Shown in pieces: positions 1 to 64,000 of a DNA stretch of 64,000 nucleotides. Below the pieces are notes generated by a model that was not told where the DNA came from, ran no database searches, and saw only the letters and a list, made by a program, of their open reading frames with translations. The position numbers and the translations under genes are program-made. This stretch comes from an uncultured Methylophaga sp. (GTDB lineage Bacteria > Pseudomonadota > Gammaproteobacteria > GCF-002020875), in contig CALEHW010000014.1 in the NCBI GenBank assembly GCA_937877715.1, positions 39,574 through 103,573 of the forward strand, given 5' to 3'. Each line of letters begins with the position of its first letter. Position 1 is the first letter of the stretch.

Positions 1-3000
1 CCTCCAGATCATTTGCCTCCATAAACACCTTCTCTCCTGCACTTATACAGCCCAGTGGGATAACAAGCAGAGTTAGCAGAGTTGAGACAAAGACCCCGAA
101 CAGCAATGATACAGCCATCCCCTGGAAGATGGGGTCGGTCAGAATTACTGCAGATCCGAGAACCAGAGCCAGTGCCGTGATCAGGATAGGCCGGGTTCTT
201 GATTTGGCAGCAAGAATGACAGAGTCAATCAAGGAGTTTCCTCCGCGGAAGGAGTGCATGGTGAAGTCCACCATCAGGATGGAGTTTCGTACAATGATAC
301 CGGCAAGGGCGATCCACCCGATCATTGAGGTAGCAGTAAATTCCGCATTCATGATCCAGTGCCCCGGGACAATGCCAAGCAGGGTAAGCGGGATTGGTGA
401 CATGATGATTGCCGGAATGACAAAGTTGCCAAAGGCCCAGACCACCAGCATGTAGATGGCGACCAGGGCCACCCCGAAGGCGATGCCCATATCACGGAAG
501 GTCTCATAGGTGACGGTCCACTCGCCGGTCCACTCAAACCCGGTCTGCTTATCGTTGGCTGGAGCTCCGGTGTACTCACCGCTGCGTAATTCTATGCCAT
601 CCGGGGTGACATATCCTCTCTCCTCCAGGATTCGCTCCACATCCAGCATCGCATAGATGGGGGCTCCGAGACGGCCCACAGCATCACCCACCACAAACTC
701 AACATTGCGTAGATCCTTGTGGAAGATGATTGGATCACGCTGGACCTTCACGAACTTGCCAAGCTCAGAGAGCGGAATGGTTCGCTGATCCATGGTCATG
801 ATCGGTAGATCCCCCAGACGATTGAGGTGTGATCTCTTCTCGATAGGAATTGTCATTACAATGTAGGTGGGCTCCAGAATCAGTGACTGGAAGATAGTTG
901 CTGCTTGGAACTCGCCCATCACCATAGCCAGATGCTGGTTGATGGTCTCTACGGAGATACCCTGGCGTGAGGCCTTCTCACGGTCGACCTCAAAACGCCA
1001 GGTCTCCATTGAGCTGCGCATCAGGTTATCAACATCGGAGATACGTTCTGATTCACGGAAGATCTCTGTAATATCATCCGCGACCTTGCGTCTGGTCTCT
1101 GCATCAGGACCATGAATTTCAGCCACTACAGTCTGCAGTACTGGAGGACCTGGAGGCATTTCGACCACTGTAATTGCGACTCCGGCCGCCTCAGCAATTG
1201 GTTGTAGCTGTTCGCGAACAGCGCTGGCAATCTGGTGGCTGGTACGGTCACGCAGGGTTTTGTCGGTCAGCTGGACCGCAACCTCGGCTTGCCACGGAAA
1301 TTGGCGTAGATAGTAATGGCGAACCAGACCGTTGAAGTCGAATGGCTGTGCGGTGCCCACATAGTTCTGGATGGCAACAATCTCCTCGACATCACTGAGT
1401 TTGGCAGCAATCTGGCGGGTAAAGTTGGCTGTAGTCGGAAGTGCTGTCCCATCTGGCATATCAATAACAATGCTGAAACTGGATTTATTGTCAAATGGCA
1501 ACATCTTCACTGGAACGGATGTGTTGTAGAACATATACATGGCGGCAAAGAAGCTGAGAATCAATCCCATAAGAAAGCCCCAACCAAGCATTTTATTGTT
1601 AACCAGAGAGAGGATTGCCTTGCGGAAGAATACATCCATCCGGGCATCGATTTTCTCGTCACGCTCCTCCATTTTTCGCAGTTTATCCATGCTTGGGGCT
1701 ATGCGCATCGCCAGCCAGGGGGCAAATACCAGCGCCGCAAACAGCGACAGCACCATAGCGACAGAGCCGAGAGCAGGAATTGGTTCCATGTAGGGGCCCA
1801 TCATTCCGGAGACAAACCCCATGGGGATAAGGGCTGCAACCACCGTATAGGTTGCCAGAACTGTTGGATTGCCTACCTCCCGCACCGCATCGACTGCCGT
1901 ACGGGTATCCATGGTTCCTGCCATCAGCCAGCGTCGGTAGATGTTCTCTACGATAACGATGGCATTGTCGACCAGGAAACCGATGGAGAAGATCAGAGCG
2001 AAGAGGCTCACCCGATCAATGGTGTAACCCATTAGCATGGCAACAAATACTGTGCCGACCAGCACCACAGGGATAGTTAGCAGTACCACAATGGAGGGTT
2101 TGATGCCGAGACTGAGCCAGACTAGCAGGGTAACGGCAGCGGTTGCCACAAAGAGTTTGAACAGCAGGTCATTTACCTTGTTATTGGCGCTCTCACCATA
2201 GTTTCTGGTCACCTCAACATGAACATTGTCAGGGATCAGATACCCCTTGAGGTTGTTGTTTACCTCATCGAGAATGCTATTGACCACGGAGACCCCGTTG
2301 GAGCCACGCTGTTTGGCCAGGGCAATAGTTACCGCCGCAGCATCCCTGATTTGCCCCTCATGCGAGCTGGCAGGGCCGGTTGAGAAGGTGACAATCTCCT
2401 TGGTTTCCTGAGGCCCCTCAGTGACGTTGGCAACATCTCTCAGAAATACCGGGGTGCCTCGATGCTGTCCAACCACCAGCTGCTTGACCTCTTCAACTTT
2501 GGAGAGGAAGCCGCCGGACTCAATAAAGAAGAAACGGTCGCTCATCTCCACAGAACCGACGGTATGGCCGGTATTGGCAGTCTGCACCGCATGGACAATC
2601 TGTCCGGGGCTCACCCCGAATCCGGCCAGGCGCTCGGGTAGAACCTCGATTCTCACTTGACGGGAGCGTCCCCCGGTGACAAAGCCGACACCGGTCTGGG
2701 GCAGCTGTTTGAGGTGCTGTAGCACACTGACACCCAGGGTTCTCAGGTACTCGTCATCGACCTCCTCAGACCAGAGGGTGAGGGTGACAGAAGGGACATC
2801 ATCCACCTCTTTCGGTTTCACCATCGGGGGCTTGATCCCCTTAGGCAGCAGGTCGAGGTTGGACTGGATCTTGCTGTGGACCTGGACAATGGATGGGCCC
2901 ATCGGTTCACCCACCTTGAACTGAATGGTGATGATGCCGTACTCGCGGTCACTGGCAGAGTAGACATGTTTGATTTTGGGAATCTCGCTCAGGACCCTCT

Positions 3001-3334
3001 CAAAGGGATCGATAATCTGGTTGGCAACCTCACCGGATGAGAGCCCTGGTGCCGGGAAGAATATATCGATCATCGGTACCGAGATCTGCGGATCCTCTTG
3101 GCGCGGGGTGGCAATCAAGCCCCAGATACCCACCACCATCATCGCAATGAAGAAGAGGGGTGAGAGCGGCGAGTGGATAAATGAGTCGGCAAGACGGCCA
3201 GCAAAGCCGAGGTCTTTGGCTTCATCGCTGCTCTTCTGCATTACCTCTCCGGGGATGTCCTGCAACCCTACAGTTGCCGGATCCTGAGGGCGATCCTCTC
3301 CCTCACCATGTGTTGGCTCTCTGCTATCGCTCAT
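1..3334 (-). CDS. RND efflux transporter permease subunit (AcrB/CzcA-type), C-terminus beyond window edge
   Basis: Minus-strand frame from ATG at 3334 (MSDSREPTHGEGEDRPQDPATVGLQDIPGEV...SPLSPLFFIAMMVVGIWGLIATPRQEDPQISVPMIDIFFPAPG...) stays consistent with the frame at the left edge (LTLLVIPLGCISAGEKVFMEANDLE). Not in the ORF track because no stop lies inside the window; partner MFP gene lies directly upstream. Confidence 0.9.
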   Translation of the reverse strand, partial: MSDSREPTHGEGEDRPQDPATVGLQDIPGEVMQKSSDEAKDLGFAGRLADSFIHSPLSPLFFIAMMVVGIWGLIATPRQEDPQISVPMIDIFFPAPGLSSGEVANQIIDPFERVLSEIPKIKHVYSASDREYGIITIQFKVGEPMGPSIVQVHSKIQSNLDLLPKGIKPPMVKPKEVDDVPSVTLTLWSEEVDDEYLRTLGVSVLQHLKQLPQTGVGFVTGGRSRQVRIEVLPERLAGFGVSPGQIVHAVQTANTGHTVGSVEMSDRFFFIESGGFLSKVEEVKQLVVGQHRGTPVFLRDVANVTEGPQETKEIVTFSTGPASSHEGQIRDAAAVTIALAKQRGSNGVSVVNSILDEVNNNLKGYLIPDNVHVEVTRNYGESANNKVNDLLFKLFVATAAVTLLVWLSLGIKPSIVVLLTIPVVLVGTVFVAMLMGYTIDRVSLFALIFSIGFLVDNAIVIVENIYRRWLMAGTMDTRTAVDAVREVGNPTVLATYTVVAALIPMGFVSGMMGPYMEPIPALGSVAMVLSLFAALVFAPWLAMRIAPSMDKLRKMEERDEKIDARMDVFFRKAILSLVNNKMLGWGFLMGLILSFFAAMYMFYNTSVPVKMLPFDNKSSFSIVIDMPDGTALPTTANFTRQIAAKLSDVEEIVAIQNYVGTAQPFDFNGLVRHYYLRQFPWQAEVAVQLTDKTLRDRTSHQIASAVREQLQPIAEAAGVAITVVEMPPGPPVLQTVVAEIHGPDAETRRKVADDITEIFRESERISDVDNLMRSSMETWRFEVDREKASRQGISVETINQHLAMVMGEFQAATIFQSLILEPTYIVMTIPIEKRSHLNRLGDLPIMTMDQRTIPLSELGKFVKVQRDPIIFHKDLRNVEFVVGDAVGRLGAPIYAMLDVERILEERGYVTPDGIELRSGEYTGAPANDKQTGFEWTGEWTVTYETFRDMGIAFGVALVAIYMLVVWAFGNFVIPAIIMSPIPLTLLGIVPGHWIMNAEFTATSMIGWIALAGIIVRNSILMVDFTMHSFRGGNSLIDSVILAAKSRTRPILITALALVLGSAVILTDPIFQGMAVSLLFGVFVSTLLTLLVIPLGCISAGEKVFMEANDLE

Positions 3335-3343
3335 GGTCTGCCC

Positions 3344-4471
3344 TTATCTTGTAGAGGTTGTAGATGAGGATGGGTTGACCATCACGACATCACCTGCCCG
3401 TACTCCGGAGAGTACACTTCTCCAACCATTGTCGGCCAACTCCCCAATACGTACAAGGCGCATCTCCATGATGTTGTCATCCTTGCGAATAAATATGGCA
3501 GGAAGGCTGCCGCGCCAGACCACTGCGGAGGGCGGTATGGTGACCAGCTCCTCTGAGTTGGTGGACGGATCCGGGATCATCACCTCTGTATACATGCCGG
3601 GTGCAGCCGGGGCACCCCCTGGAATATTGAACTTGACGGTTACGGTGTGCCCCACCATGTCTGCCATCGGAAAGATACGTGCAACCGTAATGGGGACAAT
3701 GTCACCACTCTGATCCATCCGTGCACTGAGCATCATTCCCTTGTGGAGTCCACGCACCAGACGGGCTGGCACCTCGGCACGAATCTGCAGACGACTGGTA
3801 TCACCAAACAGGAAGAGGGGGACACCAGGCTGTGCTGGCTGCCCAACCTCAACCATCTTGCGCAGAATTACCCCATTAAAGGGGGCAATAATTGTGGCCT
3901 GCTCTATATTCTCATCTAGTTCACGAATTGCAGCCAGTGCCTGATTGTAGGCATTCTCGGCAGTCTCAACCTGAACATTCATACCGTAGACATTGGTCTG
4001 ACGCTGGATCCCGGAATCGCCACGACCACTCATGTTTCTCATAGGATTGGAGAACATGGTCATCATGCTGGGGATGCCACCCATCATCGCATTGGGTTGT
4101 GAGTTGGGATTTTCTATCTCATTGCGGAGCTGCATCTGGGCATTTCGAATACCAGCATCTGCACTTGCTAGCTGGGCCTCGGCTTGGGCCCGTTTTGCCA
4201 TCATTGCATCGACATCCTGGCTCGCCAGTCTATCCCCCTTGTTGAATGAATCACCCTCCTCACCAGCTATAAAGAGTACATCTCCAGGCATTTTTGCCAC
4301 CAGGTTGACCTCGCGGTGGGGAATGATCGTACCACCGAGAGAGATGATAGCCCCTACACGACTACTCTTGGCGGCGACAAACTCTGCTGCCTCTCCGTTG
4401 GCCACAGCTACAGTGGAGGCAGATAATAGAAGAATTGATGTAATTGCACGTTTCATAAAAGCTTTTCTCAT
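3344..4471 (-). CDS. RND efflux periplasmic adaptor (HlyD/MFP family)
   Basis: 375 aa with signal peptide, lipoyl/hairpin-like architecture (GTIIPHREVNLVAKMPGDVLFIAGEEGDSFNKGDRLASQD; GVILRKMVEVGQPAQPGVPLFLFGD). Confidence 0.9.
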   Translation of the reverse strand: MRKAFMKRAITSILLLSASTVAVANGEAAEFVAAKSSRVGAIISLGGTIIPHREVNLVAKMPGDVLFIAGEEGDSFNKGDRLASQDVDAMMAKRAQAEAQLASADAGIRNAQMQLRNEIENPNSQPNAMMGGIPSMMTMFSNPMRNMSGRGDSGIQRQTNVYGMNVQVETAENAYNQALAAIRELDENIEQATIIAPFNGVILRKMVEVGQPAQPGVPLFLFGDTSRLQIRAEVPARLVRGLHKGMMLSARMDQSGDIVPITVARIFPMADMVGHTVTVKFNIPGGAPAAPGMYTEVMIPDPSTNSEELVTIPPSAVVWRGSLPAIFIRKDDNIMEMRLVRIGELADNGWRSVLSGVRAGDVVMVNPSSSTTSTR

Positions 4472-4498
4472 CGGTCAAAATCCCGTTTTCGTCAGACA

Positions 4499-4540
4499 AT
4501 ACAAAGCTCAATTGTATTCCAGAGAATACTTGAGTGTCAA
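4499..4540 (-). promoter_or_regulatory. Putative sigma70 promoter (TTGACA-N18-TACAAT) with overlapping palindrome ATACAA-N7-TTGTAT upstream of the MFP-RND operon
   Basis: -35 TTGACA at 4540..4535, -10 TACAAT at 4516..4511; inverted repeat 4499-4504/4512-4517 overlaps the -10. Confidence 0.55.
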
Positions 4541-4573
4541 CCAATATAAGGTGTGATGGTTGGAGAAAAACAG

Positions 4574-4843
4574 TTATGAATCAGTGGCTGAGGCGGCAGT
4601 TGCCATGCTTGTTGCAAAGGTAGTTTGAAAACCTCTCCGTAGCTGTTGGTCACGTAGAGAGAGGAGGGCATGTTCTGCATCCTCACGACACTCGTAGTGG
4701 GTCTCTCTGTAGCTACTGCGCCCTCCCTGTATTCCAGACTCGCGAATCAGGGTCCAGCCATCGATCAGGTCCTCCTGAATCTGTAGTTGATAGAAGCGGA
4801 GTGGCGATCCATCAACTGGCGGGGTCTGCATATAGATGCGCAT
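4574..4843 (-). CDS. Small WGR-domain protein
   Basis: 89 aa; LRFYQLQIQEDLIDGWTLIRESGIQGGRSSYRETHYECREDAEHALLSL resembles a WGR domain. Confidence 0.65.
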   Translation of the reverse strand: MRIYMQTPPVDGSPLRFYQLQIQEDLIDGWTLIRESGIQGGRSSYRETHYECREDAEHALLSLRDQQLRRGFQTTFATSMATAASATDS

Positions 4844-4912
4844 GGGGTCTGTAGGGTGGTTAATGCCGGGTACTGAACTTTGCCAGATTTATGCGGGGGA
4901 GTATAGCCACAA

Positions 4913-7270
4913 TCATCGGGGAGTGGAGAGGTATTGGGCGGCAGCAACGGCACCTTGCCCCAGTGAGATACCCTGATCATTGAGTGGAAATTTCTTTGCA
5001 GAGAGAACGGTGAGACCTCTTCTCTCAAGTGCATCAGTGACCCCTTCGAGCAGCAGCTGGTTCTGGAATACTCCACCCCCCAATGCAACGGTATCGACAT
5101 TATGTTCTCGACAGAGCAGTTCAGCCATCTCGGCAGTTGAGTTGATCAGGCCATGGTGGAAGCGTGCAGCAACGGTTTCGACCGCAGTTTCTCTCTCCAG
5201 ATCGAGAAGAAGCTCTCGCCACATAGGCGCCCAGTCAACTATCAGTCGCCCATCGCTCTCCAGTAGTTGGTAGGGATAGCCTTTTCCATGTTGGGCGGAA
5301 AATGGTTGGGTGGCGATGGATTCAAGCTCAATGGCCGCCTCCCCCTCAAAGGAGATAGACTCCCTGCAGAGCCCCACAGTTGCCGCCACCGCATCGATCA
5401 ATCTGCCACAGGAGGAGGCTAACGGACTGTTAACCCCACTCGCCACCATCCTCTCCATGGTGTTTAGTGGTTTGCCGTTGAGATACTGCACAACCTCAAG
5501 ATGGGGATACTGCTGCTCCAGCTTTTCCCACCCGATGGAGGCTGCAAGGTGTGCATAACTATTGCGCCACGGCTCCCTGATGGCCCGGGATCCACCCGGC
5601 ATGGCAACCGGGGAGAGGTTTCCCACCCTCTGGTAGTCACGATAGTTGGCCAGCAGAAATTCCCCTCCCCATATCTCTCCATCATCCCCATAACCTAGCC
5701 CATCGAGGGCAATTCCCAAGAGAGGAGGGGTATCCAGCGGGAGTTGATGTTCCACCATACAGGAGACAATGTGGGCGTGGTGGTGTTGTACCTCAATTAG
5801 TGGAATCCTCTGCTGCTCCGCCCATTCCTTGCCGATCTGAGTTGGTATATATTCAGGGTGGCAATCCACAACGATGGCCTCCGGGTGGTGGTCAAAGAGT
5901 TTCTGGTAGATTTGGAGGTTGTTACGGTACTCCCTCAGGGTTGAGCTATTTTCCAGATCTCCAACAAATTGCGACAGGACTGCATGGCCATTTTGGAGCA
6001 GGACAAAACTGTTCTTTAACTCTCCTCCCATTGCCACCATCTGTGGGCTATTTTCAAAGCCATAGGGAAGCATAATTGATCCTGGAGCCATACCTCTGCC
6101 ATAGCGCATAGTCCTTGGTTTTCCTTCTGCCACTCGGACCACGGAGTCATCTACGCGATTGGTAATTCCCCGATTGTGAAGCAGCCAGTAGTCGACAATT
6201 TCATTCAGCTGTTCACGTGCATCTTCATTGGTGGTGCACTGTGGTTCATTGGCACGATTTCCAGATGTCAGAACAATTGGTGAATCCAGGCTGTTCATCA
6301 ACAGATGGTGAAGTGGCGTATAGGGGAGCATAAAGCCGATCCCTTGCCGAATAGGGGAGATTGAGGGGGCAAGATTACTGCTCTGTTGATCGAGTGTCAC
6401 GATCGGTGCAACACTGCTTTCGAGCAGTTCCCTCTCAGCATGTGAAACAGCTCCATGACGTGAGACCATTTCACAGTCTCTGGCCATTACTGCAAACGGT
6501 TTGCGCCCTCTCTTTTTCCTTTTCCTCAGTCGTGCTACAACAACCTCATTACCTGCATCACAGGCCAGATGGAATCCACCAATTCCCTTAATGGCAACAA
6601 TATTGCCCTCTTGAATCAATTTTGCGGTGTGCTGTATCGGACCCAGCTGGTTCTCTCCATCGGAGAGTTTTTTCCCTGACCTTTCCTCCAGCCAGAGTTG
6701 TGGACCGCACCCTCCACAGCAGTTTGGTTGCGCATGAAAGCGCCTATTTGATGGATCCTCATATTCCTCCTGGCATTTGCTGCACATGGTGAATGGAGCC
6801 ATTGAGGTGTTGTTGCGATCGTAAGGGACCGCCCTGGTGATTGAGAAACGTGGACCGCAGTGGGTGCAGTTGGTAAATGGATAGTGATGGCGATGATTCT
6901 TTGGGTTCATCATCTCAGTAATGCATTGGGGGCAGCTGGCGGCATCCGCTGTGATGGCTGTGGTGATTGCCCCACCCACGCTACCTGCAATAGTGAACTG
7001 TTCAGGGGGTTCTCCATCCAGAGGTTCAATCCGGATCTGCTCGATAAGTGCCAGTGGAGGGGGATTGTCCCGGAGCTGTTGCAGAAAGCGGTTGATACTG
7101 CTTTCCTCTCCCCATGCCTGCATAACAATACCGTCACCACTGTTCCAGACCCTGCCGACCAGTCGGTTCTCTCCGGCGAGTCTCCACACTGCAGGACGGA
7201 ATCCAACACCCTGAACAGTCCCCTCAATATGGATGGTTTTTCCGTGGAGTGGGGGTTGCTCTATGCCCAT
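4913..7270 (-). CDS. hypF: Carbamoyltransferase HypF, [NiFe]-hydrogenase maturation
   Basis: 785 aa; acylphosphatase N-terminus (IEGTVQGVGFRPAVWRLA), zinc-finger CxxC motifs, YrdC-like and Kae1-like regions. Confidence 0.97.
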   Translation of the reverse strand: MGIEQPPLHGKTIHIEGTVQGVGFRPAVWRLAGENRLVGRVWNSGDGIVMQAWGEESSINRFLQQLRDNPPPLALIEQIRIEPLDGEPPEQFTIAGSVGGAITTAITADAASCPQCITEMMNPKNHRHHYPFTNCTHCGPRFSITRAVPYDRNNTSMAPFTMCSKCQEEYEDPSNRRFHAQPNCCGGCGPQLWLEERSGKKLSDGENQLGPIQHTAKLIQEGNIVAIKGIGGFHLACDAGNEVVVARLRKRKKRGRKPFAVMARDCEMVSRHGAVSHAERELLESSVAPIVTLDQQSSNLAPSISPIRQGIGFMLPYTPLHHLLMNSLDSPIVLTSGNRANEPQCTTNEDAREQLNEIVDYWLLHNRGITNRVDDSVVRVAEGKPRTMRYGRGMAPGSIMLPYGFENSPQMVAMGGELKNSFVLLQNGHAVLSQFVGDLENSSTLREYRNNLQIYQKLFDHHPEAIVVDCHPEYIPTQIGKEWAEQQRIPLIEVQHHHAHIVSCMVEHQLPLDTPPLLGIALDGLGYGDDGEIWGGEFLLANYRDYQRVGNLSPVAMPGGSRAIREPWRNSYAHLAASIGWEKLEQQYPHLEVVQYLNGKPLNTMERMVASGVNSPLASSCGRLIDAVAATVGLCRESISFEGEAAIELESIATQPFSAQHGKGYPYQLLESDGRLIVDWAPMWRELLLDLERETAVETVAARFHHGLINSTAEMAELLCREHNVDTVALGGGVFQNQLLLEGVTDALERRGLTVLSAKKFPLNDQGISLGQGAVAAAQYLSTPR

Positions 7271-8976
7271 GACTTTGTGGTTCTGCGGTGGAGTGCCAGG
7301 GTCAGGGGGGTGCGGGATTTTGGTATCTTGTGGATGAAGTTGTAGCGGGCAATATGGTAGCTTGGGTCAAATCCATAGAAGTTCATACGCATCTTCTCTA
7401 GCTCCTGCTCACGGTATGTTGCCAGAGGCTGAATCGCCTCATCCTCACTTCTCTGTCTCCTCTTCTTTTCCAACAATTTTTCAAAACCTGGTTGGACGAC
7501 CAGTTTTTTAGTCCTCTGGAGCGTCTCCTTTATGAACTCTTTCCTGTTCGCACCATAGGCGGCATCCACCAGCCCAATTCTCTCTGCCTCTGCAGTTCCC
7601 ATAGGCAGACGAGTTCTGATAATGTGCTCGGCGTTATCTCTCCCCGTATAACGGGGCAGCAGGTAGCTCCAGTATTCTGACCCATAGAGGTTGCCCATAT
7701 CCTTATAGTGGGGGTTGAGAATAACCCCATCTCTTGCCCATAGAAAATCTGCGGTCCTGGCAAGGAAAACCCCGCCCGCGCCGGCACCTCCCTGGAGTGC
7801 GCTAATGGTCAGCCGGTCATCCGTGTTGATAATCTCCAAGGCAAGATCATCCAGTACATTGATGTTTTTCCATGACTCATCTGCGGTGCTCTCTGCCGCC
7901 TCTATCTGGTTCAGATCCATTCCGTTGGACCAGTAATCCTCTCCTCCCAGCAGAACAATGGCGTGACTGTTCTGCTCTCTGGCGTGCCGATAGGCAGAGA
8001 GCAGTTGCTGGCACTGTGTGGCCCCCATCGCCCCGTTATAGAAGGAGAAGTGGAGCAGACCAATATCACCGATCTGCTCATAGCTGATCTCACGGTAACC
8101 GCTGCTGTCACTGCTGTTCTCGGATTCGACTGTAACCTCTGGCAGTTTGGCAATCTCATCGGCAAGTACGGTTGTTGCAGGAAGCTTGAACGGGTGGTTG
8201 CTCTCTCTGTCACGCAGTCGCCCAATCCAGACCGCCTTGCCATCTGCGGTTGCCCGGCAGATGGCTGGCCCTGAGCGCGCAATGACTGCGCCGGCTTTAC
8301 CACTGAGGTGGAACTCAGGTTGTACGTCGTAGAGGGACAGATCTCTTCTAAAGAGGTGGTCCGGTACTCCGGGAGCTCCATCTGCAGAGTGGATCTTTCT
8401 CACCACCGTATCAAGACCATCCTCTTCCCAGTTAATCAATCTGTCATGCCCTGTTGCCAACGGGTGTGACTCTATCTTGCTGCCCCCTGGAAGTTGCCAC
8501 TGCGTCTGGGGCCGAAAACCGGACTCTGTAAAATTATTGACTGCACGCAGTGTTGCAGTAACAGCTGCCTCAGTGACCTCGTTGCGGTAGAGGCTCCCCT
8601 TGGGGGCAGTTCGCATCGGGAAGGTTTCGGAGGCCCAGATATCTCCCCCATCCAACACCCCGTTGGCCTGCAGGAGTGTGACTCCCCAGCTCTTCTCCCC
8701 GTTGAGAATTGCCCAATCCAGTGCTGACGGCCCACGATTCCCAGGTGGCCCGGGATGCACAACCAGGCAGGTTATTCTGCCCCAGATCGATTCGGGAATG
8801 GCTCGCTTGAGAAAAGGGGCAATTAGCAGGTCCGGTTTGAACAGATCGACAGCCTCCATTGATACCAGATCATTGATATCAAATTCAACAGATACTTCGT
8901 GTCCAGCCTCCCTCAGTTCAACAAAGAGTCTCTGGCTAAGGCTGTTGAAGTTGTGAACAAGCAGCAGGATTTTCAT
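7261..8976 (-). CDS. hypX: Hydrogenase maturation protein HypX/HoxX (formyltransferase-like + enoyl-CoA hydratase-like)
   Basis: 571 aa; formyltransferase-like VVHPGPPGNRGPSALDWAILNGEKSWGVTLLQANGVLDGGDIWA and crotonase-like C-terminal half (SALQGGAGAGGVFLARTADFLWARDGVILNPHYKDMG); lies within the hyp cluster. Confidence 0.93.
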   Translation of the reverse strand: MKILLLVHNFNSLSQRLFVELREAGHEVSVEFDINDLVSMEAVDLFKPDLLIAPFLKRAIPESIWGRITCLVVHPGPPGNRGPSALDWAILNGEKSWGVTLLQANGVLDGGDIWASETFPMRTAPKGSLYRNEVTEAAVTATLRAVNNFTESGFRPQTQWQLPGGSKIESHPLATGHDRLINWEEDGLDTVVRKIHSADGAPGVPDHLFRRDLSLYDVQPEFHLSGKAGAVIARSGPAICRATADGKAVWIGRLRDRESNHPFKLPATTVLADEIAKLPEVTVESENSSDSSGYREISYEQIGDIGLLHFSFYNGAMGATQCQQLLSAYRHAREQNSHAIVLLGGEDYWSNGMDLNQIEAAESTADESWKNINVLDDLALEIINTDDRLTISALQGGAGAGGVFLARTADFLWARDGVILNPHYKDMGNLYGSEYWSYLLPRYTGRDNAEHIIRTRLPMGTAEAERIGLVDAAYGANRKEFIKETLQRTKKLVVQPGFEKLLEKKRRQRSEDEAIQPLATYREQELEKMRMNFYGFDPSYHIARYNFIHKIPKSRTPLTLALHRRTTKSWA

Positions 8977-8979
8977 TCA

Positions 8980-9999
8980 TCAACAAATTCTTGGTAGCTG
9001 CTCACCAGCAAGCCAATCAATGACGCGACTGCCACCCAGCACTGTCTCCATCTGTACAAACTTATAAGGATCCTCAACCACCTCCCCAATAATGGCTGCA
9101 TTGCTGCCCAGTGGGTGTTTCTGCATTAGTGAGAGCAGGGCAGGGGCATCATCCGGGTGAGAGATACAGATTAACTTTCCCTCATTAGCAACGTAGAGTG
9201 GATCGAGCCCCAATAGTTCACATGCAGCACTGACGGCTGAATTGATGGGGATAGAGCTCTCCCTGATTTGCATTCCTACGCTGGATTGTTGTGCCAGCTC
9301 ATTCAGTGTGGTCGCCACCCCTCCTCGGGTTGGGTCACGTAGACAGTGGATCTCGGGCACAGCCTTCACCATCTCCTCTATCATTTCATGAAGGGCGGCT
9401 GAGTCAGACTGGATGGTGGTTTCAAACTCCAGATTCTCTCGGCTTGAGAGGATGGCAATACCGTGGTCACCAATGTTTCCGCTAATAATGATCGCATCAC
9501 CCGGAGCCGCTCTATCCCCTGAGATGTTAACCCCCTCGGGAATCATCCCGACCGCGGTAGTGGTGATGAAAACCCCATCACCCTTACCACGCTCTACCAC
9601 TTTGGTGTCTCCGGTAATGATTGGCACCCTGGCCGTTGCAGAGGCCTCGGCCATCGATTTTACAATTCGCTCCAGATCAACCAGTGGAAAACCCTCCTCA
9701 ATGATAAAACCGGCAGAGAGGTATAGAGGTTGTGCCCCTGACATCGATACATCATTGAGTGTCCCGTGGACAGATAGTGAGCCAATATCACCACCAGAAA
9801 AGAAGAGGGGGGAGATCACATGGCCATCTGTACTGATCGACATGCGCCCCTTGGATATGGAGAATGAGGCCTGGTCGTTGCCCTGCCGCAGCAGATCATT
9901 GTCAAAGTAGTGGATAAAGAGTTCATCGATAAGCTGGGCCATGGCTCGTCCGCCACTACCATGTGTCATATCGATCGTATTGCTTCTTATCATTCCCAA
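8980..9999 (-). CDS. hypE: Hydrogenase maturation protein HypE
   Basis: 339 aa; MTHGSGGRAM N-terminus and C-terminal PRIC typical of HypE. Confidence 0.97.
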   Translation of the reverse strand: MGMIRSNTIDMTHGSGGRAMAQLIDELFIHYFDNDLLRQGNDQASFSISKGRMSISTDGHVISPLFFSGGDIGSLSVHGTLNDVSMSGAQPLYLSAGFIIEEGFPLVDLERIVKSMAEASATARVPIITGDTKVVERGKGDGVFITTTAVGMIPEGVNISGDRAAPGDAIIISGNIGDHGIAILSSRENLEFETTIQSDSAALHEMIEEMVKAVPEIHCLRDPTRGGVATTLNELAQQSSVGMQIRESSIPINSAVSAACELLGLDPLYVANEGKLICISHPDDAPALLSLMQKHPLGSNAAIIGEVVEDPYKFVQMETVLGGSRVIDWLAGEQLPRIC

Positions 10000-10406
10000 A
10001 AAATATAGCTGCTTCCCAGAAGCGCGGTGGCAATGCTGATATCTACAATGGCTATACTAATAAGGTAGCTGTAATTGCCATAAGACATGGTTGACAGGGT
10101 GGCTCCAGCAATGATCATAAGGGCTAAAAATATAAAGAATCTTGGCCTGTAAAATTGCCAGATCCTGGGCTCTGCCAATGAATTTATTCTATCCAAGTTT
10201 CTCTCACAATTATTGATGAAGATATATCGTGCCTTCAATATTCCAAGTGATATTCCACCAGCGGCAGCTATCCATATCCACCCCTGTTCCGAGGAGAGAT
10301 GATTTGCCTCAATCAAGAGGATTCCACCCTTTAATGCCAACACGACACCCCCTGTATACCATGTGAGAGCGGCTAAAATCTTAAGAATATCTTTGGTTAC
10401 TATCAT
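9990..10406 (-). CDS. Small multi-pass membrane protein of unknown function embedded in the hyp operon
   Basis: 138 aa with about four hydrophobic segments; overlaps hypD stop and hypE start by a few nucleotides (translational coupling). Confidence 0.75.
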   Translation of the reverse strand: MIVTKDILKILAALTWYTGGVVLALKGGILLIEANHLSSEQGWIWIAAAGGISLGILKARYIFINNCERNLDRINSLAEPRIWQFYRPRFFIFLALMIIAGATLSTMSYGNYSYLISIAIVDISIATALLGSSYIFWE

Positions 10407-11542
10407 TCTGGAGCCCTGTCTCCCTGGCGAAAACGGCCATAACTCCAGTATGCGGCACAGGCCCCCTCGGAGGAGACCATACAGGATCCCATCGGGTTTT
10501 CGGGGGTGCAGAGAGTGCCAAACAGTTTGCAGTCACTGGGTTGTTTGGCGCCGCGGAGAATTGATGGGCATTCGCAACCCTTGATATCCGGGGAGTCTAT
10601 CTGCGGAATGGTGAATCGTCTCTCACTATCAAACTTGGCATACTGCTTCCTGATCTGCAGAGCGCTGTAGGGAACATCTCCCAGCCCCCTCCATTCAAAT
10701 AGTTGCCGCAGCTCAAACACCTCAGCCACCAGGGCCTGCGCCTTTTGGTTCCCCTCCCGGGTTACGATACGACTATATTCATTCTCAACCTCATATCTCC
10801 CCTCATTGAGTTGCTGAACCAGCATTAGGGTTGACTGCATTACATCCAGTGGCTCAAAACCGGCAATGACTACGGGTCGCTGGAACTCCTCGGCAAAGAA
10901 TTCATAGGGACGACTACCAATGATGGCACTGACATGGGAGGGGCCAAAAAAACCATCAATGGAGACTGTTCCAATCTCCCGTACCTCAGGTGACTGGAGT
11001 ATGCTCTGAATGGCAGCGGGGGTCAGAACATGGTTGGAGAAGACGGTGAAGTTATTTAGTCCCTCGGCTGCAGCCTGTTGGATGGCAACCGCAGTAGGTG
11101 GAGTTGTGGTCTCGAACCCGATGGCAAAGAAGACAACCTCACGTTCGGGGTTTTCCCGGGCAATTCGCAGTGCATCTTGTGTGGAGTAGACCATACGCAC
11201 ATCGCCACCGGCAGCCTTGACCCTGAGAAGGCTTTTACGCTCAGTGGCAGGAACACGCAATAGATCACCGTAGCTGCAGAGGATGATATTCTCATTTTCC
11301 AGCAGATGGATTGCCTGATCAATTCGTCCTGTAGGCAATACACAGACAGGGCATCCGGGACCATGAATAAAATTGATGTTGCCGGGCAACAGGTCATGAA
11401 TTCCATAACGAAAGATGGCGTGTGTGTGGCCACCACAGAACTCCATCAGGTTGTATTGTCTGTTTGGATCGGAGGCATGTGCTATCTTTTCTGCCAGTTT
11501 TCTGGCTAGTTTGCCGGAGCGGAATTCATCTACATATTTCAT
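10403..11542 (-). CDS. hypD: Hydrogenase maturation protein HypD
   Basis: 379 aa; MEFCGGHTHAIFRYGI, GPGCPVCVLP, FAIGFETTTPPTA, C-terminal Cys cluster. Confidence 0.97.
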   Translation of the reverse strand: MKYVDEFRSGKLARKLAEKIAHASDPNRQYNLMEFCGGHTHAIFRYGIHDLLPGNINFIHGPGCPVCVLPTGRIDQAIHLLENENIILCSYGDLLRVPATERKSLLRVKAAGGDVRMVYSTQDALRIARENPEREVVFFAIGFETTTPPTAVAIQQAAAEGLNNFTVFSNHVLTPAAIQSILQSPEVREIGTVSIDGFFGPSHVSAIIGSRPYEFFAEEFQRPVVIAGFEPLDVMQSTLMLVQQLNEGRYEVENEYSRIVTREGNQKAQALVAEVFELRQLFEWRGLGDVPYSALQIRKQYAKFDSERRFTIPQIDSPDIKGCECPSILRGAKQPSDCKLFGTLCTPENPMGSCMVSSEGACAAYWSYGRFRQGDRAPE

Positions 11543-11769
11543 GAAGTTTTACCCATATCCATCTCGGCAAATAGAGCCAGGGTGCGTTTGGCTTCACTCT
11601 CACTAACTTTGCTCAGTGCATACCCAACATGGAGTAGTACATAATCCCCAATGGTCACATCATCAACCAAGGCAAGGGAGATCTCTTTTTGAATCCCATC
11701 CAGAGAGACGGTTGCTGTCTTGTTGTTAGTGGCAATCTTGGTTATCTGAACCGGCAGGGCAAGGCACAT
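11539..11769 (-). CDS. hypC: Hydrogenase maturation chaperone HypC
   Basis: 76 aa; MCLALPVQI N-terminus, DYVLLHVGYAL. Confidence 0.96.
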   Translation of the reverse strand: MCLALPVQITKIATNNKTATVSLDGIQKEISLALVDDVTIGDYVLLHVGYALSKVSESEAKRTLALFAEMDMGKTS

Positions 11770-11787
11770 AACTTATTCAGTGGCTCC

Positions 11788-12591
11788 TTAATGCTGGTGC
11801 GGCCTGTTCTCTGATTGTGAAGTGTGGCCCCTGTTGTGGTCACCACTACGATACTGCTTCAGTGCACTGCGAAGCCACTGAACCCACTGCTCTATCTGGT
11901 CCCCATCTCTGGATGAGAGCGCGATGACCTCAGCAGGGTTTGAAAGTTGGCGTAGGTTCTGCTCCGCATGGTCTGGATCAAAATCGTCCAGGTGTGGCAG
12001 CAGATCGGTCTTGGTTAGCAACATCAGATCTGTGGTGCGGAAGATCACAGGATATTTGGCCGGTTTGTCATCCCCCTCCGTTACTGATAGCAGGGTGATA
12101 TTGAGGTGTTGTCCCAGATCGAAGCTGGCAGGACAGACCAGGTTGCCTATGTTCTCAATAAACAGAATGTCCAACCCCTCAATAGATATATGGTGGAGCG
12201 CATCATGAACCATATGGGCATCGAGGTGGCATGCACTTCCGGTAGATATTTGGTAGGCGGGAACCCCTTTCTGGCGTATACGATTGGCATCATTTTCGGT
12301 CTCCAGGTCTCCCTCGATCACACCAATCTGTAGTACATCCCCCAAGGCATCAATTGTTGCCTCCAGCAGTGCTGTCTTACCAGAGCCGGGCGAGGACATC
12401 AAATTTATAGTCAATACCTGATGACGGTCAAGATGTTCCCGATTATGTATTGCCTGATGGTTATTTTCGTGGAGCAGATTCTGCAGGACCTCAACCGTCT
12501 CACTACCACTATCGGTATGAGCAAGTTCCCCATCCTGCGTAACCAGATGTTCATTACCCGGCGTGATGTTGCATCCACAGCTATTGCACAT
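11788..12591 (-). CDS. hypB: Hydrogenase nickel incorporation GTPase HypB
   Basis: Start re-assigned to MCNSCGCNITPG at 12591; SSPGSGKTALLEAT P-loop; DLMLLTKTDLLPHL; His-containing C-terminus. Track ORF begins upstream, inside hypA. Confidence 0.95.
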   Translation of the reverse strand: MCNSCGCNITPGNEHLVTQDGELAHTDSGSETVEVLQNLLHENNHQAIHNREHLDRHQVLTINLMSSPGSGKTALLEATIDALGDVLQIGVIEGDLETENDANRIRQKGVPAYQISTGSACHLDAHMVHDALHHISIEGLDILFIENIGNLVCPASFDLGQHLNITLLSVTEGDDKPAKYPVIFRTTDLMLLTKTDLLPHLDDFDPDHAEQNLRQLSNPAEVIALSSRDGDQIEQWVQWLRSALKQYRSGDHNRGHTSQSENRPHQH

Positions 12592-12595
12592 AACT

Positions 12596-12940
12596 CTATC
12601 TCTCCAGTTCAATGCTGCGTAGCAGCATCTCATCTCCACTGATAAGTTTTGTTCTCCACTCTCCACAGTGGCCACATACCAGTTTGCTTGTGGTTGCCTC
12701 GCTCTGCCGGTCACAGCTATCACACTGGATGATAATCGGCATTTCCTCAATGTCCAGTTCCGCAGAGGATGCAATGGTGTCGGCACTGGCAATGCCCCAG
12801 CTACTTTGTAGTAGTGAGATCTCTACCCCTGACAGAGCCCCAACCTGTAGATGTACTACGGTAACAGAGTGGGCATCGCGCTGTTTGGCAATATCCTCCA
12901 CCTGAGAGAGTATGGAACGACAGATGGAGAGCTCATGCAT
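12596..12940 (-). CDS. hypA: Hydrogenase nickel incorporation protein HypA
   Basis: 114 aa; MHELSICRSILSQVEDIA, zinc CxxC pairs (CDSCDRQ...CGHCG). Confidence 0.95.
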   Translation of the reverse strand: MHELSICRSILSQVEDIAKQRDAHSVTVVHLQVGALSGVEISLLQSSWGIASADTIASSAELDIEEMPIIIQCDSCDRQSEATTSKLVCGHCGEWRTKLISGDEMLLRSIELER

Positions 12941-13026
12941 GGATTATCTTCAATAGAGGCGGACATTGCTGCTGGATCATGAATTTGTTGAACTTATCAC
13001 GGTTTAGGGTAATCTATCAGGGAAAT

Positions 13027-13401
13027 ATGGCGAATCTATTATTTACAGGTTGTTTATCTCTTGCTCTGCTATTGTCAGCGGCGGCAGATGCTCATACAGG
13101 GGTTGAGCTTACAAACAGATTTATGGATGGGTTGACCCACCCAGTTACCGGAATTGACCATCTGCTGCTGGCTCTTCTGGTTGGGGTATGGGCATATCGA
13201 CGGGGTATAAGTATCTCTGGCCGGATTCTTGCTAACACCTTTACTTCAGCGGCTGTTTTGACCGCAGTTATTGTGCTGTCCGGGTGGCAGCCGCCTTATG
13301 CATATATCTTGGGTATGGTGTTATCAACCATCTCTCTTATGGGGTGTGGCGCCATTCTTGGCCATCTTTTCAGAACACGACACCATCGACCAGAGTACTG
13401 A
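13027..13401 (+). CDS. Short HupE/UreJ-like membrane protein
   Basis: Start MANLLFTG at 13027; HTGVELTNRFMDGLTHPVTGIDHLLLALLVGVWA matches the HupE/UreJ N-terminal signature; only about 124 aa. Confidence 0.75.
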   Translation: MANLLFTGCLSLALLLSAAADAHTGVELTNRFMDGLTHPVTGIDHLLLALLVGVWAYRRGISISGRILANTFTSAAVLTAVIVLSGWQPPYAYILGMVLSTISLMGCGAILGHLFRTRHHRPEY

Positions 13402-13446
13402 CGGGTTTTTTCTTGCAATGGTGGGGTTGAAGGATATGATCGAGCT

Positions 13447-14568
13447 ATGGGTAATGGAGATGACCCCCAATTTCTTCCTCTCACTCAGCTCGAGAGACTG
13501 CTGCGCTCCCTGCGGGATGCGGGATATGATTGTATCGGGCCACAACTGAAGGATGGGGCCATTCTCTATCAGTCACTGGAATCAATCCATGATCTGCCAC
13601 ATGGCTTATCCGATCTACAATCACCGGGCAGCTATCGTCTGACCGAGAACCAAGGGGGCCGTCTCTTCGACTGGGCTAATGGCCCTAGCTCTCTTAAGCC
13701 GCTTATCTTTCCTCCCCATGAAAATCTCTGGAGAGCCAATAAGGGGTCCGATGGGGGAATTGAGTTTAGTTCCTATACACCAGATATCGCTCCGCTTGCA
13801 GTTCTGGGGGTGCGGGCATGTGATCTTGCGGCGATGGAGAGGATGGATCACCATTTTCTGCGCCCCGAAAAACAGGACCCCTGGTACAGAAAGAGGAGGG
13901 AAAGCCTTCTGCTGATTGTGGTCAACTGTAGTCACCCCTCCGACAATTGTTTCTGTACATCGACTGGAACCGGACCAGAGTCACGCAGCGGTTATGACCT
14001 TAGACTCCATGAGCTGGACGATGGCTTTCTGATCGATGCCGCAACCGATAGGGGGGAGGAGATACTTCAGAAGCTGGAGCTGTCTCCAGCCGCTCAACAG
14101 ATGGTTGAGGAGGCGAAGGAGGAGTTGGAGAGGGCTGCTACCGTACAGGGGCAGGCAGTTGCAGTAGATGATTTTCGCCCCATCTTTTCCGGCCGTGAGG
14201 ATGACCCAATATGGGAACGTATAGCAGAACGCTGCCTTGGTTGTGGAAACTGTACTGCGGTCTGCCCCACCTGTTTCTGTCACCGTGAGGAGAAGATTCC
14301 AACGCTGAGCCTGGATAGTAGCACCCACCAACGAGTGTGGGACTCCTGTTTCACTGCGGAGCACAGCATGCTCCATGGACAGCCGGTACGTAGAGAGATT
14401 CGTGAGCGTTATCGTCAATGGCTGACTCACAAATTGGCAGGGTGGCATGACCAGTTCGGGGAGAGTGGGTGTGTGGGTTGTGGCCGTTGTATTACCTGGT
14501 GTCCGGTAGGGATCAACCTGGTTGCTGAGTCAGCGGCATTTGCAGTTCCGGAAGAGGGAGTGGAGTGA
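13447..14568 (+). CDS. 4Fe-4S subunit of group 3b-type hydrogenase / sulfhydrogenase beta subunit (HydB-like)
   Basis: 373 aa; CLGCGNCTAVCPTCFC and CVGCGRCITWCP ferredoxin motifs; first of four structural subunits. Confidence 0.9.
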   Translation: MGNGDDPQFLPLTQLERLLRSLRDAGYDCIGPQLKDGAILYQSLESIHDLPHGLSDLQSPGSYRLTENQGGRLFDWANGPSSLKPLIFPPHENLWRANKGSDGGIEFSSYTPDIAPLAVLGVRACDLAAMERMDHHFLRPEKQDPWYRKRRESLLLIVVNCSHPSDNCFCTSTGTGPESRSGYDLRLHELDDGFLIDAATDRGEEILQKLELSPAAQQMVEEAKEELERAATVQGQAVAVDDFRPIFSGREDDPIWERIAERCLGCGNCTAVCPTCFCHREEKIPTLSLDSSTHQRVWDSCFTAEHSMLHGQPVRREIRERYRQWLTHKLAGWHDQFGESGCVGCGRCITWCPVGINLVAESAAFAVPEEGVE

Positions 14569-15404
14569 TGGTGTCCAGATCTGGGGTTCCAATGGAGGCG
14601 GAGATTGTCGAGCGCCTGCAGGAGAGTGAGTCAGTCTTCACCCTTCGCCTGCGTCTGCTGGATGAGCAGCAGCGGCACAACTACCGATTTGAGCCGGGAC
14701 AGTTCAATATGGTCTACCTTCATGGTGTTGGTGAGGTGGCCATCTCTATCGTATCCGATGAGAGTAACAGACATCTGCTGAACCATACCATTCGTGCGGT
14801 CGGGCGGGTAACGCGAGGGCTGGAGCAGATGCAGAAGGGGGATGTGATCGGACTGCGTGGCCCCTTTGGTCGGGGCTGGCCGATGGAGCAGGCGAGGGGG
14901 CGTGACATCGTTATTATCACCGGAGGGGTAGGATGCGCTCCGGTTGTATCTGCCCTGGCGCACATTAATCGTCGCCGAAAACATTTTGGTCGGGTAGCCA
15001 TTGTGGAGGGGGTTCGTCACCGCAGGGATCTGATCTATCCAGACCGTTTTGCACGCTGGCAGAGAATGGACGATACCCAGATACTGCTCTGTACCAGCGA
15101 GCCATCTGCCCCCTGGCCCTGGCACACGGATCGGGTGACGGAGCATCTGGGGAAGATGGATATCGACCCCTCTGGGGCATTGGTGCTACTCTGTGGTCCT
15201 GAGGGGATGATGATCTCTGCGGCAAGGGTGCTACAGGAGTTGGGTATTGATGAGTCATCAATATGGCTCAGCATGGAGCGTAACATGCAGTGTGGAGAGG
15301 GGTTTTGTGGCCACTGCCAGATTGGCAGCTATTTTGTCTGCAGGGACGGTCCGGTATTCAACTGGACGGAGATCCGCGAGCTGCTTGCGGTGAAGGGGAT
15401 CTGA
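14565..15404 (+). CDS. FAD/NAD(P)-binding hydrogenase gamma subunit (HydG-like)
   Basis: 279 aa; ferredoxin-reductase fold (FEPGQFNMVYLHGVGE, IITGGVGCAPVVSAL) and 2Fe-2S motif CGEGFCGHCQ...C. Confidence 0.9.
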   Translation: MMVSRSGVPMEAEIVERLQESESVFTLRLRLLDEQQRHNYRFEPGQFNMVYLHGVGEVAISIVSDESNRHLLNHTIRAVGRVTRGLEQMQKGDVIGLRGPFGRGWPMEQARGRDIVIITGGVGCAPVVSALAHINRRRKHFGRVAIVEGVRHRRDLIYPDRFARWQRMDDTQILLCTSEPSAPWPWHTDRVTEHLGKMDIDPSGALVLLCGPEGMMISAARVLQELGIDESSIWLSMERNMQCGEGFCGHCQIGSYFVCRDGPVFNWTEIRELLAVKGI

Positions 15405-16168
15405 TGGGAAAGCCACGAATTTCAGTCCATAAGTTCAGCTCCTGTGATGGCTGTCAGCTCGCCTTTTTCAATCTGGGGGAGGATCTGATAACACTTGCCG
15501 GGCAGGTAGAGATAGTCCACTTTGCGGAGGCCGGGATGGTTGCCCCCGAGGCTGAGGTGAAGGTCGCTTTTGTGGAGGGAAGTATCTCGACACCAGATGA
15601 TCTTGAACGTATCGAGGGGATTCGTGAGCGCTCTGAGCTGTTGATTACAATAGGAGCCTGTGCCACCTCTGGTGGTATCCAGGCGCTAAGGAACATGAGG
15701 GGAAATGGGTGGAGAGAGAGCCTCTACGCATCCCCGGAATTCATCCAGACATTGGACTACTCCACCCCGATCTCGGCCCATGTCAGAGTTGACCTTGAGT
15801 TGTGGGGCTGCCCAATCAGTTCAGAGCAGATACTGCATGTTGTGAGTGATCTGTTGCGTGGGGTGGTGCCGTCCGCCAGTGATGAGACCCTGTGCCAGAG
15901 CTGCAAACGGAGCGGTGCCGTCTGCACCCTAGTCTCTGCCGGGAGGCCATGTATGGGGCCTGTGACCCGTGCCGGATGTGGGGCAGTCTGTCCACGGTTT
16001 GGGCGGGACTGCTATGGCTGTACTGGGCCAGTATCAATCCTAAACACCTCTTCCATGGTACACTGTTTTGAGGGGCTCGGGCTGTTGCCTGATGAGGTGG
16101 AGCAGCGTTTCCGAATGATTCACTCTGCCACCCCGCAGTTTCGAAAACTGGAGGAGTCAAATGGCTGA
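15404..16168 (+). CDS. [NiFe]-hydrogenase small (delta) subunit (HydD-like)
   Basis: Start re-assigned to ATG at 15404 (TGATG overlap); FSSCDGCQLAFFN, IGACATSGG, LWGCP, CQSCKRSGAVC, CGAVCPRFGRDCYGC. Confidence 0.92.
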   Translation: MGKPRISVHKFSSCDGCQLAFFNLGEDLITLAGQVEIVHFAEAGMVAPEAEVKVAFVEGSISTPDDLERIEGIRERSELLITIGACATSGGIQALRNMRGNGWRESLYASPEFIQTLDYSTPISAHVRVDLELWGCPISSEQILHVVSDLLRGVVPSASDETLCQSCKRSGAVCTLVSAGRPCMGPVTRAGCGAVCPRFGRDCYGCTGPVSILNTSSMVHCFEGLGLLPDEVEQRFRMIHSATPQFRKLEESNG

Positions 16169-17462
16169 TTCAGATCGCACCATCCGCATTGAGGTTCCCA
16201 TTCTGGCGCGGGTTGAGGGTGAGGGGGCGCTTGATCTGGTAATCCACGGAGAGCAGATCGACTCTCTCTCCCTGAGAATTTATGAGCCACCACGTTTTTT
16301 CGAGAAGTTTCTGGAGGGGAGATCAGTTACAGAGGTGCCGGAGATGGTGGCACGGATCTGCGGGATCTGCCCGGTTGCCTACCAGATGAGTGCAGTGCAG
16401 GCGCTGGAGGGGCTGTTTGGGGTTGAGGTAACGCCATGGGTCAGGGATATGCGCCGGCTCTTCTATTGTGGAGAATGGATTCAGAGCCATAGCCTTCACA
16501 TACACCTTCTTGCCGCCCCCGATTTTCTCGGTTACGAGAGTGCCATAGCCATGGCAGGGGAGTATGGAGATGAGGTGAGAAGAGGGTTACGGCTACAGGG
16601 TCTGGGTAATCGTATTATTGCACTACTGGGGGGGCGGTCGGTCCACCCGGTTGGGGCCCGTATCGGCGGCTTTCACCATGCGCCTCCCAGTGATGAGGCG
16701 GAGAGTCTGCTAGTTGAGGTGAGAGAGGGGGTGGTGGATGCCGAAGAGCTGTTGCGCTGGTTGGTAATGCTGGATCTGCCTGACTATGAACAGGAGTTCA
16801 CCAGTGTCGCTCTCAGGAGTGGTGACCGTTATCCGATGATGGAGGGTAAGATCGTCTCTGACCATGGGTTGGAGATCCCTATATCCGATTTCGAATCACA
16901 TTTCACCGAATCTCAGGTTCCGCACTCCACCGCATTTCACTCACATCTGGATGGGAAACCATATCTGGTTGGCCCACTTGCCCGCATCAATCTCAATTTT
17001 GACCAGCTGCCACCTGCCGTTATTGCTCTGTGTGGTGAATTGGGCATCCACTTTCCCAGCAGGAATATGTTCCATAGCCTGATTGCACGTGCAGTCGAAC
17101 TCCTGGTTACCCTTCATGAGGCGGCGGATCTGCTCTCCTCCTACCAGCTGCCGGAGCGCCCATGGAGTGATTTCACTCCGCGCGAGGGGGTTGCGTTCGG
17201 GGCAACCTGCGCCCCCCGTGGAATCCTCTGGCACCGTTACCAAGTGGATGGTTCCGGAAAGGTGCTCTCTGCGACAATTGTTCCCCCAACTAGCCAGAAT
17301 CAGGCCCGTATTGAGGAGGATCTCAGGTCATCACTGGAGAGCTTTGGTCTGGAGAGGGATGAGGAGGAGATCAAGCTGTATGGAGAGAAGGTGATTCGTA
17401 ACTACGATCCTTGCATCTCCTGCGCAACCCATTTCCTCAGCCTTAAGGTAGAGAGGAGATGA
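16161..17462 (+). CDS. [NiFe]-hydrogenase large (alpha) subunit, group 3b-like (HydA-like)
   Basis: 433 aa; L1 motif RICGICPVAYQ, L2 motif DPCISCATH followed by a short tail FLSLKVERR. Confidence 0.95.
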   Translation: MADSDRTIRIEVPILARVEGEGALDLVIHGEQIDSLSLRIYEPPRFFEKFLEGRSVTEVPEMVARICGICPVAYQMSAVQALEGLFGVEVTPWVRDMRRLFYCGEWIQSHSLHIHLLAAPDFLGYESAIAMAGEYGDEVRRGLRLQGLGNRIIALLGGRSVHPVGARIGGFHHAPPSDEAESLLVEVREGVVDAEELLRWLVMLDLPDYEQEFTSVALRSGDRYPMMEGKIVSDHGLEIPISDFESHFTESQVPHSTAFHSHLDGKPYLVGPLARINLNFDQLPPAVIALCGELGIHFPSRNMFHSLIARAVELLVTLHEAADLLSSYQLPERPWSDFTPREGVAFGATCAPRGILWHRYQVDGSGKVLSATIVPPTSQNQARIEEDLRSSLESFGLERDEEEIKLYGEKVIRNYDPCISCATHFLSLKVERR

Positions 17463-17908
17463 GTCGGCCTGATGTTGCTGTAATAGGTATCGGCAGCCCC
17501 TTCGGGGGGGATCGGCTGGGTTTGGAGCTGGTGCACCATCTGCAGATGGATGGGGGCAGGGTAGAGGGGGTTGATTATCTGGTTGAGGATCGACCAGGCC
17601 TCTCACTTATTGAGTTGATGCAAGGCTACCGACAGGTGATTCTGGTGGATGCCATCCTCTCTGATGATGGAGAGGCGGGCTCAGTCCGTCATCTGGATCA
17701 ACAGCAGCTGACGGAGCTCTCACAGAATGGTATCTCCAGCCATGTTGCCGGTGTTGCGGAGGCAGTTGCACTAGGGGCGGCACTGGATGATCTTCCCCGG
17801 CAGCTTGATCTTGTTGGGGTTGAGATAAGAGGATATGAGGAGGATATGTTTCCCGACCTATTGAACAGGGTTGGTGAGGAGGTTGGGGCGCTACTCTCTG
17901 TGGAATAG
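17459..17908 (+). CDS. Hydrogenase maturation endopeptidase (HyaD/HycI family)
   Basis: 149 aa; GIGSPFGGDRLGLELV, VILVDAI, SSHVAGVAEAVALGAAL; overlaps the large-subunit stop. Confidence 0.9.
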   Translation: MSRPDVAVIGIGSPFGGDRLGLELVHHLQMDGGRVEGVDYLVEDRPGLSLIELMQGYRQVILVDAILSDDGEAGSVRHLDQQQLTELSQNGISSHVAGVAEAVALGAALDDLPRQLDLVGVEIRGYEEDMFPDLLNRVGEEVGALLSVE

Positions 17909-17911
17909 GGC

Positions 17912-19075
17912 TCAGACTGTAGGTGCCGGGGAGTTGAAGAGTCGCTGATGTTCCGACAGGGCATAGCGATCAGTCATCCCGGCAATATAGTCGGCAACTA
18001 TACGCGCACAGCTCTGTTCTCGCTGTTCTGGGCTCTCTCCCATGATCTGCCTGTATGGCTCGTCCGGCAGCAGTCTGGGCTCTTCCATGAATGTTTGGAA
18101 TAGCTTAGTCAGGATTCGTTCTGCCTTTGCGCTCATGCGCATTACCCGATAGTGGCGATAGAGCTTCTCTCTGAGGAACTGTTTCATCTCAAGGTTAAGT
18201 TTGATCTGTTCTGCGCTGAAGCTGATTAGGGGGGTTGAATGGTTGCGAACATCATCGATGTTTTGGGGCGATGCGTTGGAGAGAGCCTCCTGGCTGTTCT
18301 CAATCAGATCGACTACCAGGCGGTTGATCATGCGTCTCACCACCTCATGTATGGTGCGCCTCCGGTTTATCTGGGGGTGCTGCTGCACCACAATCTCGTA
18401 CTGCTCCCGGAACAGGGGGATCTCTTTGAGTTGGTCGATAGTCAACAGCCCTGCGCGCAGACCATCGTCAATATCGTGATTATTGTAGGCAATCTGATCC
18501 GCCAGGTTGACCAGTTGAGCCTCAAGGCTGGGTTGGGTCTGGTTGAGAAAACGTTCCCCGATCTCCCCCGCTGTTCTTGCATTGGTGAGACTGCAGTGTT
18601 TCAGGATCCCCTCACGGGACTCAAAGGTGAGGTTAAGGCCGGGAAACAGAGCGTACCTCTCCTCCAGGTGCTCGACCACTCGAAGAGACTGGAAATTATG
18701 CTCAAATCCTCCATAGGGGCCCATACGGCGGTTGAGCACATCCTGCCCAGCGTGGCCAAATGGGGTGTGGCCAAGATCATGTGCCAGGGCTATAGCCTCA
18801 GTCAGATCCTCGTTTAGCCTCAGGGTTCGGGCAATGGAGCGGCTTATCTGTGCCACCTCGATGCTATGGGTGAGGCGGGTGCGGTAGAGATCACCCTCGT
18901 GGTTTACGAAGACTTGGGTCTTGTACTCCAGCCGTCGGAAGGCTGTGGAGTGGACGATACGGTCACGATCCCGCTGGAACGCACTTCTGTATTCAGGACC
19001 ATCTTCCTGATGGATCCGTCCCCGGGTGGAGCTGTCGTGAGCTGCGTAGGGGGCGAGATTGCAGGGGTTAGCCAT
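17912..19075 (-). CDS. dgt: dGTPase-like HD-domain triphosphohydrolase
   Basis: 387 aa; [50 protein letters not shown]. Confidence 0.93.
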
Positions 19076-19096
19076 GGGTGTGGGTAGTGGTTGGAG

Positions 19097-20182
19097 TCAG
19101 ACTTTCCGGCGGCACTGGTCCAGGGTCTCGCGCAGTTTCTCCTGAGAAAACTGGTCTGTCACAACAGCCTCTCCAATACGTTTCTGCAGCACCAGATGTA
19201 TCTTCCCGGCTTCAGCCTTCTTGTCGACTGCCATCAACTCCATATAGCGAGAGCTCTGCAGCTCCGGGGGCCCAAGATCAGGGAGGTTGGCAGCTTTGAT
19301 CAGATTTCGTAGACGTTCCAGATCATCCTCGTTGATCCACCCCAGATGCATTGAGAGGTCTGCTGCCATCACCATCCCTGCGGCAATAGCCTCTCCATGG
19401 AGCCACGCCCCATAGCCCATGCCGGCCTCAATAGCGTGGCCAAAGGTGTGTCCGGAGTTGAGTAGCGCACGCTGCCCCGCCTCCAGTTCATCAGCGGCGA
19501 CCACCTCGGCCTTGTTTTCGCAGGAGCGCTGGATGGCGTAGGCGAGGGCATCACCATCCCGTGCCACCAGCTGCCCCATATGTTGCTCCAGCCACTGGAA
19601 AAATTTGGGGTCGCGGATAAGACCATATTTGATGACCTCGGCCAGCCCGGCACTCAGTTGTCGATCATCCAGAGTTGTGAGAGTGGTGGTGTCGGCAACC
19701 ACACAGGAGGGCTGGTGAAAGGCGCCAATCATGTTCTTTCCCAGTGGGTGGTTCACCCCGGTCTTGCCACCGACAGAGGAGTCGACCTGGGCGAGCAGGG
19801 TGGTTGGGATCTGGATGAAGTTGACACCACGCTGATAGCTGGCCGCAGCGTAGCCGGTAATATCACCGACAACTCCACCTCCAAGTGCAACCAGGGTGCA
19901 CTTGCGGTCAAAACGTTCTTTCAGCAAGGCGTCAAATATTGTGTTCCAGGTCTCCAGGTTCTTGTGCTGTTCGCCATCCGGCAGGATCACACTCTTCACC
20001 TGAAATTTTCTAAATGCCTCTTTGGCTTTCTCAAGGTAGAGTGGAGCGACAGTCTCATTGGTGACGATCATCACCTGGGTGCCATGAATATGTGGCTCCA
20101 CCAGCTGCGGGTCACCCAAGAGATTGGCACCAATGTGGATGGGGTAGCTTCTTGTTCCCAGATCAACCTCAATTGTGTTCAT
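19097..20182 (-). CDS. aroB: 3-dehydroquinate synthase
   Basis: 361 aa; [60 protein letters not shown]. Confidence 0.98.
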
Positions 20183-20700
20183 AATTTCTCAATCTTCTCG
20201 ATCATCTCAGGTATTGCCTGTTGCACAGAGCGATCATCTGTATCGACCACAAGATCAGCAATCTCACGATAGAGTGGATCACGCTCTGTAAGTAGCTGTT
20301 GCAGCCGCTCTTTTGGGTTTTTGGTCTGCAGCAGCGGACGGTTACGATCCAGACGGGTACGTTTGTAGAGCTGATCAACGGTGGCATTGAGGTAGATGAC
20401 GATGCCGCGGGCTGCCAGCCATCTGCGATTTTCAGCATTCAATACGGCGCCTCCACCAGTTGCCAGCGTGATCCCCTTTTTTCTGGTCAGTTCATCAATG
20501 ACGGCGCTTTCGCGATCGCGAAAGCCCTGCTCACCCTCAATATCAAAAATCGTGGGGATGGAGACTCCGGTGCGCTTCTCGATCTCATGGTCGCTATCGA
20601 GAAACTCCTTACCCATCGACTCGGCCAACCGTCTGCCGATGGTTGATTTTCCTGCACCCATCAACCCGACTAGGAAGATGTTTTTTGTTGTTCTGCTCAA
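20179..20700 (-). CDS. aroK: Shikimate kinase
   Basis: 173 aa; [36 protein letters not shown]. Confidence 0.97.
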
Positions 20701-22481
20701 GGTTGTGACTCTACCTTTTTTCTCATGTCGTTATTTTGCGGGAGGATGGATGGGGTAATGAAGATGAGAAGTTCCCCCTTGCCATCAGCCGCACTCTGGC
20801 TCCGGAAGAGGTTGCCTATTATCGGAAGATCGGCCAGCAGGGGCACTCTGTTCTCGGAGCGGGCTTTACGCTCCTCATAGATACCACCAATCACCAGGGT
20901 CTCGCCATCCTCCATCATCACCTGTGTCTTCACCTCCCGGGTATCGACACTGGGTTCACATCCGCCGCAAAGGATAGCACCAACTGCATCTTTTTTAACC
21001 TGTAGCGTAAGGATAATTCGTTGTCCCGGGGTTATTCTCGGGGTAACCCGCAGCTCCATCACGGCGTCCTTGAAGTTGATATCGGTTCCGCCACTCAGTG
21101 TATCTGAGCGATAGGGGATCTGCACCCCCTGTTGTATAACGGCCTCATATCCATCGGAGGTGATGATGCGGGGGTTGGCGATGATCTCGGTCTTCCCGTC
21201 AGCCTGGGCAGCCGAGAGCTCCAGGTCGATCAGAGTACCGGTTGCCAGTTTCGCCAGAGTCAGCCCAATACGACCTGTCGGGCTGGCCACCGGCAGATTT
21301 ACCGCAAGTCGACTGTTGCTGCCGGATGTTGTCGGGGTGATTCCGGAGAGTGCACTATCCGCCGCCTCGCTACTACCGGAGAGCGAGAATCCCCAGCTCT
21401 GCTGGGTATTTTCGAGATGGGTGATACCAAGTCGTGCCCCCAGTTCATGGCTGAAGTCATTAGCTGCGATGACAATTCTGGATTCGATCAGTACCTGTCT
21501 GGAGGGGGTATCCAGCTGTTCAATCAGGGCACGAATCTGCTGCAACTTCTCTTCGCTCTCCTGAATCAGCAGTGAGTTGGTGCGCTCATCAACCCCCAGC
21601 ACCCCGTTCATTGATAGCAGTGGATTTTTCTGGTCACTCTCCAGGGTCCTTTTTAGTTCGGCAGCGTGAGCGTAGTGGAGCTGGATAATCTCGGTCCTCA
21701 TCTCCGGGGGCGGGGATTCTAGCAGGGCAGCAGGGGAGGGTGGTGGCAGGCCAGCCTCCGGTTCATCTTGTGGAGCACTAACGACGAGGACTCCATTCTG
21801 CTCCGTGAGCCTCAGATTGTGTTGTGTAATCAGCAGATCGAAAGCCTCTCTCCAGTGCACCTGCTGTAGATAGAGGGAGGTGGTGCCGGTGATATCACCG
21901 TTAAGAATAAGGTTCTGTCGGGCCTGACTCGTGATCTTCCTGAGGGCATCAGCAACACTCTCTCCCTCCAGTGAGATGGTGATAATGCCATACTCTGCTG
22001 ATGGCAGGCTGGGGGCAAGAGATTTATCTTTCCGGAACAGAGACAACTGTAGTGTGTGACCATTGTGGTGGAATCGGTAGAGTAGGGGGTGTTGCATGGC
22101 AATAACCATCCGTATCCTCTCTCCGTCAGAGGCAAAGGCAATCTTCTGTAGCGGCTCTGGCAGTAGTGAGGGTAGTGACGGGACACCATCCATGGTTGCC
22201 TGGAGATCAACCACCAGCCGTTCCGGCTGATGGATCGAGAACGGCTTTGGAGTGGGCGCTGTTCTATCAAACCGTAGCAATAGGGTGGTGATATGGTGCT
22301 CTGCTGGTGGCGCATCCTCACCCTCTGTCAGAGGGGCAGTAGATAGCTCGATTTTTTGTAGAGTGGCCCGCGCACCCTCTCTGGCCACTGTGTCGACTGT
22401 GGGTGCGAGCAGAAGAAGGGCTGCTGCCAGTATTGCAATTGTGTGATGCAGGGGGAGAGGTGAAGATGGTAGAGACGACAT
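20697..22481 (-). CDS. pilQ: Type IV pilus secretin PilQ
   Basis: 594 aa; AMIN-like N-terminus, secretin N0/N1 domains, VPLLADLPIIGNLFRSQSAADGKGELLIFITPSIL. Confidence 0.92.
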   Translation of the reverse strand: MSSLPSSPLPLHHTIAILAAALLLLAPTVDTVAREGARATLQKIELSTAPLTEGEDAPPAEHHITTLLLRFDRTAPTPKPFSIHQPERLVVDLQATMDGVPSLPSLLPEPLQKIAFASDGERIRMVIAMQHPLLYRFHHNGHTLQLSLFRKDKSLAPSLPSAEYGIITISLEGESVADALRKITSQARQNLILNGDITGTTSLYLQQVHWREAFDLLITQHNLRLTEQNGVLVVSAPQDEPEAGLPPPSPAALLESPPPEMRTEIIQLHYAHAAELKRTLESDQKNPLLSMNGVLGVDERTNSLLIQESEEKLQQIRALIEQLDTPSRQVLIESRIVIAANDFSHELGARLGITHLENTQQSWGFSLSGSSEAADSALSGITPTTSGSNSRLAVNLPVASPTGRIGLTLAKLATGTLIDLELSAAQADGKTEIIANPRIITSDGYEAVIQQGVQIPYRSDTLSGGTDINFKDAVMELRVTPRITPGQRIILTLQVKKDAVGAILCGGCEPSVDTREVKTQVMMEDGETLVIGGIYEERKARSENRVPLLADLPIIGNLFRSQSAADGKGELLIFITPSILPQNNDMRKKVESQP

Positions 22482-22595
22482 AATTCTGGCAACTGACTTG
22501 GCACCATGGATCGGTTTGGTTAGGGATGTTATCGTATCAACTGGTACAAGGTTAGATGTGTCATATTGTTACAGGGCTGATGGATTGAGTATTTA

Positions 22596-23168
22596 ATGTC
22601 TGGTTCACGCTATTCACCATGGAGATTGCGCCAGTTTCGCCAGATCTTTTACGCTGGCGGAGTTTTTGCGTATCCAACCGAGTCAGTCTACGGTCTGGGG
22701 TGTGATCCGTGGAATCATGAGGCAGTCTCTGATCTGCTGGAGATCAAGAGTAGAGATCCGGCAAACGGGTTAATCCTTATTGCCTCCAGCGTGGAACAAC
22801 TAGCTCCGTTCGTCTCACTGCACAATCGGCAGGATTGGGAGATGGTGACAGAGGCCCGGGACCGGGCCACCACCTGGATTGTTCCCTCCTCGGAGGAGAC
22901 ACCATGGTGGATCAAGGGGGTGCATCAGAGTGTTGCGGTGCGAATTACCGGATTTTCTCCAGTGGTTCAACTCTGCAGCAGTGTCAGTTCAGCGCTGGTA
23001 TCTACCAGCGCCAACCTCTCCGGATATCCCGCCCTGAGAGATGCTGTCTCAGTGAGACGATCCCTTGGAAAACAGCTGGATATGTTGTTGTCAGGAGAGA
23101 CTGGTGGTGCATTTGGTCCCAGTGAGATTCGTGAACTCTACTCCGATAGGGTGGTTCGAGGGGGGTAA
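22596..23168 (+). CDS. tsaC: Threonylcarbamoyl-AMP synthase (Sua5/YrdC/TsaC)
   Basis: 190 aa; GGVFAYPTESVYGLGCDPWN, STSANLSGYPALRD. Confidence 0.93.
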   Translation: MSGSRYSPWRLRQFRQIFYAGGVFAYPTESVYGLGCDPWNHEAVSDLLEIKSRDPANGLILIASSVEQLAPFVSLHNRQDWEMVTEARDRATTWIVPSSEETPWWIKGVHQSVAVRITGFSPVVQLCSSVSSALVSTSANLSGYPALRDAVSVRRSLGKQLDMLLSGETGGAFGPSEIRELYSDRVVRGG

Positions 23169-23249
23169 TCAAGAGGGTTGGTGGAGACAAAAATCGTCTC
23201 ACAGTGTATCATCATGACATTCATTGAGCGAGACGGCGCAGGAGTGGAG

Positions 23250-23840
23250 ATGCTTCATACAATCAAAGAGGTTTGTGAACTGACGGGAAAGAGCCGTTCC
23301 AGCATCTACCGGATGTTCAGTCGTGGGGATCTCACCTACAGCGTGGGAAAGGATGGAAAACGACGTGTAGAGACCTCTGAGATACTGCGTGTTTTTGATG
23401 ATGTAAATTTCAATGACTCATCTACCCTTGCCGAGCCTGCAGATATTCCGTCCAGCCCCGCATCCGGGGGGGATCCATATGTGACCGCAAGGGAGCTTAC
23501 AGATCTGAGAGGGTTGATTCACGATCTAAAGTCAGAGTTGGATGAGATTCGTGACGATAATCGACGCTTGTTACGTCTGTTGGAGTATCAGATGGTCGAC
23601 TCCCCCCGGCAACAGAGTACACCTCAACCGGAGGTTAGTGGAGCAGCATACAAAGAGGAGGCAGCCCCAGTCACAGAGGTGGCTGAGCAGGGGGGGAAGG
23701 CCTATCGTCAGCAACGAGCCGAGCAGTCTCGCCCTCTACCACAGGGTAGTATGGCAGCTCCGACAGCATCCGGTCTTCTGGGTGAGCTTGGGGTCTGGCT
23801 GAAGAATTTCTTCTTCGGTGAGTGGCAAAAACGCCACTAG
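23250..23840 (+). CDS. HTH protein with coiled-coil and low-complexity tail, plasmid-replication/partition-like
   Basis: Start re-assigned to MLHTIKEVCELTGKSRSSIYRMFSRGDLTYSVGKDGKRRVETSEILRVF (MerR-like HTH); central coiled coil; hydrophobic C-terminus LGVWLKNFFFGEWQKRH. Confidence 0.65.
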   Translation: MLHTIKEVCELTGKSRSSIYRMFSRGDLTYSVGKDGKRRVETSEILRVFDDVNFNDSSTLAEPADIPSSPASGGDPYVTARELTDLRGLIHDLKSELDEIRDDNRRLLRLLEYQMVDSPRQQSTPQPEVSGAAYKEEAAPVTEVAEQGGKAYRQQRAEQSRPLPQGSMAAPTASGLLGELGVWLKNFFFGEWQKRH

Positions 23841-23862
23841 AAGTACATTTTTGTATAGAGAC

Positions 23863-24210
23863 CTAGTGCACCAGCTTAAAGGTGTTGTTGCCGGCGGCAG
23901 CCATCTGCGGGCAGAACAGCTCTCGGATCTTGGCAATGAGCGGTAGCATCTCGGTGGTTCTGACTGAGCAGTAGACCTTGTTGTGGACCCGTCTTGAGTG
24001 GACAATACCGGCCTTCCTCAGCACCTCCAGATGTTGTGAGATATTGCTCTGTGTACTGCCGGCATGTTCTAGGATCTCGTTTACGATTCGCTCCTGCTCA
24101 CCGAGAAAACAGAGAATCTTCAGTCTGGTTGGGTGGCTGATTGCCTGCAATGCTGTAGAGATAAGTTGAATCTCTCCCTTGCTGGATGGTAAATCAAGCT
24201 CCTGTCTCAT
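23863..24210 (-). CDS. ArsR-family transcriptional regulator (possibly BigR/SqrR-like)
   Basis: 115 aa winged HTH: LQAISHPTRLKILCFLGEQERIVNEILEHAGSTQSNISQHLEVLRKAGIVHSRR; Cys in ILCFL and in ELFCPQM. Confidence 0.88.
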   Translation of the reverse strand: MRQELDLPSSKGEIQLISTALQAISHPTRLKILCFLGEQERIVNEILEHAGSTQSNISQHLEVLRKAGIVHSRRVHNKVYCSVRTTEMLPLIAKIRELFCPQMAAAGNNTFKLVH

Positions 24211-24277
24211 CTATCCTCCTCCTTTACAACAGTGTGCAGTATTTTGAGCACTTTTTGTTTTTTAACTAGCCATTTAG

Positions 24278-24613
24278 TTACATATTGATGCAGCACTTGA
24301 CGTCATACTTCTCTTCGATATATCTGGCGAGAACTCTCTGCTGCTCCATGGAGAGCTGAACACAGAGCAGAATCAGCTGCGCTAATCCATCATCCTCGGA
24401 GTAGAAGAAGGCAACAGGCACCTTGAGTGCAGTTGATAGCCTGGCGATTGTCTGATCACTTGGGCGGTGACGATTGTTCTCGTACTGATTGATGCGTGGG
24501 CTGGCGGTCGCAAGGTCGATGCCAATCGCTAGCCCCAACTGTTTCTGTGACAGTTTAAGTTGCTGACGTGCTTGTTTCAGCCGTTTGCCAAAGACTATCC
24601 GTTGGCTGCGCAT
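24278..24613 (-). CDS. XRE-family HTH transcriptional regulator
   Basis: 111 aa; GKRLKQARQQLKLSQKQLGLAIGIDLATASPRINQYENNRHRPSDQTIARLSTALKVPVAFFY. Confidence 0.88.
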   Translation of the reverse strand: MRSQRIVFGKRLKQARQQLKLSQKQLGLAIGIDLATASPRINQYENNRHRPSDQTIARLSTALKVPVAFFYSEDDGLAQLILLCVQLSMEQQRVLARYIEEKYDVKCCINM

Positions 24614-24811
24614 GATCTAGTTAGTGACATTGTAGATGGTTCCCCCCAAAAGTAACTCGAACCAGACTGAGTTCTTTCCCGCCTTGTTATAATGTAGGCA
24701 CTTTATGTGGAACCACAAGCAAAAACAATTAAGTAAAACTTAATGCTGGCTATGGACATCGGTAAGGAGCGTGGCCGATGGGAGCACAGCTGGTGGGTGG
24801 CTGTATGAAGT

Positions 24812-24833
24812 TGGTGGGCCTACTTGGACTTGA
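24812..24833. repeat. Putative att site: 22-bp copy of the tRNA-Ile2(CAT) 3' end
   Basis: TGGTGGGCCTACTTGGACTTGA identical to 28144-28165. Confidence 0.85.
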
Positions 24834-24898
24834 TCGGCGAAGCCGAGACGGCCAGAGGCCGCCCGAAGGGTGAACACATAGTGTTCATCCACCAGCTG

Positions 24899-25222
24899 TT
24901 ATCCAGACCTGATAGGAGCACAGCTGTTGGGTGGAGATGGTATCCTCGATACAACCTTCTTCCTCGCCGGCTGCTTTTGTGGTGTGGTTTCCGCCGCCAG
25001 TGCGTGCATCTCCTCAAGAAATGACTTGCTGTCTCCAAGGTCGTAGCATCTGCGTTTACTCTCTGATGGTTGTACAATCCCCTCAGCCAGCAACACCGCC
25101 AGCAAAAAGGCCGGGCTGTTCGCCGACATTCCCTTGAAGAACGGATGGGGGACTCCTTCTCGGTCGGTAGTTTTTCGCTTGCGATCTTTGTCGATCAGGA
25201 TGGTTATTTTTCTCGGGGTCAT
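24899..25222 (-). CDS. Hypothetical protein of the island
   Basis: 107 aa ORF (MTPRKITILIDKDRKRKTTDREGVPHPFFKGMSANSPAFLLAVLLAEGIVQPSESKRRCYDLGD...); C-terminus runs into repeat sequence next to the att site. Confidence 0.45.
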   Translation of the reverse strand: MTPRKITILIDKDRKRKTTDREGVPHPFFKGMSANSPAFLLAVLLAEGIVQPSESKRRCYDLGDSKSFLEEMHALAAETTPQKQPARKKVVSRIPSPPNSCAPIRSG

Positions 25223-25243
25223 GGGTGTCTCTTTAGTTCGGAC

Positions 25244-25280
25244 AAAAAAAGCCCCAGAGGCCGAGTGACCTGCGGGGCTG
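25244..25280 (-). terminator. Rho-independent terminator downstream of the autotransporter gene
   Basis: Minus strand AGCCCCGCAGGTCACTCGGCCTCTGGGGCTTTTTTT hairpin + U-run. Confidence 0.8.
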
Positions 25281-25305
25281 AGTGTAGTGATTTTGGAGAG
25301 CTTTT

Positions 25306-27669
25306 TTACAGGGCAACTTTTAGGCTGAATGCACCGGAAATCTCGGCATCCTCACCTCTACTGGATCGCATGAGTGATCCGGAAAGAAACATCTCTTTGT
25401 CTAGTTGGTAGTCGATCTCAGCTCCAACTCTCAACCAGTCGGATCGGTTTTCTGCTCCAGGAATGGAGAATGGAAACATGTCGATGACTTCTCCACTGAA
25501 TGCAGCCCCTCTCCGGTCGAATCGATGAACTTCTTCCGCAATCCCTCGGATGGTGGTTTTAGAGTTGAGTATGTTTTCCGCGATGATTCCGATCCGGCTC
25601 TCTCTGCTTGTATGGGATTGTGGATCGAAGCGTGCGGGGAATCCTCCGGTGGTTTCTGTGTATCCATCGACGTCTGTGTTGGTGATCGTGTATTCAATTT
25701 TTGGAGTGATAGTGGTGTTGTCGATTGTGTAGAGATCACGCCAATCAATTCTTCCACGGATGGCTGTGGCCTTAATGGAGGTGCTTCCTTTGGAGAGATC
25801 TTCGCTTCCCGCATTGAGGTAACCTCTGTTGATGTCTGCATCCCAGTTTCCATGCAATACTGTAGCTGAGAGTAGCATGGGGCTTTCCAGTAGCTGGTGA
25901 TCCAGTTCCACCAGCAGGTACTTTCCGTCAATGTCGCTGCTACCAGAGTAGTCGAGTGCCTGATCAACTCTGCTTTTCCCTATTCCAATTCCGACTCGTG
26001 TATTGCTCTGAAAATCCACACAGGCACCTGTCTCCACAAGATGGGAGTCAGCTTTCTTAGATTGGTAATTGGCGAAGTCTCCATTGATCCATGCGCATTG
26101 ATCTTTGTTGAGCCTTTTTTGTGCAAGGAGGGGTTGGTGATGTGCTCCGTGTAGGGCGATGGAAGGGAGGGAGGAGGAGACTTGTGGAATTGAAGCGGTT
26201 GTTGTGAAGCTGTTTGTGAAGTCATTAATTGTGATGAAGCCGCGTTCACCTGTGGCCACCCAAGGTCCCCACACTTCAACTGTAGTTTCCTCCTCTGTGA
26301 CAAGAGCATTATTACCAATAATGACGGTCCCATTATCATTTACACCGGCTGGACTTTGAAGGATTATGTTTTCTGGTAAAGAATAGCCGTTGTCTGCGAG
26401 CCACTCACCTATCGATTGCATTCCTTCTGTCTCATTCCATCGAAATGCTTCGTTTGTAAGGGAAACATAATTGGTTGTGTTCAGGAGTTCAATCGGCTGA
26501 CTTGAAGACCCGATGACTACACTGCCATCCGGCGTAATACCTGTAGCAATACTATAGGTGTCTTCTTTGTGTAGGTGTCCAAGGGGCAGCATATTAGCAT
26601 TGGTTTTCCAGATGACGGCTTCTCCTGTGAGGGCATTGGCAAGATCACCAATAGAGATAAGATGTTCATCTGCTGATGCAACTGTTCCCACAACAGTGCT
26701 ACCATCTGCATTAGTTGCAATTGCAGTACTGAATAAATGATTTTCAGGTGATCCCAGATTTACGAGTCCACTGTCTTCAGTCCACCGAAATGCTCTGCAT
26801 GATAAGAAGTTGCTGCCTCTACTGAAACCAACAGCCACCTTGCCATCTCCACTGACGTCAAGTGCACTGCTGGAGGTGTCACCAGGGAGTTTTCCAAGTC
26901 CAACAAAACCTGTAGGCTCTGTCCAGATAAAAGCTTCTCGTGTTTCTTGATCTACAGGGGAAGCATTATTTTCATCATTCACAAACTCACCTACGATTAC
27001 AGAACCATCTGAACTTAACGTGGTTGCCCTGCTATAAAAACTCCAATTGTCAGGTTTATTCAAAGAAACAAGTCCTGTAGGCTCAGTCCATCGAAAAGCT
27101 TCTTTACCTTGGCTGGTTGAGCTCATTCCAATTAATGTTAAACCGTCACCACTAACCCCGGTTAAAATCTGGCTAGTGTAGCTTTCTGGTAAGAGAACAG
27201 AGTTTTCAACCACAAAGTCACCGGTTAATATGCGTGGATGATCTGTATCTTCAAGGAAAAATGACTGAGATTTGTTGTTTCGATCCCAGATGACCATTCT
27301 ATCTCTTGAGTTGATTGATAAATTTGTAGCTGAATAACCGTCTAGGTTCGGGGAGAAAACAAGGTTATTTTCATTAATCTCGTAAGATGAGAATGTATCC
27401 CTAAAACTAATAGTGCCGTCATCCGAAGAATAATCTGGGGGCGTGGTTCTGGTAGCGCCTCCTGCAATTGTGGGTGCATCAACAAACAGAGATTGGTTAT
27501 CTGCAATTATGAGAGTAGTGCTCCCTATAATTGTTGTCCCGTCACCACTTATGGCTGTAAGGTTAGATCCAGTATTGCCTTTGTTAATAACCGTAAATCT
27601 CATCCCATCACCAACAGTCACGTCAGCCATTCCTGCGCATGACCACACAGTCATTGCAGGCAAAAGCAT
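25306..27669 (-). CDS. HAF-repeat autotransporter-type outer membrane protein
   Basis: 787 aa; repeated units such as EAFRWTEPTGLVSL...DGSVIVGEF, AFRWTEDSGLVNLGS...DGSTVVG; C-terminal beta-barrel-like region ending GAFSLKVAL. Confidence 0.8.
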   Translation of the reverse strand: MLLPAMTVWSCAGMADVTVGDGMRFTVINKGNTGSNLTAISGDGTTIIGSTTLIIADNQSLFVDAPTIAGGATRTTPPDYSSDDGTISFRDTFSSYEINENNLVFSPNLDGYSATNLSINSRDRMVIWDRNNKSQSFFLEDTDHPRILTGDFVVENSVLLPESYTSQILTGVSGDGLTLIGMSSTSQGKEAFRWTEPTGLVSLNKPDNWSFYSRATTLSSDGSVIVGEFVNDENNASPVDQETREAFIWTEPTGFVGLGKLPGDTSSSALDVSGDGKVAVGFSRGSNFLSCRAFRWTEDSGLVNLGSPENHLFSTAIATNADGSTVVGTVASADEHLISIGDLANALTGEAVIWKTNANMLPLGHLHKEDTYSIATGITPDGSVVIGSSSQPIELLNTTNYVSLTNEAFRWNETEGMQSIGEWLADNGYSLPENIILQSPAGVNDNGTVIIGNNALVTEEETTVEVWGPWVATGERGFITINDFTNSFTTTASIPQVSSSLPSIALHGAHHQPLLAQKRLNKDQCAWINGDFANYQSKKADSHLVETGACVDFQSNTRVGIGIGKSRVDQALDYSGSSDIDGKYLLVELDHQLLESPMLLSATVLHGNWDADINRGYLNAGSEDLSKGSTSIKATAIRGRIDWRDLYTIDNTTITPKIEYTITNTDVDGYTETTGGFPARFDPQSHTSRESRIGIIAENILNSKTTIRGIAEEVHRFDRRGAAFSGEVIDMFPFSIPGAENRSDWLRVGAEIDYQLDKEMFLSGSLMRSSRGEDAEISGAFSLKVAL

Positions 27670-27712
27670 ATTCCTGATCCGCGTACAAAAAATAGTTATT
27701 CACTCATTAATA

Positions 27713-27797
27713 GTGTCACCTTGACACCAGAATCCTACGCCCGTTTCTGACACCATGCCAGTGTCTTTTAATTACGGGATGTTACAAATGGGTGTCA
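27713..27797. promoter_or_regulatory. Cluster of GTGTCA/TGACAC half-sites between the autotransporter and RHH genes
   Basis: GTGTCA 27713-27718, TGACAC 27722-27727 (perfect IR, 3-nt spacer), TGACAC 27748-27753, GTGTCt 27761-27766, GTGTCA 27792-27797. Confidence 0.5.
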
Positions 27798-28039
27798 CAG
27801 ATGAGAGCGTTCGCATCACGCTACGTCTTCCGGAAAAGGTGAGAGATTCCCTGCTGCTTTCCGCCAGAGCCAATCGCCGCAGTATGAACAGCGAGATTGT
27901 CTCCGCACTGGAGAGCCACAGCCACCCCACGAACATTTCCGACGGTGGCACTATGGAGGAACTATTACAGAACTGTAGGAGGCTGTCGGAGGAGAGTGTG
28001 GGAGTGGTGGTGGAATTGACCCGACTGCTGCGTCGGTGA
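27755..28039 (+). CDS. Arc-like ribbon-helix-helix DNA-binding protein
   Basis: Core MGVTDESVRITLRLPEKVRDSLLLSARANRRSMNSEIVSALE (Arc-type RHH); start may be 27788. Confidence 0.8.
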   Translation: MPVSFNYGMLQMGVTDESVRITLRLPEKVRDSLLLSARANRRSMNSEIVSALESHSHPTNISDGGTMEELLQNCRRLSEESVGVVVELTRLLRR

Positions 28040-28143
28040 GGCTGGCTATGCAGAGACCAAAGGACTGTCTATATCGAAAAATCCTTTAGTCCCAAAAATA
28101 CAAAAAGACCGACCAGAAAGTACAGTCTTTTCATGCGGTTACA

Positions 28144-28220
<77 letters not shown>

Positions 28221-28235
28221 GTAATAGATAGGAAG

Positions 28236-30071
28236 CTATCCCTTATCCAGATAGCTCTCCAGCTTATCAGAGCGTGAGGGATGGCGTAGCTTGCGCAGTG
28301 CCTTGGCCTCAATCTGGCGGATGCGTTCACGGGTTACATCAAACTGCTTACCCACCTCTTCAAGGGTGTGGTCAGTATTCATGTCGATCCCAAAGCGCAT
28401 TCTCAGTACCTTGGCCTCACGTGGGGTAAGGCCCGACAGCACACTCTGGACATCCTCTTCAAGTCCCTCGGTAGTTGCAGATTCATCGGGCTTGATTACA
28501 TTGGCATCCTCAATGAAGTCCCCTAGGTTGGAGTCCTCATCATCACCAATCGGAGTCTCCGTAGAGATTGGTTCCTTGGCGATCTTGAGTACCTTGCGGA
28601 TTTTGTCCTCCGGTATCTCCATCTTTTCGGCCAGCTCTTCTGGGGTTGGCTCGCGCCCCATCTCTTGCAGCAATTGGCGTTGAATACGGTTGAGCTTGTT
28701 AATGGTCTCAATCATATGGACAGGTATACGGATGGTGCGGGCCTGGTCAGCGATTGATCTGGTAATGGCCTGACGGATCCACCAGGTTGCATAGGTTGAA
28801 AACTTGAAGCCGCGGCGATATTCAAATTTATCAACAGCCTTCATCAGCCCGATGTTGCCCTCTTGAATCAGATCAAGGAACTGCAATCCACGGTTAGTAT
28901 ATTTCTTGGCGATGGAGATTACTAGACGCAGGTTAGCCTCAATCATCTCCTTCTTGGCGCGACGCGCCTTGCCCTCTCCGATCGACATCATCCGGTTGAT
29001 CTCTTTCAGGCGGGTAATGGAGATGCCGCACTCCTCCTCAATCTTCAGCAGTTTCTTCTGGGAACGCAAAATATCACGAGAGAATCGTCTGATTGGTGCG
29101 GAGTGCTTCTTTTTGGCGGCGATCTGCCTATCCACCCACTCCAGATTGGTCTCATTCTTTGGGAATGATGTGATGAAATCTCTACGCGGCATGCCGGAAC
29201 GCTCAACCGCCAGATGCATGATAGTGCGTTCACTGTCACGAACCTTGTCCATGGCGCCGCGAATGTCCACCACCATCCGCTCCAGCAGTTTGGGAACCAG
29301 CTTGCACTGCATAAACTGGTCAGCGATTTGGCTACGCAGCAGATCGCTCTTTTCATGCTCTCTGCCGTTGCGTTTTTCGGAACGCTTGAGTTTTTTGGAG
29401 AGGTCGGCAATTGTCTGTAGTCGGCCCGACATCATCTCTGGAGGGGGGCCAGTAAATCCCTCCTCATCCTTCCTGTCACTGGAGCCAGCAGCGCCTGGAA
29501 TAACTGGCTTTGGGGGTTCCGGGCAGAAATCACAGAGCCCGGTAATAACAGTGTTGAGCTCCTTGCTGCCATCATTAATCTTGTCGAGCTCTGTGAGCAG
29601 CTCCTCAACCGTGTTCGGGTAGAGAGCAAGGGCATTCATCATCTGACGTACTCCGGCCTCGATCCGTTTGGCGATAACGATCTCTCCCTCACGGGTCAGC
29701 AGCTCAACGGAGCCCATCTCACGCATGTACATGCGTACCGGATCTGTGGTGCGGCCAGTCTCTCCCTCCACAGACAACAGTACAGAAGCTGCCTCGGCTG
29801 CAGCCTCCTCATCGGAATCATCGTTGGCAGAACCGCTCTCGCCGGAGATCAACATGTTCTCGGCGTCTGGTGCTTTCTCCAGTACCTTGATACCCATGGA
29901 GTTGATTACGCTGATTACGTTTTCAATCTCATCACTATTCGTCACCTCGCCCGGCAGAAGATCATTGATCTCGCCATAGGTCAGGTAGCCCTTCTCCTTG
30001 CCTCGGGCAATCAGGTTCTTGATTTCGTTTTCTTCGGTTTTAATTGGTTGAGTCATGCGTGTTGACACCAC
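28236..30071 (-). CDS. rpoD: RNA polymerase primary sigma factor (sigma-70)
   Basis: 611 aa; regions 1-4 incl. [54 protein letters not shown]. Confidence 0.99.
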
Positions 30072-30166
30072 TTTTGAGAGATTGTTGTGTTCGAAACGAA
30101 CCGCGCATTCTACACCATTATGACCATGTTCGTCACTATCTATGGCTATATTCTAAGATAGACCAT

Positions 30167-31921
30167 CTAATGAGAGGAGAGTAACAGTCGAAGTTCACGT
30201 TTCTCTTCGGCAGAGAGCTGCTCCTCCGCAGATTTTCTGAGGAGCTGCTCGGCACGCTGCTCCTGGTGGAGTCGTTGTAGCTGTTGCAGTGCTCCCCGCA
30301 ATTCGTTTTCCACTCCATCCTCTGGAATGGAAGGGTTCCACTGGGCAATCTTGTGCAGAATTTCCTCATCCTCTTTTCCGCGCCACCTCTCCAGTAGTGC
30401 AGCAGATGAGAGCCCTGGGTTCTGTTGCAGTAGCTTCATCACCTCGGTTAACAGAGATATTCCAGGGGTGTTTAGACCTTTGATGGAGATATCCTGGGAG
30501 GTGGTCCGGATCATCTCCGGCTGGTGCAGCAAGATGGAGAGTGCAATACGCACAGGTGACGGTGATTGCCCCCGCCTCTCCGATTTTTGAACAGGTTTAC
30601 GCGAGGCTGCTTTTGCGGGCGGGGTATCAAGCAGATGGGTAGCGATCGATTCCTCATCCATATCCACCATGGAGGAGAGTTTTTTGAACATCATCTCCCG
30701 GAACATACCGGCAGGAAGCTGGGACAGTTTCGGACGGGCCAGTGCAACCAACCGTGCCCTGCCATCAATGGAGGATGGGTCAACCTGCTCCTGCAGATAG
30801 GAGAAGAAGAGCTGGGAGAGGGGGGTGGCCTGCTGGATTCGCTCCTCAAACTTTTGATTTCCATCCTTGCGTACCATGGAGTCCGGGTCCTCGCCATCTG
30901 GCAGGAACATAAAGCGGATCTCACGTCCATCACGCATCAACGGGATGACAGTATCCATTGCCTTGTGTGCGGCATCACGTCCCGCACGGTCACCGTCAAA
31001 ACAGAAGATCACACGGTTAACAGTTCGAAATAGCTGATTCAGGTGGTCGCTGGTAGTTGCTGTCCCCAGGGTTGCCACACTGTAGTGGATGCCAAATTGA
31101 GCCAGAGCCACCACATCCATATACCCTTCAACCACCAGAATCTGCTCCAGATTGCGGACATTTTTTCGCGCATGGTAGAGGCCATAGAGCTCCTGTCCCT
31201 TGTGGAACAGAGGGCTCTCCGGGGAGTTGAGATATTTCGGTTTTTCATCCCCCAAAACCCGTCCACCAAAACCGATAATGCGACCTCGACCATCGTGGAT
31301 GGGAAAGATAATACGGTTGCGAAAACGGTCGTAGTGGCCGCCGCTATCCTTCTGAATCAGAAGACCAGTTCTCACCATCTGTTGGGTGGTGTCTTGAGCA
31401 TGGCTATCTGTCAGGGCGTCATGGAGGTTGCTCCAGCCATCCGGGGCAAAACCTATGCTGTAACTTGCCGCAATTTCCCCGCTGAGGCCGCGCTGTTTAA
31501 GATAGTTGACTGCTGCGCCTGCCTGTTGGTGCTCCTTGAGCTGCCTGCTGTACCACTCTCCGGCCCTCTCCATCAGCTCGTAGAGGGGGTTCAGATTCTC
31601 TCTCGGTTTGCCGTCATCATTCTCATGCGGCACCTCAAGACCGGCACTGGCGGCAAGATCCTCAACTGCCTCCGGAAATGGCATATTCTCGTACTCCATC
31701 AGAAAACCGATGGCAGTACCGTGGGCGCCACAACCGAAGCAGTGATAAAATTGTTTTGTGGGACTGACTGTAAACGATGGGGTCTTTTCGTGGTGGAAGG
31801 GGCAGCAGGACTGAAATTCACGCCCCTTTTTGACCAGCGGAACCCGCGTATCAATCACATCGACAATATCAATGCGTGACAGTAGTTCGTCTATGAATGT
31901 TGAGGGAATTTTGCCAGCCAT
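30167..31921 (-). CDS. dnaG: DNA primase
   Basis: 584 aa; CPFHHEKTPSFTVSPTKQFYHCFGCGAHG zinc motif, TOPRIM region VVEGYMDVVALAQFG. Confidence 0.99.
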   Translation of the reverse strand: MAGKIPSTFIDELLSRIDIVDVIDTRVPLVKKGREFQSCCPFHHEKTPSFTVSPTKQFYHCFGCGAHGTAIGFLMEYENMPFPEAVEDLAASAGLEVPHENDDGKPRENLNPLYELMERAGEWYSRQLKEHQQAGAAVNYLKQRGLSGEIAASYSIGFAPDGWSNLHDALTDSHAQDTTQQMVRTGLLIQKDSGGHYDRFRNRIIFPIHDGRGRIIGFGGRVLGDEKPKYLNSPESPLFHKGQELYGLYHARKNVRNLEQILVVEGYMDVVALAQFGIHYSVATLGTATTSDHLNQLFRTVNRVIFCFDGDRAGRDAAHKAMDTVIPLMRDGREIRFMFLPDGEDPDSMVRKDGNQKFEERIQQATPLSQLFFSYLQEQVDPSSIDGRARLVALARPKLSQLPAGMFREMMFKKLSSMVDMDEESIATHLLDTPPAKAASRKPVQKSERRGQSPSPVRIALSILLHQPEMIRTTSQDISIKGLNTPGISLLTEVMKLLQQNPGLSSAALLERWRGKEDEEILHKIAQWNPSIPEDGVENELRGALQQLQRLHQEQRAEQLLRKSAEEQLSAEEKRELRLLLSSH

Positions 31922-31975
31922 GCGGGGGAGAATAGCATAGTCACTTCTTCTCGAAGTGGGCAGGTTCTGTCTGAA

Positions 31976-32419
31976 TTAACTAAGTTGTGCCTTGATTTTA
32001 CCGCTGAGCTGTCCCATATCGGCACGCCCCTGTGCCTTTGGTCGGATGATACCCATAACCTTGCCCATCTCTTTCATTGAGGAGGCGCCGGTTTCGGCAA
32101 TAGCCTGCTGGATCATCTCATCGATCTCGGCATCACTCAACTGCTCTGGCATGAACTCCTGGATGATTTTGACCTCTGCGATCTCGATATCGGCGAGATC
32201 CTGGCGTCCTGCCGATTCAAATTGGGAGATGGCATCCCGACGCTGTTTGACCATCTTGTCGAGGATGGAGAGGAGTCTCTCTTCATCAACCTCGATCCTC
32301 TCATCCACCTCAATCTGTTTTACCGTTGCGGTAATCAATCTAAGGGTCTTCAGGCGCTCCTTGTTCTTGGCGCGCATCGAATCCTTGACGTCATCATTGA
32401 TTCTGTCGAGAGTTGACAT
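31976..32419 (-). CDS. GatB/YqeY domain protein
   Basis: 147 aa; MSTLDRINDDVKDSMRAKNKERLKTLRLI...GKVMGIIRPKAQGRADMGQLSGKIKAQL. Confidence 0.95.
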   Translation of the reverse strand: MSTLDRINDDVKDSMRAKNKERLKTLRLITATVKQIEVDERIEVDEERLLSILDKMVKQRRDAISQFESAGRQDLADIEIAEVKIIQEFMPEQLSDAEIDEMIQQAIAETGASSMKEMGKVMGIIRPKAQGRADMGQLSGKIKAQLS

Positions 32420-32451
32420 CGGTATCTGTGTGAGGTGTTCTCTACTGGCGT

Positions 32452-32682
32452 TTAGCGCGAGAGCAGGCCACGATTGCGACGCATAGTGCTACGCTCGCGA
32501 GAGACGCGCTTCTGTGTGCGTTTTACAGCAGCAGCTGACTTGCGTTTGCGAACCTGTGTAGGCTTCTCATAGAACTCACGCTCACGTGCTTCGGCAACAG
32601 TACCTGCCTTCTCTACGGCACGTTTGAAGCGACGCAGTGCATAATCAAAGTTCTCGTTTTCCCTTACTCGTATACTTGGCAT
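32452..32682 (-). CDS. rpsU: 30S ribosomal protein S21
   Basis: 76 aa; [27 protein letters not shown]...[21 protein letters not shown]. Confidence 0.97.
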
Positions 32683-32791
32683 TTCTAGCTAAATCCTTGT
32701 TGAATAAACTGGTTTCTCTGGTAGCGTTATACGGACAACGCTCTTTTTCGGAGAGAGCCGCGCATTATACGTAGAGAGGGAGAAATCTGCA

Positions 32792-33667
32792 ATGTTTTAC
32801 CAGGCAATTTGTAAACTGGCCATACGGCGGATATTTCCTCTATGGGTGGCGGTCGGCATGCTCTATACGTACCACTCCAGCGGCCAGGAGCAGATCCAAG
32901 AGATCGAGCCCCTGCTGGCCAAGGTCTATAGCCAGGAGGATATATCCAGCTGGTGGATTAGCGAAAAGCTGGATGGGGTGCGGGCCATATGGAATGGGGA
33001 GCAGTTACATTTTCGTAGCGGTAGATTGATCTATCCTCCAGCCTGGTTTGCCAAGGATTTCCCTGCACGTCCCATGGATGGGGAGCTCTGGATCGGACGG
33101 GGCAGTTTTGACCGGCTCTCTGGAATCGTGCGTAGAGAGTACCCAGAGGATATCGAGTGGAGAGATGTTCGATACATGCTGTTTGAGCTTCCGGACAGTG
33201 ATGGCACCTTCACCCAGAGAGTTGCAATGATGGGGCAGTTGACCAGAGCGGCGGGGATTCCATGGCTACAACCAATAGAGCAGATCCGCCTCCAGAGCGA
33301 GGCCGCATTGATGGAGTTGCTCGATGAGGTTGTAGAGCATGGTGGCGAGGGTCTGATGTTGCACCGTGCCGATTCACTCTACCATGGGGGAAGAAGCGAT
33401 GATCTGCTCAAGCTTAAACTGTGGCAGGATGCGGAGGCGGTGGTGGTTGCTGTTCTGCCGGGCAAGGGGAAATATGTCGGGATGATGGGATCGCTACTGG
33501 TCGAAAATGGAGAGGGCCAGAGGTTTCGTATCGGTAGCGGTTTTAGTGACCAGGAGCGGCGCAACCCGCCTCCTGTTGGCACCACTATTACCTACAAATA
33601 TACCGGCACTACCAGCAGAGGGTTACCCAGGTTTGCCAGCTTTTTGCGGATTCGCCCACAGTTTTGA
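32792..33667 (+). CDS. Putative periplasmic ATP-dependent DNA ligase (LigE-like)
   Basis: 291 aa; hydrophobic signal-like N-terminus, nucleotidyltransferase motif SEKLDGVRAIWNG, GEGLMLHR, LLKLKLWQDAEAVV, OB-like C-terminus. Confidence 0.88.
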   Translation: MFYQAICKLAIRRIFPLWVAVGMLYTYHSSGQEQIQEIEPLLAKVYSQEDISSWWISEKLDGVRAIWNGEQLHFRSGRLIYPPAWFAKDFPARPMDGELWIGRGSFDRLSGIVRREYPEDIEWRDVRYMLFELPDSDGTFTQRVAMMGQLTRAAGIPWLQPIEQIRLQSEAALMELLDEVVEHGGEGLMLHRADSLYHGGRSDDLLKLKLWQDAEAVVVAVLPGKGKYVGMMGSLLVENGEGQRFRIGSGFSDQERRNPPPVGTTITYKYTGTTSRGLPRFASFLRIRPQF

Positions 33668-33815
33668 CTCACCCATGCGCACTCATGAATGTTTGCACGG
33701 AGTTATTGAAAGGTTACCTACTGTTTCTGTAACATTTTGAAATAATTGCCTTTATTTCAATTGGTTGATATTGTCAACAGTGCAACTGTAACTAGAGTGA
33801 CTAGAGGAGATAGAC

Positions 33816-34091
33816 ATGAGGAAGATCATTAATACGTTGTTGGCTGTTGTTCTGTTCGGGGTATCGCTATCGAGTTTTGCAGAGGGCGAGATTAATATCA
33901 ACACAGCCGGGCTAAAGGCATTGAGTACGCTGGAGAATATCGGCAGGAAGAAGGCGCAGATGATTATCGACTACCGTGAATCCAGCGGCCTCTTCGAGGC
34001 CATTGAGGAGCTGGCAAAGGTGGCGGGTATCGGCAAAAAGAGTGTCGAGGCAAATCGTGAGCGGATAACTGTAGAGTCTACTGATAAGTAG
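33816..34091 (+). CDS. ComEA-like helix-hairpin-helix DNA-binding protein, putatively exported
   Basis: 91 aa; signal peptide and INTAGLKALSTLENIGRKKAQMIIDYRESSGLFEAIEELAKVAGIGKKSVEANRERI. Confidence 0.9.
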   Translation: MRKIINTLLAVVLFGVSLSSFAEGEININTAGLKALSTLENIGRKKAQMIIDYRESSGLFEAIEELAKVAGIGKKSVEANRERITVESTDK

Positions 34092-34147
34092 TTTCGTTGA
34101 GTTCGATGGTAATATAGCCCAACTATTTTACAAGACCTCGTTGGGGT

Positions 34148-35170
34148 ATGGATGTGATTGTTCTGGGAATTGAGAGCTCCTGTGATGAGACTGGTGTTGC
34201 CATCTATGAGACAGGTGTAGGTCTGCTTGGCCACACCCTCTATAGCCAGGCAGAGATGCATGCGCAGTATGGAGGGGTGGTTCCTGAGCTCGCCTCCCGG
34301 GACCATATCCGACGGGTTATTCCACTGATTGACCAGCTCCTGGACAGGGTTGGACTCTCCTCGCAGCAGATCGATGGGGTTGCCTATACTGCCGGCCCCG
34401 GGCTGATGGGGGCGCTGATGGTGGGAGCCTGTGTGGGGCGCAGCCTCGCTTATGGCTGGGGCGTTCCTGCAGTAGGGGTTCACCATATGGAGGGGCATCT
34501 GCTGGCGCCACTGCTGGAGGGCGAGATTCCTGAATTCCCGTTTATAGCCCTGCTGGTCTCTGGCGGCCATACCCAGTTGATTCGTGTGGATGGGGTCGGG
34601 CGCTACCAGCTGCTGGGGGAGTCAGTTGACGATGCAGCCGGGGAGGCCTTTGACAAGACAGCAAAGCTGTTGGGGCTCGGTTATCCGGGAGGGCCCGCCC
34701 TCTCGGAGCTGGCAAAACAGGGTAATCCAGACCGGTTCCACTTTCCCCGTCCAATGGTGGATCGTCCAGGGCTCGATTTCAGTTTCAGTGGTCTCAAGAC
34801 CTATGCCCGCAACACCCTGCAGCAGAACTCTGATGATCCAACAATCGGCGCAGATGTGGCACGTGCCTTTGAGGATGCGGTTGCAGATACCCTGGCAATC
34901 AAGTGTCGACGGGCACTGCGAGAGAGTGATCTCAGGCGGCTGGTGGTTGCCGGTGGGGTTAGTGCAAACCAGAGGATCAGGGCGCGTCTGCAGGAGATTG
35001 CGGAGGGCGAGAGGGGGGAGGCATTTTTTCCGAGAGTCGAGTTTTGTACCGATAACGGGGCGATGATTGCATTCGCCGGTGCGTTGCGACTCGATGCCGG
35101 GGAGAGCAGTGGTCTGGCAATTGAGGTTAGTCCCCGCTGGCCCCTCTCCGAGTTACCGGCTGTTCACTAG
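34148..35170 (+). CDS. tsaD: tRNA N6-adenosine threonylcarbamoyltransferase
   Basis: 340 aa; [39 protein letters not shown]. Confidence 0.98.
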
Positions 35171-35187
35171 CACCGCCACAGTTCAGG

Positions 35188-35787
35188 CTACTTTTTTGCT
35201 CCGATCTTGTCCTCTTTTCCGGAGAGCAGGTTACGGATATTGCTGCGGTGTCTCCAGTAGAGCAGGGCGGTGATCAATGCCATGGTGGCGGTTAGGATCT
35301 CCGGACTAGATTGCGGAAAGAGGGTCCAGACGTAAATTGGGGCCAGCAGAATGGCAGTAAGAGCCGCCAGTGATGAGTAGCGGAAGATGGCAGCCATTCC
35401 GATCCAGGTGACAATGGTGGCAAGGCCGATACTCCAGTGGAGTCCAATCAGGGTGCCGAGGGCAGTTGCCACCCCCTTGCCCCCCTTGAAGCCAAAAAAT
35501 AGCGGATAGAGATGGCCCAGAAATGCGGCCAACATAGTTAGCGCAATCGTCATCTCGGTTGCCTGCAGCTGAATAGCCAGGAGAACAGGAAACAACCCCT
35601 TAACCATATCTCCGGCCAGGGTGAGCAGTGCAGCTTTTTTCCCTCCCAGCCGTAATACGTTGGTTGCTCCAGGGTTTTTAGATCCCTCGGACCGTGGGTC
35701 AGGTAGCCCCAGAAGTTGGCATACCAAGATGGCCGCAGAGAGAGAGCCGATCAGATAGGCTACCGGAATAAGTAGTAGTTCAGTCAT
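35188..35787 (-). CDS. plsY: Acyl-phosphate glycerol-3-phosphate acyltransferase PlsY
   Basis: Start at 35787 (MTELLLIPVAYLIGSLSAAILVCQLLGLPDPRSEGSKNPGATNVLRLGGKKAALLTLAGDMVKG). Confidence 0.96.
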   Translation of the reverse strand: MTELLLIPVAYLIGSLSAAILVCQLLGLPDPRSEGSKNPGATNVLRLGGKKAALLTLAGDMVKGLFPVLLAIQLQATEMTIALTMLAAFLGHLYPLFFGFKGGKGVATALGTLIGLHWSIGLATIVTWIGMAAIFRYSSLAALTAILLAPIYVWTLFPQSSPEILTATMALITALLYWRHRSNIRNLLSGKEDKIGAKK

Positions 35788-35848
35788 GGGGGCAGTGTAG
35801 GGAAGAATTATGGGATAATCCAGCGCAACATCATCGAAAAAAGGAGCT

Positions 35849-36208
35849 GTGGTGGACATTGTCTATATCAAGGATCTGCAGATTAAGACTGTGATTGGAA
35901 TCTATGATTGGGAGCGGGAGATCAAACAGACTGTCAGTATCGATCTGGAGATGGGGACCGATATCAGCCGTGCAGCCGAGAGCGACACTATTGAACATAC
36001 CCTGGATTACAAGGCAGTCTCTAAGCGAATTGTCGGTTTTGTAGAGGAGAGCAGCTTTCAATTGGTGGAGACCATGGCGGAGCGGATTGCCGAGATTGTA
36101 CGTTCTGAATTTAGTGTTCCCGGGGTGCGCCTTCGGGTAAGTAAGCCTGGTGCTGTTACCGGTTCTCGTGATGTCGGGGTTGTTATTGAACGTGGTGAAA
36201 AGATCTGA
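35849..36208 (+). CDS. folB: Dihydroneopterin aldolase
   Basis: 119 aa; VYIKDLQIKTVIGIYDWEREIKQTVSIDLEM. Confidence 0.95.
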   Translation: MVDIVYIKDLQIKTVIGIYDWEREIKQTVSIDLEMGTDISRAAESDTIEHTLDYKAVSKRIVGFVEESSFQLVETMAERIAEIVRSEFSVPGVRLRVSKPGAVTGSRDVGVVIERGEKI

Positions 36209-36696
36209 TGCCACAGATCTATCTAAGTATAGGTAGTAATATTGACCGTGAACGGAGCGTTCAGCAGGCAATCAGTAGGTTGAGAGAGCTGTTTGGTGAG
36301 TTATCCATCTCTACGGTTTATGAGAGTGAGGCGGTGGGTTTTGATGGGGATGACTTCTACAATCTGGTGGTGGGATTTGACTCAAATATGGATCTGGAGA
36401 TGATCCAACACCACCTGCATGAGATTGAGGAGGATAATGGACGCGAGCGTGGGGCAGAGAAGTTCAACCCGCGTACCCTCGATCTGGATCTATTAATTTA
36501 TGGAAATCTCGATCTACAGCAGCAGGGGATTGATATTCCTCGTGCAGAGATCTTTGAGTATGCCTTTGTGTTGAGACCGCTGGCTGAGATTGCCGGGAAT
36601 GAGTGTCATCCCCAGACGGGGGAGCGCTACGGTCAGCTCTGGGCGCAATTTAACCACTCCAGTCAGCCACTCTGGCCTGCATCTCTGCAGTTCTGA
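36208..36696 (+). CDS. folK: 6-hydroxymethyl-7,8-dihydropterin pyrophosphokinase
   Basis: 162 aa; LSIGSNIDRERSVQQAI, RGAEKFNPRTLDLDLLIYG. Confidence 0.95.
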   Translation: MPQIYLSIGSNIDRERSVQQAISRLRELFGELSISTVYESEAVGFDGDDFYNLVVGFDSNMDLEMIQHHLHEIEEDNGRERGAEKFNPRTLDLDLLIYGNLDLQQQGIDIPRAEIFEYAFVLRPLAEIAGNECHPQTGERYGQLWAQFNHSSQPLWPASLQF

Positions 36697-36714
36697 CAGG
36701 TTATCCGGTTTCTG

Positions 36715-37485
36715 CTAATTGCTTAGGGTTCGCCCACCATCCACATTGAGAACTTGTCCAGTAATGTAGCTGGCATCACGGATCAAGAAAAGTATGGTGT
36801 AGGCAATATCACTAGGCTCTCCACTACGTTTTAGTGCGGTTCTGGAGAGTATATCTTCCTTGCTTGAATCATCCATTCCATCTTCCGGCCAGAGTATGGC
36901 GCCTGGGGCTACACCATTAACCCGAACATCAGGTCCCAGCTCACGTGCCATGGTTTTGGTCAGCATGGCCAGGCCAGCCTTGGCAATGCTGTAGAGTGGA
37001 TATTCCCTCAATGGACGATTTGCATGGATATCCACCATGTTAATGATGCTGCCATTTTGCTGGCTCAGATATGGGGCTGCAGCCTGGGAGAGGAAGAGAG
37101 GGGCTTTGAGGTTAGAGCCCATCAGGTCATTCCAGTCACTCTCTGTTATTGAACCAACAGGGGTTTGGTAGAAGGTCGATGCATTATTAATCAGAACATC
37201 CAGACGCCCCCACTGGCTGGCTGCATTTTGGATAAGACTGTTCAGCTGTGTGGTCTGGTGGAGGTCAGCCTGAATCAGTGCAACGGAGTCTGGCCTGATC
37301 TTTTCCAGCTCTTGCTGCAGGGCTTCAGCGGCGGAGGCTGAATTCCGATAGTGCAGCACAATGTTCATCCCAGCTGCATGCAACAGACGAGCTGTGGTTG
37401 CCCCTATTCTATGGGCGGCTCCGGTAATTAAAACTACCCTCTTATCCAGTGCTCTGTTATCCAAAGAGTTGCTATCATTGCCCAT
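36715..37485 (-). CDS. Pteridine reductase-like short-chain dehydrogenase
   Basis: 256 aa SDR; VVLITGAAHRIGATTARLLHAAG, LINNASTFYQTPVG, YSIAKAGLAMLTKTMARELGPDVRVNGVAPGAILWPE. Confidence 0.88.
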   Translation of the reverse strand: MGNDSNSLDNRALDKRVVLITGAAHRIGATTARLLHAAGMNIVLHYRNSASAAEALQQELEKIRPDSVALIQADLHQTTQLNSLIQNAASQWGRLDVLINNASTFYQTPVGSITESDWNDLMGSNLKAPLFLSQAAAPYLSQQNGSIINMVDIHANRPLREYPLYSIAKAGLAMLTKTMARELGPDVRVNGVAPGAILWPEDGMDDSSKEDILSRTALKRSGEPSDIAYTILFLIRDASYITGQVLNVDGGRTLSN

Positions 37486-37530
37486 TGATCAGTCCCCACT
37501 AACAATATTGATTTGGAGCGAGTGTAACAG

Positions 37531-38688
37531 ATGAACAACCACCTCCTGGAGCCGAGCAGAGAGATGAAGGAGCTCTCAGAGCAGTTGCGTTCTGTGATGG
37601 CTGGCTCAATTGAGCAGGCTGGTGGCTGGATCCCGTTTGATCAATGGATGTCACAGGCACTATATACACCAGGCTTGGGATATTACAGCAGCCTCCAGGG
37701 GCTTGGTGATGAGGGGGATTTTGTTACGGCACCAGAGATCTCGCCACTTTTCTCCAGGGTGGTTGCAAGGCAGATTGAACCAATTCTGTCTGTGATGGCA
37801 TCAACTTCTATCCTTGAGTTTGGTGCCGGTTCAGGGGTGATGGCGGCAGATATTCTTCTGGAGCTTGAGCGTCAACAGCAGCTTCCAGATAGTTATAAAA
37901 TTTTGGAATTGAGTGGTACCCTGCGAGCAAGACAACGAGACACGCTGACCCAGCGTGTCCCACATCTATTGGAGCGGGTCAGCTGGCTGGAGGAGTTACC
38001 GCAGAGCCCACTGCAGGGAGTTGTGGTTGCCAATGAGGTCATGGATGCAATCCCGTTTGAGCGCTTTGTAATGCGTGGTGGCACCCCGGTTGCTGTTGGC
38101 CTCTCCATAGGTTCTGATGGGCAGATGGTGCTTGTCGAGAACCCTGAGTCAGAGATAAAGCTCCCCGCAGGGATCGATGTGGGTGGCCTGGCTGAGGGGT
38201 ATAGCTCCGAAATCCGGCCCGGGATCTCTCCCTGGATCCACTCGATCTCAGAATTCCTGCAGCAGGGAATGGTGCTGCTGATCGATTACGGATACCAACG
38301 CAGCGAATACTACCGCCCAGAGCGCCAGAATGGCACCTTGAGCTGTTTTTATCGTCACCACCAACATGATGATCCGTTGACTCTTCCAGGCCTGCAGGAT
38401 ATTACAGCTCATGTAGATTTTACTGCAGTGGCAGAGGCAGCTGATGAATCAGAGTTGAGTGTGGCAGGCTTTACAACGCAGGCATATTTTCTGTTGGCAG
38501 GCGGTATTGCAGGGCTGGCTGAGGAGGAGCTGTTAGATGATCTGCAGACCAGAGTTGAGACCTCAAGGGCAATTCAGCAGCTGGCAATGCCTGCACAGAT
38601 GGGGGAGATGGTAAAGGTTATGGCCCTGACCAAGGGTGTAGAGCTGCCAGATACCTTTACCATTCACGACCAATGCCACACTCTTTAG
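37531..38688 (+). CDS. MidA-like class I SAM-dependent methyltransferase
   Basis: 385 aa; YYSSLQGLGDEGDFVTAPEISPLFSRVVARQ, EFGAGSGVMAADIL, VVANEVMDAIPFERF, LIDYGYQRSEYYRPERQNGTLSCFYRHHQHDDP. Confidence 0.9.
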   Translation: MNNHLLEPSREMKELSEQLRSVMAGSIEQAGGWIPFDQWMSQALYTPGLGYYSSLQGLGDEGDFVTAPEISPLFSRVVARQIEPILSVMASTSILEFGAGSGVMAADILLELERQQQLPDSYKILELSGTLRARQRDTLTQRVPHLLERVSWLEELPQSPLQGVVVANEVMDAIPFERFVMRGGTPVAVGLSIGSDGQMVLVENPESEIKLPAGIDVGGLAEGYSSEIRPGISPWIHSISEFLQQGMVLLIDYGYQRSEYYRPERQNGTLSCFYRHHQHDDPLTLPGLQDITAHVDFTAVAEAADESELSVAGFTTQAYFLLAGGIAGLAEEELLDDLQTRVETSRAIQQLAMPAQMGEMVKVMALTKGVELPDTFTIHDQCHTL

Positions 38689-38725
38689 GGTACCTGGTTG
38701 GTTGCGGTGTAGTAGAGTAGAAGCT

Positions 38726-39523
38726 ATGGATTTTCTACAAATTCTCATTCTCTCCCTGGTTCAGGGGCTGACCGAGTTCCTCCCCATCTCCAGCTCGGCA
38801 CACTTGATTCTGGTCCCTGTTCTGACAGGATGGCAGGATCAGGGGCTGGCCTTTGATGTTGCTGTCCATATCGGCACCCTGACTGCTGTTGTCAGTTATT
38901 TTCGTCATGAGTTGGTGAAGATGCTTTCGGAGTGGTGGGGTTCCCTGACTGGAAAAGGGATGACCCAGGATGCAAGGCTTGCCTGGGCTGTGGGTCTGGG
39001 AACCATACCGGTCGGGTTGGCAGGGCTGCTGTTCAAGGATTTCATCGAGCTATATCTGCGCTCCCCGCTGGTCATAGCAGCCACTACTATCGGTTTCGGG
39101 CTGCTACTCTGGTGGTCTGACAGGGTGGGGCGACAGGTGGGTGATGAGCATAAGATGGGGTGGAAGACTGTAGCGGTGGTTGCCCTATCCCAGATGCTGG
39201 CACTTATTCCAGGTACCTCACGCTCCGGCATAACCATGACTGCCGGGCTGGCAATGGGGTTGAGTAGACAGGGTGCAGCCCGTTTCTCATTTCTGCTCTC
39301 CATTCCGGTAATTTTAATGGCAGGGGGGCTGGAGGTAGTGGGGTTGGTCCAACTGGAAGAGGGGGTGGAGTGGGGCGCACTGGTTATGGGGATAATATTC
39401 TCCGCAGTGAGCGCCTACCTCTGTATCCACTACTTCCTGAAGCTGCTGGATAGGATCGGAATGACCCCGTTTGTGATCTATCGCATACTCCTAGGGGTAT
39501 TTCTGTTTCTGCTCTATGTCTGA
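38726..39523 (+). CDS. uppP: Undecaprenyl-diphosphatase
   Basis: Start at 38726 (MDFLQILILSLVQGLTEFLPISSSAHLILVP); LIPGTSRSGITMTAGLAMGLSR. Confidence 0.97.
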   Translation: MDFLQILILSLVQGLTEFLPISSSAHLILVPVLTGWQDQGLAFDVAVHIGTLTAVVSYFRHELVKMLSEWWGSLTGKGMTQDARLAWAVGLGTIPVGLAGLLFKDFIELYLRSPLVIAATTIGFGLLLWWSDRVGRQVGDEHKMGWKTVAVVALSQMLALIPGTSRSGITMTAGLAMGLSRQGAARFSFLLSIPVILMAGGLEVVGLVQLEEGVEWGALVMGIIFSAVSAYLCIHYFLKLLDRIGMTPFVIYRILLGVFLFLLYV

Positions 39524-39899
39524 TTCACTACGTTTTTACAAGCAGTGGCTCTTGTTGGGGTGGGCCATGGTGGCGGGGGTGATCATTCTCTCTCTGGTAC
39601 CTGTTCCGGATATGGGAGTTGACCTTCCAAGTGACAAGCTACTCCACCTTCTGGCCTATGGATGCATGATGGGTTGGTTCGTCCAACTGTTTCATGGATC
39701 GGAGAGGATATATTATGCGTTAGGGTTTATATTGCTTGGCTTTGCAATGGAGCTTCTGCAGGGGGTGACATCCTATCGTATGTTTGAGTGGTGGGATGCT
39801 GTTGCCAATGGAAGTGGCGTTGTCCTTGCTTATCTGTTTGGGTTCACCAAATTCGATCTCCTGCTCTATCGGTTTGAGAGAGTTGTGCGTATTGCCTGA
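39516..39899 (+). CDS. VanZ-like membrane protein
   Basis: 127 aa; DLPSDKLLHLLAYGCMMGWF, FAMELLQGVTSYRMFEWWDAVANGSGVVLAYL. Confidence 0.85.
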   Translation: MSDSLRFYKQWLLLGWAMVAGVIILSLVPVPDMGVDLPSDKLLHLLAYGCMMGWFVQLFHGSERIYYALGFILLGFAMELLQGVTSYRMFEWWDAVANGSGVVLAYLFGFTKFDLLLYRFERVVRIA

Positions 39900-39928
39900 G
39901 TGTAGGCCACGCCTACGCTATCCTAGGG

Positions 39929-40654
39929 TTATAACTCAACCCTCAAACTGGCGTATAGATAATCCATATCGGATGTTCCTCCCACGTTATCGCCACCCAG
40001 AGACTTAAACAGTTGGTAGCCAATACCAGCACTCATGTTATCCGATATATCATAGTTCGCATTAATGCCATAATAGATGTCGGTACCATCTTCTTTCAAT
40101 GTAGTTGCCCCACTCCCGCCACTCCAAGTAAATGTTGTTCCACCAGATACCAAAGAACCTGCACCAGCAGAAGCTGATACATCGAGCTCCACATCCCAAA
40201 AGTATGCCCCTGCAGTTGCTCCTATAGTGAAACTATCATTTACAGGAAAGCTATAGGCACCGCCTAGTGTCCATCCATCACTTTCCCATACTGCTTTTGC
40301 CTCAGAAGCAGCAGTAACAGTAATGGTTCCAATCAATGAGCTGCATGTTCCGGTTCCAAGGGTTAGATTTTCACTCACTTCACCCAAATTTTTATATCCG
40401 GCTTCAATGGAGAAGTTTTCGGTTAAATGATATCCGCCAGAAATCCCATAACCTGAATCTTCATCATCAGAAGTAACTGTTGCTGCAATTGTTCCGCAAG
40501 TATATGTTCCCGACGTATCAAGTAGTCCGCTGTCAATTTTCGTTTTTCCTCCATCTGCCTTTAGATAGAAACTATTGTCACTTGCAATAGCGGCTCCTGA
40601 AACTGTAGTGGATAGAACTACAGCTGTTATTATTGATGATATTTTTTTCTTCAT
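39929..40654 (-). CDS. Outer membrane beta-barrel protein (OmpA/OmpW-like)
   Basis: 241 aa; signal peptide, beta-barrel-like repeats, C-terminal YLYASLRVEL. Confidence 0.8.
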   Translation of the reverse strand: MKKKISSIITAVVLSTTVSGAAIASDNSFYLKADGGKTKIDSGLLDTSGTYTCGTIAATVTSDDEDSGYGISGGYHLTENFSIEAGYKNLGEVSENLTLGTGTCSSLIGTITVTAASEAKAVWESDGWTLGGAYSFPVNDSFTIGATAGAYFWDVELDVSASAGAGSLVSGGTTFTWSGGSGATTLKEDGTDIYYGINANYDISDNMSAGIGYQLFKSLGGDNVGGTSDMDYLYASLRVEL

Positions 40655-40863
40655 TTGTTATCTCCCGTACATCATTCATGGTTAACCAATAGACAATCTG
40701 TGGGTAAACTTATCAAGTAGTCGACTCTACTTGGTTACGTAATGCTACGTTTGGTGTTTGTCATCTCGGCGCGTCAGTCGCCATTAATCAATTTTTTAAA
40801 TCGCCATCAAGTCTCAATTACGCTACAATTGTGGTAAATCAGCACGATAGATGGGGTTTTCCT

Positions 40864-41091
40864 ATGAGTATTTCGGTTCGTATAGATGATCAATTGGTTG
40901 CGCAGGCAAGGAGTGCGGCGAAGGCTGAATTCCGCACCATGCAGGGTCAGATTGAATTTTGGGCAAGAGTTGGACGAGCTGCACTGGATAATCCTGATCT
41001 GCCAGTAAGCTTTATTGCGGATAGTCTGGTGTCACTTTCTGAGCCTCGTGAAGAGGTAACTGAATTTGTGCCCCAGTCTCAAGCCCAGTAA
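40864..41091 (+). CDS. ParD-like antitoxin
   Basis: MSISVRIDDQLVAQARSAAKAEFRTMQGQIEFWARVGRAALDNPDLPVSFI; overlaps the downstream toxin ORF by 1 nt. Confidence 0.8.
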   Translation: MSISVRIDDQLVAQARSAAKAEFRTMQGQIEFWARVGRAALDNPDLPVSFIADSLVSLSEPREEVTEFVPQSQAQ

Positions 41092-41369
41092 TGGGCTGGG
41101 TGGTTCGACAGACAAGACGTTTTGGCCGTGCCTATAAGAAACTCTACCGCAATGTGTTGGTTGATGTTGATGAGGCAGTGCGGGTTATTGCGGAGAACCC
41201 TTATGTAGGGGAACGCAAGAGGGGAGATCTGTCAGAGCTCTTTGTCTATAAATTTCACAGTCAGAATCAGCTGTATCTGCTTGGGTATACATGTGATGAT
41301 GAGGTGTGTCTTATATATCTTGAGGCGGTTGGCCCACATGAAAACTTCTACCGCGACTTAAAACATTAG
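41091..41369 (+). CDS. RelE/ParE-family toxin
   Basis: 92 aa; [83 protein letters not shown]. Confidence 0.85.
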
Positions 41370-42658
41370 AGAGAATTTTTTACTGCCTGAGCGCGCCTCT
41401 TCTGTAGTTCATTTCGGATTGCCGATCCCTCAAAACCATCTGCAATAATCTCGTCGCTCTTGACGGATTGTGCTGCACTAAAGGCGGTGCGTAGAGTCCC
41501 TCCCTGGGCGAATGTCTCGTCTTCGAATCCGGATCTGCCACGCTGATCGGCCTCACAGGTGATCAGGAAATCCTCAAATCTCTCTGGGCGGCGGAAGGCG
41601 TCAATACCCTCAAACATCTTTACAATCGTATCCGGGCGCATCTCATCTGCACGATGGTAATGTCCATGATACTGGGTTACGGCCAGCGCCAGGTCACGCA
41701 GGTCGTTAGGGACCCTTAGTCGCTTGCATAGTTGTTGAACGAGTTTTCTGCCGCGCTGTTCATGGCCGTGGTGTTTGGGCCACTCGGATTCCGGGGTGGT
41801 CCCCTTACCAAGATCATGCACCAGTGCAGCAAATCGGATGGCCGTCTTGTTACTTAGTTTTACAGCCTGTTGCAGCACCATCAGGGTGTGTCTTCCGCTA
41901 TCGATCTCGGGGTGGTGGTGTGCTGGTTGAGGCACTCCGAAAAGCTGATCCAGCTCAGGGAATATTCTCTGCAGTGCCCCGCACTCCCTGAGAACCTCAA
42001 AGTAGCGTTCAGGGTTGCTGCTCTCTAGTGCCTTTCGGGTCTCCTGCCAGACCCGTTCAGGAACCAGGGCATCTACCTCGCCGCTCTTGACCATCTCTCT
42101 CATAAGTTTGTGGGTATCGTGGGCAACCCGGAATCCCCACCTGCCAAAGCGGGCGGCAAAACGGGCGATTCTCAGGATTCGCACCGGATCCTCAACAAAT
42201 GCCTCGGAGACATGGCGCAGAATCCCTTGCTGCAGATCCTGCTCTCCATGAAAAGGGTCGATCAGGGCACCATCGCTATCCTGTGCCATCGCATTGATGG
42301 TGAGATCACGCCGCAGCAGATCCTCCTCCAGGGTGACAGATGGGTCGGCGTGGACGGTAAACCCGCGATATCCTGGGGCACTCTTGCGTTCAGTGCGGGC
42401 CAGGGCGTACTCGTCGTGGGTTTCTGGGTGGAGAAAGACGGGAAAATCTTTGCCTACCTGCTGGAAGCCGGCAGCCTCCATCTCCTCAATACTTTTTCCT
42501 GTTACTACCCAGTCATGTTCTCTGGGGGTGAGCCCCAGCATCTGGTCCCGGACTGCGCCACCGACCAGAAGCCGACTATTCTCGATTACGGAGAGTGGTG
42601 CTGAGTCAGGTTTTTTTGAGGGATTCAATCGAGACCACCTTAGCGGCGGTTGGTTCAT
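41366..42658 (-). CDS. cca: Multifunctional CCA tRNA nucleotidyltransferase (start uncertain)
   Basis: [25 protein letters not shown]...[14 protein letters not shown] domain [14 protein letters not shown]. Confidence 0.93.
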
Positions 42659-42872
42659 CACTAAAAGAGGGGCGCATGGAGGTGTTGATGCCGGCCTCCT
42701 CTGCCAGTTCTCTCTCGCGCTGTGCAATCAGGGTAAAACAGTCACGCATATCCTCAAAGGTCTGTTTGGTCAGCGGGTGCTCATCCCCGTTTTGGGGGGT
42801 GGTCTCTCGGGCAATTGCACCAAGCGTTTTGCGTACCATTCTGAGAAGGCGTTGTTCTCTGGTTAGTTCCAT
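42606..42872 (-). CDS. Conserved-looking small protein of unknown function
   Basis: 88 aa [29 protein letters not shown]..., intact in a minus-strand gene run. Confidence 0.6.
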
Positions 42873-42895
42873 AACAGATCCCTGTTCATTCAGTG

Positions 42896-43855
42896 TTACC
42901 GTTTTGCGCCCTTGCGGTAGTCCATATAGCGTACCTGCTGGCTTCTTCTACCAAGATAGTGGGGGACTATGCTCTCCAGCGTGGCGAGTTCGAGCTGGAA
43001 CAGAGAGGGGCATGGCTCCTGGCAGACACTGTCTGAACGCATGGTTCTGTAGTTGTCCAGTGTCAGAAGCTTGCCCGGCAGTTTGCCAAGAATTCTGGCC
43101 TGTAGTCGGGAGAGAGAGTTGCTCAATCCAACAATCAGGCGACGCACCCCAATACACTGTTCTGTAAACTCCATCAGCTCCATCAGGGTGTATTCCCGAG
43201 GGCCACAGAGGTTGAACCTTTTGCTGTAGGTTTCAGGGTTGAGGATCGACTGGGCAAAGACCTCGGCAACATCCTGTGCATAGATCGGCGCAAAGCGGGC
43301 CTCCGGACAGGCTAGCGGCACGGCCACCATCGGCAGCCGCAGCATGGAGGCAAAACGGTTGAAGAGGTGGTCACCCTCTCCAAAGATGATTGACGGTCTG
43401 AAGCTGGTTACCTGTAGTCTGGGGCCGGCCTGTAGATGTGTGTTGTTCTCCCCCTCACCCTTGGTGCGGAGGTATTGACTGATAGCATTTGCCGAGCCGG
43501 CATTGAGGGCAGACATGTGGAGCAGGTGTCTGACCCCTACATTGTTGCAGGCGGTAACAACCTTCTTCGCAAGGTCGACATGGATCTTGCGGAATCCACT
43601 GTTTTTACCTGCCGGATTGAGTATTCCAACCAGATTGATTACTACATCATAGCCATCAAGCAGGTTATCAAGCTGTTTCTCGTCGTGGATATCGCCCTCA
43701 ACCAGTGAGACCTGGTGGTGTACCAACAGGTTGCGGTGCTGCTCACGGTGTCGGGTTACAACCCGGATGGAGGCGTATGTTTCACAGAGTCGGTGAATGA
43801 GATGGCCACCGACAAAGCCGGTACCACCAAGGATGCAGATATTCTCTCTTTTCAT
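42896..43855 (-). CDS. NAD(P)-binding NDUFA9-like / atypical SDR protein
   Basis: 319 aa; ICILGGTGFVGGHLIHRLC, VVINLVGILN, LHMSALNAGSANAISQYLRTKGEGE, SFRPSIIFGEGDHLFNRFA. Confidence 0.85.
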   Translation of the reverse strand: MKRENICILGGTGFVGGHLIHRLCETYASIRVVTRHREQHRNLLVHHQVSLVEGDIHDEKQLDNLLDGYDVVINLVGILNPAGKNSGFRKIHVDLAKKVVTACNNVGVRHLLHMSALNAGSANAISQYLRTKGEGENNTHLQAGPRLQVTSFRPSIIFGEGDHLFNRFASMLRLPMVAVPLACPEARFAPIYAQDVAEVFAQSILNPETYSKRFNLCGPREYTLMELMEFTEQCIGVRRLIVGLSNSLSRLQARILGKLPGKLLTLDNYRTMRSDSVCQEPCPSLFQLELATLESIVPHYLGRRSQQVRYMDYRKGAKR

Positions 43856-43883
43856 GGCAGGATATTATACCCGCTTTAATGCG

Positions 43884-44753
43884 TTATAGAGAGATGTCGA
43901 TAGTCTCGCGCAGCTTTTTTAGCGCCCCCTGTTCGAGCTGACGGATACGTTCAGCTGACACTCCATGTTCGGTTGCCAGCTGCTGGAGGGTTCTCTTCTT
44001 CTCCCCAAGCCAGCGGCTGGTAATGATGTGCTGGCTCCTCTCGTCCAGTGATGCGAGCGCAGACATCATCTGTCTGGTGGACTGCTCTCTCCAGTCGCTC
44101 TCCTCCAGATGCTCTTCGGGAGTCTGTTGCGGTGCCGCAAGGAATGCTGCCGGGGCGAAGTGGTCACTATCCTCATCACACCCCATAGGCAGGTCAAAGG
44201 AGGCATCATGGTGACTCAGTCGGCGCTCCATCTCCAGCACGGTCTCTGGCTTGACGTTCAGATCTTTGGCAACAGTCTCTACCTCCTTATGCGAGAACCA
44301 GCCAAGCCTCTTCTTCGAGCTGCGCAGGTTGAAGAAGAGCTTGCGCTGTGCCTTGGTGGTGGCAACCTTGACAATACTCCAGTTGCGTAGCACATATTCG
44401 TGGATCTCGGAACGGATCCAGTGGACGGCAAAAGAGACCAGCCGTACCTTCCTCTCCGGATCGAAGCGGCGTACCGCCTTCATCAGTCCCAGATTTCCCT
44501 CCTGAATCAGATCAGCCAGGGGGAGACCATAACCGAGATAGCCGCGTGCAATATGGGCGACAAAACGGAGGTTGGAGATGACAAGTTTGCGTGCCGCCTC
44601 AAGGTCACCATGCTCATGGAATCGGATTGCCAGCGCCTGCTCCTCCTCCTCATCCAGGATGGGAAATTTGCGCAGACTGTATAGATAGGCATCTATACTG
44701 CCAACATTTGCAGCGGGAAACTGACTATTAGTGGTTTGCAGCACGTAACTCAT
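43884..44753 (-). CDS. rpoH: RNA polymerase heat-shock sigma factor (sigma-32)
   Basis: 289 aa; ADLIQEGNLGLMKAVRRFDPERKVRLVSFAVHWIRSEIHEYVLRNWSIVKVATTKAQRKLFFNLRS. Confidence 0.98.
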   Translation of the reverse strand: MSYVLQTTNSQFPAANVGSIDAYLYSLRKFPILDEEEEQALAIRFHEHGDLEAARKLVISNLRFVAHIARGYLGYGLPLADLIQEGNLGLMKAVRRFDPERKVRLVSFAVHWIRSEIHEYVLRNWSIVKVATTKAQRKLFFNLRSSKKRLGWFSHKEVETVAKDLNVKPETVLEMERRLSHHDASFDLPMGCDEDSDHFAPAAFLAAPQQTPEEHLEESDWREQSTRQMMSALASLDERSQHIITSRWLGEKKRTLQQLATEHGVSAERIRQLEQGALKKLRETIDISL

Positions 44754-44783
44754 TAATTATTCTCTCTCTTTTGCATGCTCGGC

Positions 44784-44812
44784 ATTATAGTGTCAAATAT
44801 TAGCACTCGCAA
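44784..44812 (-). promoter_or_regulatory. Putative sigma70 promoter of rpoH (TTGCGA-N17-TATAAT)
   Basis: -35 TTGCGA at 44812..44807, -10 TATAAT at 44789..44784, 17-nt spacer; 30 bp upstream of the rpoH ATG. Confidence 0.7.
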
Positions 44813-44826
44813 GGTTAGAGTGCTAA
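44800..44826. promoter_or_regulatory. CIRCE element (HrcA operator)
   Basis: TTAGCACTC-GCAAGGTTA-GAGTGCTAA, a perfect 9-N9-9 match to the CIRCE consensus. Confidence 0.95.
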
Positions 44827-44915
44827 TCGGTGCTTTGGTTCCCCTGAAAAAGGGGAGGGTAACATTACGACAAACAAGGAAAAAGCTTATGTAAAACAGC
44901 GTGATATTTGAATCT

Positions 44916-45899
44916 TTACGAGATGATAGCCTCAACAAATTCAGTTGCATTAAAGGGGCGCAGGTCATTGATCCCCTCGCCAACCCCGATAAATCTGATT
45001 GGCAGCGCAAGCTGTTTGGCAACCGCGAAGATTACCCCACCCTTGGCAGTTCCATCCATCTTGGTCAGGGTGATACCCGTCAGCCCCACAGCCTGATCAA
45101 ACTGTCTGGCCTGATGCAGCCCATTCTGTCCAGTGCCAGCATCCAGGATCAGCATTATCTCGTGCGGGATGGAGTCTCCGAGCTTCTGCATCACCCGTTT
45201 CACCTTCTTCAGCTCCTCCATCAGGTTGGATTGAGTATGGAGACGGCCGGCGGTGTCGGCAAGCAGGATATCGACCCCTTTGGCGCGAGCAGACTCAACA
45301 GCGTCATATAGCACCGAGGCGCTATCTGCTCCGGTCTGCTGGGCAATAACCGGAATCTCGTTGCGCTCGCCCCAACTCTGAAGCTGCTCCACGGCGGCGG
45401 CACGGAAGGTGTCCCCAGCAGCCAACATGACCGATTTCCCTTGCTGCTGGAACTGACGGGCCAGCTTGCCGATAGTGGTGGTCTTGCCGGCACCGTTGAT
45501 TCCGACCAGCAGAATGACATAGGGGAGATGATCTATTGGTTGAAGTGGTGATTCGCACGGGGCAAGCAGCTCCAGCATGCTTGATTTCAGCGCCTTGAGC
45601 ATCGCCTCTGGATCGCTACTCTCCTCTCTGGAGAGGCGTTCACTCAGTTGGGAGAGGATCTCCTGGGTCGCCTCAATGCCGACATCGGCGGTTAGCAGTC
45701 TGGTCTCCAGATCCTCAAGTAGTTCATCATCAACGGTTTTTTTGCCTAGCAAAAGATTGCCAAGACCTGCGCTCAGGTTGGAACGGGTTTGGGAGAGACG
45801 CTCCTGCAGGCGACCAAAAACCCCTTTTTGGGTTTTCTCTACCTCGTTTGTTGCAGACCCTTGTGCCTTGCTCTTCCCAAATCCGAACATTTTATTCAA
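44916..45899 (-). CDS. ftsY: Signal recognition particle receptor FtsY
   Basis: 327 aa; VILLVGINGAGKTTTIGKLA, DILLADTAGRLHTQSNLMEELKKV, LTKMDGTAKGGVIFAVA. Confidence 0.98.
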   Translation of the reverse strand: MNKMFGFGKSKAQGSATNEVEKTQKGVFGRLQERLSQTRSNLSAGLGNLLLGKKTVDDELLEDLETRLLTADVGIEATQEILSQLSERLSREESSDPEAMLKALKSSMLELLAPCESPLQPIDHLPYVILLVGINGAGKTTTIGKLARQFQQQGKSVMLAAGDTFRAAAVEQLQSWGERNEIPVIAQQTGADSASVLYDAVESARAKGVDILLADTAGRLHTQSNLMEELKKVKRVMQKLGDSIPHEIMLILDAGTGQNGLHQARQFDQAVGLTGITLTKMDGTAKGGVIFAVAKQLALPIRFIGVGEGINDLRPFNATEFVEAIIS

Positions 45900-45929
45900 C
45901 TCCGTGAAAATATGGCGGAAGGATAACGC

Positions 45930-45960
45930 AAAAACGGGATGGGCTGTGGCCCATCCCGCT
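45930..45960 (-). terminator. Rho-independent terminator downstream of the peptidylprolyl isomerase gene
   Basis: Minus strand AGCGGGATGGGCCACAGCCCATCCCGTTTTTG hairpin. Confidence 0.8.
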
Positions 45961-45985
45961 ATTTACGATATTTTTCAGGGGTCCC

Positions 45986-47284
45986 TTAGGGGAGTTTTAC
46001 GGGAATCTCCGCAACCGGATCAGTAAACTCTATCTTGTATTTGTGTTGTAGTGAGCGGACAAATGGGGGGAGGTTTTCATCAACGATTGCCTGGCGCACC
46101 CTGTCATATACCTCCTCATACTCATGCTGAATCGATGGCTTGATCCCCTGCAGCAGAATCAGGTGAAATCCTCTATCTGTTTCGGCAATCTCACTAATCT
46201 CCTCCTCATTCATATTCTCCAGTGCCTTCTCAATAGCCGGCATGGCGGTTCCCCTCTTCAGCCACCCCATCTGCCCAGCCTTTTTGCGACCATAGGGGTC
46301 AATACTGTGAAGTTGGGCCATACGAAAAAAACTCTCTCCGGCAAGGACGCGCTTTCTTACGGCCTCTGCCTTCTCACGGCTGTTCAGTACGATCTGGGAG
46401 ATCATGCGCTGTTCCGGGACAAACCCCAGTTCGCGGTGTTGTTCAAAGTAGGCACGAGCCGCCGCACGGTCTGGGGCCCACTCGTTCTCCTTCTTGAGAA
46501 TAAGCATGGCAGGGAGGCGCTCCCTGTAGAAGTGGCTCATGCGTCTCTCCATGCCATCCATGATATCTCTGGATACCAGGTTGATCAGGTCAATCTCCAG
46601 TCTCTGGTAGAGACGCTCCTCGACATTTGCAGCGTGAAAATCGTCGGCATTCTTGAAATTGAGGCCAAGATCGGAGAATCGGAGCAGATAGTTGTCCGCC
46701 TCGGCGAGAATGGTCTCCGCAGTAATGGCTGGTGTTACGCGCTCCTCGTGAACAGCAAGATTGACCTGTTCACGAATTTTCTTCAGCGCAAGGGAGCGGA
46801 CAAGTTTGTACTGTTGTGCCCTGTACTGTGCAACAGCAGCGTCCAGAGCCTCTGAATTTCCCTTTAGTCGAGAGAACAGGTCATTCATGACGGAATCCGG
46901 AATCTTGATGGAGGCACGTAGCTGATCCATATAGATCTTGTATGTCATCCCCTTTATAAAGGAGTCACGATCAGTGATAAAGATAGGATCTTGGTCCAGT
47001 TTTTGTTCGACTGCCTCAAGATAGAGGAGCTGCAGGTTTACCAGACGCATCAGCACACTACCCCTGAGTGCTGCCTGAGTTTTCTCATCAAGAGTAGGGT
47101 ATTGGTCTGCGAGTGTGGAGCTCACAATAACTCTCTCAATATCATGGTCGGTTATGGTGTAGCCATTGACAGAGACCAGCGGAGTTGCCACTCCCTTGGA
47201 GAGAGCGATACCGGATAATCCCAGATAGAGGCCGGCAATCAAGGCCAATTGAATCCATCTCGACATAATATTCATTCCCCTCAT
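45986..47284 (-). CDS. Parvulin-type peptidylprolyl isomerase (SurA/PpiC-like), exported
   Basis: 432 aa; SurA N-like region, rotamase domain EQRMISQIVLNSREKAEAVRKRVLAGESFFRMAQLHSIDPYGRKKAGQMGWLKRG. Confidence 0.88.
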   Translation of the reverse strand: MRGMNIMSRWIQLALIAGLYLGLSGIALSKGVATPLVSVNGYTITDHDIERVIVSSTLADQYPTLDEKTQAALRGSVLMRLVNLQLLYLEAVEQKLDQDPIFITDRDSFIKGMTYKIYMDQLRASIKIPDSVMNDLFSRLKGNSEALDAAVAQYRAQQYKLVRSLALKKIREQVNLAVHEERVTPAITAETILAEADNYLLRFSDLGLNFKNADDFHAANVEERLYQRLEIDLINLVSRDIMDGMERRMSHFYRERLPAMLILKKENEWAPDRAAARAYFEQHRELGFVPEQRMISQIVLNSREKAEAVRKRVLAGESFFRMAQLHSIDPYGRKKAGQMGWLKRGTAMPAIEKALENMNEEEISEIAETDRGFHLILLQGIKPSIQHEYEEVYDRVRQAIVDENLPPFVRSLQHKYKIEFTDPVAEIPVKLP

Positions 47285-47315
47285 TTACAGTTGAAGCCTC
47301 AATTCAGGGAATTGA

Positions 47316-49754
47316 TCATTCGTCAGGGATAGCTCCACCCAGATCCGGTGCAGTTGCATGCATCCAGGATACTGCGGCATCAAAGTCGTCCATGATGGAT
47401 TTGCCATCCCATTCCTCTTTATTTGCAATCAGAGGCACACCGGTTTCATTGGTGTAGTGACAAGCTGCACAAACCATGGGTCCGTGAGAACCATCAGGAT
47501 TGAACTGTGCCGCCTGCTTGTAGGTGGTGATATCTACATCAGCTGTTACAGGGTAGAGCCCGTGGGTGGACTCATGACAGACCTGACAGGCGAGACCGGC
47601 ATGTCCCTTAGTATAACGCATCAGACTGTACTTGCCTGGTTGATTGATTGGAAATGCAACACCCCCCTGACCCTCAACATAAGGGGCGGCGTGACAGTCC
47701 GCACAGTGGGGCTCACCAGCTGACAACCAGTAGGACTTGCCATGTGTTGCCGCATTGTATGGCACCGCCATGGCGCCGTCGGCACCCTCAGGCAGGGTCA
47801 GAGATGCAACATCTACAGCAGGATTGGCAGAGACTGGAACGACGCTGAAGTCACCATCTTCGTCTGTGGAGCCCATGGGGCTGCCATCCTTGATTGCGAT
47901 TACTGCAACATCGGGATGAGCCACCTCTGGATCCCATAGTGCAAGGATCTGGGACTGTCCCGGGGTATCATTGCCATCAGCATCAAGCACCACCTTGGGA
48001 TCCATCATCTCCTCAAGGGTTGCCATGTCGACACCAATACCGGCTGCGATCTCCTCCAGGGACTTGTTACGCAGGGTGGTGCCTTCCTGACGGAATGCAT
48101 GGGTAATATTGTCAGCCTGGTAGAGGGCCTTGGCCAGAGGTGAGTGACAGTTGGTGCACCAGAGACCCTTGCCACCCTTACCCTTACCGTTACCGATGTT
48201 TGAGACATTGTCCTGGATCCAGCTACCGATCGCATTGAGATGCTCGGGAGTGCCGACGCCATCCTTATCCTTATAGGGGTTGGAGTGGACATCACGACCA
48301 GCGAAACAGCCCTCACCATCACGGTTATCCGCATTGGCAAAGAGGTTCTCACCATTCTCGGTTATTGGATAGCGGTCCATATTGCCGTCCTGACGATGTG
48401 ATGGGTGACAGCCCTGACATGATCCGGTACGGCCCTGACTATCCGGAAGTGGACGCTTCTCCTGATGAACCAGGTGGATTGCCTCGGTCAGCGGCATAAT
48501 TACACGATCTTCGCCACCAGGCACCAGATCACTGACATTCTTGGATTGAAGGACACCGATTACGTTATCCGCATGACACTTCTGACAGAGGATTGGATCC
48601 CCGCCCAGACGGTTATCCTTGGAGCGTGAGCTCGGATCGTAGTTCTTCAGGAAGCCAGTACCATGCTTGTCATCATGCTGCTCCAGGATGGAGAGCGAGG
48701 TTGCCTTCAGGTTGGCGATCCAGTCACTGGCCCCCAACCCTTTCCAGAATGCCTTCTCACCCTTGTACAAGGTGTACTTGGTGCCGTTGGCATTGTCGTT
48801 GGAGTGACAATTTGCACAGTTTGGAACATCAATGGGGCTGGTACCGATAAAGTGAACCGGCTTGCCGTTGACCCTATCGATAATTGCCTCACCAGTATCG
48901 GCATCAACCAGTGCAGCCCAGGACTCCTGGTATGGGCGAATATCGCTCTCCAGCATGGATAGTGGATCACGCTTCATGACGCTATCCTGCCATGGTGTAA
49001 GTGCCAGACCGAGCGCATCCCAGATGCCTGGATTGGTGAGCACAATCGGCACATTATCCAGTACAGGTGACTTGGTGAATACGATGGTTCCCTTCTCGCC
49101 AGAGTAGTGTAGATGTCCGTCACTCATTGGGCTTGGAACTGCCGCACCGGCAGGACCGTTATCCTTTGGAATAGGGATCTCGATACCTACACGCGCCTTC
49201 TTGCTATCTGCGCTGGTCCCCTCAGGATTGGATCCTTTCAGATCCTGGTAGACATAGAGGTGGGTGAAGTAGGCGTTGGCCACATTATCATTTGGACCAT
49301 ATGTGCCATCACCATCAACATCGTATTTGACATCCCAGTAGGTGAGCTTGTCACCCTCTGAGTAAGTATTGTCGATGTGGCCAAACTCGATCTTCATCCG
49401 TCTATTGCCATCAACGAGAATGTCATGCTCCTCCTCATCTGACTCCAGCACCTCGGGCCACTTTTTGGCGCCCCAGGCAGTCTTGACTACCTGTGCCTGG
49501 ATAGAATTGTATGGCGGAAGTACGCAGCAATAGGTGAAGTCAAAGCCGGTACAGTGCATGCCCAGCTCATAGTTCAGACTGATGTTGTACTCGTTCTTCG
49601 GTCTTGTTGGATCTGCCGCAGCGGCCGCTGCATCAGCTCCATAAACACGCTCTTTGATGGGGTTGTACACGGCCTGCTGTTGTGCACCACAACCAGCAGC
49701 AACCGCAATAATCAGAGCGCTGCCCACCAGTACGGTTGGACGACGTAATTTCAT
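47316..49754 (-). CDS. Multiheme c-type cytochrome putative lipoprotein (7 CxxCH motifs)
   Basis: 812 aa; lipobox-like LIIAVAAGC; CANCH, CQKCH, CQGCH, CTNCH, CADCH, CQVCH, CAACH; N-terminal LGMHCTGFDFTYCCVLPPYNSIQAQV. Confidence 0.88.
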   Translation of the reverse strand: MKLRRPTVLVGSALIIAVAAGCGAQQQAVYNPIKERVYGADAAAAAADPTRPKNEYNISLNYELGMHCTGFDFTYCCVLPPYNSIQAQVVKTAWGAKKWPEVLESDEEEHDILVDGNRRMKIEFGHIDNTYSEGDKLTYWDVKYDVDGDGTYGPNDNVANAYFTHLYVYQDLKGSNPEGTSADSKKARVGIEIPIPKDNGPAGAAVPSPMSDGHLHYSGEKGTIVFTKSPVLDNVPIVLTNPGIWDALGLALTPWQDSVMKRDPLSMLESDIRPYQESWAALVDADTGEAIIDRVNGKPVHFIGTSPIDVPNCANCHSNDNANGTKYTLYKGEKAFWKGLGASDWIANLKATSLSILEQHDDKHGTGFLKNYDPSSRSKDNRLGGDPILCQKCHADNVIGVLQSKNVSDLVPGGEDRVIMPLTEAIHLVHQEKRPLPDSQGRTGSCQGCHPSHRQDGNMDRYPITENGENLFANADNRDGEGCFAGRDVHSNPYKDKDGVGTPEHLNAIGSWIQDNVSNIGNGKGKGGKGLWCTNCHSPLAKALYQADNITHAFRQEGTTLRNKSLEEIAAGIGVDMATLEEMMDPKVVLDADGNDTPGQSQILALWDPEVAHPDVAVIAIKDGSPMGSTDEDGDFSVVPVSANPAVDVASLTLPEGADGAMAVPYNAATHGKSYWLSAGEPHCADCHAAPYVEGQGGVAFPINQPGKYSLMRYTKGHAGLACQVCHESTHGLYPVTADVDITTYKQAAQFNPDGSHGPMVCAACHYTNETGVPLIANKEEWDGKSIMDDFDAAVSWMHATAPDLGGAIPDE

Positions 49755-50096
49755 GCTTATTTAACTCCTCCCCATTCGGGAATATCATTATTACAATATG
49801 GACTGTGCGCTATTTATCAGATAGTTATTGTATAGCAACCCTTGATGTTGCTTGACCGCATATCTCATTTACTTCATTTTCCGCCTACACAATGATGACT
49901 CAATCAAGGGTTCCATAGTTAAAGTTTTGTATGCAACTCTATGTAAAAACAGACTATTTCGCAACCTCTTCATTTAACAAGAAGATTATTGATAATCTGT
50001 CGGCTCTATGGTTTTCAATAGTTGGAACTTACCCATCTTCTGGATGTCTTCTCGGTTATACTTTCGACCATTCAAAATTTGTGAGGAGATAACTAT

Positions 50097-51473
50097 ATGG
50101 GTTCAGGGAGACACAGGTTGCATAGGCTATTTTCTACTGTTGCGCTGTCGCTAGCCATCTCGGCAAATGCTTTCTCTGTCACAACAGTGACAGAAGCAGT
50201 ACTAGACAACGGGCTGAAGGTGATCGTCAAGGAGGACCATCGGGCTCCTGTAGTAGTCTCCCAAGTCTGGTACAAGGTTGGCTCCAGCTATGAGACAGAC
50301 GGGATTACCGGAATATCTCATATACTGGAACATATGATGTTCAAGGGGACAGAGAGCCACGGTCCCAACGAGTTCTCAAAGATCATCTCGGAGAATGGGG
50401 GGCGGGAAAACGCCTTTACCGGCCGTGACTATACCGCCTATTTCCAGCGTCTGGAGAAGAGTCGCCTCCCCATCAGCATGGAGCTGGAGTCGGATCGGAT
50501 GCGCAACCTGACTCTGCCAGAGGATGAGTTCCTCAAAGAGAGGGAGGTGGTGCAGGAAGAGCGCAGAATGCGTACTGAGGATAGGCCTACCTCGCTTACA
50601 TATGAACAGTTTATGGCGACCGCCTTCCAGACCAGCCCCTACCACCATCCGATAATAGGATGGATGGATGATATTGAGAACTACGATATCGAGGATCTGC
50701 GGGAGTGGTATGCGATGTGGTATGCCCCCAATAACGCCACTCTGGTGGTTGCCGGGGATGTGAACGCAGATGAGGTTATCGAGATGGCCAAAAAATATTA
50801 CGGTCCTCTGGAGCCCTCAGTGTTGAATCCACCAAAACCACGGATGGAGATTAAACAATTGGGCCCTCGTGAGGTAACGGTCAGGGTGCCGGCTGAGATT
50901 CCATATCTGGTGATGGGCTTTCCGGCCCCCACTGTGGTCACCGCAGAAGAGGCGTGGGAGCCCTATGCCCTGGAGGTGATGGCCTATATTCTGGATGGTG
51001 GGGATAGCGCCCGTCTCAACAAGAATCTGGTTCGCGGAATGGAGCTTGCGACCAGTGCTGGTGTCGGCTATAACCCCTATGACAGGCTGCAGACCCTCTT
51101 TATCGTTGAGGGAGTCCCAGTAGAGGAGCGCACTGTCGCAGAGCTCAAACAGGCGCTGCTGGCTGAGCTGGAGATGGTGAAGAGCCATCCTGTCACCCAG
51201 TCGGAGCTAGATCGGGTCAAGGCCCAGGTGGTGGCCTCCAAGGTCTTTGAGCAGGATTCTGTCTTCTACCAGGCGATGCAGATCGGTACCCTAGAGACTA
51301 TCGGTCTGGAGTGGAGAGAGATGGACCATTATACAGAAAATATTCGCAAGGTAACGGCAGATCAGATTATGGTGGTGGCAAACAGATATCTCGATAACAA
51401 CCGGGTGACCACAGCACTACTGGATCCGCTGCCCATTGAGAGTGATGATCAAGGGGAGGCAGATCATGATTAA
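50097..51473 (+). CDS. M16 family zinc protease (catalytic subunit)
   Basis: 458 aa; signal peptide, HILEHMMFKGT (inverted zinc motif HxxEH). Confidence 0.93.
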   Translation: MGSGRHRLHRLFSTVALSLAISANAFSVTTVTEAVLDNGLKVIVKEDHRAPVVVSQVWYKVGSSYETDGITGISHILEHMMFKGTESHGPNEFSKIISENGGRENAFTGRDYTAYFQRLEKSRLPISMELESDRMRNLTLPEDEFLKEREVVQEERRMRTEDRPTSLTYEQFMATAFQTSPYHHPIIGWMDDIENYDIEDLREWYAMWYAPNNATLVVAGDVNADEVIEMAKKYYGPLEPSVLNPPKPRMEIKQLGPREVTVRVPAEIPYLVMGFPAPTVVTAEEAWEPYALEVMAYILDGGDSARLNKNLVRGMELATSAGVGYNPYDRLQTLFIVEGVPVEERTVAELKQALLAELEMVKSHPVTQSELDRVKAQVVASKVFEQDSVFYQAMQIGTLETIGLEWREMDHYTENIRKVTADQIMVVANRYLDNNRVTTALLDPLPIESDDQGEADHD

Positions 51474-52779
51474 CAGGCAGTTGGTGACAATATTTATGAT
51501 CTCTGCAGTGCTGTTTGCAACCAGCGTCTCGGCAACCCCACAGATCGGGCGCTGGGAGACCTCCAACGGGGCACGGGTACTCTATGTACATACCCCGGAA
51601 ATAGCGATGGTGGATATCCGGGTCATCTTTGATGCTGGCAGCGCCCGTGATGGAGAGCAGGGCGGGATCGCATCGATGACAAATGGTCTTCTCTCTACAG
51701 GGGCGGGAGATCGTGGAGAGGAGGCGATTGCCGAAACCATGGATCGCTTGGGCGCACATCTCGGGTTTGACTCCCTGCGGGATATGGCAGTGGTCTCCCT
51801 GCGTAGCCTGAGTGATGACTATCTGCTCAGTCCGGCGCTGGAGGTTATCTCTGATCTCATTCATAAGCCATACTTCCCCAAGAGCGCATTCGAGCGGGAA
51901 CGTAATCGTCAGCTAGTTGGAATCCAGTCGCAGAAGCAGTCCCCGGGAACCATTGCGGACAAAAAATTCTTCCGTGCAATGTATGGTGACCACCCCTACG
52001 CAGAGCCCTCCAGCGGAACGGAGGAGAGTGTCAAGGCACTCAAACGAAGCGACCTTCGACTCTTCCACTCCCGTTACTATGTTGGCAACAATACAGTGGT
52101 TGCCATTGTTGGGGATGTTGGCAGAGAGCAGGCCAAACAGATTGCGGAGCAGGTGGTTGGACAGCTCCCTGCAGGGGAGGCGGCACCACCACTACCGGAT
52201 GCGGTCATGGCACAGTCGGGGGAGACCATCGTGATCGAATATCCGTCAGTGCAGAGCCATCTGTTGATGGGGCACCCCGTACTGCGACGCGGGGACCCCG
52301 ACTATTTTGAGCTATATGTGGGCAACCATATATTGGGCGGCAGTGGGTTGGTGTCCCGAATATCAGAAGAGGTGAGGGAGAGCCGGGGGCTCGCCTACAG
52401 CGCCTACAGTTACTTCTCCCCAATGCGTGGAGAGGGCCCCTTCAAAGCAGGACTGCAGACCAAGAATGAGAGTCGTGATGAGGCGCTGCAGGTGCTCCGC
52501 GACACCGTAATTGATTTTGTGGAGAGTGGACCGAATCATAATGATTTGATCCGCTCCAAGAGAAATATTACCGGTGGCTTTCCACTGCGTATCGACAGCA
52601 ACAAGAAGATTATCGACTATCTCGGGATGATCGGTTTCTATGGTCTTCCCGACGACTATCTGGATACCTTCAACTGGAATGTAGAGGCGGTAAGTCGTGA
52701 AAGTATTCAGAATGCGTTCAGGCGCCGTCTCCACCCTGAGCAGATGGTGACGGTTATTGTGGGCGGCAAGGTCGATTGA
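51466..52779 (+). CDS. M16 family peptidase-like protein lacking HxxEH (non-catalytic partner)
   Basis: Start at 51466; M16 fold (LDVARDGEQGG-like region DAGSARDGEQGGIASMTNGLLSTG; GSGLVSRISEEVRESRGLAYSAYSYFSPM) without zinc motif; overlaps upstream gene. Confidence 0.9.
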   Translation: MINRQLVTIFMISAVLFATSVSATPQIGRWETSNGARVLYVHTPEIAMVDIRVIFDAGSARDGEQGGIASMTNGLLSTGAGDRGEEAIAETMDRLGAHLGFDSLRDMAVVSLRSLSDDYLLSPALEVISDLIHKPYFPKSAFERERNRQLVGIQSQKQSPGTIADKKFFRAMYGDHPYAEPSSGTEESVKALKRSDLRLFHSRYYVGNNTVVAIVGDVGREQAKQIAEQVVGQLPAGEAAPPLPDAVMAQSGETIVIEYPSVQSHLLMGHPVLRRGDPDYFELYVGNHILGGSGLVSRISEEVRESRGLAYSAYSYFSPMRGEGPFKAGLQTKNESRDEALQVLRDTVIDFVESGPNHNDLIRSKRNITGGFPLRIDSNKKIIDYLGMIGFYGLPDDYLDTFNWNVEAVSRESIQNAFRRRLHPEQMVTVIVGGKVD

Positions 52780-52782
52780 GTT

Positions 52783-53869
<1,087 letters not shown>

Positions 53870-53908
53870 AAGCATTCAAGAATTCACGCAAGGATAGTAG
53901 GGAATTAG

Positions 53909-54157
<249 letters not shown>

Positions 54158-54183
54158 GTCTCTCTACTCTATCCGATAATTGT

Positions 54184-54212
54184 AAAAAAGGCTCCTGCAT
54201 GGGGTCTTTTTT
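54184..54212. terminator. Bidirectional terminator between convergent ferredoxin and S24-like genes
   Basis: AAAAAAGGCTCC-TGCAT-GGGGTCTTTTTT imperfect hairpin flanked by A/T runs. Confidence 0.6.
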
Positions 54213-54588
54213 AATTCCCCTTCCTCTTGCGACGATCACTCTCTCTGCGTCTGATCATCCCATCCTCCGGATACTCGTAGTGGATGATGGTACGCCTGTG
54301 GTTCTGCTGGGTGATGACACCACGAACCTCGAAGGGGCCGCTTAACTCCAGGGAGTGAAACTGCCCGTTTAGCGGAACCAGATATGTGGTTCCGTCACGT
54401 TGGATCAGTTGGCGGAAGTGATATTCATCTTGGTAGGCGGCCAGAACATAGGCGCCATTTACTACCGGGCAGCCTGGATCAATTATGATAACGGCACCAT
54501 CATTGAACTCTGGTGCCATGCTTTCACCAATGACCTGAAGGGCAAATGGCTCCTTATCCTCACATGCAGTTGGGCTGTGTATATCCAT
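54211..54588 (-). CDS. Stand-alone S24/LexA-type domain protein (no HTH)
   Basis: 125 aa; VIGESMAPEFNDGAVIIIDPGCPVVNGAYVLAAYQDEYHFRQL; retains the GxSM serine motif, Arg at the position expected for the catalytic Lys. Confidence 0.8.
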   Translation of the reverse strand: MDIHSPTACEDKEPFALQVIGESMAPEFNDGAVIIIDPGCPVVNGAYVLAAYQDEYHFRQLIQRDGTTYLVPLNGQFHSLELSGPFEVRGVITQQNHRRTIIHYEYPEDGMIRRRESDRRKRKGN

Positions 54589-54662
54589 CTGCCTATTCTA
54601 CCAAACAATTCACTTACACCGTCATCCCTGCGAAGCCACAATGAGTGCTGCTGGAGGCACTC

Positions 54663-55511
54663 CTAGTGCTGGCAGCGGGGACAGTACCAGCTGGAGCGTT
54701 GATTCTGTGTGATTTTATAAATTATGGCGCCACACTTTGTGCAGGACTCGTCATCTCTGCCATAGACCAGAAGCTGTTGCTGGAAATAGCCAGGCTTGCC
54801 CTCGCTGTTGCGAAAATCCTGGAGTGTTGTGCCCCCTTGTTTGATTGATGTTGTAAGGGTGGAGATTATGGCCTCGGCAAGAGTTAGATAGTGTCTCTCA
54901 GAGATTCTATTGCATCCTCTTTTGGGATGGATGCCGCTTAGAAACAGTGACTCACAGGCGTAGATGTTGCCGACGCCGGTGATAATCTTCTGATCCATCA
55001 GGAGAGACTTAATGGAGGTTTTTCGTTTTCTTGACTGAGTGTAGAGGTGTTTTCCCACTTCTTCAGCTGTATAGTCATGGAGGACTGGTTCCATCCCAAG
55101 GTTGCTTAACAGGTGGTGTTTCTCAATCGGTTCTGTGGTCAGGAGGAATGCACCAAAACGGCGCGGATCACGCAGACGGAGCAGGGTGTTGTTACCGAGG
55201 AGGATGTCGATATGGTCATGTTTTTTTGCAGTGGTTCCCTGTTTCAGAACACGAAATGTGCCGGTCATGCCGAGATGGATGATAAGAGTAGCGTAGTTGT
55301 TGCGCGCGATGTTGCGTTCAAGCTCCAGCAGCAGGTATTTTGCCCGGCGGCCAACCTTATTAAAAACCGCCCCCTTAAGTTTCTGCTCAATACCCCTCGG
55401 TATGGGCCAGCGCAGTGAGCGCTGTCTGATGATCACCTCTGTGATGGTCTGGCCCAGACAGGCTGGTTCAATCCCCCTGCGGGTGGTCTCTACTTCGGGC
55501 AGCTCAGGCAT
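54663..55511 (-). CDS. mutM: Formamidopyrimidine-DNA glycosylase
   Basis: 282 aa; PELPEVETTRRGIEP N-terminus, zinc finger CTKCGAIIYKITQNQRSSWYCPRCQ. Confidence 0.98.
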   Translation of the reverse strand: MPELPEVETTRRGIEPACLGQTITEVIIRQRSLRWPIPRGIEQKLKGAVFNKVGRRAKYLLLELERNIARNNYATLIIHLGMTGTFRVLKQGTTAKKHDHIDILLGNNTLLRLRDPRRFGAFLLTTEPIEKHHLLSNLGMEPVLHDYTAEEVGKHLYTQSRKRKTSIKSLLMDQKIITGVGNIYACESLFLSGIHPKRGCNRISERHYLTLAEAIISTLTTSIKQGGTTLQDFRNSEGKPGYFQQQLLVYGRDDESCTKCGAIIYKITQNQRSSWYCPRCQH

Positions 55512-55564
55512 GGTCGGTAGTATAATGTAGATCTTTTCAAATATTCAGTCTGCACTTTTATACA

Positions 55565-57523
55565 ATGATTTTGGGCATTGATACCGGCGGTACATTTACC
55601 GATTTTGTGTTGTGGGATGGCGAGCAACTTCGTATCCACAAGGTACTATCGACCCCGCAGGCCCCGGAGCGGGCCATTCTGCAGGGGATAGCGGAACTTG
55701 CTGTTCCACTCCAGGGGTTGACTGTGATCCATGGTTCTACAGTTGCGACCAACGCGGTGCTTGAGGGCAAGGGGGCGCGTACCCTCTTTGTCACCAATCG
55801 TGGTTTTGCCGATATCCTGACCATCGGGCGGCAGGCCCGCCAGGAGCTCTACAATCTGCAGCCAGAGATAGTGCCACCACCAGTTCCACACGAGGATTGT
55901 TTGGAGACGGGCGGCAGAATCAATGCCGCCGGGGAGTTGATAGAGGAGCTGACCAAAGGAGATCTAAGAGATCTCAGACGGGAGATTGAGCAACGTAAGC
56001 CGGAGGCGGTGGCGATCAATCTGCTCTTCTCTTTTCTCAACTCCGGGCCGGAGCGGGATATTGAATCTGTCGTTCCGGAGGGGGTGTTTGTATCACGATC
56101 TTCATCGCTGCTGCCGGAATACGGGGAGTATGAGCGGGGGATTGCCACCTGGCTCAACAGTTATGTGGGGCCTCTGGTTGAGGGTTATATCAGGCGTCTG
56201 GAGCAGGGGGTTGAGGGTGTGCAGATCTCTGTGATGCAATCATCCGGGAGCACTATCTCTGCTGCTCACGCTGGTGCAGAGGCCATCCATATGCTGCTCT
56301 CCGGCCCTGCTGGAGGTCTGGCAGCCGCACAGTATGTTGGCCAGCAGATCGGGCGTCCCAAATTGCTGACCTTTGACATGGGAGGGACATCGACCGATGT
56401 TGCGCTGATTGACGGCCAGATCAGGCTCACCTCAGAGGGGAAGATTGGCTGCTATCCGGTGGCGGTGCCGATGGTTGATATGCACACCATTGGGGCAGGA
56501 GGTGGCTCAATTGCCAGGGTAGATGAAGGGGGCATGTTGCAGGTTGGGCCAGAATCGGCTGGAGCCGTACCGGGGCCAGCCTGTTACGGCAGGGGTGGGG
56601 AGGAGGCTACGGTAACAGATGCCAACCTGCTACTTGGAAGATTACTGCCGGACGCCTTTCTTGGTGGGGAAATGGCGCTTGATGTTGTAGCCGCAGAGCA
56701 TGCAATGGGTGGGGTCGCAAGGGATCTGAGCTGCTCCATAGAGGAGGCCGCCAAAGGGGTTATTCGGGTGGCCAATGAGCATATGTCTCACGCCCTGCGG
56801 GTTATATCGGTGCAGCGTGGTATCGATCCTCGTGCCTTTACCCTCACCTCTTTCGGCGGGGCAGGTGGTCTCCATGTCTGTGCACTGGCCGAATCACTGG
56901 GAGTGGGCAGGGCAATGGTTCCACTCCATGGGGGTGTACTCTCCGCACTGGGGATGCTGGTGGCACCTCGTGGCCGGGAGCTATCAAGGTCTATCATCGC
57001 CCTGCTTGCCGAGCTGGATAATCCGGTTGTGGAGCGGGAATTTGGATTATTGGAACAGAAGGGCATACAGGCGCTCACTGTTGAGGGGGTTAAGGAGCAG
57101 AATATCGAGCTGGTGCGCAGTGTGGATCTTCGTTATCGAGGGCAGTCGTTCAGCCTGAATCTGGCGTGGAGCCACTGTGGAGAAGCAGAGGAGCAGTTTC
57201 ACCGTGCACACTACCAGCGTTATGGCCACTCCTTCGATTTTCCTGTTGAGCTGGTCAATGTTCGGGTCAAGGTGAGGGAGTCAGCTGTTGCCCCAATTTC
57301 CCTAGACGGAGCTCACCAAGGGTATGGTCAGGAGCGGGAGCAGCGATTGGTTACACTTGCCAGGGTTGGTGAGGCCCTATTGTTACGGCGAGAACAGTTA
57401 GGAGTAGGTCAGATCATAGAGGGGCCAGCACTGATCACCGAGAGGACCTCAACCTCGCTAATTGCCAATGGGTGGCGGTGTGAGGTTGATCCATCCGGGG
57501 CATTGCTGCTGGATCGGGATTAA
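55565..57523 (+). CDS. Hydantoinase/oxoprolinase A-type protein (HyuA-like)
   Basis: 652 aa; MILGIDTGGTFTDFVLWDGEQLRIHKVLSTP, HGSTVATNAVLEGKGARTLFVTNRGFADIL, FDMGGTSTDVAL. Confidence 0.93.
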   Translation: MILGIDTGGTFTDFVLWDGEQLRIHKVLSTPQAPERAILQGIAELAVPLQGLTVIHGSTVATNAVLEGKGARTLFVTNRGFADILTIGRQARQELYNLQPEIVPPPVPHEDCLETGGRINAAGELIEELTKGDLRDLRREIEQRKPEAVAINLLFSFLNSGPERDIESVVPEGVFVSRSSSLLPEYGEYERGIATWLNSYVGPLVEGYIRRLEQGVEGVQISVMQSSGSTISAAHAGAEAIHMLLSGPAGGLAAAQYVGQQIGRPKLLTFDMGGTSTDVALIDGQIRLTSEGKIGCYPVAVPMVDMHTIGAGGGSIARVDEGGMLQVGPESAGAVPGPACYGRGGEEATVTDANLLLGRLLPDAFLGGEMALDVVAAEHAMGGVARDLSCSIEEAAKGVIRVANEHMSHALRVISVQRGIDPRAFTLTSFGGAGGLHVCALAESLGVGRAMVPLHGGVLSALGMLVAPRGRELSRSIIALLAELDNPVVEREFGLLEQKGIQALTVEGVKEQNIELVRSVDLRYRGQSFSLNLAWSHCGEAEEQFHRAHYQRYGHSFDFPVELVNVRVKVRESAVAPISLDGAHQGYGQEREQRLVTLARVGEALLLRREQLGVGQIIEGPALITERTSTSLIANGWRCEVDPSGALLLDRD

Positions 57524-57550
57524 AAAAGCCCGCAAGGTGCGGGCTTTTTT
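57522..57550. terminator. Bidirectional terminator between hyuA-like and rpmG
   Basis: AAAAAAGCCCGCAAGGTGCGGGCTTTTTT. Confidence 0.85.
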
Positions 57551-57568
57551 GGTGAAGCTGTAGCGATT

Positions 57569-57724
57569 TTACTTGATCTTAGCCTCTTTGAAGATAACGT
57601 GCTTACGTACACGCGGATCATATTTCTTGATCTCCATCTTCTCTGGCATGGTGCGCTTGTTCTTGGTTGTGGTGTAGTAAAAGCCTGTTCCGGCACTTGA
57701 TACGAGTTTAATCTTGTCACGCAT
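57569..57724 (-). CDS. rpmG: 50S ribosomal protein L33
   Basis: 51 aa translated by hand: [51 protein letters not shown] (below the ORF-track length cutoff). Confidence 0.97.
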
Positions 57725-57736
57725 AATGTTACTCCC

Positions 57737-57973
57737 TTAAACCTTTTCGCCGCGGGCGCGAATATCTGAGAGAACAGAGTCGATCCCATTCTTGTCAATA
57801 ATACGCATTCCCTTGCTGGTGAGGCGCAGTTTTACCCAGCGGTTCTCGCTCTCGACCCAGAAACGGTGGGTATGAAGATTAGGAAGAAAACGACGGCGCG
57901 TCTTGTTATGTGCGTGGGACACATTATTGCCCGCAACTGGGCGTTTACCGGTCACCTGACATACTCTGGACAT
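57737..57973 (-). CDS. rpmB: 50S ribosomal protein L28
   Basis: Start at 57973: [64 protein letters not shown]. Confidence 0.97.
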
Positions 57974-58200
57974 GAAAACTCTCCAACAAAAATCTGTGCT
58001 TACAAAAAAGAGCGGGAATTGTGCCAAAAAATGGAGGTGCAGGCAACTGCTATCTCGTTAATTTGCCAGAATCAGCCTTGCTACAGGCTGTTTTGGGTAA
58101 TTGGGGCGTGCAGATGGTCAATAACCTCGTATAATGTTGCAGTTACTGAGCCCCAAATAACACTCTGAATGGGGTGGTTCTGGTTTTTGGAGAGAGAAAG

Positions 58201-59121
58201 ATGTCGATGGATGATCGTGATGGCGTGATCTGGATGGATGGTGAAATGGTGGATTGGCGTGACGCCAAAGTTCATGTTCTTACCCATACACTGCACTACG
58301 GAATGGGTGTGTTTGAGGGAGTTCGTGCCTACAAAACTGCTGATGGACCGGCAATTTTTCGGCTTAAAGAGCATACAGATCGTCTTTTCCGTTCTGCCCA
58401 TATCATGGATATGGAGATCCCCTGTACCCCAGAACAGATTAATGAGGCAACCAAGGCGGCGGTTCGAGAGAATGGGCTGGAGAGTGGCTATATTCGCCCC
58501 ATGTGTTTCTACGGCTCTGAGGGGATGGGGCTTCGTGCCGATAACCTGAAAGTCCATACCATGATTGCAGCATGGGAGTGGGGCGCATATCTGGGTGAGG
58601 AGAACATGGAGAAGGGGATTCGCATCAAAACATCCTCATTCACCCGTCACCATGTAAATATCACCATGTGCAAGGCCAAGGCTAACGGTCACTATATCAA
58701 CTCAATGCTGGCTCTGAGTGAGGCGCAGAAGGATGGGTATGATGAGGCGCTGTTACTGGATGTGGATGGTTTTGTTGCAGAGGGGAGTGGAGAGAACATC
58801 TTTATTGTCCGTAACGGGGTTATCTATACCCCAGAGCTGACCTCGGCACTGGATGGGATCACCCGCCAGGTATTGATGGAGCTGGCTGGCAAGATCGGGG
58901 CGGAGGTGCGTGAAAAACGTATTACCCGTGATGAGGTTTACACTGCTGATGAGGCCTTCTTCACCGGGACCGCTGCAGAGGTGACCCCGATCCGTGAGCT
59001 CGATAATCGGGCCATCGGGGCAGGCTCGCGTGGCCCCATTACAGAACAGCTACAGACCATGTACTTTGATTTGGTCCATGGGCGGCTGGATGGATATGAG
59101 GATTGGCTTGATTATATCTAG
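58201..59121 (+). CDS. ilvE: Branched-chain amino acid aminotransferase
   Basis: Start at 58201; WMDGEMVDWRDAKVHVLTHTLHYGMGVFEGVRAY, GYDEALLLDVDGFVAEGSGENIFIV. Confidence 0.95.
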   Translation: MSMDDRDGVIWMDGEMVDWRDAKVHVLTHTLHYGMGVFEGVRAYKTADGPAIFRLKEHTDRLFRSAHIMDMEIPCTPEQINEATKAAVRENGLESGYIRPMCFYGSEGMGLRADNLKVHTMIAAWEWGAYLGEENMEKGIRIKTSSFTRHHVNITMCKAKANGHYINSMLALSEAQKDGYDEALLLDVDGFVAEGSGENIFIVRNGVIYTPELTSALDGITRQVLMELAGKIGAEVREKRITRDEVYTADEAFFTGTAAEVTPIRELDNRAIGAGSRGPITEQLQTMYFDLVHGRLDGYEDWLDYI

Positions 59122-59195
59122 GTGCTTAACCTTATAGGTTGCACATATCCCAATGTATATCACGCAGCGTGTCTATAAGGGGTTTTAGATGCTCT

Positions 59196-60929
59196 TTAGT
59201 TGTCCTGAAATTGCGTGTTGTAAAGGTGGGTATAGAGGCCATTATTCTGGTAGAGGAGATCATGAGGCCCCTCCTCCATTATTCTGCCATCCTTCATCAC
59301 AATAATACGGTCTGCATTGGAAATTGTTGAAAGGCGGTGTGCAATTATTATTGTCGTGCGGTCTTTAATGAGTGTGTCCAGTGCTGCCTGAATCTCCTTC
59401 TCGGAATGGCTATCCAGAGCTGATGTCGCCTCATCAAGAATCAGTATGGGTGCATCTTTCAGGAGGGCCCTTGCAATTGCCAGACGTTGGCGCTGACCAC
59501 CAGAGAGGCGAGCACCTTTCTCCCCAATTACAGTATCAAATCCATTAGGCAGCTTCTCTATAAAACCGAGGGCATGAGCCTGTTCTGCTGCGTTACGGAC
59601 CTGCTCTATGGATGAGTTGGAGAGACTTCCATAAGCGATATTCGCTGATATGGTGTCATTGAACAGGGTAATGTCCTGGCTCACCAGAGAGATCTGGTCA
59701 CGCAGTCTCCTGAGCGGCAGCTCCTGAACATTTACCCCATTAATGAGTACACTGCCGTTATCTGGTTGGTAGAAGAGGGGCAATATGTTGGCAAGGGTGG
59801 TCTTGCCGCTGCCAGAGTGTCCCACTAGTGCAATGGTCTCATTCGGGGCAATAGTCAGCTGGATATCTCTCAGGGTTGCAGACTCATTCCCGGGATAGGT
59901 TAGTGATATGTTATTGAATTTAATTTCGTCGATTTTTTCCAGATAGAGGTTGTTGTCCGGATCAATCTCCGGTTGTTGATCGATCAGATGAAAGACGCTC
60001 TCGGATGCAGCCAGGCCACGTTGCAGAATTTCATTAACCCCTGTCAGCCTCTTTATTGGTGATATCAACATCGCCATTGCACCAAAAAATGATATGAACT
60101 CTCCGGCGGTAATCTCATTATTTGAGGATTGAATGGAAGCGATATAGACGATTCCGGCAAGTGCCGATACGGTAACAAGTTGTACGATGGGGCTGTTTAT
60201 TGCCGATGTTATGATGGTTTTCATTGTAACGAGCCGAACCTTGTTGGCCGCATGCTGAAAACGATCCTGTTCATAATCTGTGCCGTCAAAAATCTTGACT
60301 ACTCGTTGCCCCAGAATGCCCTCCTCCAAAATTTGGGTGATTTTGCCCATATGGTTCTGTAGTTCATGGTTCAGCCTGCGTAGTCGTGCACTGATAGATC
60401 GTACTATCAGAATGATAATTGGTACTGTGAAAAACATTATCAGGGAGAGCTTCCAGTCTATATAGAGCATCCATGCCAGAAGTCCGAAAATTGCCAATGA
60501 ATCCTTAATCATAATAATCAGCGCATCTGTGGATGCCCCCGCGACCTGATTAACGTCAAATGTCAATTTTGAGATGATGGTACCGGTAGGGTGTCTATCG
60601 TAGTAGGTGCTTGGGAGTGATAGCAGATTCCTGAACATATTGGATCGGAGGTCCATTATCACTTTTGTGGAGACCCAGTTGATGGCAACGGTACTTATAA
60701 AATTTGCAACACCACGTACAATATAGAGTAATATCAAGAGGATAGGAACAAGTCTGATCATAACTTCATCTTTTGCAATAAAGCTTCCATCAAGCATAGG
60801 TTTCATCAATGCTGGCAGTGCCGGCTCGGTTGCAGCAAATATGACCATACCAATGATTGCAATAAGGAAGCGCCCCTTATAGGGTTTGACGTGCTTTAGT
60901 AGGCGCAGATATAGGTTCTTACTGTTCAT
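59196..60929 (-). CDS. msbA: Lipid A export ATP-binding/permease protein MsbA
   Basis: 577 aa ABC exporter; VGHSGSGKTTLANILPLFYQ, RLSGGQRQRLAIARALLKDAPILILDEATSALDS; next to lpxL. Confidence 0.93.
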   Translation of the reverse strand: MNSKNLYLRLLKHVKPYKGRFLIAIIGMVIFAATEPALPALMKPMLDGSFIAKDEVMIRLVPILLILLYIVRGVANFISTVAINWVSTKVIMDLRSNMFRNLLSLPSTYYDRHPTGTIISKLTFDVNQVAGASTDALIIMIKDSLAIFGLLAWMLYIDWKLSLIMFFTVPIIILIVRSISARLRRLNHELQNHMGKITQILEEGILGQRVVKIFDGTDYEQDRFQHAANKVRLVTMKTIITSAINSPIVQLVTVSALAGIVYIASIQSSNNEITAGEFISFFGAMAMLISPIKRLTGVNEILQRGLAASESVFHLIDQQPEIDPDNNLYLEKIDEIKFNNISLTYPGNESATLRDIQLTIAPNETIALVGHSGSGKTTLANILPLFYQPDNGSVLINGVNVQELPLRRLRDQISLVSQDITLFNDTISANIAYGSLSNSSIEQVRNAAEQAHALGFIEKLPNGFDTVIGEKGARLSGGQRQRLAIARALLKDAPILILDEATSALDSHSEKEIQAALDTLIKDRTTIIIAHRLSTISNADRIIVMKDGRIMEEGPHDLLYQNNGLYTHLYNTQFQDN

Positions 60930-61834
60930 AATGGTAGATCACTATAAAATTGTGGATAGCCTTCTGGCTGGCTCTTGAAGCGCCTGTGAATCCATAAATA
61001 TTGCTCGGGTGCCTTGCGTATCTGCTGTTCAAAGTGGTCCATGATTTGTTGGGTATCTGCTTGAAGATCATCTCCCGGGAAATTTTTCAGGGGAGGGTGA
61101 ATTACCAATTTGTATTTTCCTTCGGTTTCGAGACGATAGGTTGAAAACGGGATCACTGCAGCGCCGCTAGCTTTGGCAAGTTTTGAGGTTGCTGTTGTCG
61201 ATGAGCACTTAATGTTGAAGAAATCAACAAACAGGCTATTTTTCCCAGAGGAATCCTGATCCATTGCGTACCAGATAATCTGATTATTTTTTAGGATCTT
61301 CAGCATTCCCCGTAGATCAGTACGTTTAATAAGGCTTTTCAGAAAGGTAAGTCGCCCATTTACCATTGCCTGATTAAAGGTCTCACTGTTTTGTGGTTTA
61401 TACATGGCATGGAGAGGCTTGAACAGGGAAAACAGTTTTCCACCGATCTCCAGGGTTGTGAAGTGTGCAGAGAGCAAAATTATCCCATTACCACTATCTA
61501 GAGCATTATCAATATGCTCCATTCCCTCAATAGCTACACTCTGTCGAAGTTCTTCCTCATCCCCCCACCATGCATGGGTCATTTCAATAAGACCAATGCC
61601 CAGTGAGCGAAAGTTCTTTCTAACAAGTATCTCCTGTTCACTCTTGTCAAGTTCTGGAAAGGCGTTGGCAATATTGGTTCTTGCAGACATTCTCCACCTC
61701 TTGCTAATTTGAAAAATGATGTTACCAATGGCGCTGCCAATATGGAGTTGAAGGCGGTTTGGAAAGTGTATGGTTGTTCTTAGAAGAGCAAACCCAAGAC
61801 CGGTCATAAGGTGGGATGGAGCAGAGATTTTCAT
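60926..61834 (-). CDS. lpxL: Lipid A biosynthesis acyltransferase (LpxL/HtrB family)
   Basis: 302 aa; LLSAHFTTLEIGGKLF, HxxxxD-type motif, PEQYLWIHRRFKSQPEGYPQFY. Confidence 0.92.
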   Translation of the reverse strand: MKISAPSHLMTGLGFALLRTTIHFPNRLQLHIGSAIGNIIFQISKRWRMSARTNIANAFPELDKSEQEILVRKNFRSLGIGLIEMTHAWWGDEEELRQSVAIEGMEHIDNALDSGNGIILLSAHFTTLEIGGKLFSLFKPLHAMYKPQNSETFNQAMVNGRLTFLKSLIKRTDLRGMLKILKNNQIIWYAMDQDSSGKNSLFVDFFNIKCSSTTATSKLAKASGAAVIPFSTYRLETEGKYKLVIHPPLKNFPGDDLQADTQQIMDHFEQQIRKAPEQYLWIHRRFKSQPEGYPQFYSDLPL

Positions 61835-61848
61835 ATATAATTCTGCTC

Positions 61849-62412
61849 ATGTCGTTTCTTGATACAGTTCGTGAACATTCCGAAATTATTGCACAACTTC
61901 AGCAACATGAGGATGTAATTCTTGAGTGCAGTCAGAGAATCTGCAGCTGCCTATTGCATGGGGGCAAGGTGCTGTTGATGGGGAATGGGGGCAGTGCCGC
62001 CGATGCACAGCATATTGCTGCAGAGATGGTTGTTCGTTATCAGACTAGTAGACGTGCTCTTCCCGCAATTGCATTAACAACAGACAGCTCGATCCTGACC
62101 GCATGCAGTAATGATTTTGGTTATGAATCGCTATTTCGTCGCCAGATTGAGGCACTGGCAACACCCGATGATCTCGTCATCGGAATCTCAACATCCGGCG
62201 AGAGCAAGAATGTTGTCGAGGGGCTACGTGCAGCCAGAGAGCAGGAGGTAAAGACCATCGTATTAACGGGAAGCAATGGAGGCAGTGTTTCGGATCTTGC
62301 AGACCACACGGTTGCTGTACCCTCAGAGATTACTGCACGAATCCAGGAGGCACATATCCTAATAGGCCATTTCTGGTGTCGGCAGATTGATGAGGCATTT
62401 TCCAGTAGCTGA
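61849..62412 (+). CDS. gmhA: Phosphoheptose isomerase
   Basis: Start at 61849; [62 protein letters not shown]. Confidence 0.95.
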
Positions 62413-63839
62413 TGAAATATTCACTGCCTGATTTTTCCTCATCATCTACCCTTGTTGTTGGAGATCTGATGCTGGATCGCTACTGGTCTGGTGGGGCGGA
62501 GCGGATCTCCCCGGAGGCACCGGTGCCGGTAGTACATATCAACGATATTGAGGAGCGTCCTGGCGGTGCCGGGAACGTGGCGCTCAATATTGCCGCATTG
62601 GGGGGGGGGTCATCGTTGATTGGTGTTATTGGTGGCGATGAGGAGGGTAGTAGCCTAAAAAATCTTCTTGCCAATAAAAATGTTAATTGCGATTTCCAGC
62701 AGGAGATTGGGATTCGTACATCTACTAAGCTCAGGGTCATGAGCCGTCATCAGCAATTGATTCGCCTCGATTTTGAGGAAGATATCGAAGAGGTCTCTCT
62801 GCAGCCTCTGCTGGATAAATTCCAGGAGCAACTGCAGGGGTGTGGTGCAGTCATCCTCTCCGATTATGGGAAGGGTGTATTGATGGATCCCCAGCAGCTG
62901 ATTCAGATGGCGCGTGCCGCAAAGAGACCATTGCTGGTAGACCCCAAGGGGAGTGATTTCTCAAAATATCGGGGGGCAACCATAATGACCCCAAACCTCT
63001 CTGAATTTGAGGCTGTAGTGGGGAAGTGCAGTAACAGTGCAGAGCTTGTAGAGAGGGGAGAGGAGCTTCGCAGAGAGCTGGATATGGAGGCACTGCTGGT
63101 AACACGGGGTGAGGAGGGAATGACCCTGCTGCTGGAGGGGGTGGCACCATTTCATCTCCCAACCCACGCACGTGAAGTCTATGACGTAACAGGTGCAGGG
63201 GATACCGTAATTGCCACCCTGGCTGCTGCCTTAGCCTCCGGTGCATCATGGATAGATGCAGTTGCAACTGCCAATCTGGCGGCAGGTATTGTTGTCGGCA
63301 AATTGGGTACCGCAACTACGACTGTTGCGGAGCTGCATCATGCAATCCATGATCCTGAGGACGCAGGTTTTGGTGTGCTGAGTGAGGATGAGTTACAGCA
63401 GGCCATTGAGCAGGCACATGCTCGTGGAGAGCGGGTCATCATGACCAACGGTTGCTTTGATCTGCTCCATACAGGACATGTCAGCTACCTTGCAGAGGCA
63501 AGAAGGCTGGGGGACCGATTGGTGGTTGCAGTCAACTCGGATGAGTCAGTTCGACAGCTCAAAGGTGAGAGCAGACCAATCAATGGTCTTGAACAGCGCA
63601 TGATCTTGCTGGCTGCCCTGGAGAGTGTCGACTGGGTGGTTCCCTTTAGTGAAGAGACCCCGGAACGACTCTACTGCGGGGTATTGCCGGATGTGATTGT
63701 AAAGGGTGGGGATTATCAGCCAGATGAGGTGGCCGGCGGTGAGTGCGTGATTGCAAATGGTGGGTCGGTTGAGATTCTTCAATTTGTTGAAGGGCATTCA
63801 ACCACCTCAATAATCGAGAAAATGAAGGGAAAGCAGTAG
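62412..63839 (+). CDS. hldE: Bifunctional heptose-7-phosphate kinase/heptose 1-phosphate adenylyltransferase
   Basis: 475 aa; [71 protein letters not shown]. Confidence 0.97.
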
Positions 63840-64000
63840 ATGATCATTGTAACGGGCGGCGCAGGTTTTATTGGCAGCAATATAGTCAAGGCACTCAACG
63901 AACGGGGTGAGACCGATATACTGGTGGTTGATAATCTTACCAATGGCCACAAGATGCGTAATCTGGCTGATCTTGATATTGCTGACTATATGGATCGTCT
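63840..64000 (+). CDS. hldD: ADP-L-glycero-D-manno-heptose-6-epimerase, N-terminal part (runs off window)
   Basis: [54 protein letters not shown] directly after hldE. Confidence 0.93.

Follow-up and report, generated by a model that had tools for sequence, protein, structure and literature searches.

The tRNA-Ile2 locus of the window

The window, a stretch of 64,000 nt, contains an intact tRNA gene with a CAT anticodon adjoining rpoD and, 3.3 kb from it, a second copy of the last 22 nt of this tRNA. The label printed by ARAGORN for the gene is Met; judged by its sequence, we read it as tRNA-Ile2. An autotransporter gene, a divergent regulator gene and a short ORF lie between the two copies. 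The features of the locus are listed below.

24777-24800, - strand: DR1, trailer sequence downstream of the left 22-mer (repeat search; shuffles)
24800-24811, - strand: ancestral tRNA trailer, ACTTCATACAGC on the tRNA strand, found directly after the tRNA in the closest relative, G004
24812-24833, - strand: exact 22-nt duplicate of the tRNA 3′ end, 3′ tip of a TLR-like (tRNA-linked repeat) unit (repeat search)
24834-24875, - strand: structured insert of the TLR-like unit, with hairpins CCCTTCGGG, GGCCTCTGGCC and TCGGCTTCGCCGA (fold; BLAST to the tRNA-Lys unit; model R3, 46 bits, partly circular, the window being one of 11 R3 training rows)
24911-24934, - strand: DR2, second trailer copy, start of the TLR-like unit (repeat search; shuffles)
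24935-28143, no strand: accessory DNA from the tRNA CCA end to DR2, absent beside the tRNA in G004 and replacing the ACTTCATACAG trailer (left edge +/- about 10 bp)
24899-25222, - strand: 107-aa ORF, C-terminus fused to DR2 (homologue on contig G005:C116)
25306-27669, - strand: HAF-repeat autotransporter, 787 aa (PF03797 beta-domain, 1.6e-23; TIGR02913 HAF repeat, 2.9e-8)
27713-27727, no strand: palindrome GTGTCACCTTGACAC between the divergent autotransporter and regulator genes, putative operator (related site upstream of the G005 homologue)
27755-28039, + strand: Arc-like ribbon-helix-helix (RHH) regulator, 94 aa (PF03869, 1.6e-9; 51% identical to the G005:C116 homologue)
28100-28134, - strand: hairpin with a T-run right after the tRNA, putative new trailer or terminator (fold z = -1.9)
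28144-28220, - strand: intact tRNA gene, anticodon CAT (ARAGORN; Rfam RF00005, 74 bits)

The 22-mer, TGGTGGGCCTACTTGGACTTGA on the + strand, occurs in two exact copies, at 24812-24833 and 28144-28165. The right copy is the 3′ end of the tRNA including CCA, and the left one, on the same strand, matches it at 22/22 positions. No further copy was detected in the window at up to 3 mismatches (0.01 expected) or in the rest of the 1.89-Mb assembly at up to 2 mismatches. The duplication of the tRNA 3′ end described in the first-pass annotation is thus confirmed, and the 22-mer, with two copies in total, is not an abundant repeat of this genome.

The domain matches listed above bear out the genes named earlier, a HAF autotransporter and an Arc-like RHH protein. 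The 107-aa ORF, previously called an orphan, stands as an ORF but not as a pure orphan: a genus relative carries a homologue (G005:C116, 43% identical over the aligned part), which itself matches phage family PHROG 28971 (8.7e-12). On the same G005 contig homologues of the RHH protein and of the small gene lie within 3.5 kb, and a near copy of GTGTCACCTTGACAC is found upstream of the G005 RHH gene, in the same place as in the window. The shared palindrome suggests that the RHH protein likely controls the autotransporter through this site. No relatives of the RHH protein or the small gene were confirmed in viral contigs, and no defence families were found.

Several observations show that the 3.2 kb between the tRNA and DR2 is accessory DNA, as had been proposed. 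On G004:C26 the tRNA-rpoD segment is joined directly to the 12-nt ancestral trailer with no 3.2-kb block, other genes (purE) lying beyond the trailer; G004 has neither TLR nor cargo at its tRNA-Ile2. A search of 56 genomes detected the autotransporter in 3, namely the window's own, G001 (58% over the barrel, with a different passenger) and G039 (33%); the RHH regulator was found in 3 of 369. The GC3 of the autotransporter gene is 0.41 (passenger 0.36), compared to 0.57 +/- 0.07 for 38 long ORFs of the window. Two relatives, G001 and G009, have integrase islands at this tRNA.

A TLR-like unit around the left 22-mer

The left 22-mer is flanked by a 24-bp direct repeat, DR1/DR2, with 22/24 identical positions and the two copies 134 bp apart; the best match in 300 shuffles of the region was 18/24. 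The sequence between 24834 and 24895 folds better than 200/200 shuffles (z = -3.4). This direct repeat and the hairpin-rich unit fused to the left 22-mer were absent from the first-pass annotation. Read along the tRNA strand, the locus begins with tRNA-CCA (28144) and continues with 3.2 kb of other DNA, DR2 (24934-24911), insert (24875-24834), 22-mer (24833-24812), ACTTCATACAG, DR1 (24800-24777).

The arrangement of trailer sequences defines the extent of the inserted DNA. The 12 nt that follow the left 22-mer, ACTTCATACAGC, are the 12 nt directly after the intact tRNA in G004, while the intact tRNA of the window is followed by unrelated DNA in place of the ACTTCATACAG trailer, and DR2 codes for the last 11 residues of the 107-aa ORF. 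The inserted DNA therefore runs from just after CCA to DR2, about 24935-28143. Its true left edge, near 24935, is inside the duplicated trailer and not at 24833, which leaves the left 22-mer beyond this edge.

Work on the TLRs of E. coli goes back to 1978, and hardly any function has been attributed to them. They usually lie about 100-180 bp behind a tRNA and are transcribed by read-through as tRNA trailers, some of the E. coli ones being processed into small RNAs. In E. coli K-12 the 178-bp repeats of tyrT/tyrV each end in the last ~19 nt of tRNA-Tyr, with GC hairpins before. TLRs, which include these rtT repeats (Egan and Landy 1978; Rudd 1999; both as cited in PMC8144298), are present in E. 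coli in 22 copies at ten loci, share 18-19 identical bp at their 3′ end with the tRNA or rRNA upstream, and are defined as lying immediately behind their tRNA (PMC8144298). No general function is known; three rRNA-linked TLRs bind Hfq and CsrA in vitro (PMC8144298). An earlier paper linked rtT to BIME repeats (PMC2965389). In the literature searched, which did not cover most subscription journals, no description of TLRs outside E. coli and Enterobacterales was found.

The window unit resembles the E. coli TLRs in lying downstream of a tRNA in the same orientation, in ending with the last ~20 nt of that tRNA, and in having a GC-rich hairpin insert and a duplicated trailer; tandem copies occur in some genomes. 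It differs in that the tRNA copy is 22 nt long rather than 18-19, the insert is in the opposite orientation and weakly similar, the parent tRNA is 3.3 kb off, and the unit is not recorded in Rfam RtT. An Rfam scan returned only the tRNA itself, with no RtT match and sub-threshold matches attributable to chance, and model R3, applied to E. coli tyrT, gave a weak match in opposite orientation (13.9 bits, E 0.68). A same kind of anatomy is what the comparison points to; it is only suggestive of common descent. Because the tRNA is not immediately upstream, being separated by the inserted DNA, we classify the window unit as a TLR-like unit split from its tRNA and not as a standard TLR; a sister unit in the same genome does lie immediately behind its tRNA, tRNA-Lys. 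The left 22-mer is most likely the 3′ tip of such a structured unit and not a bare attachment-site fragment.

Related units at other tRNAs and in other genomes

A BLAST search of the window's own genome (G000) with 24740-24990 revealed one other place, G000:C36:824-872, downstream of tRNA-Lys(CTT). A 3′ fragment of tRNA-Lys there adjoins the same ~25 bp (TCGGCAAAGCCGAGACGACCAGCGG vs TCGGCGAAGCCGAGACGGCCAGAGG), with the fusion point at the T-loop position seen in the window unit. In G004 the same unit is found at the same tRNA-Lys, 125 bp behind it, with the terminator-like trailer present twice. At this tRNA the unit is free of cargo, with a repeat period of ~125 bp.

Three units, those of the window and of tRNA-Lys in G000 and G004, were used to build covariance model R1, which matched an unrelated genome outside the training set, G030 (E = 2.7e-4). 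In G030 a cargo-free tandem array of 143-bp units, two full and one partial, lies behind tRNA-Ile2; both full units end in the last 22 nt of this tRNA. Model R2 identified further units: tandem ones after tRNA-Val (G175, G282), units on G030:C12 and C14 that end in the 3′ end of another tRNA, and one behind a CAT tRNA in G106. The training sets of R2 and R3 included the unit of the window, which makes their window scores partly circular, unlike the tRNA-Lys and G030 findings.

Model R3, which comprises the insert only and no tRNA-derived letters, was run on 369 genomes of the class and matched 24, including 17 outside training. In 7 of these 17 a tRNA closely precedes the match: tRNA-Arg in four (TCG in G147 and G354, ACG in G128 and G056), tRNA-Glu(TTC) in G053, tRNA-Ser(CGA) in G159 and tRNA-Tyr(GTA) in G268. 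An 18-nt copy of the tRNA 3′ end is present at +147 to +171 in four of the seven; G159 has a 3-mismatch copy at +135 and G268 a shortened one. The insert is reversed in all seven, as in E. coli. The other ten non-training matches had no such tRNA context in the stretches read. By eye, the common anatomy consists of a degenerate 5′ half of the T-arm, an insert with a CCC..GGG core and a second hairpin, and then the tRNA from T-loop to CCA. An exact-pattern search of public genomes for the insert signature gave no matches in viral contigs and three unrelated ones in genome contigs, none adjoining a tRNA copy.

Other identities of the unit were considered and dropped. A casposon or CAST guide was rejected, since the Lys unit also duplicates the trailer and the fragment is therefore not a spacer. 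No core site of an integron attC was seen. A simple stress-response RNA, the role given in the first rtT report, was not retained, as that claim has since been withdrawn (PMC8144298).

Origin of the accessory DNA and its meaning

The tRNA-Ile2 gene bears islands in G001 (contig C21) and G009 (contig C5), where an Arm-DNA-bind_3/Phage_integrase gene lies directly beside a distal 49-52-bp tRNA fragment. In G039 the same tRNA is followed by two further tRNA fragments, the intervening DNA comprising decayed sequence and a porin gene. The rpoD-tRNA-Ile2 locus, which the first-pass annotation proposed to compare among relatives, is thus empty in G004 and occupied by other cargo, the integrase islands, in G001 and G009. 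The window block shares with these P4-type islands the tRNA and the side of insertion; it differs in having neither the integrase gene nor the 49-52-bp fragment. Between the two 22-mers there is, as originally reported, no recognisable integrase: none of the genome's seven PF00589 matches is on this contig, and tblastn found no integrase remnant in the block. The genome's own integrases were considered as a source acting in trans and yielded no candidate: the one on C46 sits at tRNA-Glu, and the Ile2 integrases of G001 and G009 resemble the own ones weakly (at most 41 bits). Of the genes expected in a phage satellite of PICI or P4 type (integrase, primase, packaging interference) the block has none, only the RHH gene and the phage-type small gene. 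Nothing in the data indicates that the block is or was mobilised in trans, as had been suggested.

Compared to Islander-type tRNA islands (PMC4383910), the locus is similar in that accessory DNA separates a tRNA from a displaced 3′ fragment, the two being correctly ordered and oriented, and a relative has an empty site, though with purE beyond its trailer. It is dissimilar in that the window lacks an integrase, the fragment belongs to a TLR-like unit, and the left edge is at DR2, so that tRNA and fragment do not bound the inserted DNA at both ends. A small island or satellite with the two 22-mers as its ends (an attachment site of T-loop type) and an integrase supplied in trans could account for a fragment that spans T-loop to CCA, for the ancestral trailer after the left copy, as at the G004 site, and for accessory cargo at a tRNA that is a known hotspot in relatives. 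However, the TLR insert of the left fragment exists free of cargo at tRNA-Lys in G000 and G004 and at tRNA-Ile2 in G030, the duplicated trailer DR2 would lie inside the supposed element, the integrase islands of relatives keep 49-52 bp of this tRNA and not 22, and neither integrase nor remnant is present. We consider such an element unlikely. What stands of the island mechanism first proposed is the accessory DNA at the tRNA; the 22-mers as its edges are not supported.

The main rival accepts the tRNA-TLR pair and has the cargo enter without a tRNA integrase, the repeat-rich trailer having been the site of homologous or illegitimate recombination. The lack of an attachment fragment at the true left edge is consistent with this route, as is the mosaic nature of the cargo, with homologues in different relatives (RHH and small gene in G005, autotransporter barrel in G001); on the other hand, the right edge coincides exactly with the tRNA CCA end, as expected from tRNA integration, and integrases use this tRNA in related genomes. 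We regard this route as possible, if somewhat doubtful. Far less probable is an assembly artefact, in which the repeat would have led to a chimeric join of the tRNA-rpoD contig with a piece of cargo. The assembly consists of 74 contigs, and a relative's contig, G003:C69, breaks in this tRNA, yet the shared stretch is only 22 bp, shorter than reads, the composition changes gradually and both flanks are syntenic with relatives.

We favour, with a probability of roughly 0.77, a locus made of tRNA-Ile2 and its own TLR, split by 3.2 kb of accessory DNA that is probably a decayed island without its integrase end. The left 22-mer, the insert at 24834-24875 and DR1/DR2 form one TLR-type unit: part of the tRNA is copied, its T-loop is interrupted by a structured palindromic insert, and its 3′ end with CCA is intact. 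The comparisons establish this repeat anatomy, the cargo-free site in G004 and the accessory nature of the block; how the block entered and how its genes are regulated is inferred. The accessory DNA (autotransporter, divergent RHH regulator, phage-type small gene), beginning exactly at CCA and stopping at DR2, would have replaced the 11-nt trailer and severed the TLR from its tRNA. In the most likely history an island integrated at the tRNA 3′ end, as in G001 and G009, and then lost its distal end up to DR2, together with the integrase and the true attachment fragment. What is left would be cargo fixed in place, in which the RHH protein probably regulates the autotransporter. Entry through a tRNA integrase with subsequent distal loss, to which we give about even odds, would explain why the foreign DNA begins at CCA and why both an integrase and an attachment fragment at DR2 are missing. 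DR2 retains no third tRNA fragment, and none of the genus relatives (five other genomes, several of them fragmented) was found to have the expected intermediate, a cargo-free tRNA-Ile2 with a TLR next to it.

The TLR-type repeat itself is of a known kind; its separation from the tRNA by accessory genes is most likely new. The same anatomy is now seen in several other families of apparently the same class, at seven kinds of tRNA and with the insert either way round. A more speculative reading, which we hold improbable, is that the TLR insert is a tiny spreading element that interrupts tRNA copies of many isoacceptors (Ile2, Lys, Val, Arg, Glu, Ser, Tyr), at one T-loop position and in either orientation, and that the resulting tRNA-TLR pair serves as a landing pad that traps and exchanges accessory genes such as the autotransporter of the window. 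If TLRs are such an element, the origin of these repeats could be tested by comparing tRNA loci with and without them. TLRs mimic island scars: wherever there is a TLR, the rule that a tRNA plus a displaced 3′ fragment equals an island misplaces the boundaries, and any island adjoining a TLR needs its edges redrawn.

Units of the tRNA-linked repeat type at other tRNA loci

Units resembling tRNA-linked repeats (TLRs) were found immediately 3′ of tRNA-Lys(CTT) in the genome under study (G000) and in its closest relative (G004), and TLR arrays were found in seven further genomes.

L071:826-1028 (G000:C36), TLR-like unit at tRNA-Lys(CTT)
L083:1539-1760 (G004:C19), TLR-like unit at tRNA-Lys(CTT)
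L106:5087-5600 (G030:C4), TLR array
L121 (G175) and L123 (G282), TLR arrays
L142, L144, L148, L154 (G147, G354, G053, G128), TLR arrays

The trailer at tRNA-Lys(CTT) is duplicated in both genomes alike; the 22-nt tRNA copy is identical between them, while the surrounding unit has diverged by about a quarter. The tRNAs preceding the arrays are Ile2, Val, Arg and Glu, and inserts in both directions relative to the tRNA occur among them. In the genome under study, tRNA-Glu(TTC) is adjoined by a P4-like integrase gene (L109:3456-4679, G000:C46).

Surroundings of tRNA-Ile2 and rpoD

The HTH regulator gene is preceded by a non-coding stretch that is 84–91% identical in four relatives (G002, G003, G004 and G005) and is possibly a promoter or operator.

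24688-24745, conserved non-coding stretch, 58 nt
24278-24613, minus strand, HTH regulator gene

The tRNA-rpoD-dnaG block of G004 has been relocated from its usual neighbours and adjoins purE (L023 and L034; G004:C26 and C23).

Homologues of the cargo and additional tRNA-Ile2 fragments

L038:5769-7241 (G001:C32), autotransporter
L036:6790-12704 (G039), tRNA-Ile2 locus with two additional fragments

The barrel of the G001 autotransporter is 58% identical to that of the window's autotransporter and the passenger is unrelated, a case of passenger swapping. Homologues of the RHH regulator and of the PHROG 28971 gene are found on a single contig of G005 (L032, G005:C116), a possible island on which they surround several genes: one for a protein with weak resemblance to TerB, others for small membrane proteins. 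In G039, the intact tRNA-Ile2 gene is followed by additional fragments of 45 and 36 bp at distances of 3.9 and 5.8 kb. The longest ORF of the first interval is at most 107 aa, and the second encodes a porin (PF13609). These intervals look like decayed islands in which a surface protein was retained.

Follow-up and report, generated by a model that had tools for sequence, protein, structure and literature searches.

The heat-shock sigma factor gene rpoH, in the 64-kb stretch of DNA analysed here (the window), is preceded by a perfect CIRCE inverted repeat, the predicted operator of the repressor HrcA, which shares its bases with a predicted sigma-E promoter and a predicted sigma-70-type promoter. 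It is very probable, judging from this arrangement and its conservation, that HrcA would occlude both promoters and so gate the synthesis of sigma-32. The operator itself, an hrcA gene in the same genome, a regulon of three CIRCE sites, overlapping promoters that are conserved and the co-inheritance of the operator with hrcA are all observed. The control region and the genes on either side of it contain the following features.

44916-45899, minus strand: ftsY, directly upstream of rpoH (TIGR00064, 364 bits)
44837-44842, minus strand: predicted sigma-E -35, GGAACC, from the sequence and the conserved GAAC register
44815-44819, minus strand: predicted sigma-E -10, TCTAA, whose bases come from the left CIRCE arm and the start of the spacer
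44800-44826, no strand: CIRCE operator (HrcA site), a perfect 9-N9-9 palindrome
44807-44812, minus strand: sigma-70-type -35 hexamer, TTGCGA, located in the spacer and right arm of CIRCE and unchanged across six members of the genus
44797-44802, minus strand: possible second, weak sigma-70 -10, TAATAT, with TTAGCA (44821-44826) as its -35 and a spacer of 18
44784-44789, minus strand: sigma-70-type -10 hexamer, TATAAT, likewise unchanged across the six members, even in G001, where hrcA and CIRCE are missing
43884-44753, minus strand: rpoH, heat-shock sigma factor sigma-32 (TIGR02392, 392.9 bits, cut-off 323.1)

The sequence TTAGCACTC-GCAAGGTTA-GAGTGCTAA departs from the CIRCE palindrome at none of its 18 arm positions, as the sequence-only reading had claimed, and, placed as it is at the promoter of a heat-shock gene, it belongs to the CIRCE family as a predicted HrcA operator. 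No other place in the window matches even when 3 mismatches are allowed, shuffled sequences gave a mean of 0.05 matches, and a perfect CIRCE is expected by chance about 8e-7 times per 64 kb of the window's composition. That expectation, together with the conservation of the site across families and its tracking of hrcA, rules out a palindrome arisen by chance, an origin that we find practically inconceivable. The operator lies 47-73 bp upstream of the rpoH ATG (44753) and the TATAAT hexamer 31-36 bp upstream of it, two distances that replace the single figure of about 30-60 bp given earlier.

The minus strand immediately upstream of CIRCE reads GGAACCAAAGCACCGA-TTAGCACTCTAACC, within which GGAACC-A-N16-TCTAA is a predicted sigma-E (RpoE) promoter whose -10 falls inside the operator. 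Sigma-E promoters have N16 between the -35 and a TCnnA -10, and P3 of E. coli rpoH is spaced likewise. The spacing in the window, GGAACCA-N16-TCTAA, matches the P3-type form GGAACNN-N16-TCnnA. E. coli RpoE, which was discovered through rpoH P3, recognises GGAACTT as its -35 (PMC8103513); the -35 in the window differs from this canonical sequence in its last two bases. The register of the two elements was counted in 62 non-redundant rpoH CIRCE sites, with 31 groES and 16 hrcA sites from the same genome set as controls. GAAC stands at -15/-16 from CIRCE in 43 of the 62 rpoH sites versus none of the 31 groES and none of the 16 hrcA sites, and the third spacer position, which supplies the last A of the sigma-E -10, is A in 48/62 rpoH sites versus 11/47 controls. 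The two elements covary, this position being A in 39 of the 43 rpoH sites with GAAC versus 9 of the 19 without it. The predicted sigma-E promoter with its -10 in CIRCE is the more widely conserved part of the rpoH control region.

The genome from which the window comes (G000) has rpoE (TIGR02939, 306 bits, above the cut-off), adjoined by a gene for an RseA_N protein and by RseC, that is, RpoE with an anti-sigma system. On the same contig, C29, and next to rpoE, a single frame (L221:964-1923) carries an RseA_N domain and, after it, the C-terminal domain of MucB/RseB; the RseB N-terminal domain found no match in this frame, and its product could possibly be an anti-sigma-E protein of the fused form RseA-RseB(C).

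The sigma-70-type promoter, TTGCGA (44812-44807)-N17-TATAAT (44789-44784) on the minus strand, has 10 of 12 consensus bases and is the only promoter-like match within 44700-44960. The sequence-only reading had described it correctly, including the overlap of its -35 with CIRCE; that account of the rpoH promoter was incomplete in missing the sigma-E promoter. The right CIRCE arm may also contribute to another sigma-70 -10 (TAAAAT/TAATAT), which would belong to the weakest of the three predicted promoters. In the window, TAATAT consists of the TAA of that arm plus TAT, and the third base after CIRCE is T in 57/62 rpoH sites versus 12/47 of the groES and hrcA controls. A symmetric extension of the operator, as another reading of this conserved T, was rejected, since the corresponding base ahead of CIRCE shows no such conservation (A in 14/62).

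HrcA control of rpoH, proposed from the window alone, would fall if the genome had no hrcA. The gene is there (PF01628, 220 bits, E 2.8e-65, a 358-codon open frame), and it has a CIRCE of its own. A search of the 1.89-Mb genome at up to 3 mismatches gave four CIRCE-like places, of which three are plausible, at groESL, hrcA and rpoH; a reversed control pattern gave 2 matches per strand at the same threshold. The two sites outside the window are at the usual targets of HrcA.

Contig C13 (L001): CIRCE upstream of groES, 0 mismatches
Contig C36 (L003): CIRCE upstream of hrcA, between hrcA and nadK, 2 mismatches

The fourth place, C13:65795 (L004), has 3 mismatches and lies inside reading frames; it was set aside as probably due to chance. 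A grpE-like frame follows hrcA on C36 (groES, grpE and nadK were named from their translated sequences, not by family search). From these three sites, the HrcA regulon is likely to consist of groESL, hrcA-grpE and rpoH. The groES operator, unlike that of rpoH, directly follows a promoter of the CTTGACTT...CCCTATTA type.

Comparison of six species of the genus separates the fate of the operator from that of the sigma-70-type promoter. All five members with hrcA have CIRCE at rpoH, with 0-1 mismatches, and it is gone in G001, which lacks hrcA. In the alignment, TTGCGA, TATAAT and their 17-bp spacing are invariant in all six species, whereas the CIRCE arms are lost in G001 only. Therefore, the promoter is conserved independently of the operator, and CIRCE persists only together with the repressor. 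G001 (1.6 Mb, 95% complete) retains rpoH and the TTGCGA-N17-TATAAT promoter; hrcA, rpoE, the rpoH CIRCE and the sigma-E box have apparently been lost together there, with neither a qualifying rpoE nor a GGAAC box found in that genome. The exact sigma-E composite is shared by G000 and G004, the genome nearest to it (84% RpoH identity), and the sigma-E box is displaced or degenerate in G003 and G005 (degenerate in G005).

Other organisms, too, have a CIRCE at rpoH. The best CIRCE match within 400 bp upstream of rpoH, in 80 loci of named gammaproteobacterial genomes, has 0-1 mismatch in 30 and 6-9 mismatches in 50, so that the loci fall into two separate classes. Taken as raw counts that ignore shared ancestry, here and below, hrcA is present in 29 of the 30 named genomes with the site versus 1 of the 50 without it. 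Carriers include Chromatiaceae, Thiohalobacter, Sedimenticola, Woeseiaceae, Competibacteraceae, Methylothermaceae, Halieaceae, Kangiellaceae, Lysobacterales and Catenovulum; among the non-carriers are Vibrio, Aeromonas, Halomonas, Marinobacter, Pasteurellaceae and Enterobacillus. In a class-wide set of 56 genomes with 53 rpoH loci, the site occurs at 29/34 loci of genomes with hrcA versus 3/19 of those without it. The three genomes that retain it without hrcA are G010 and G043, both incomplete, and G021, which is 97% complete; loci that lack it in the presence of hrcA include those of G018, G031 and G042, and L042.

A strict composite pattern, GAAC-N11/12-TTRGCACTC-N9-GAGTGCTAA, was found in 121 of 370 gammaproteobacterial genomes, at one site each, and its reversed control in none. 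Of the 370, 278 have hrcA, and 157 of these are without the strict composite (many of them still with a CIRCE and a different or no sigma-E box). Every one of the 121 carriers has hrcA, and none of the 92 genomes without the gene carries the composite. In 72 of the 73 cases with a listed rpoH coordinate, the composite is directly upstream of rpoH on the same strand, at a median of 70 bp to the match start; in the exception, G152, the composite and the rpoH identified lie on separate contigs. Conservation that depends on hrcA is seen in the genus, the 53 loci, the 80 loci and the 370 genomes. HrcA control of rpoH gains support from the presence of hrcA and from its co-inheritance with CIRCE, lines of evidence drawn from sequence and comparison; on the sequence-only reading, loss of HrcA would raise rpoH transcription.

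In some lineages the operators may be arranged in tandem, as a partial or complete second CIRCE seems to adjoin the first. A CIRCE-like 'tcaagggttagcactcttacatt' directly follows the rpoH CIRCE of Catenovulum sp. 2E275 (L102), and 'agtagagtgctaaaattt' directly precedes that of G015 (L153).

What, then, would HrcA do at this promoter? From the positions of the elements we infer HrcA binding, repression, the use of each promoter and their joint behaviour as follows. Under normal conditions, an HrcA dimer on 44800-44826 would cover the sigma-E -10 and start together with the sigma-70 -35, blocking both promoters. Under heat or protein-folding stress, HrcA would be inactivated, as in other bacteria, by its intrinsic heat lability and/or by missing GroEL assistance, and we propose that groESL, hrcA-grpE and rpoH would thereby be derepressed together. 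Sigma-32, once derepressed, would amplify the chaperone response. Under envelope stress, RpoE would raise rpoH transcription only when HrcA is off, and the promoter may thus behave like an AND gate of two stress signals.

Could the operator act on the housekeeping promoter only, the sigma-E-like box being a relic or a coincidence in this species? The noncanonical GGAACC in the window, the displaced or degenerate boxes of G003 and G005 and the invariance of TTGCGA-N17-TATAAT in the genus speak for this explanation. However, G000 and G004 keep the exact composite, G000 keeps rpoE whereas G001 has lost rpoE and box alike, and across the class both the register and the covariation of -35 and -10 are very strong, so we consider it unlikely.

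Two other explanations turn on ftsY, which lies directly upstream on the same strand, with its true start likely at ATG 45890. No terminator-like site was seen between ftsY and rpoH, and some rpoH transcript may therefore come by read-through. CIRCE might then work chiefly at the RNA level and not as an HrcA operator: in the leader of these read-through transcripts it would fold into a hairpin that changes the stability or translation of the rpoH message, and in Bacillus CIRCE is reported to affect mRNA stability. Yet a transcript from TATAAT, starting at about 44777, excludes CIRCE, its conservation tracks hrcA, which a hairpin would not need, and the base sequence itself is conserved rather than the pairing alone; such a role seems to us highly improbable. 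The absence of a terminator would also suit a roadblock or partial occlusion, where CIRCE-bound HrcA mainly stops polymerase arriving from ftsY and local promoters are little affected. But the operator coincides exactly with promoter elements, and the sigma-E -10 register, needless for a roadblock, recurs in dozens of families; this makes a roadblock quite improbable as the main function. Occlusion of the two local promoters by HrcA remains the reading that we favour.

The standard model of bacterial heat shock is E. coli, where HrcA is absent and mRNA structure, proteolysis and RpoE govern the synthesis of sigma-32. The RpoH translation of the window contains AQRKLFFNLRSSKKRLGWF (QRKLFFNLR), which we take to be the RpoH box, an element linked to post-translational control. 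Its presence suggests that the post-translational control of sigma-32 known from E. coli is kept here, in which case HrcA would be an added transcriptional layer. A GGAAC -35 drives rpoH from the sigma-E promoter P3 of E. coli (PMC8103513), as is predicted here; unlike E. coli, which is without hrcA and CIRCE, the predicted sigma-E -10 is here part of the HrcA operator. As the composite occurs in about a third of the sampled Gammaproteobacteria, and only with HrcA, the wiring of E. coli looks simplified, with HrcA lost. It is tempting to propose an ancestral gammaproteobacterial circuit with HrcA atop sigma-32, the operator set in the sigma-E promoter and an AND gate at rpoH, of which E. coli would be a remnant after hrcA loss in some lineages; this proposal is tentative, and we stop somewhat short of calling it probable.

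Parts of this arrangement are already known. Rodionov et al. (2004, PMC545781, Table 8) predicted a CIRCE upstream of rpoH in Geobacter sulfurreducens, where it is likewise a perfect TTAGCACTC-N9-GAGTGCTAA, at -51 of rpoH, accompanied by HrcA sites at groESL and at hrcA, the latter as hrcA-grpE-dnaK-dnaJ. Geobacter is a deltaproteobacterium, a single species with no sigma-E promoter described, whereas here the site is recurrent in Gammaproteobacteria and lies within a predicted sigma-E promoter. With the proteobacterial HrcA/CIRCE regulon in general (groESL, hrcA-grpE-dnaK; Permina and Gelfand 2003, cited in PMC545781), the present system shares the repressor family, the operator and the core targets groESL and hrcA; unlike that regulon, it has the sigma factor gene itself as a predicted target and a third promoter architecture, with sigma-E and sigma-70 elements overlapping. 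In Agrobacterium, HrcA and sigma-32 are, according to a secondary account, separate regulators of groE (Nakahigashi et al. 1999, cited in PMC11764788). The two systems coexist and converge on groE there as they do here, but that account has them as differential and independent, whereas in the present genome rpoH itself is a predicted target of HrcA. In the literature that mentions CIRCE, HrcA and rpoH together, or HrcA, rpoH and RpoE, represented mostly by titles and abstracts, we found neither a combined HrcA/sigma-E rpoH promoter nor its gammaproteobacterial spread, and an earlier notice is possible, for example in Permina and Gelfand 2003, which reportedly deals with the sigma-32 and HrcA regulons of gamma-proteobacteria, or in RegPrecise. 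To that extent, CIRCE at rpoH (in Geobacter) and RpoE control of rpoH (textbook matter) are old, and the HrcA/sigma-E composite is apparently new.

Should the composite function in the predicted way, a large share of the Gammaproteobacteria would set the HrcA repressor over the sigma-32 circuit, and would do so exactly where RpoE exerts its control. Stress signals from the cytoplasm and from the envelope would then meet within about 40 bp of DNA. The prediction is testable in cultured carriers of the site, such as Catenovulum and relatives of Methylothermaceae and Lysobacterales.

Two other loci of the window deserve mention. A type II toxin-antitoxin pair at 40831-41369 (plus strand) has a ParD-like antitoxin (PF11903) overlapping a ParE-like toxin (PF15781). 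At 47316-49754 (minus strand) is an 812-aa multihaem cytochrome with weak MtrC/MtrF-like and cytochrome c7 matches near the Pfam cut-offs, possibly an extracellular electron-transfer protein.
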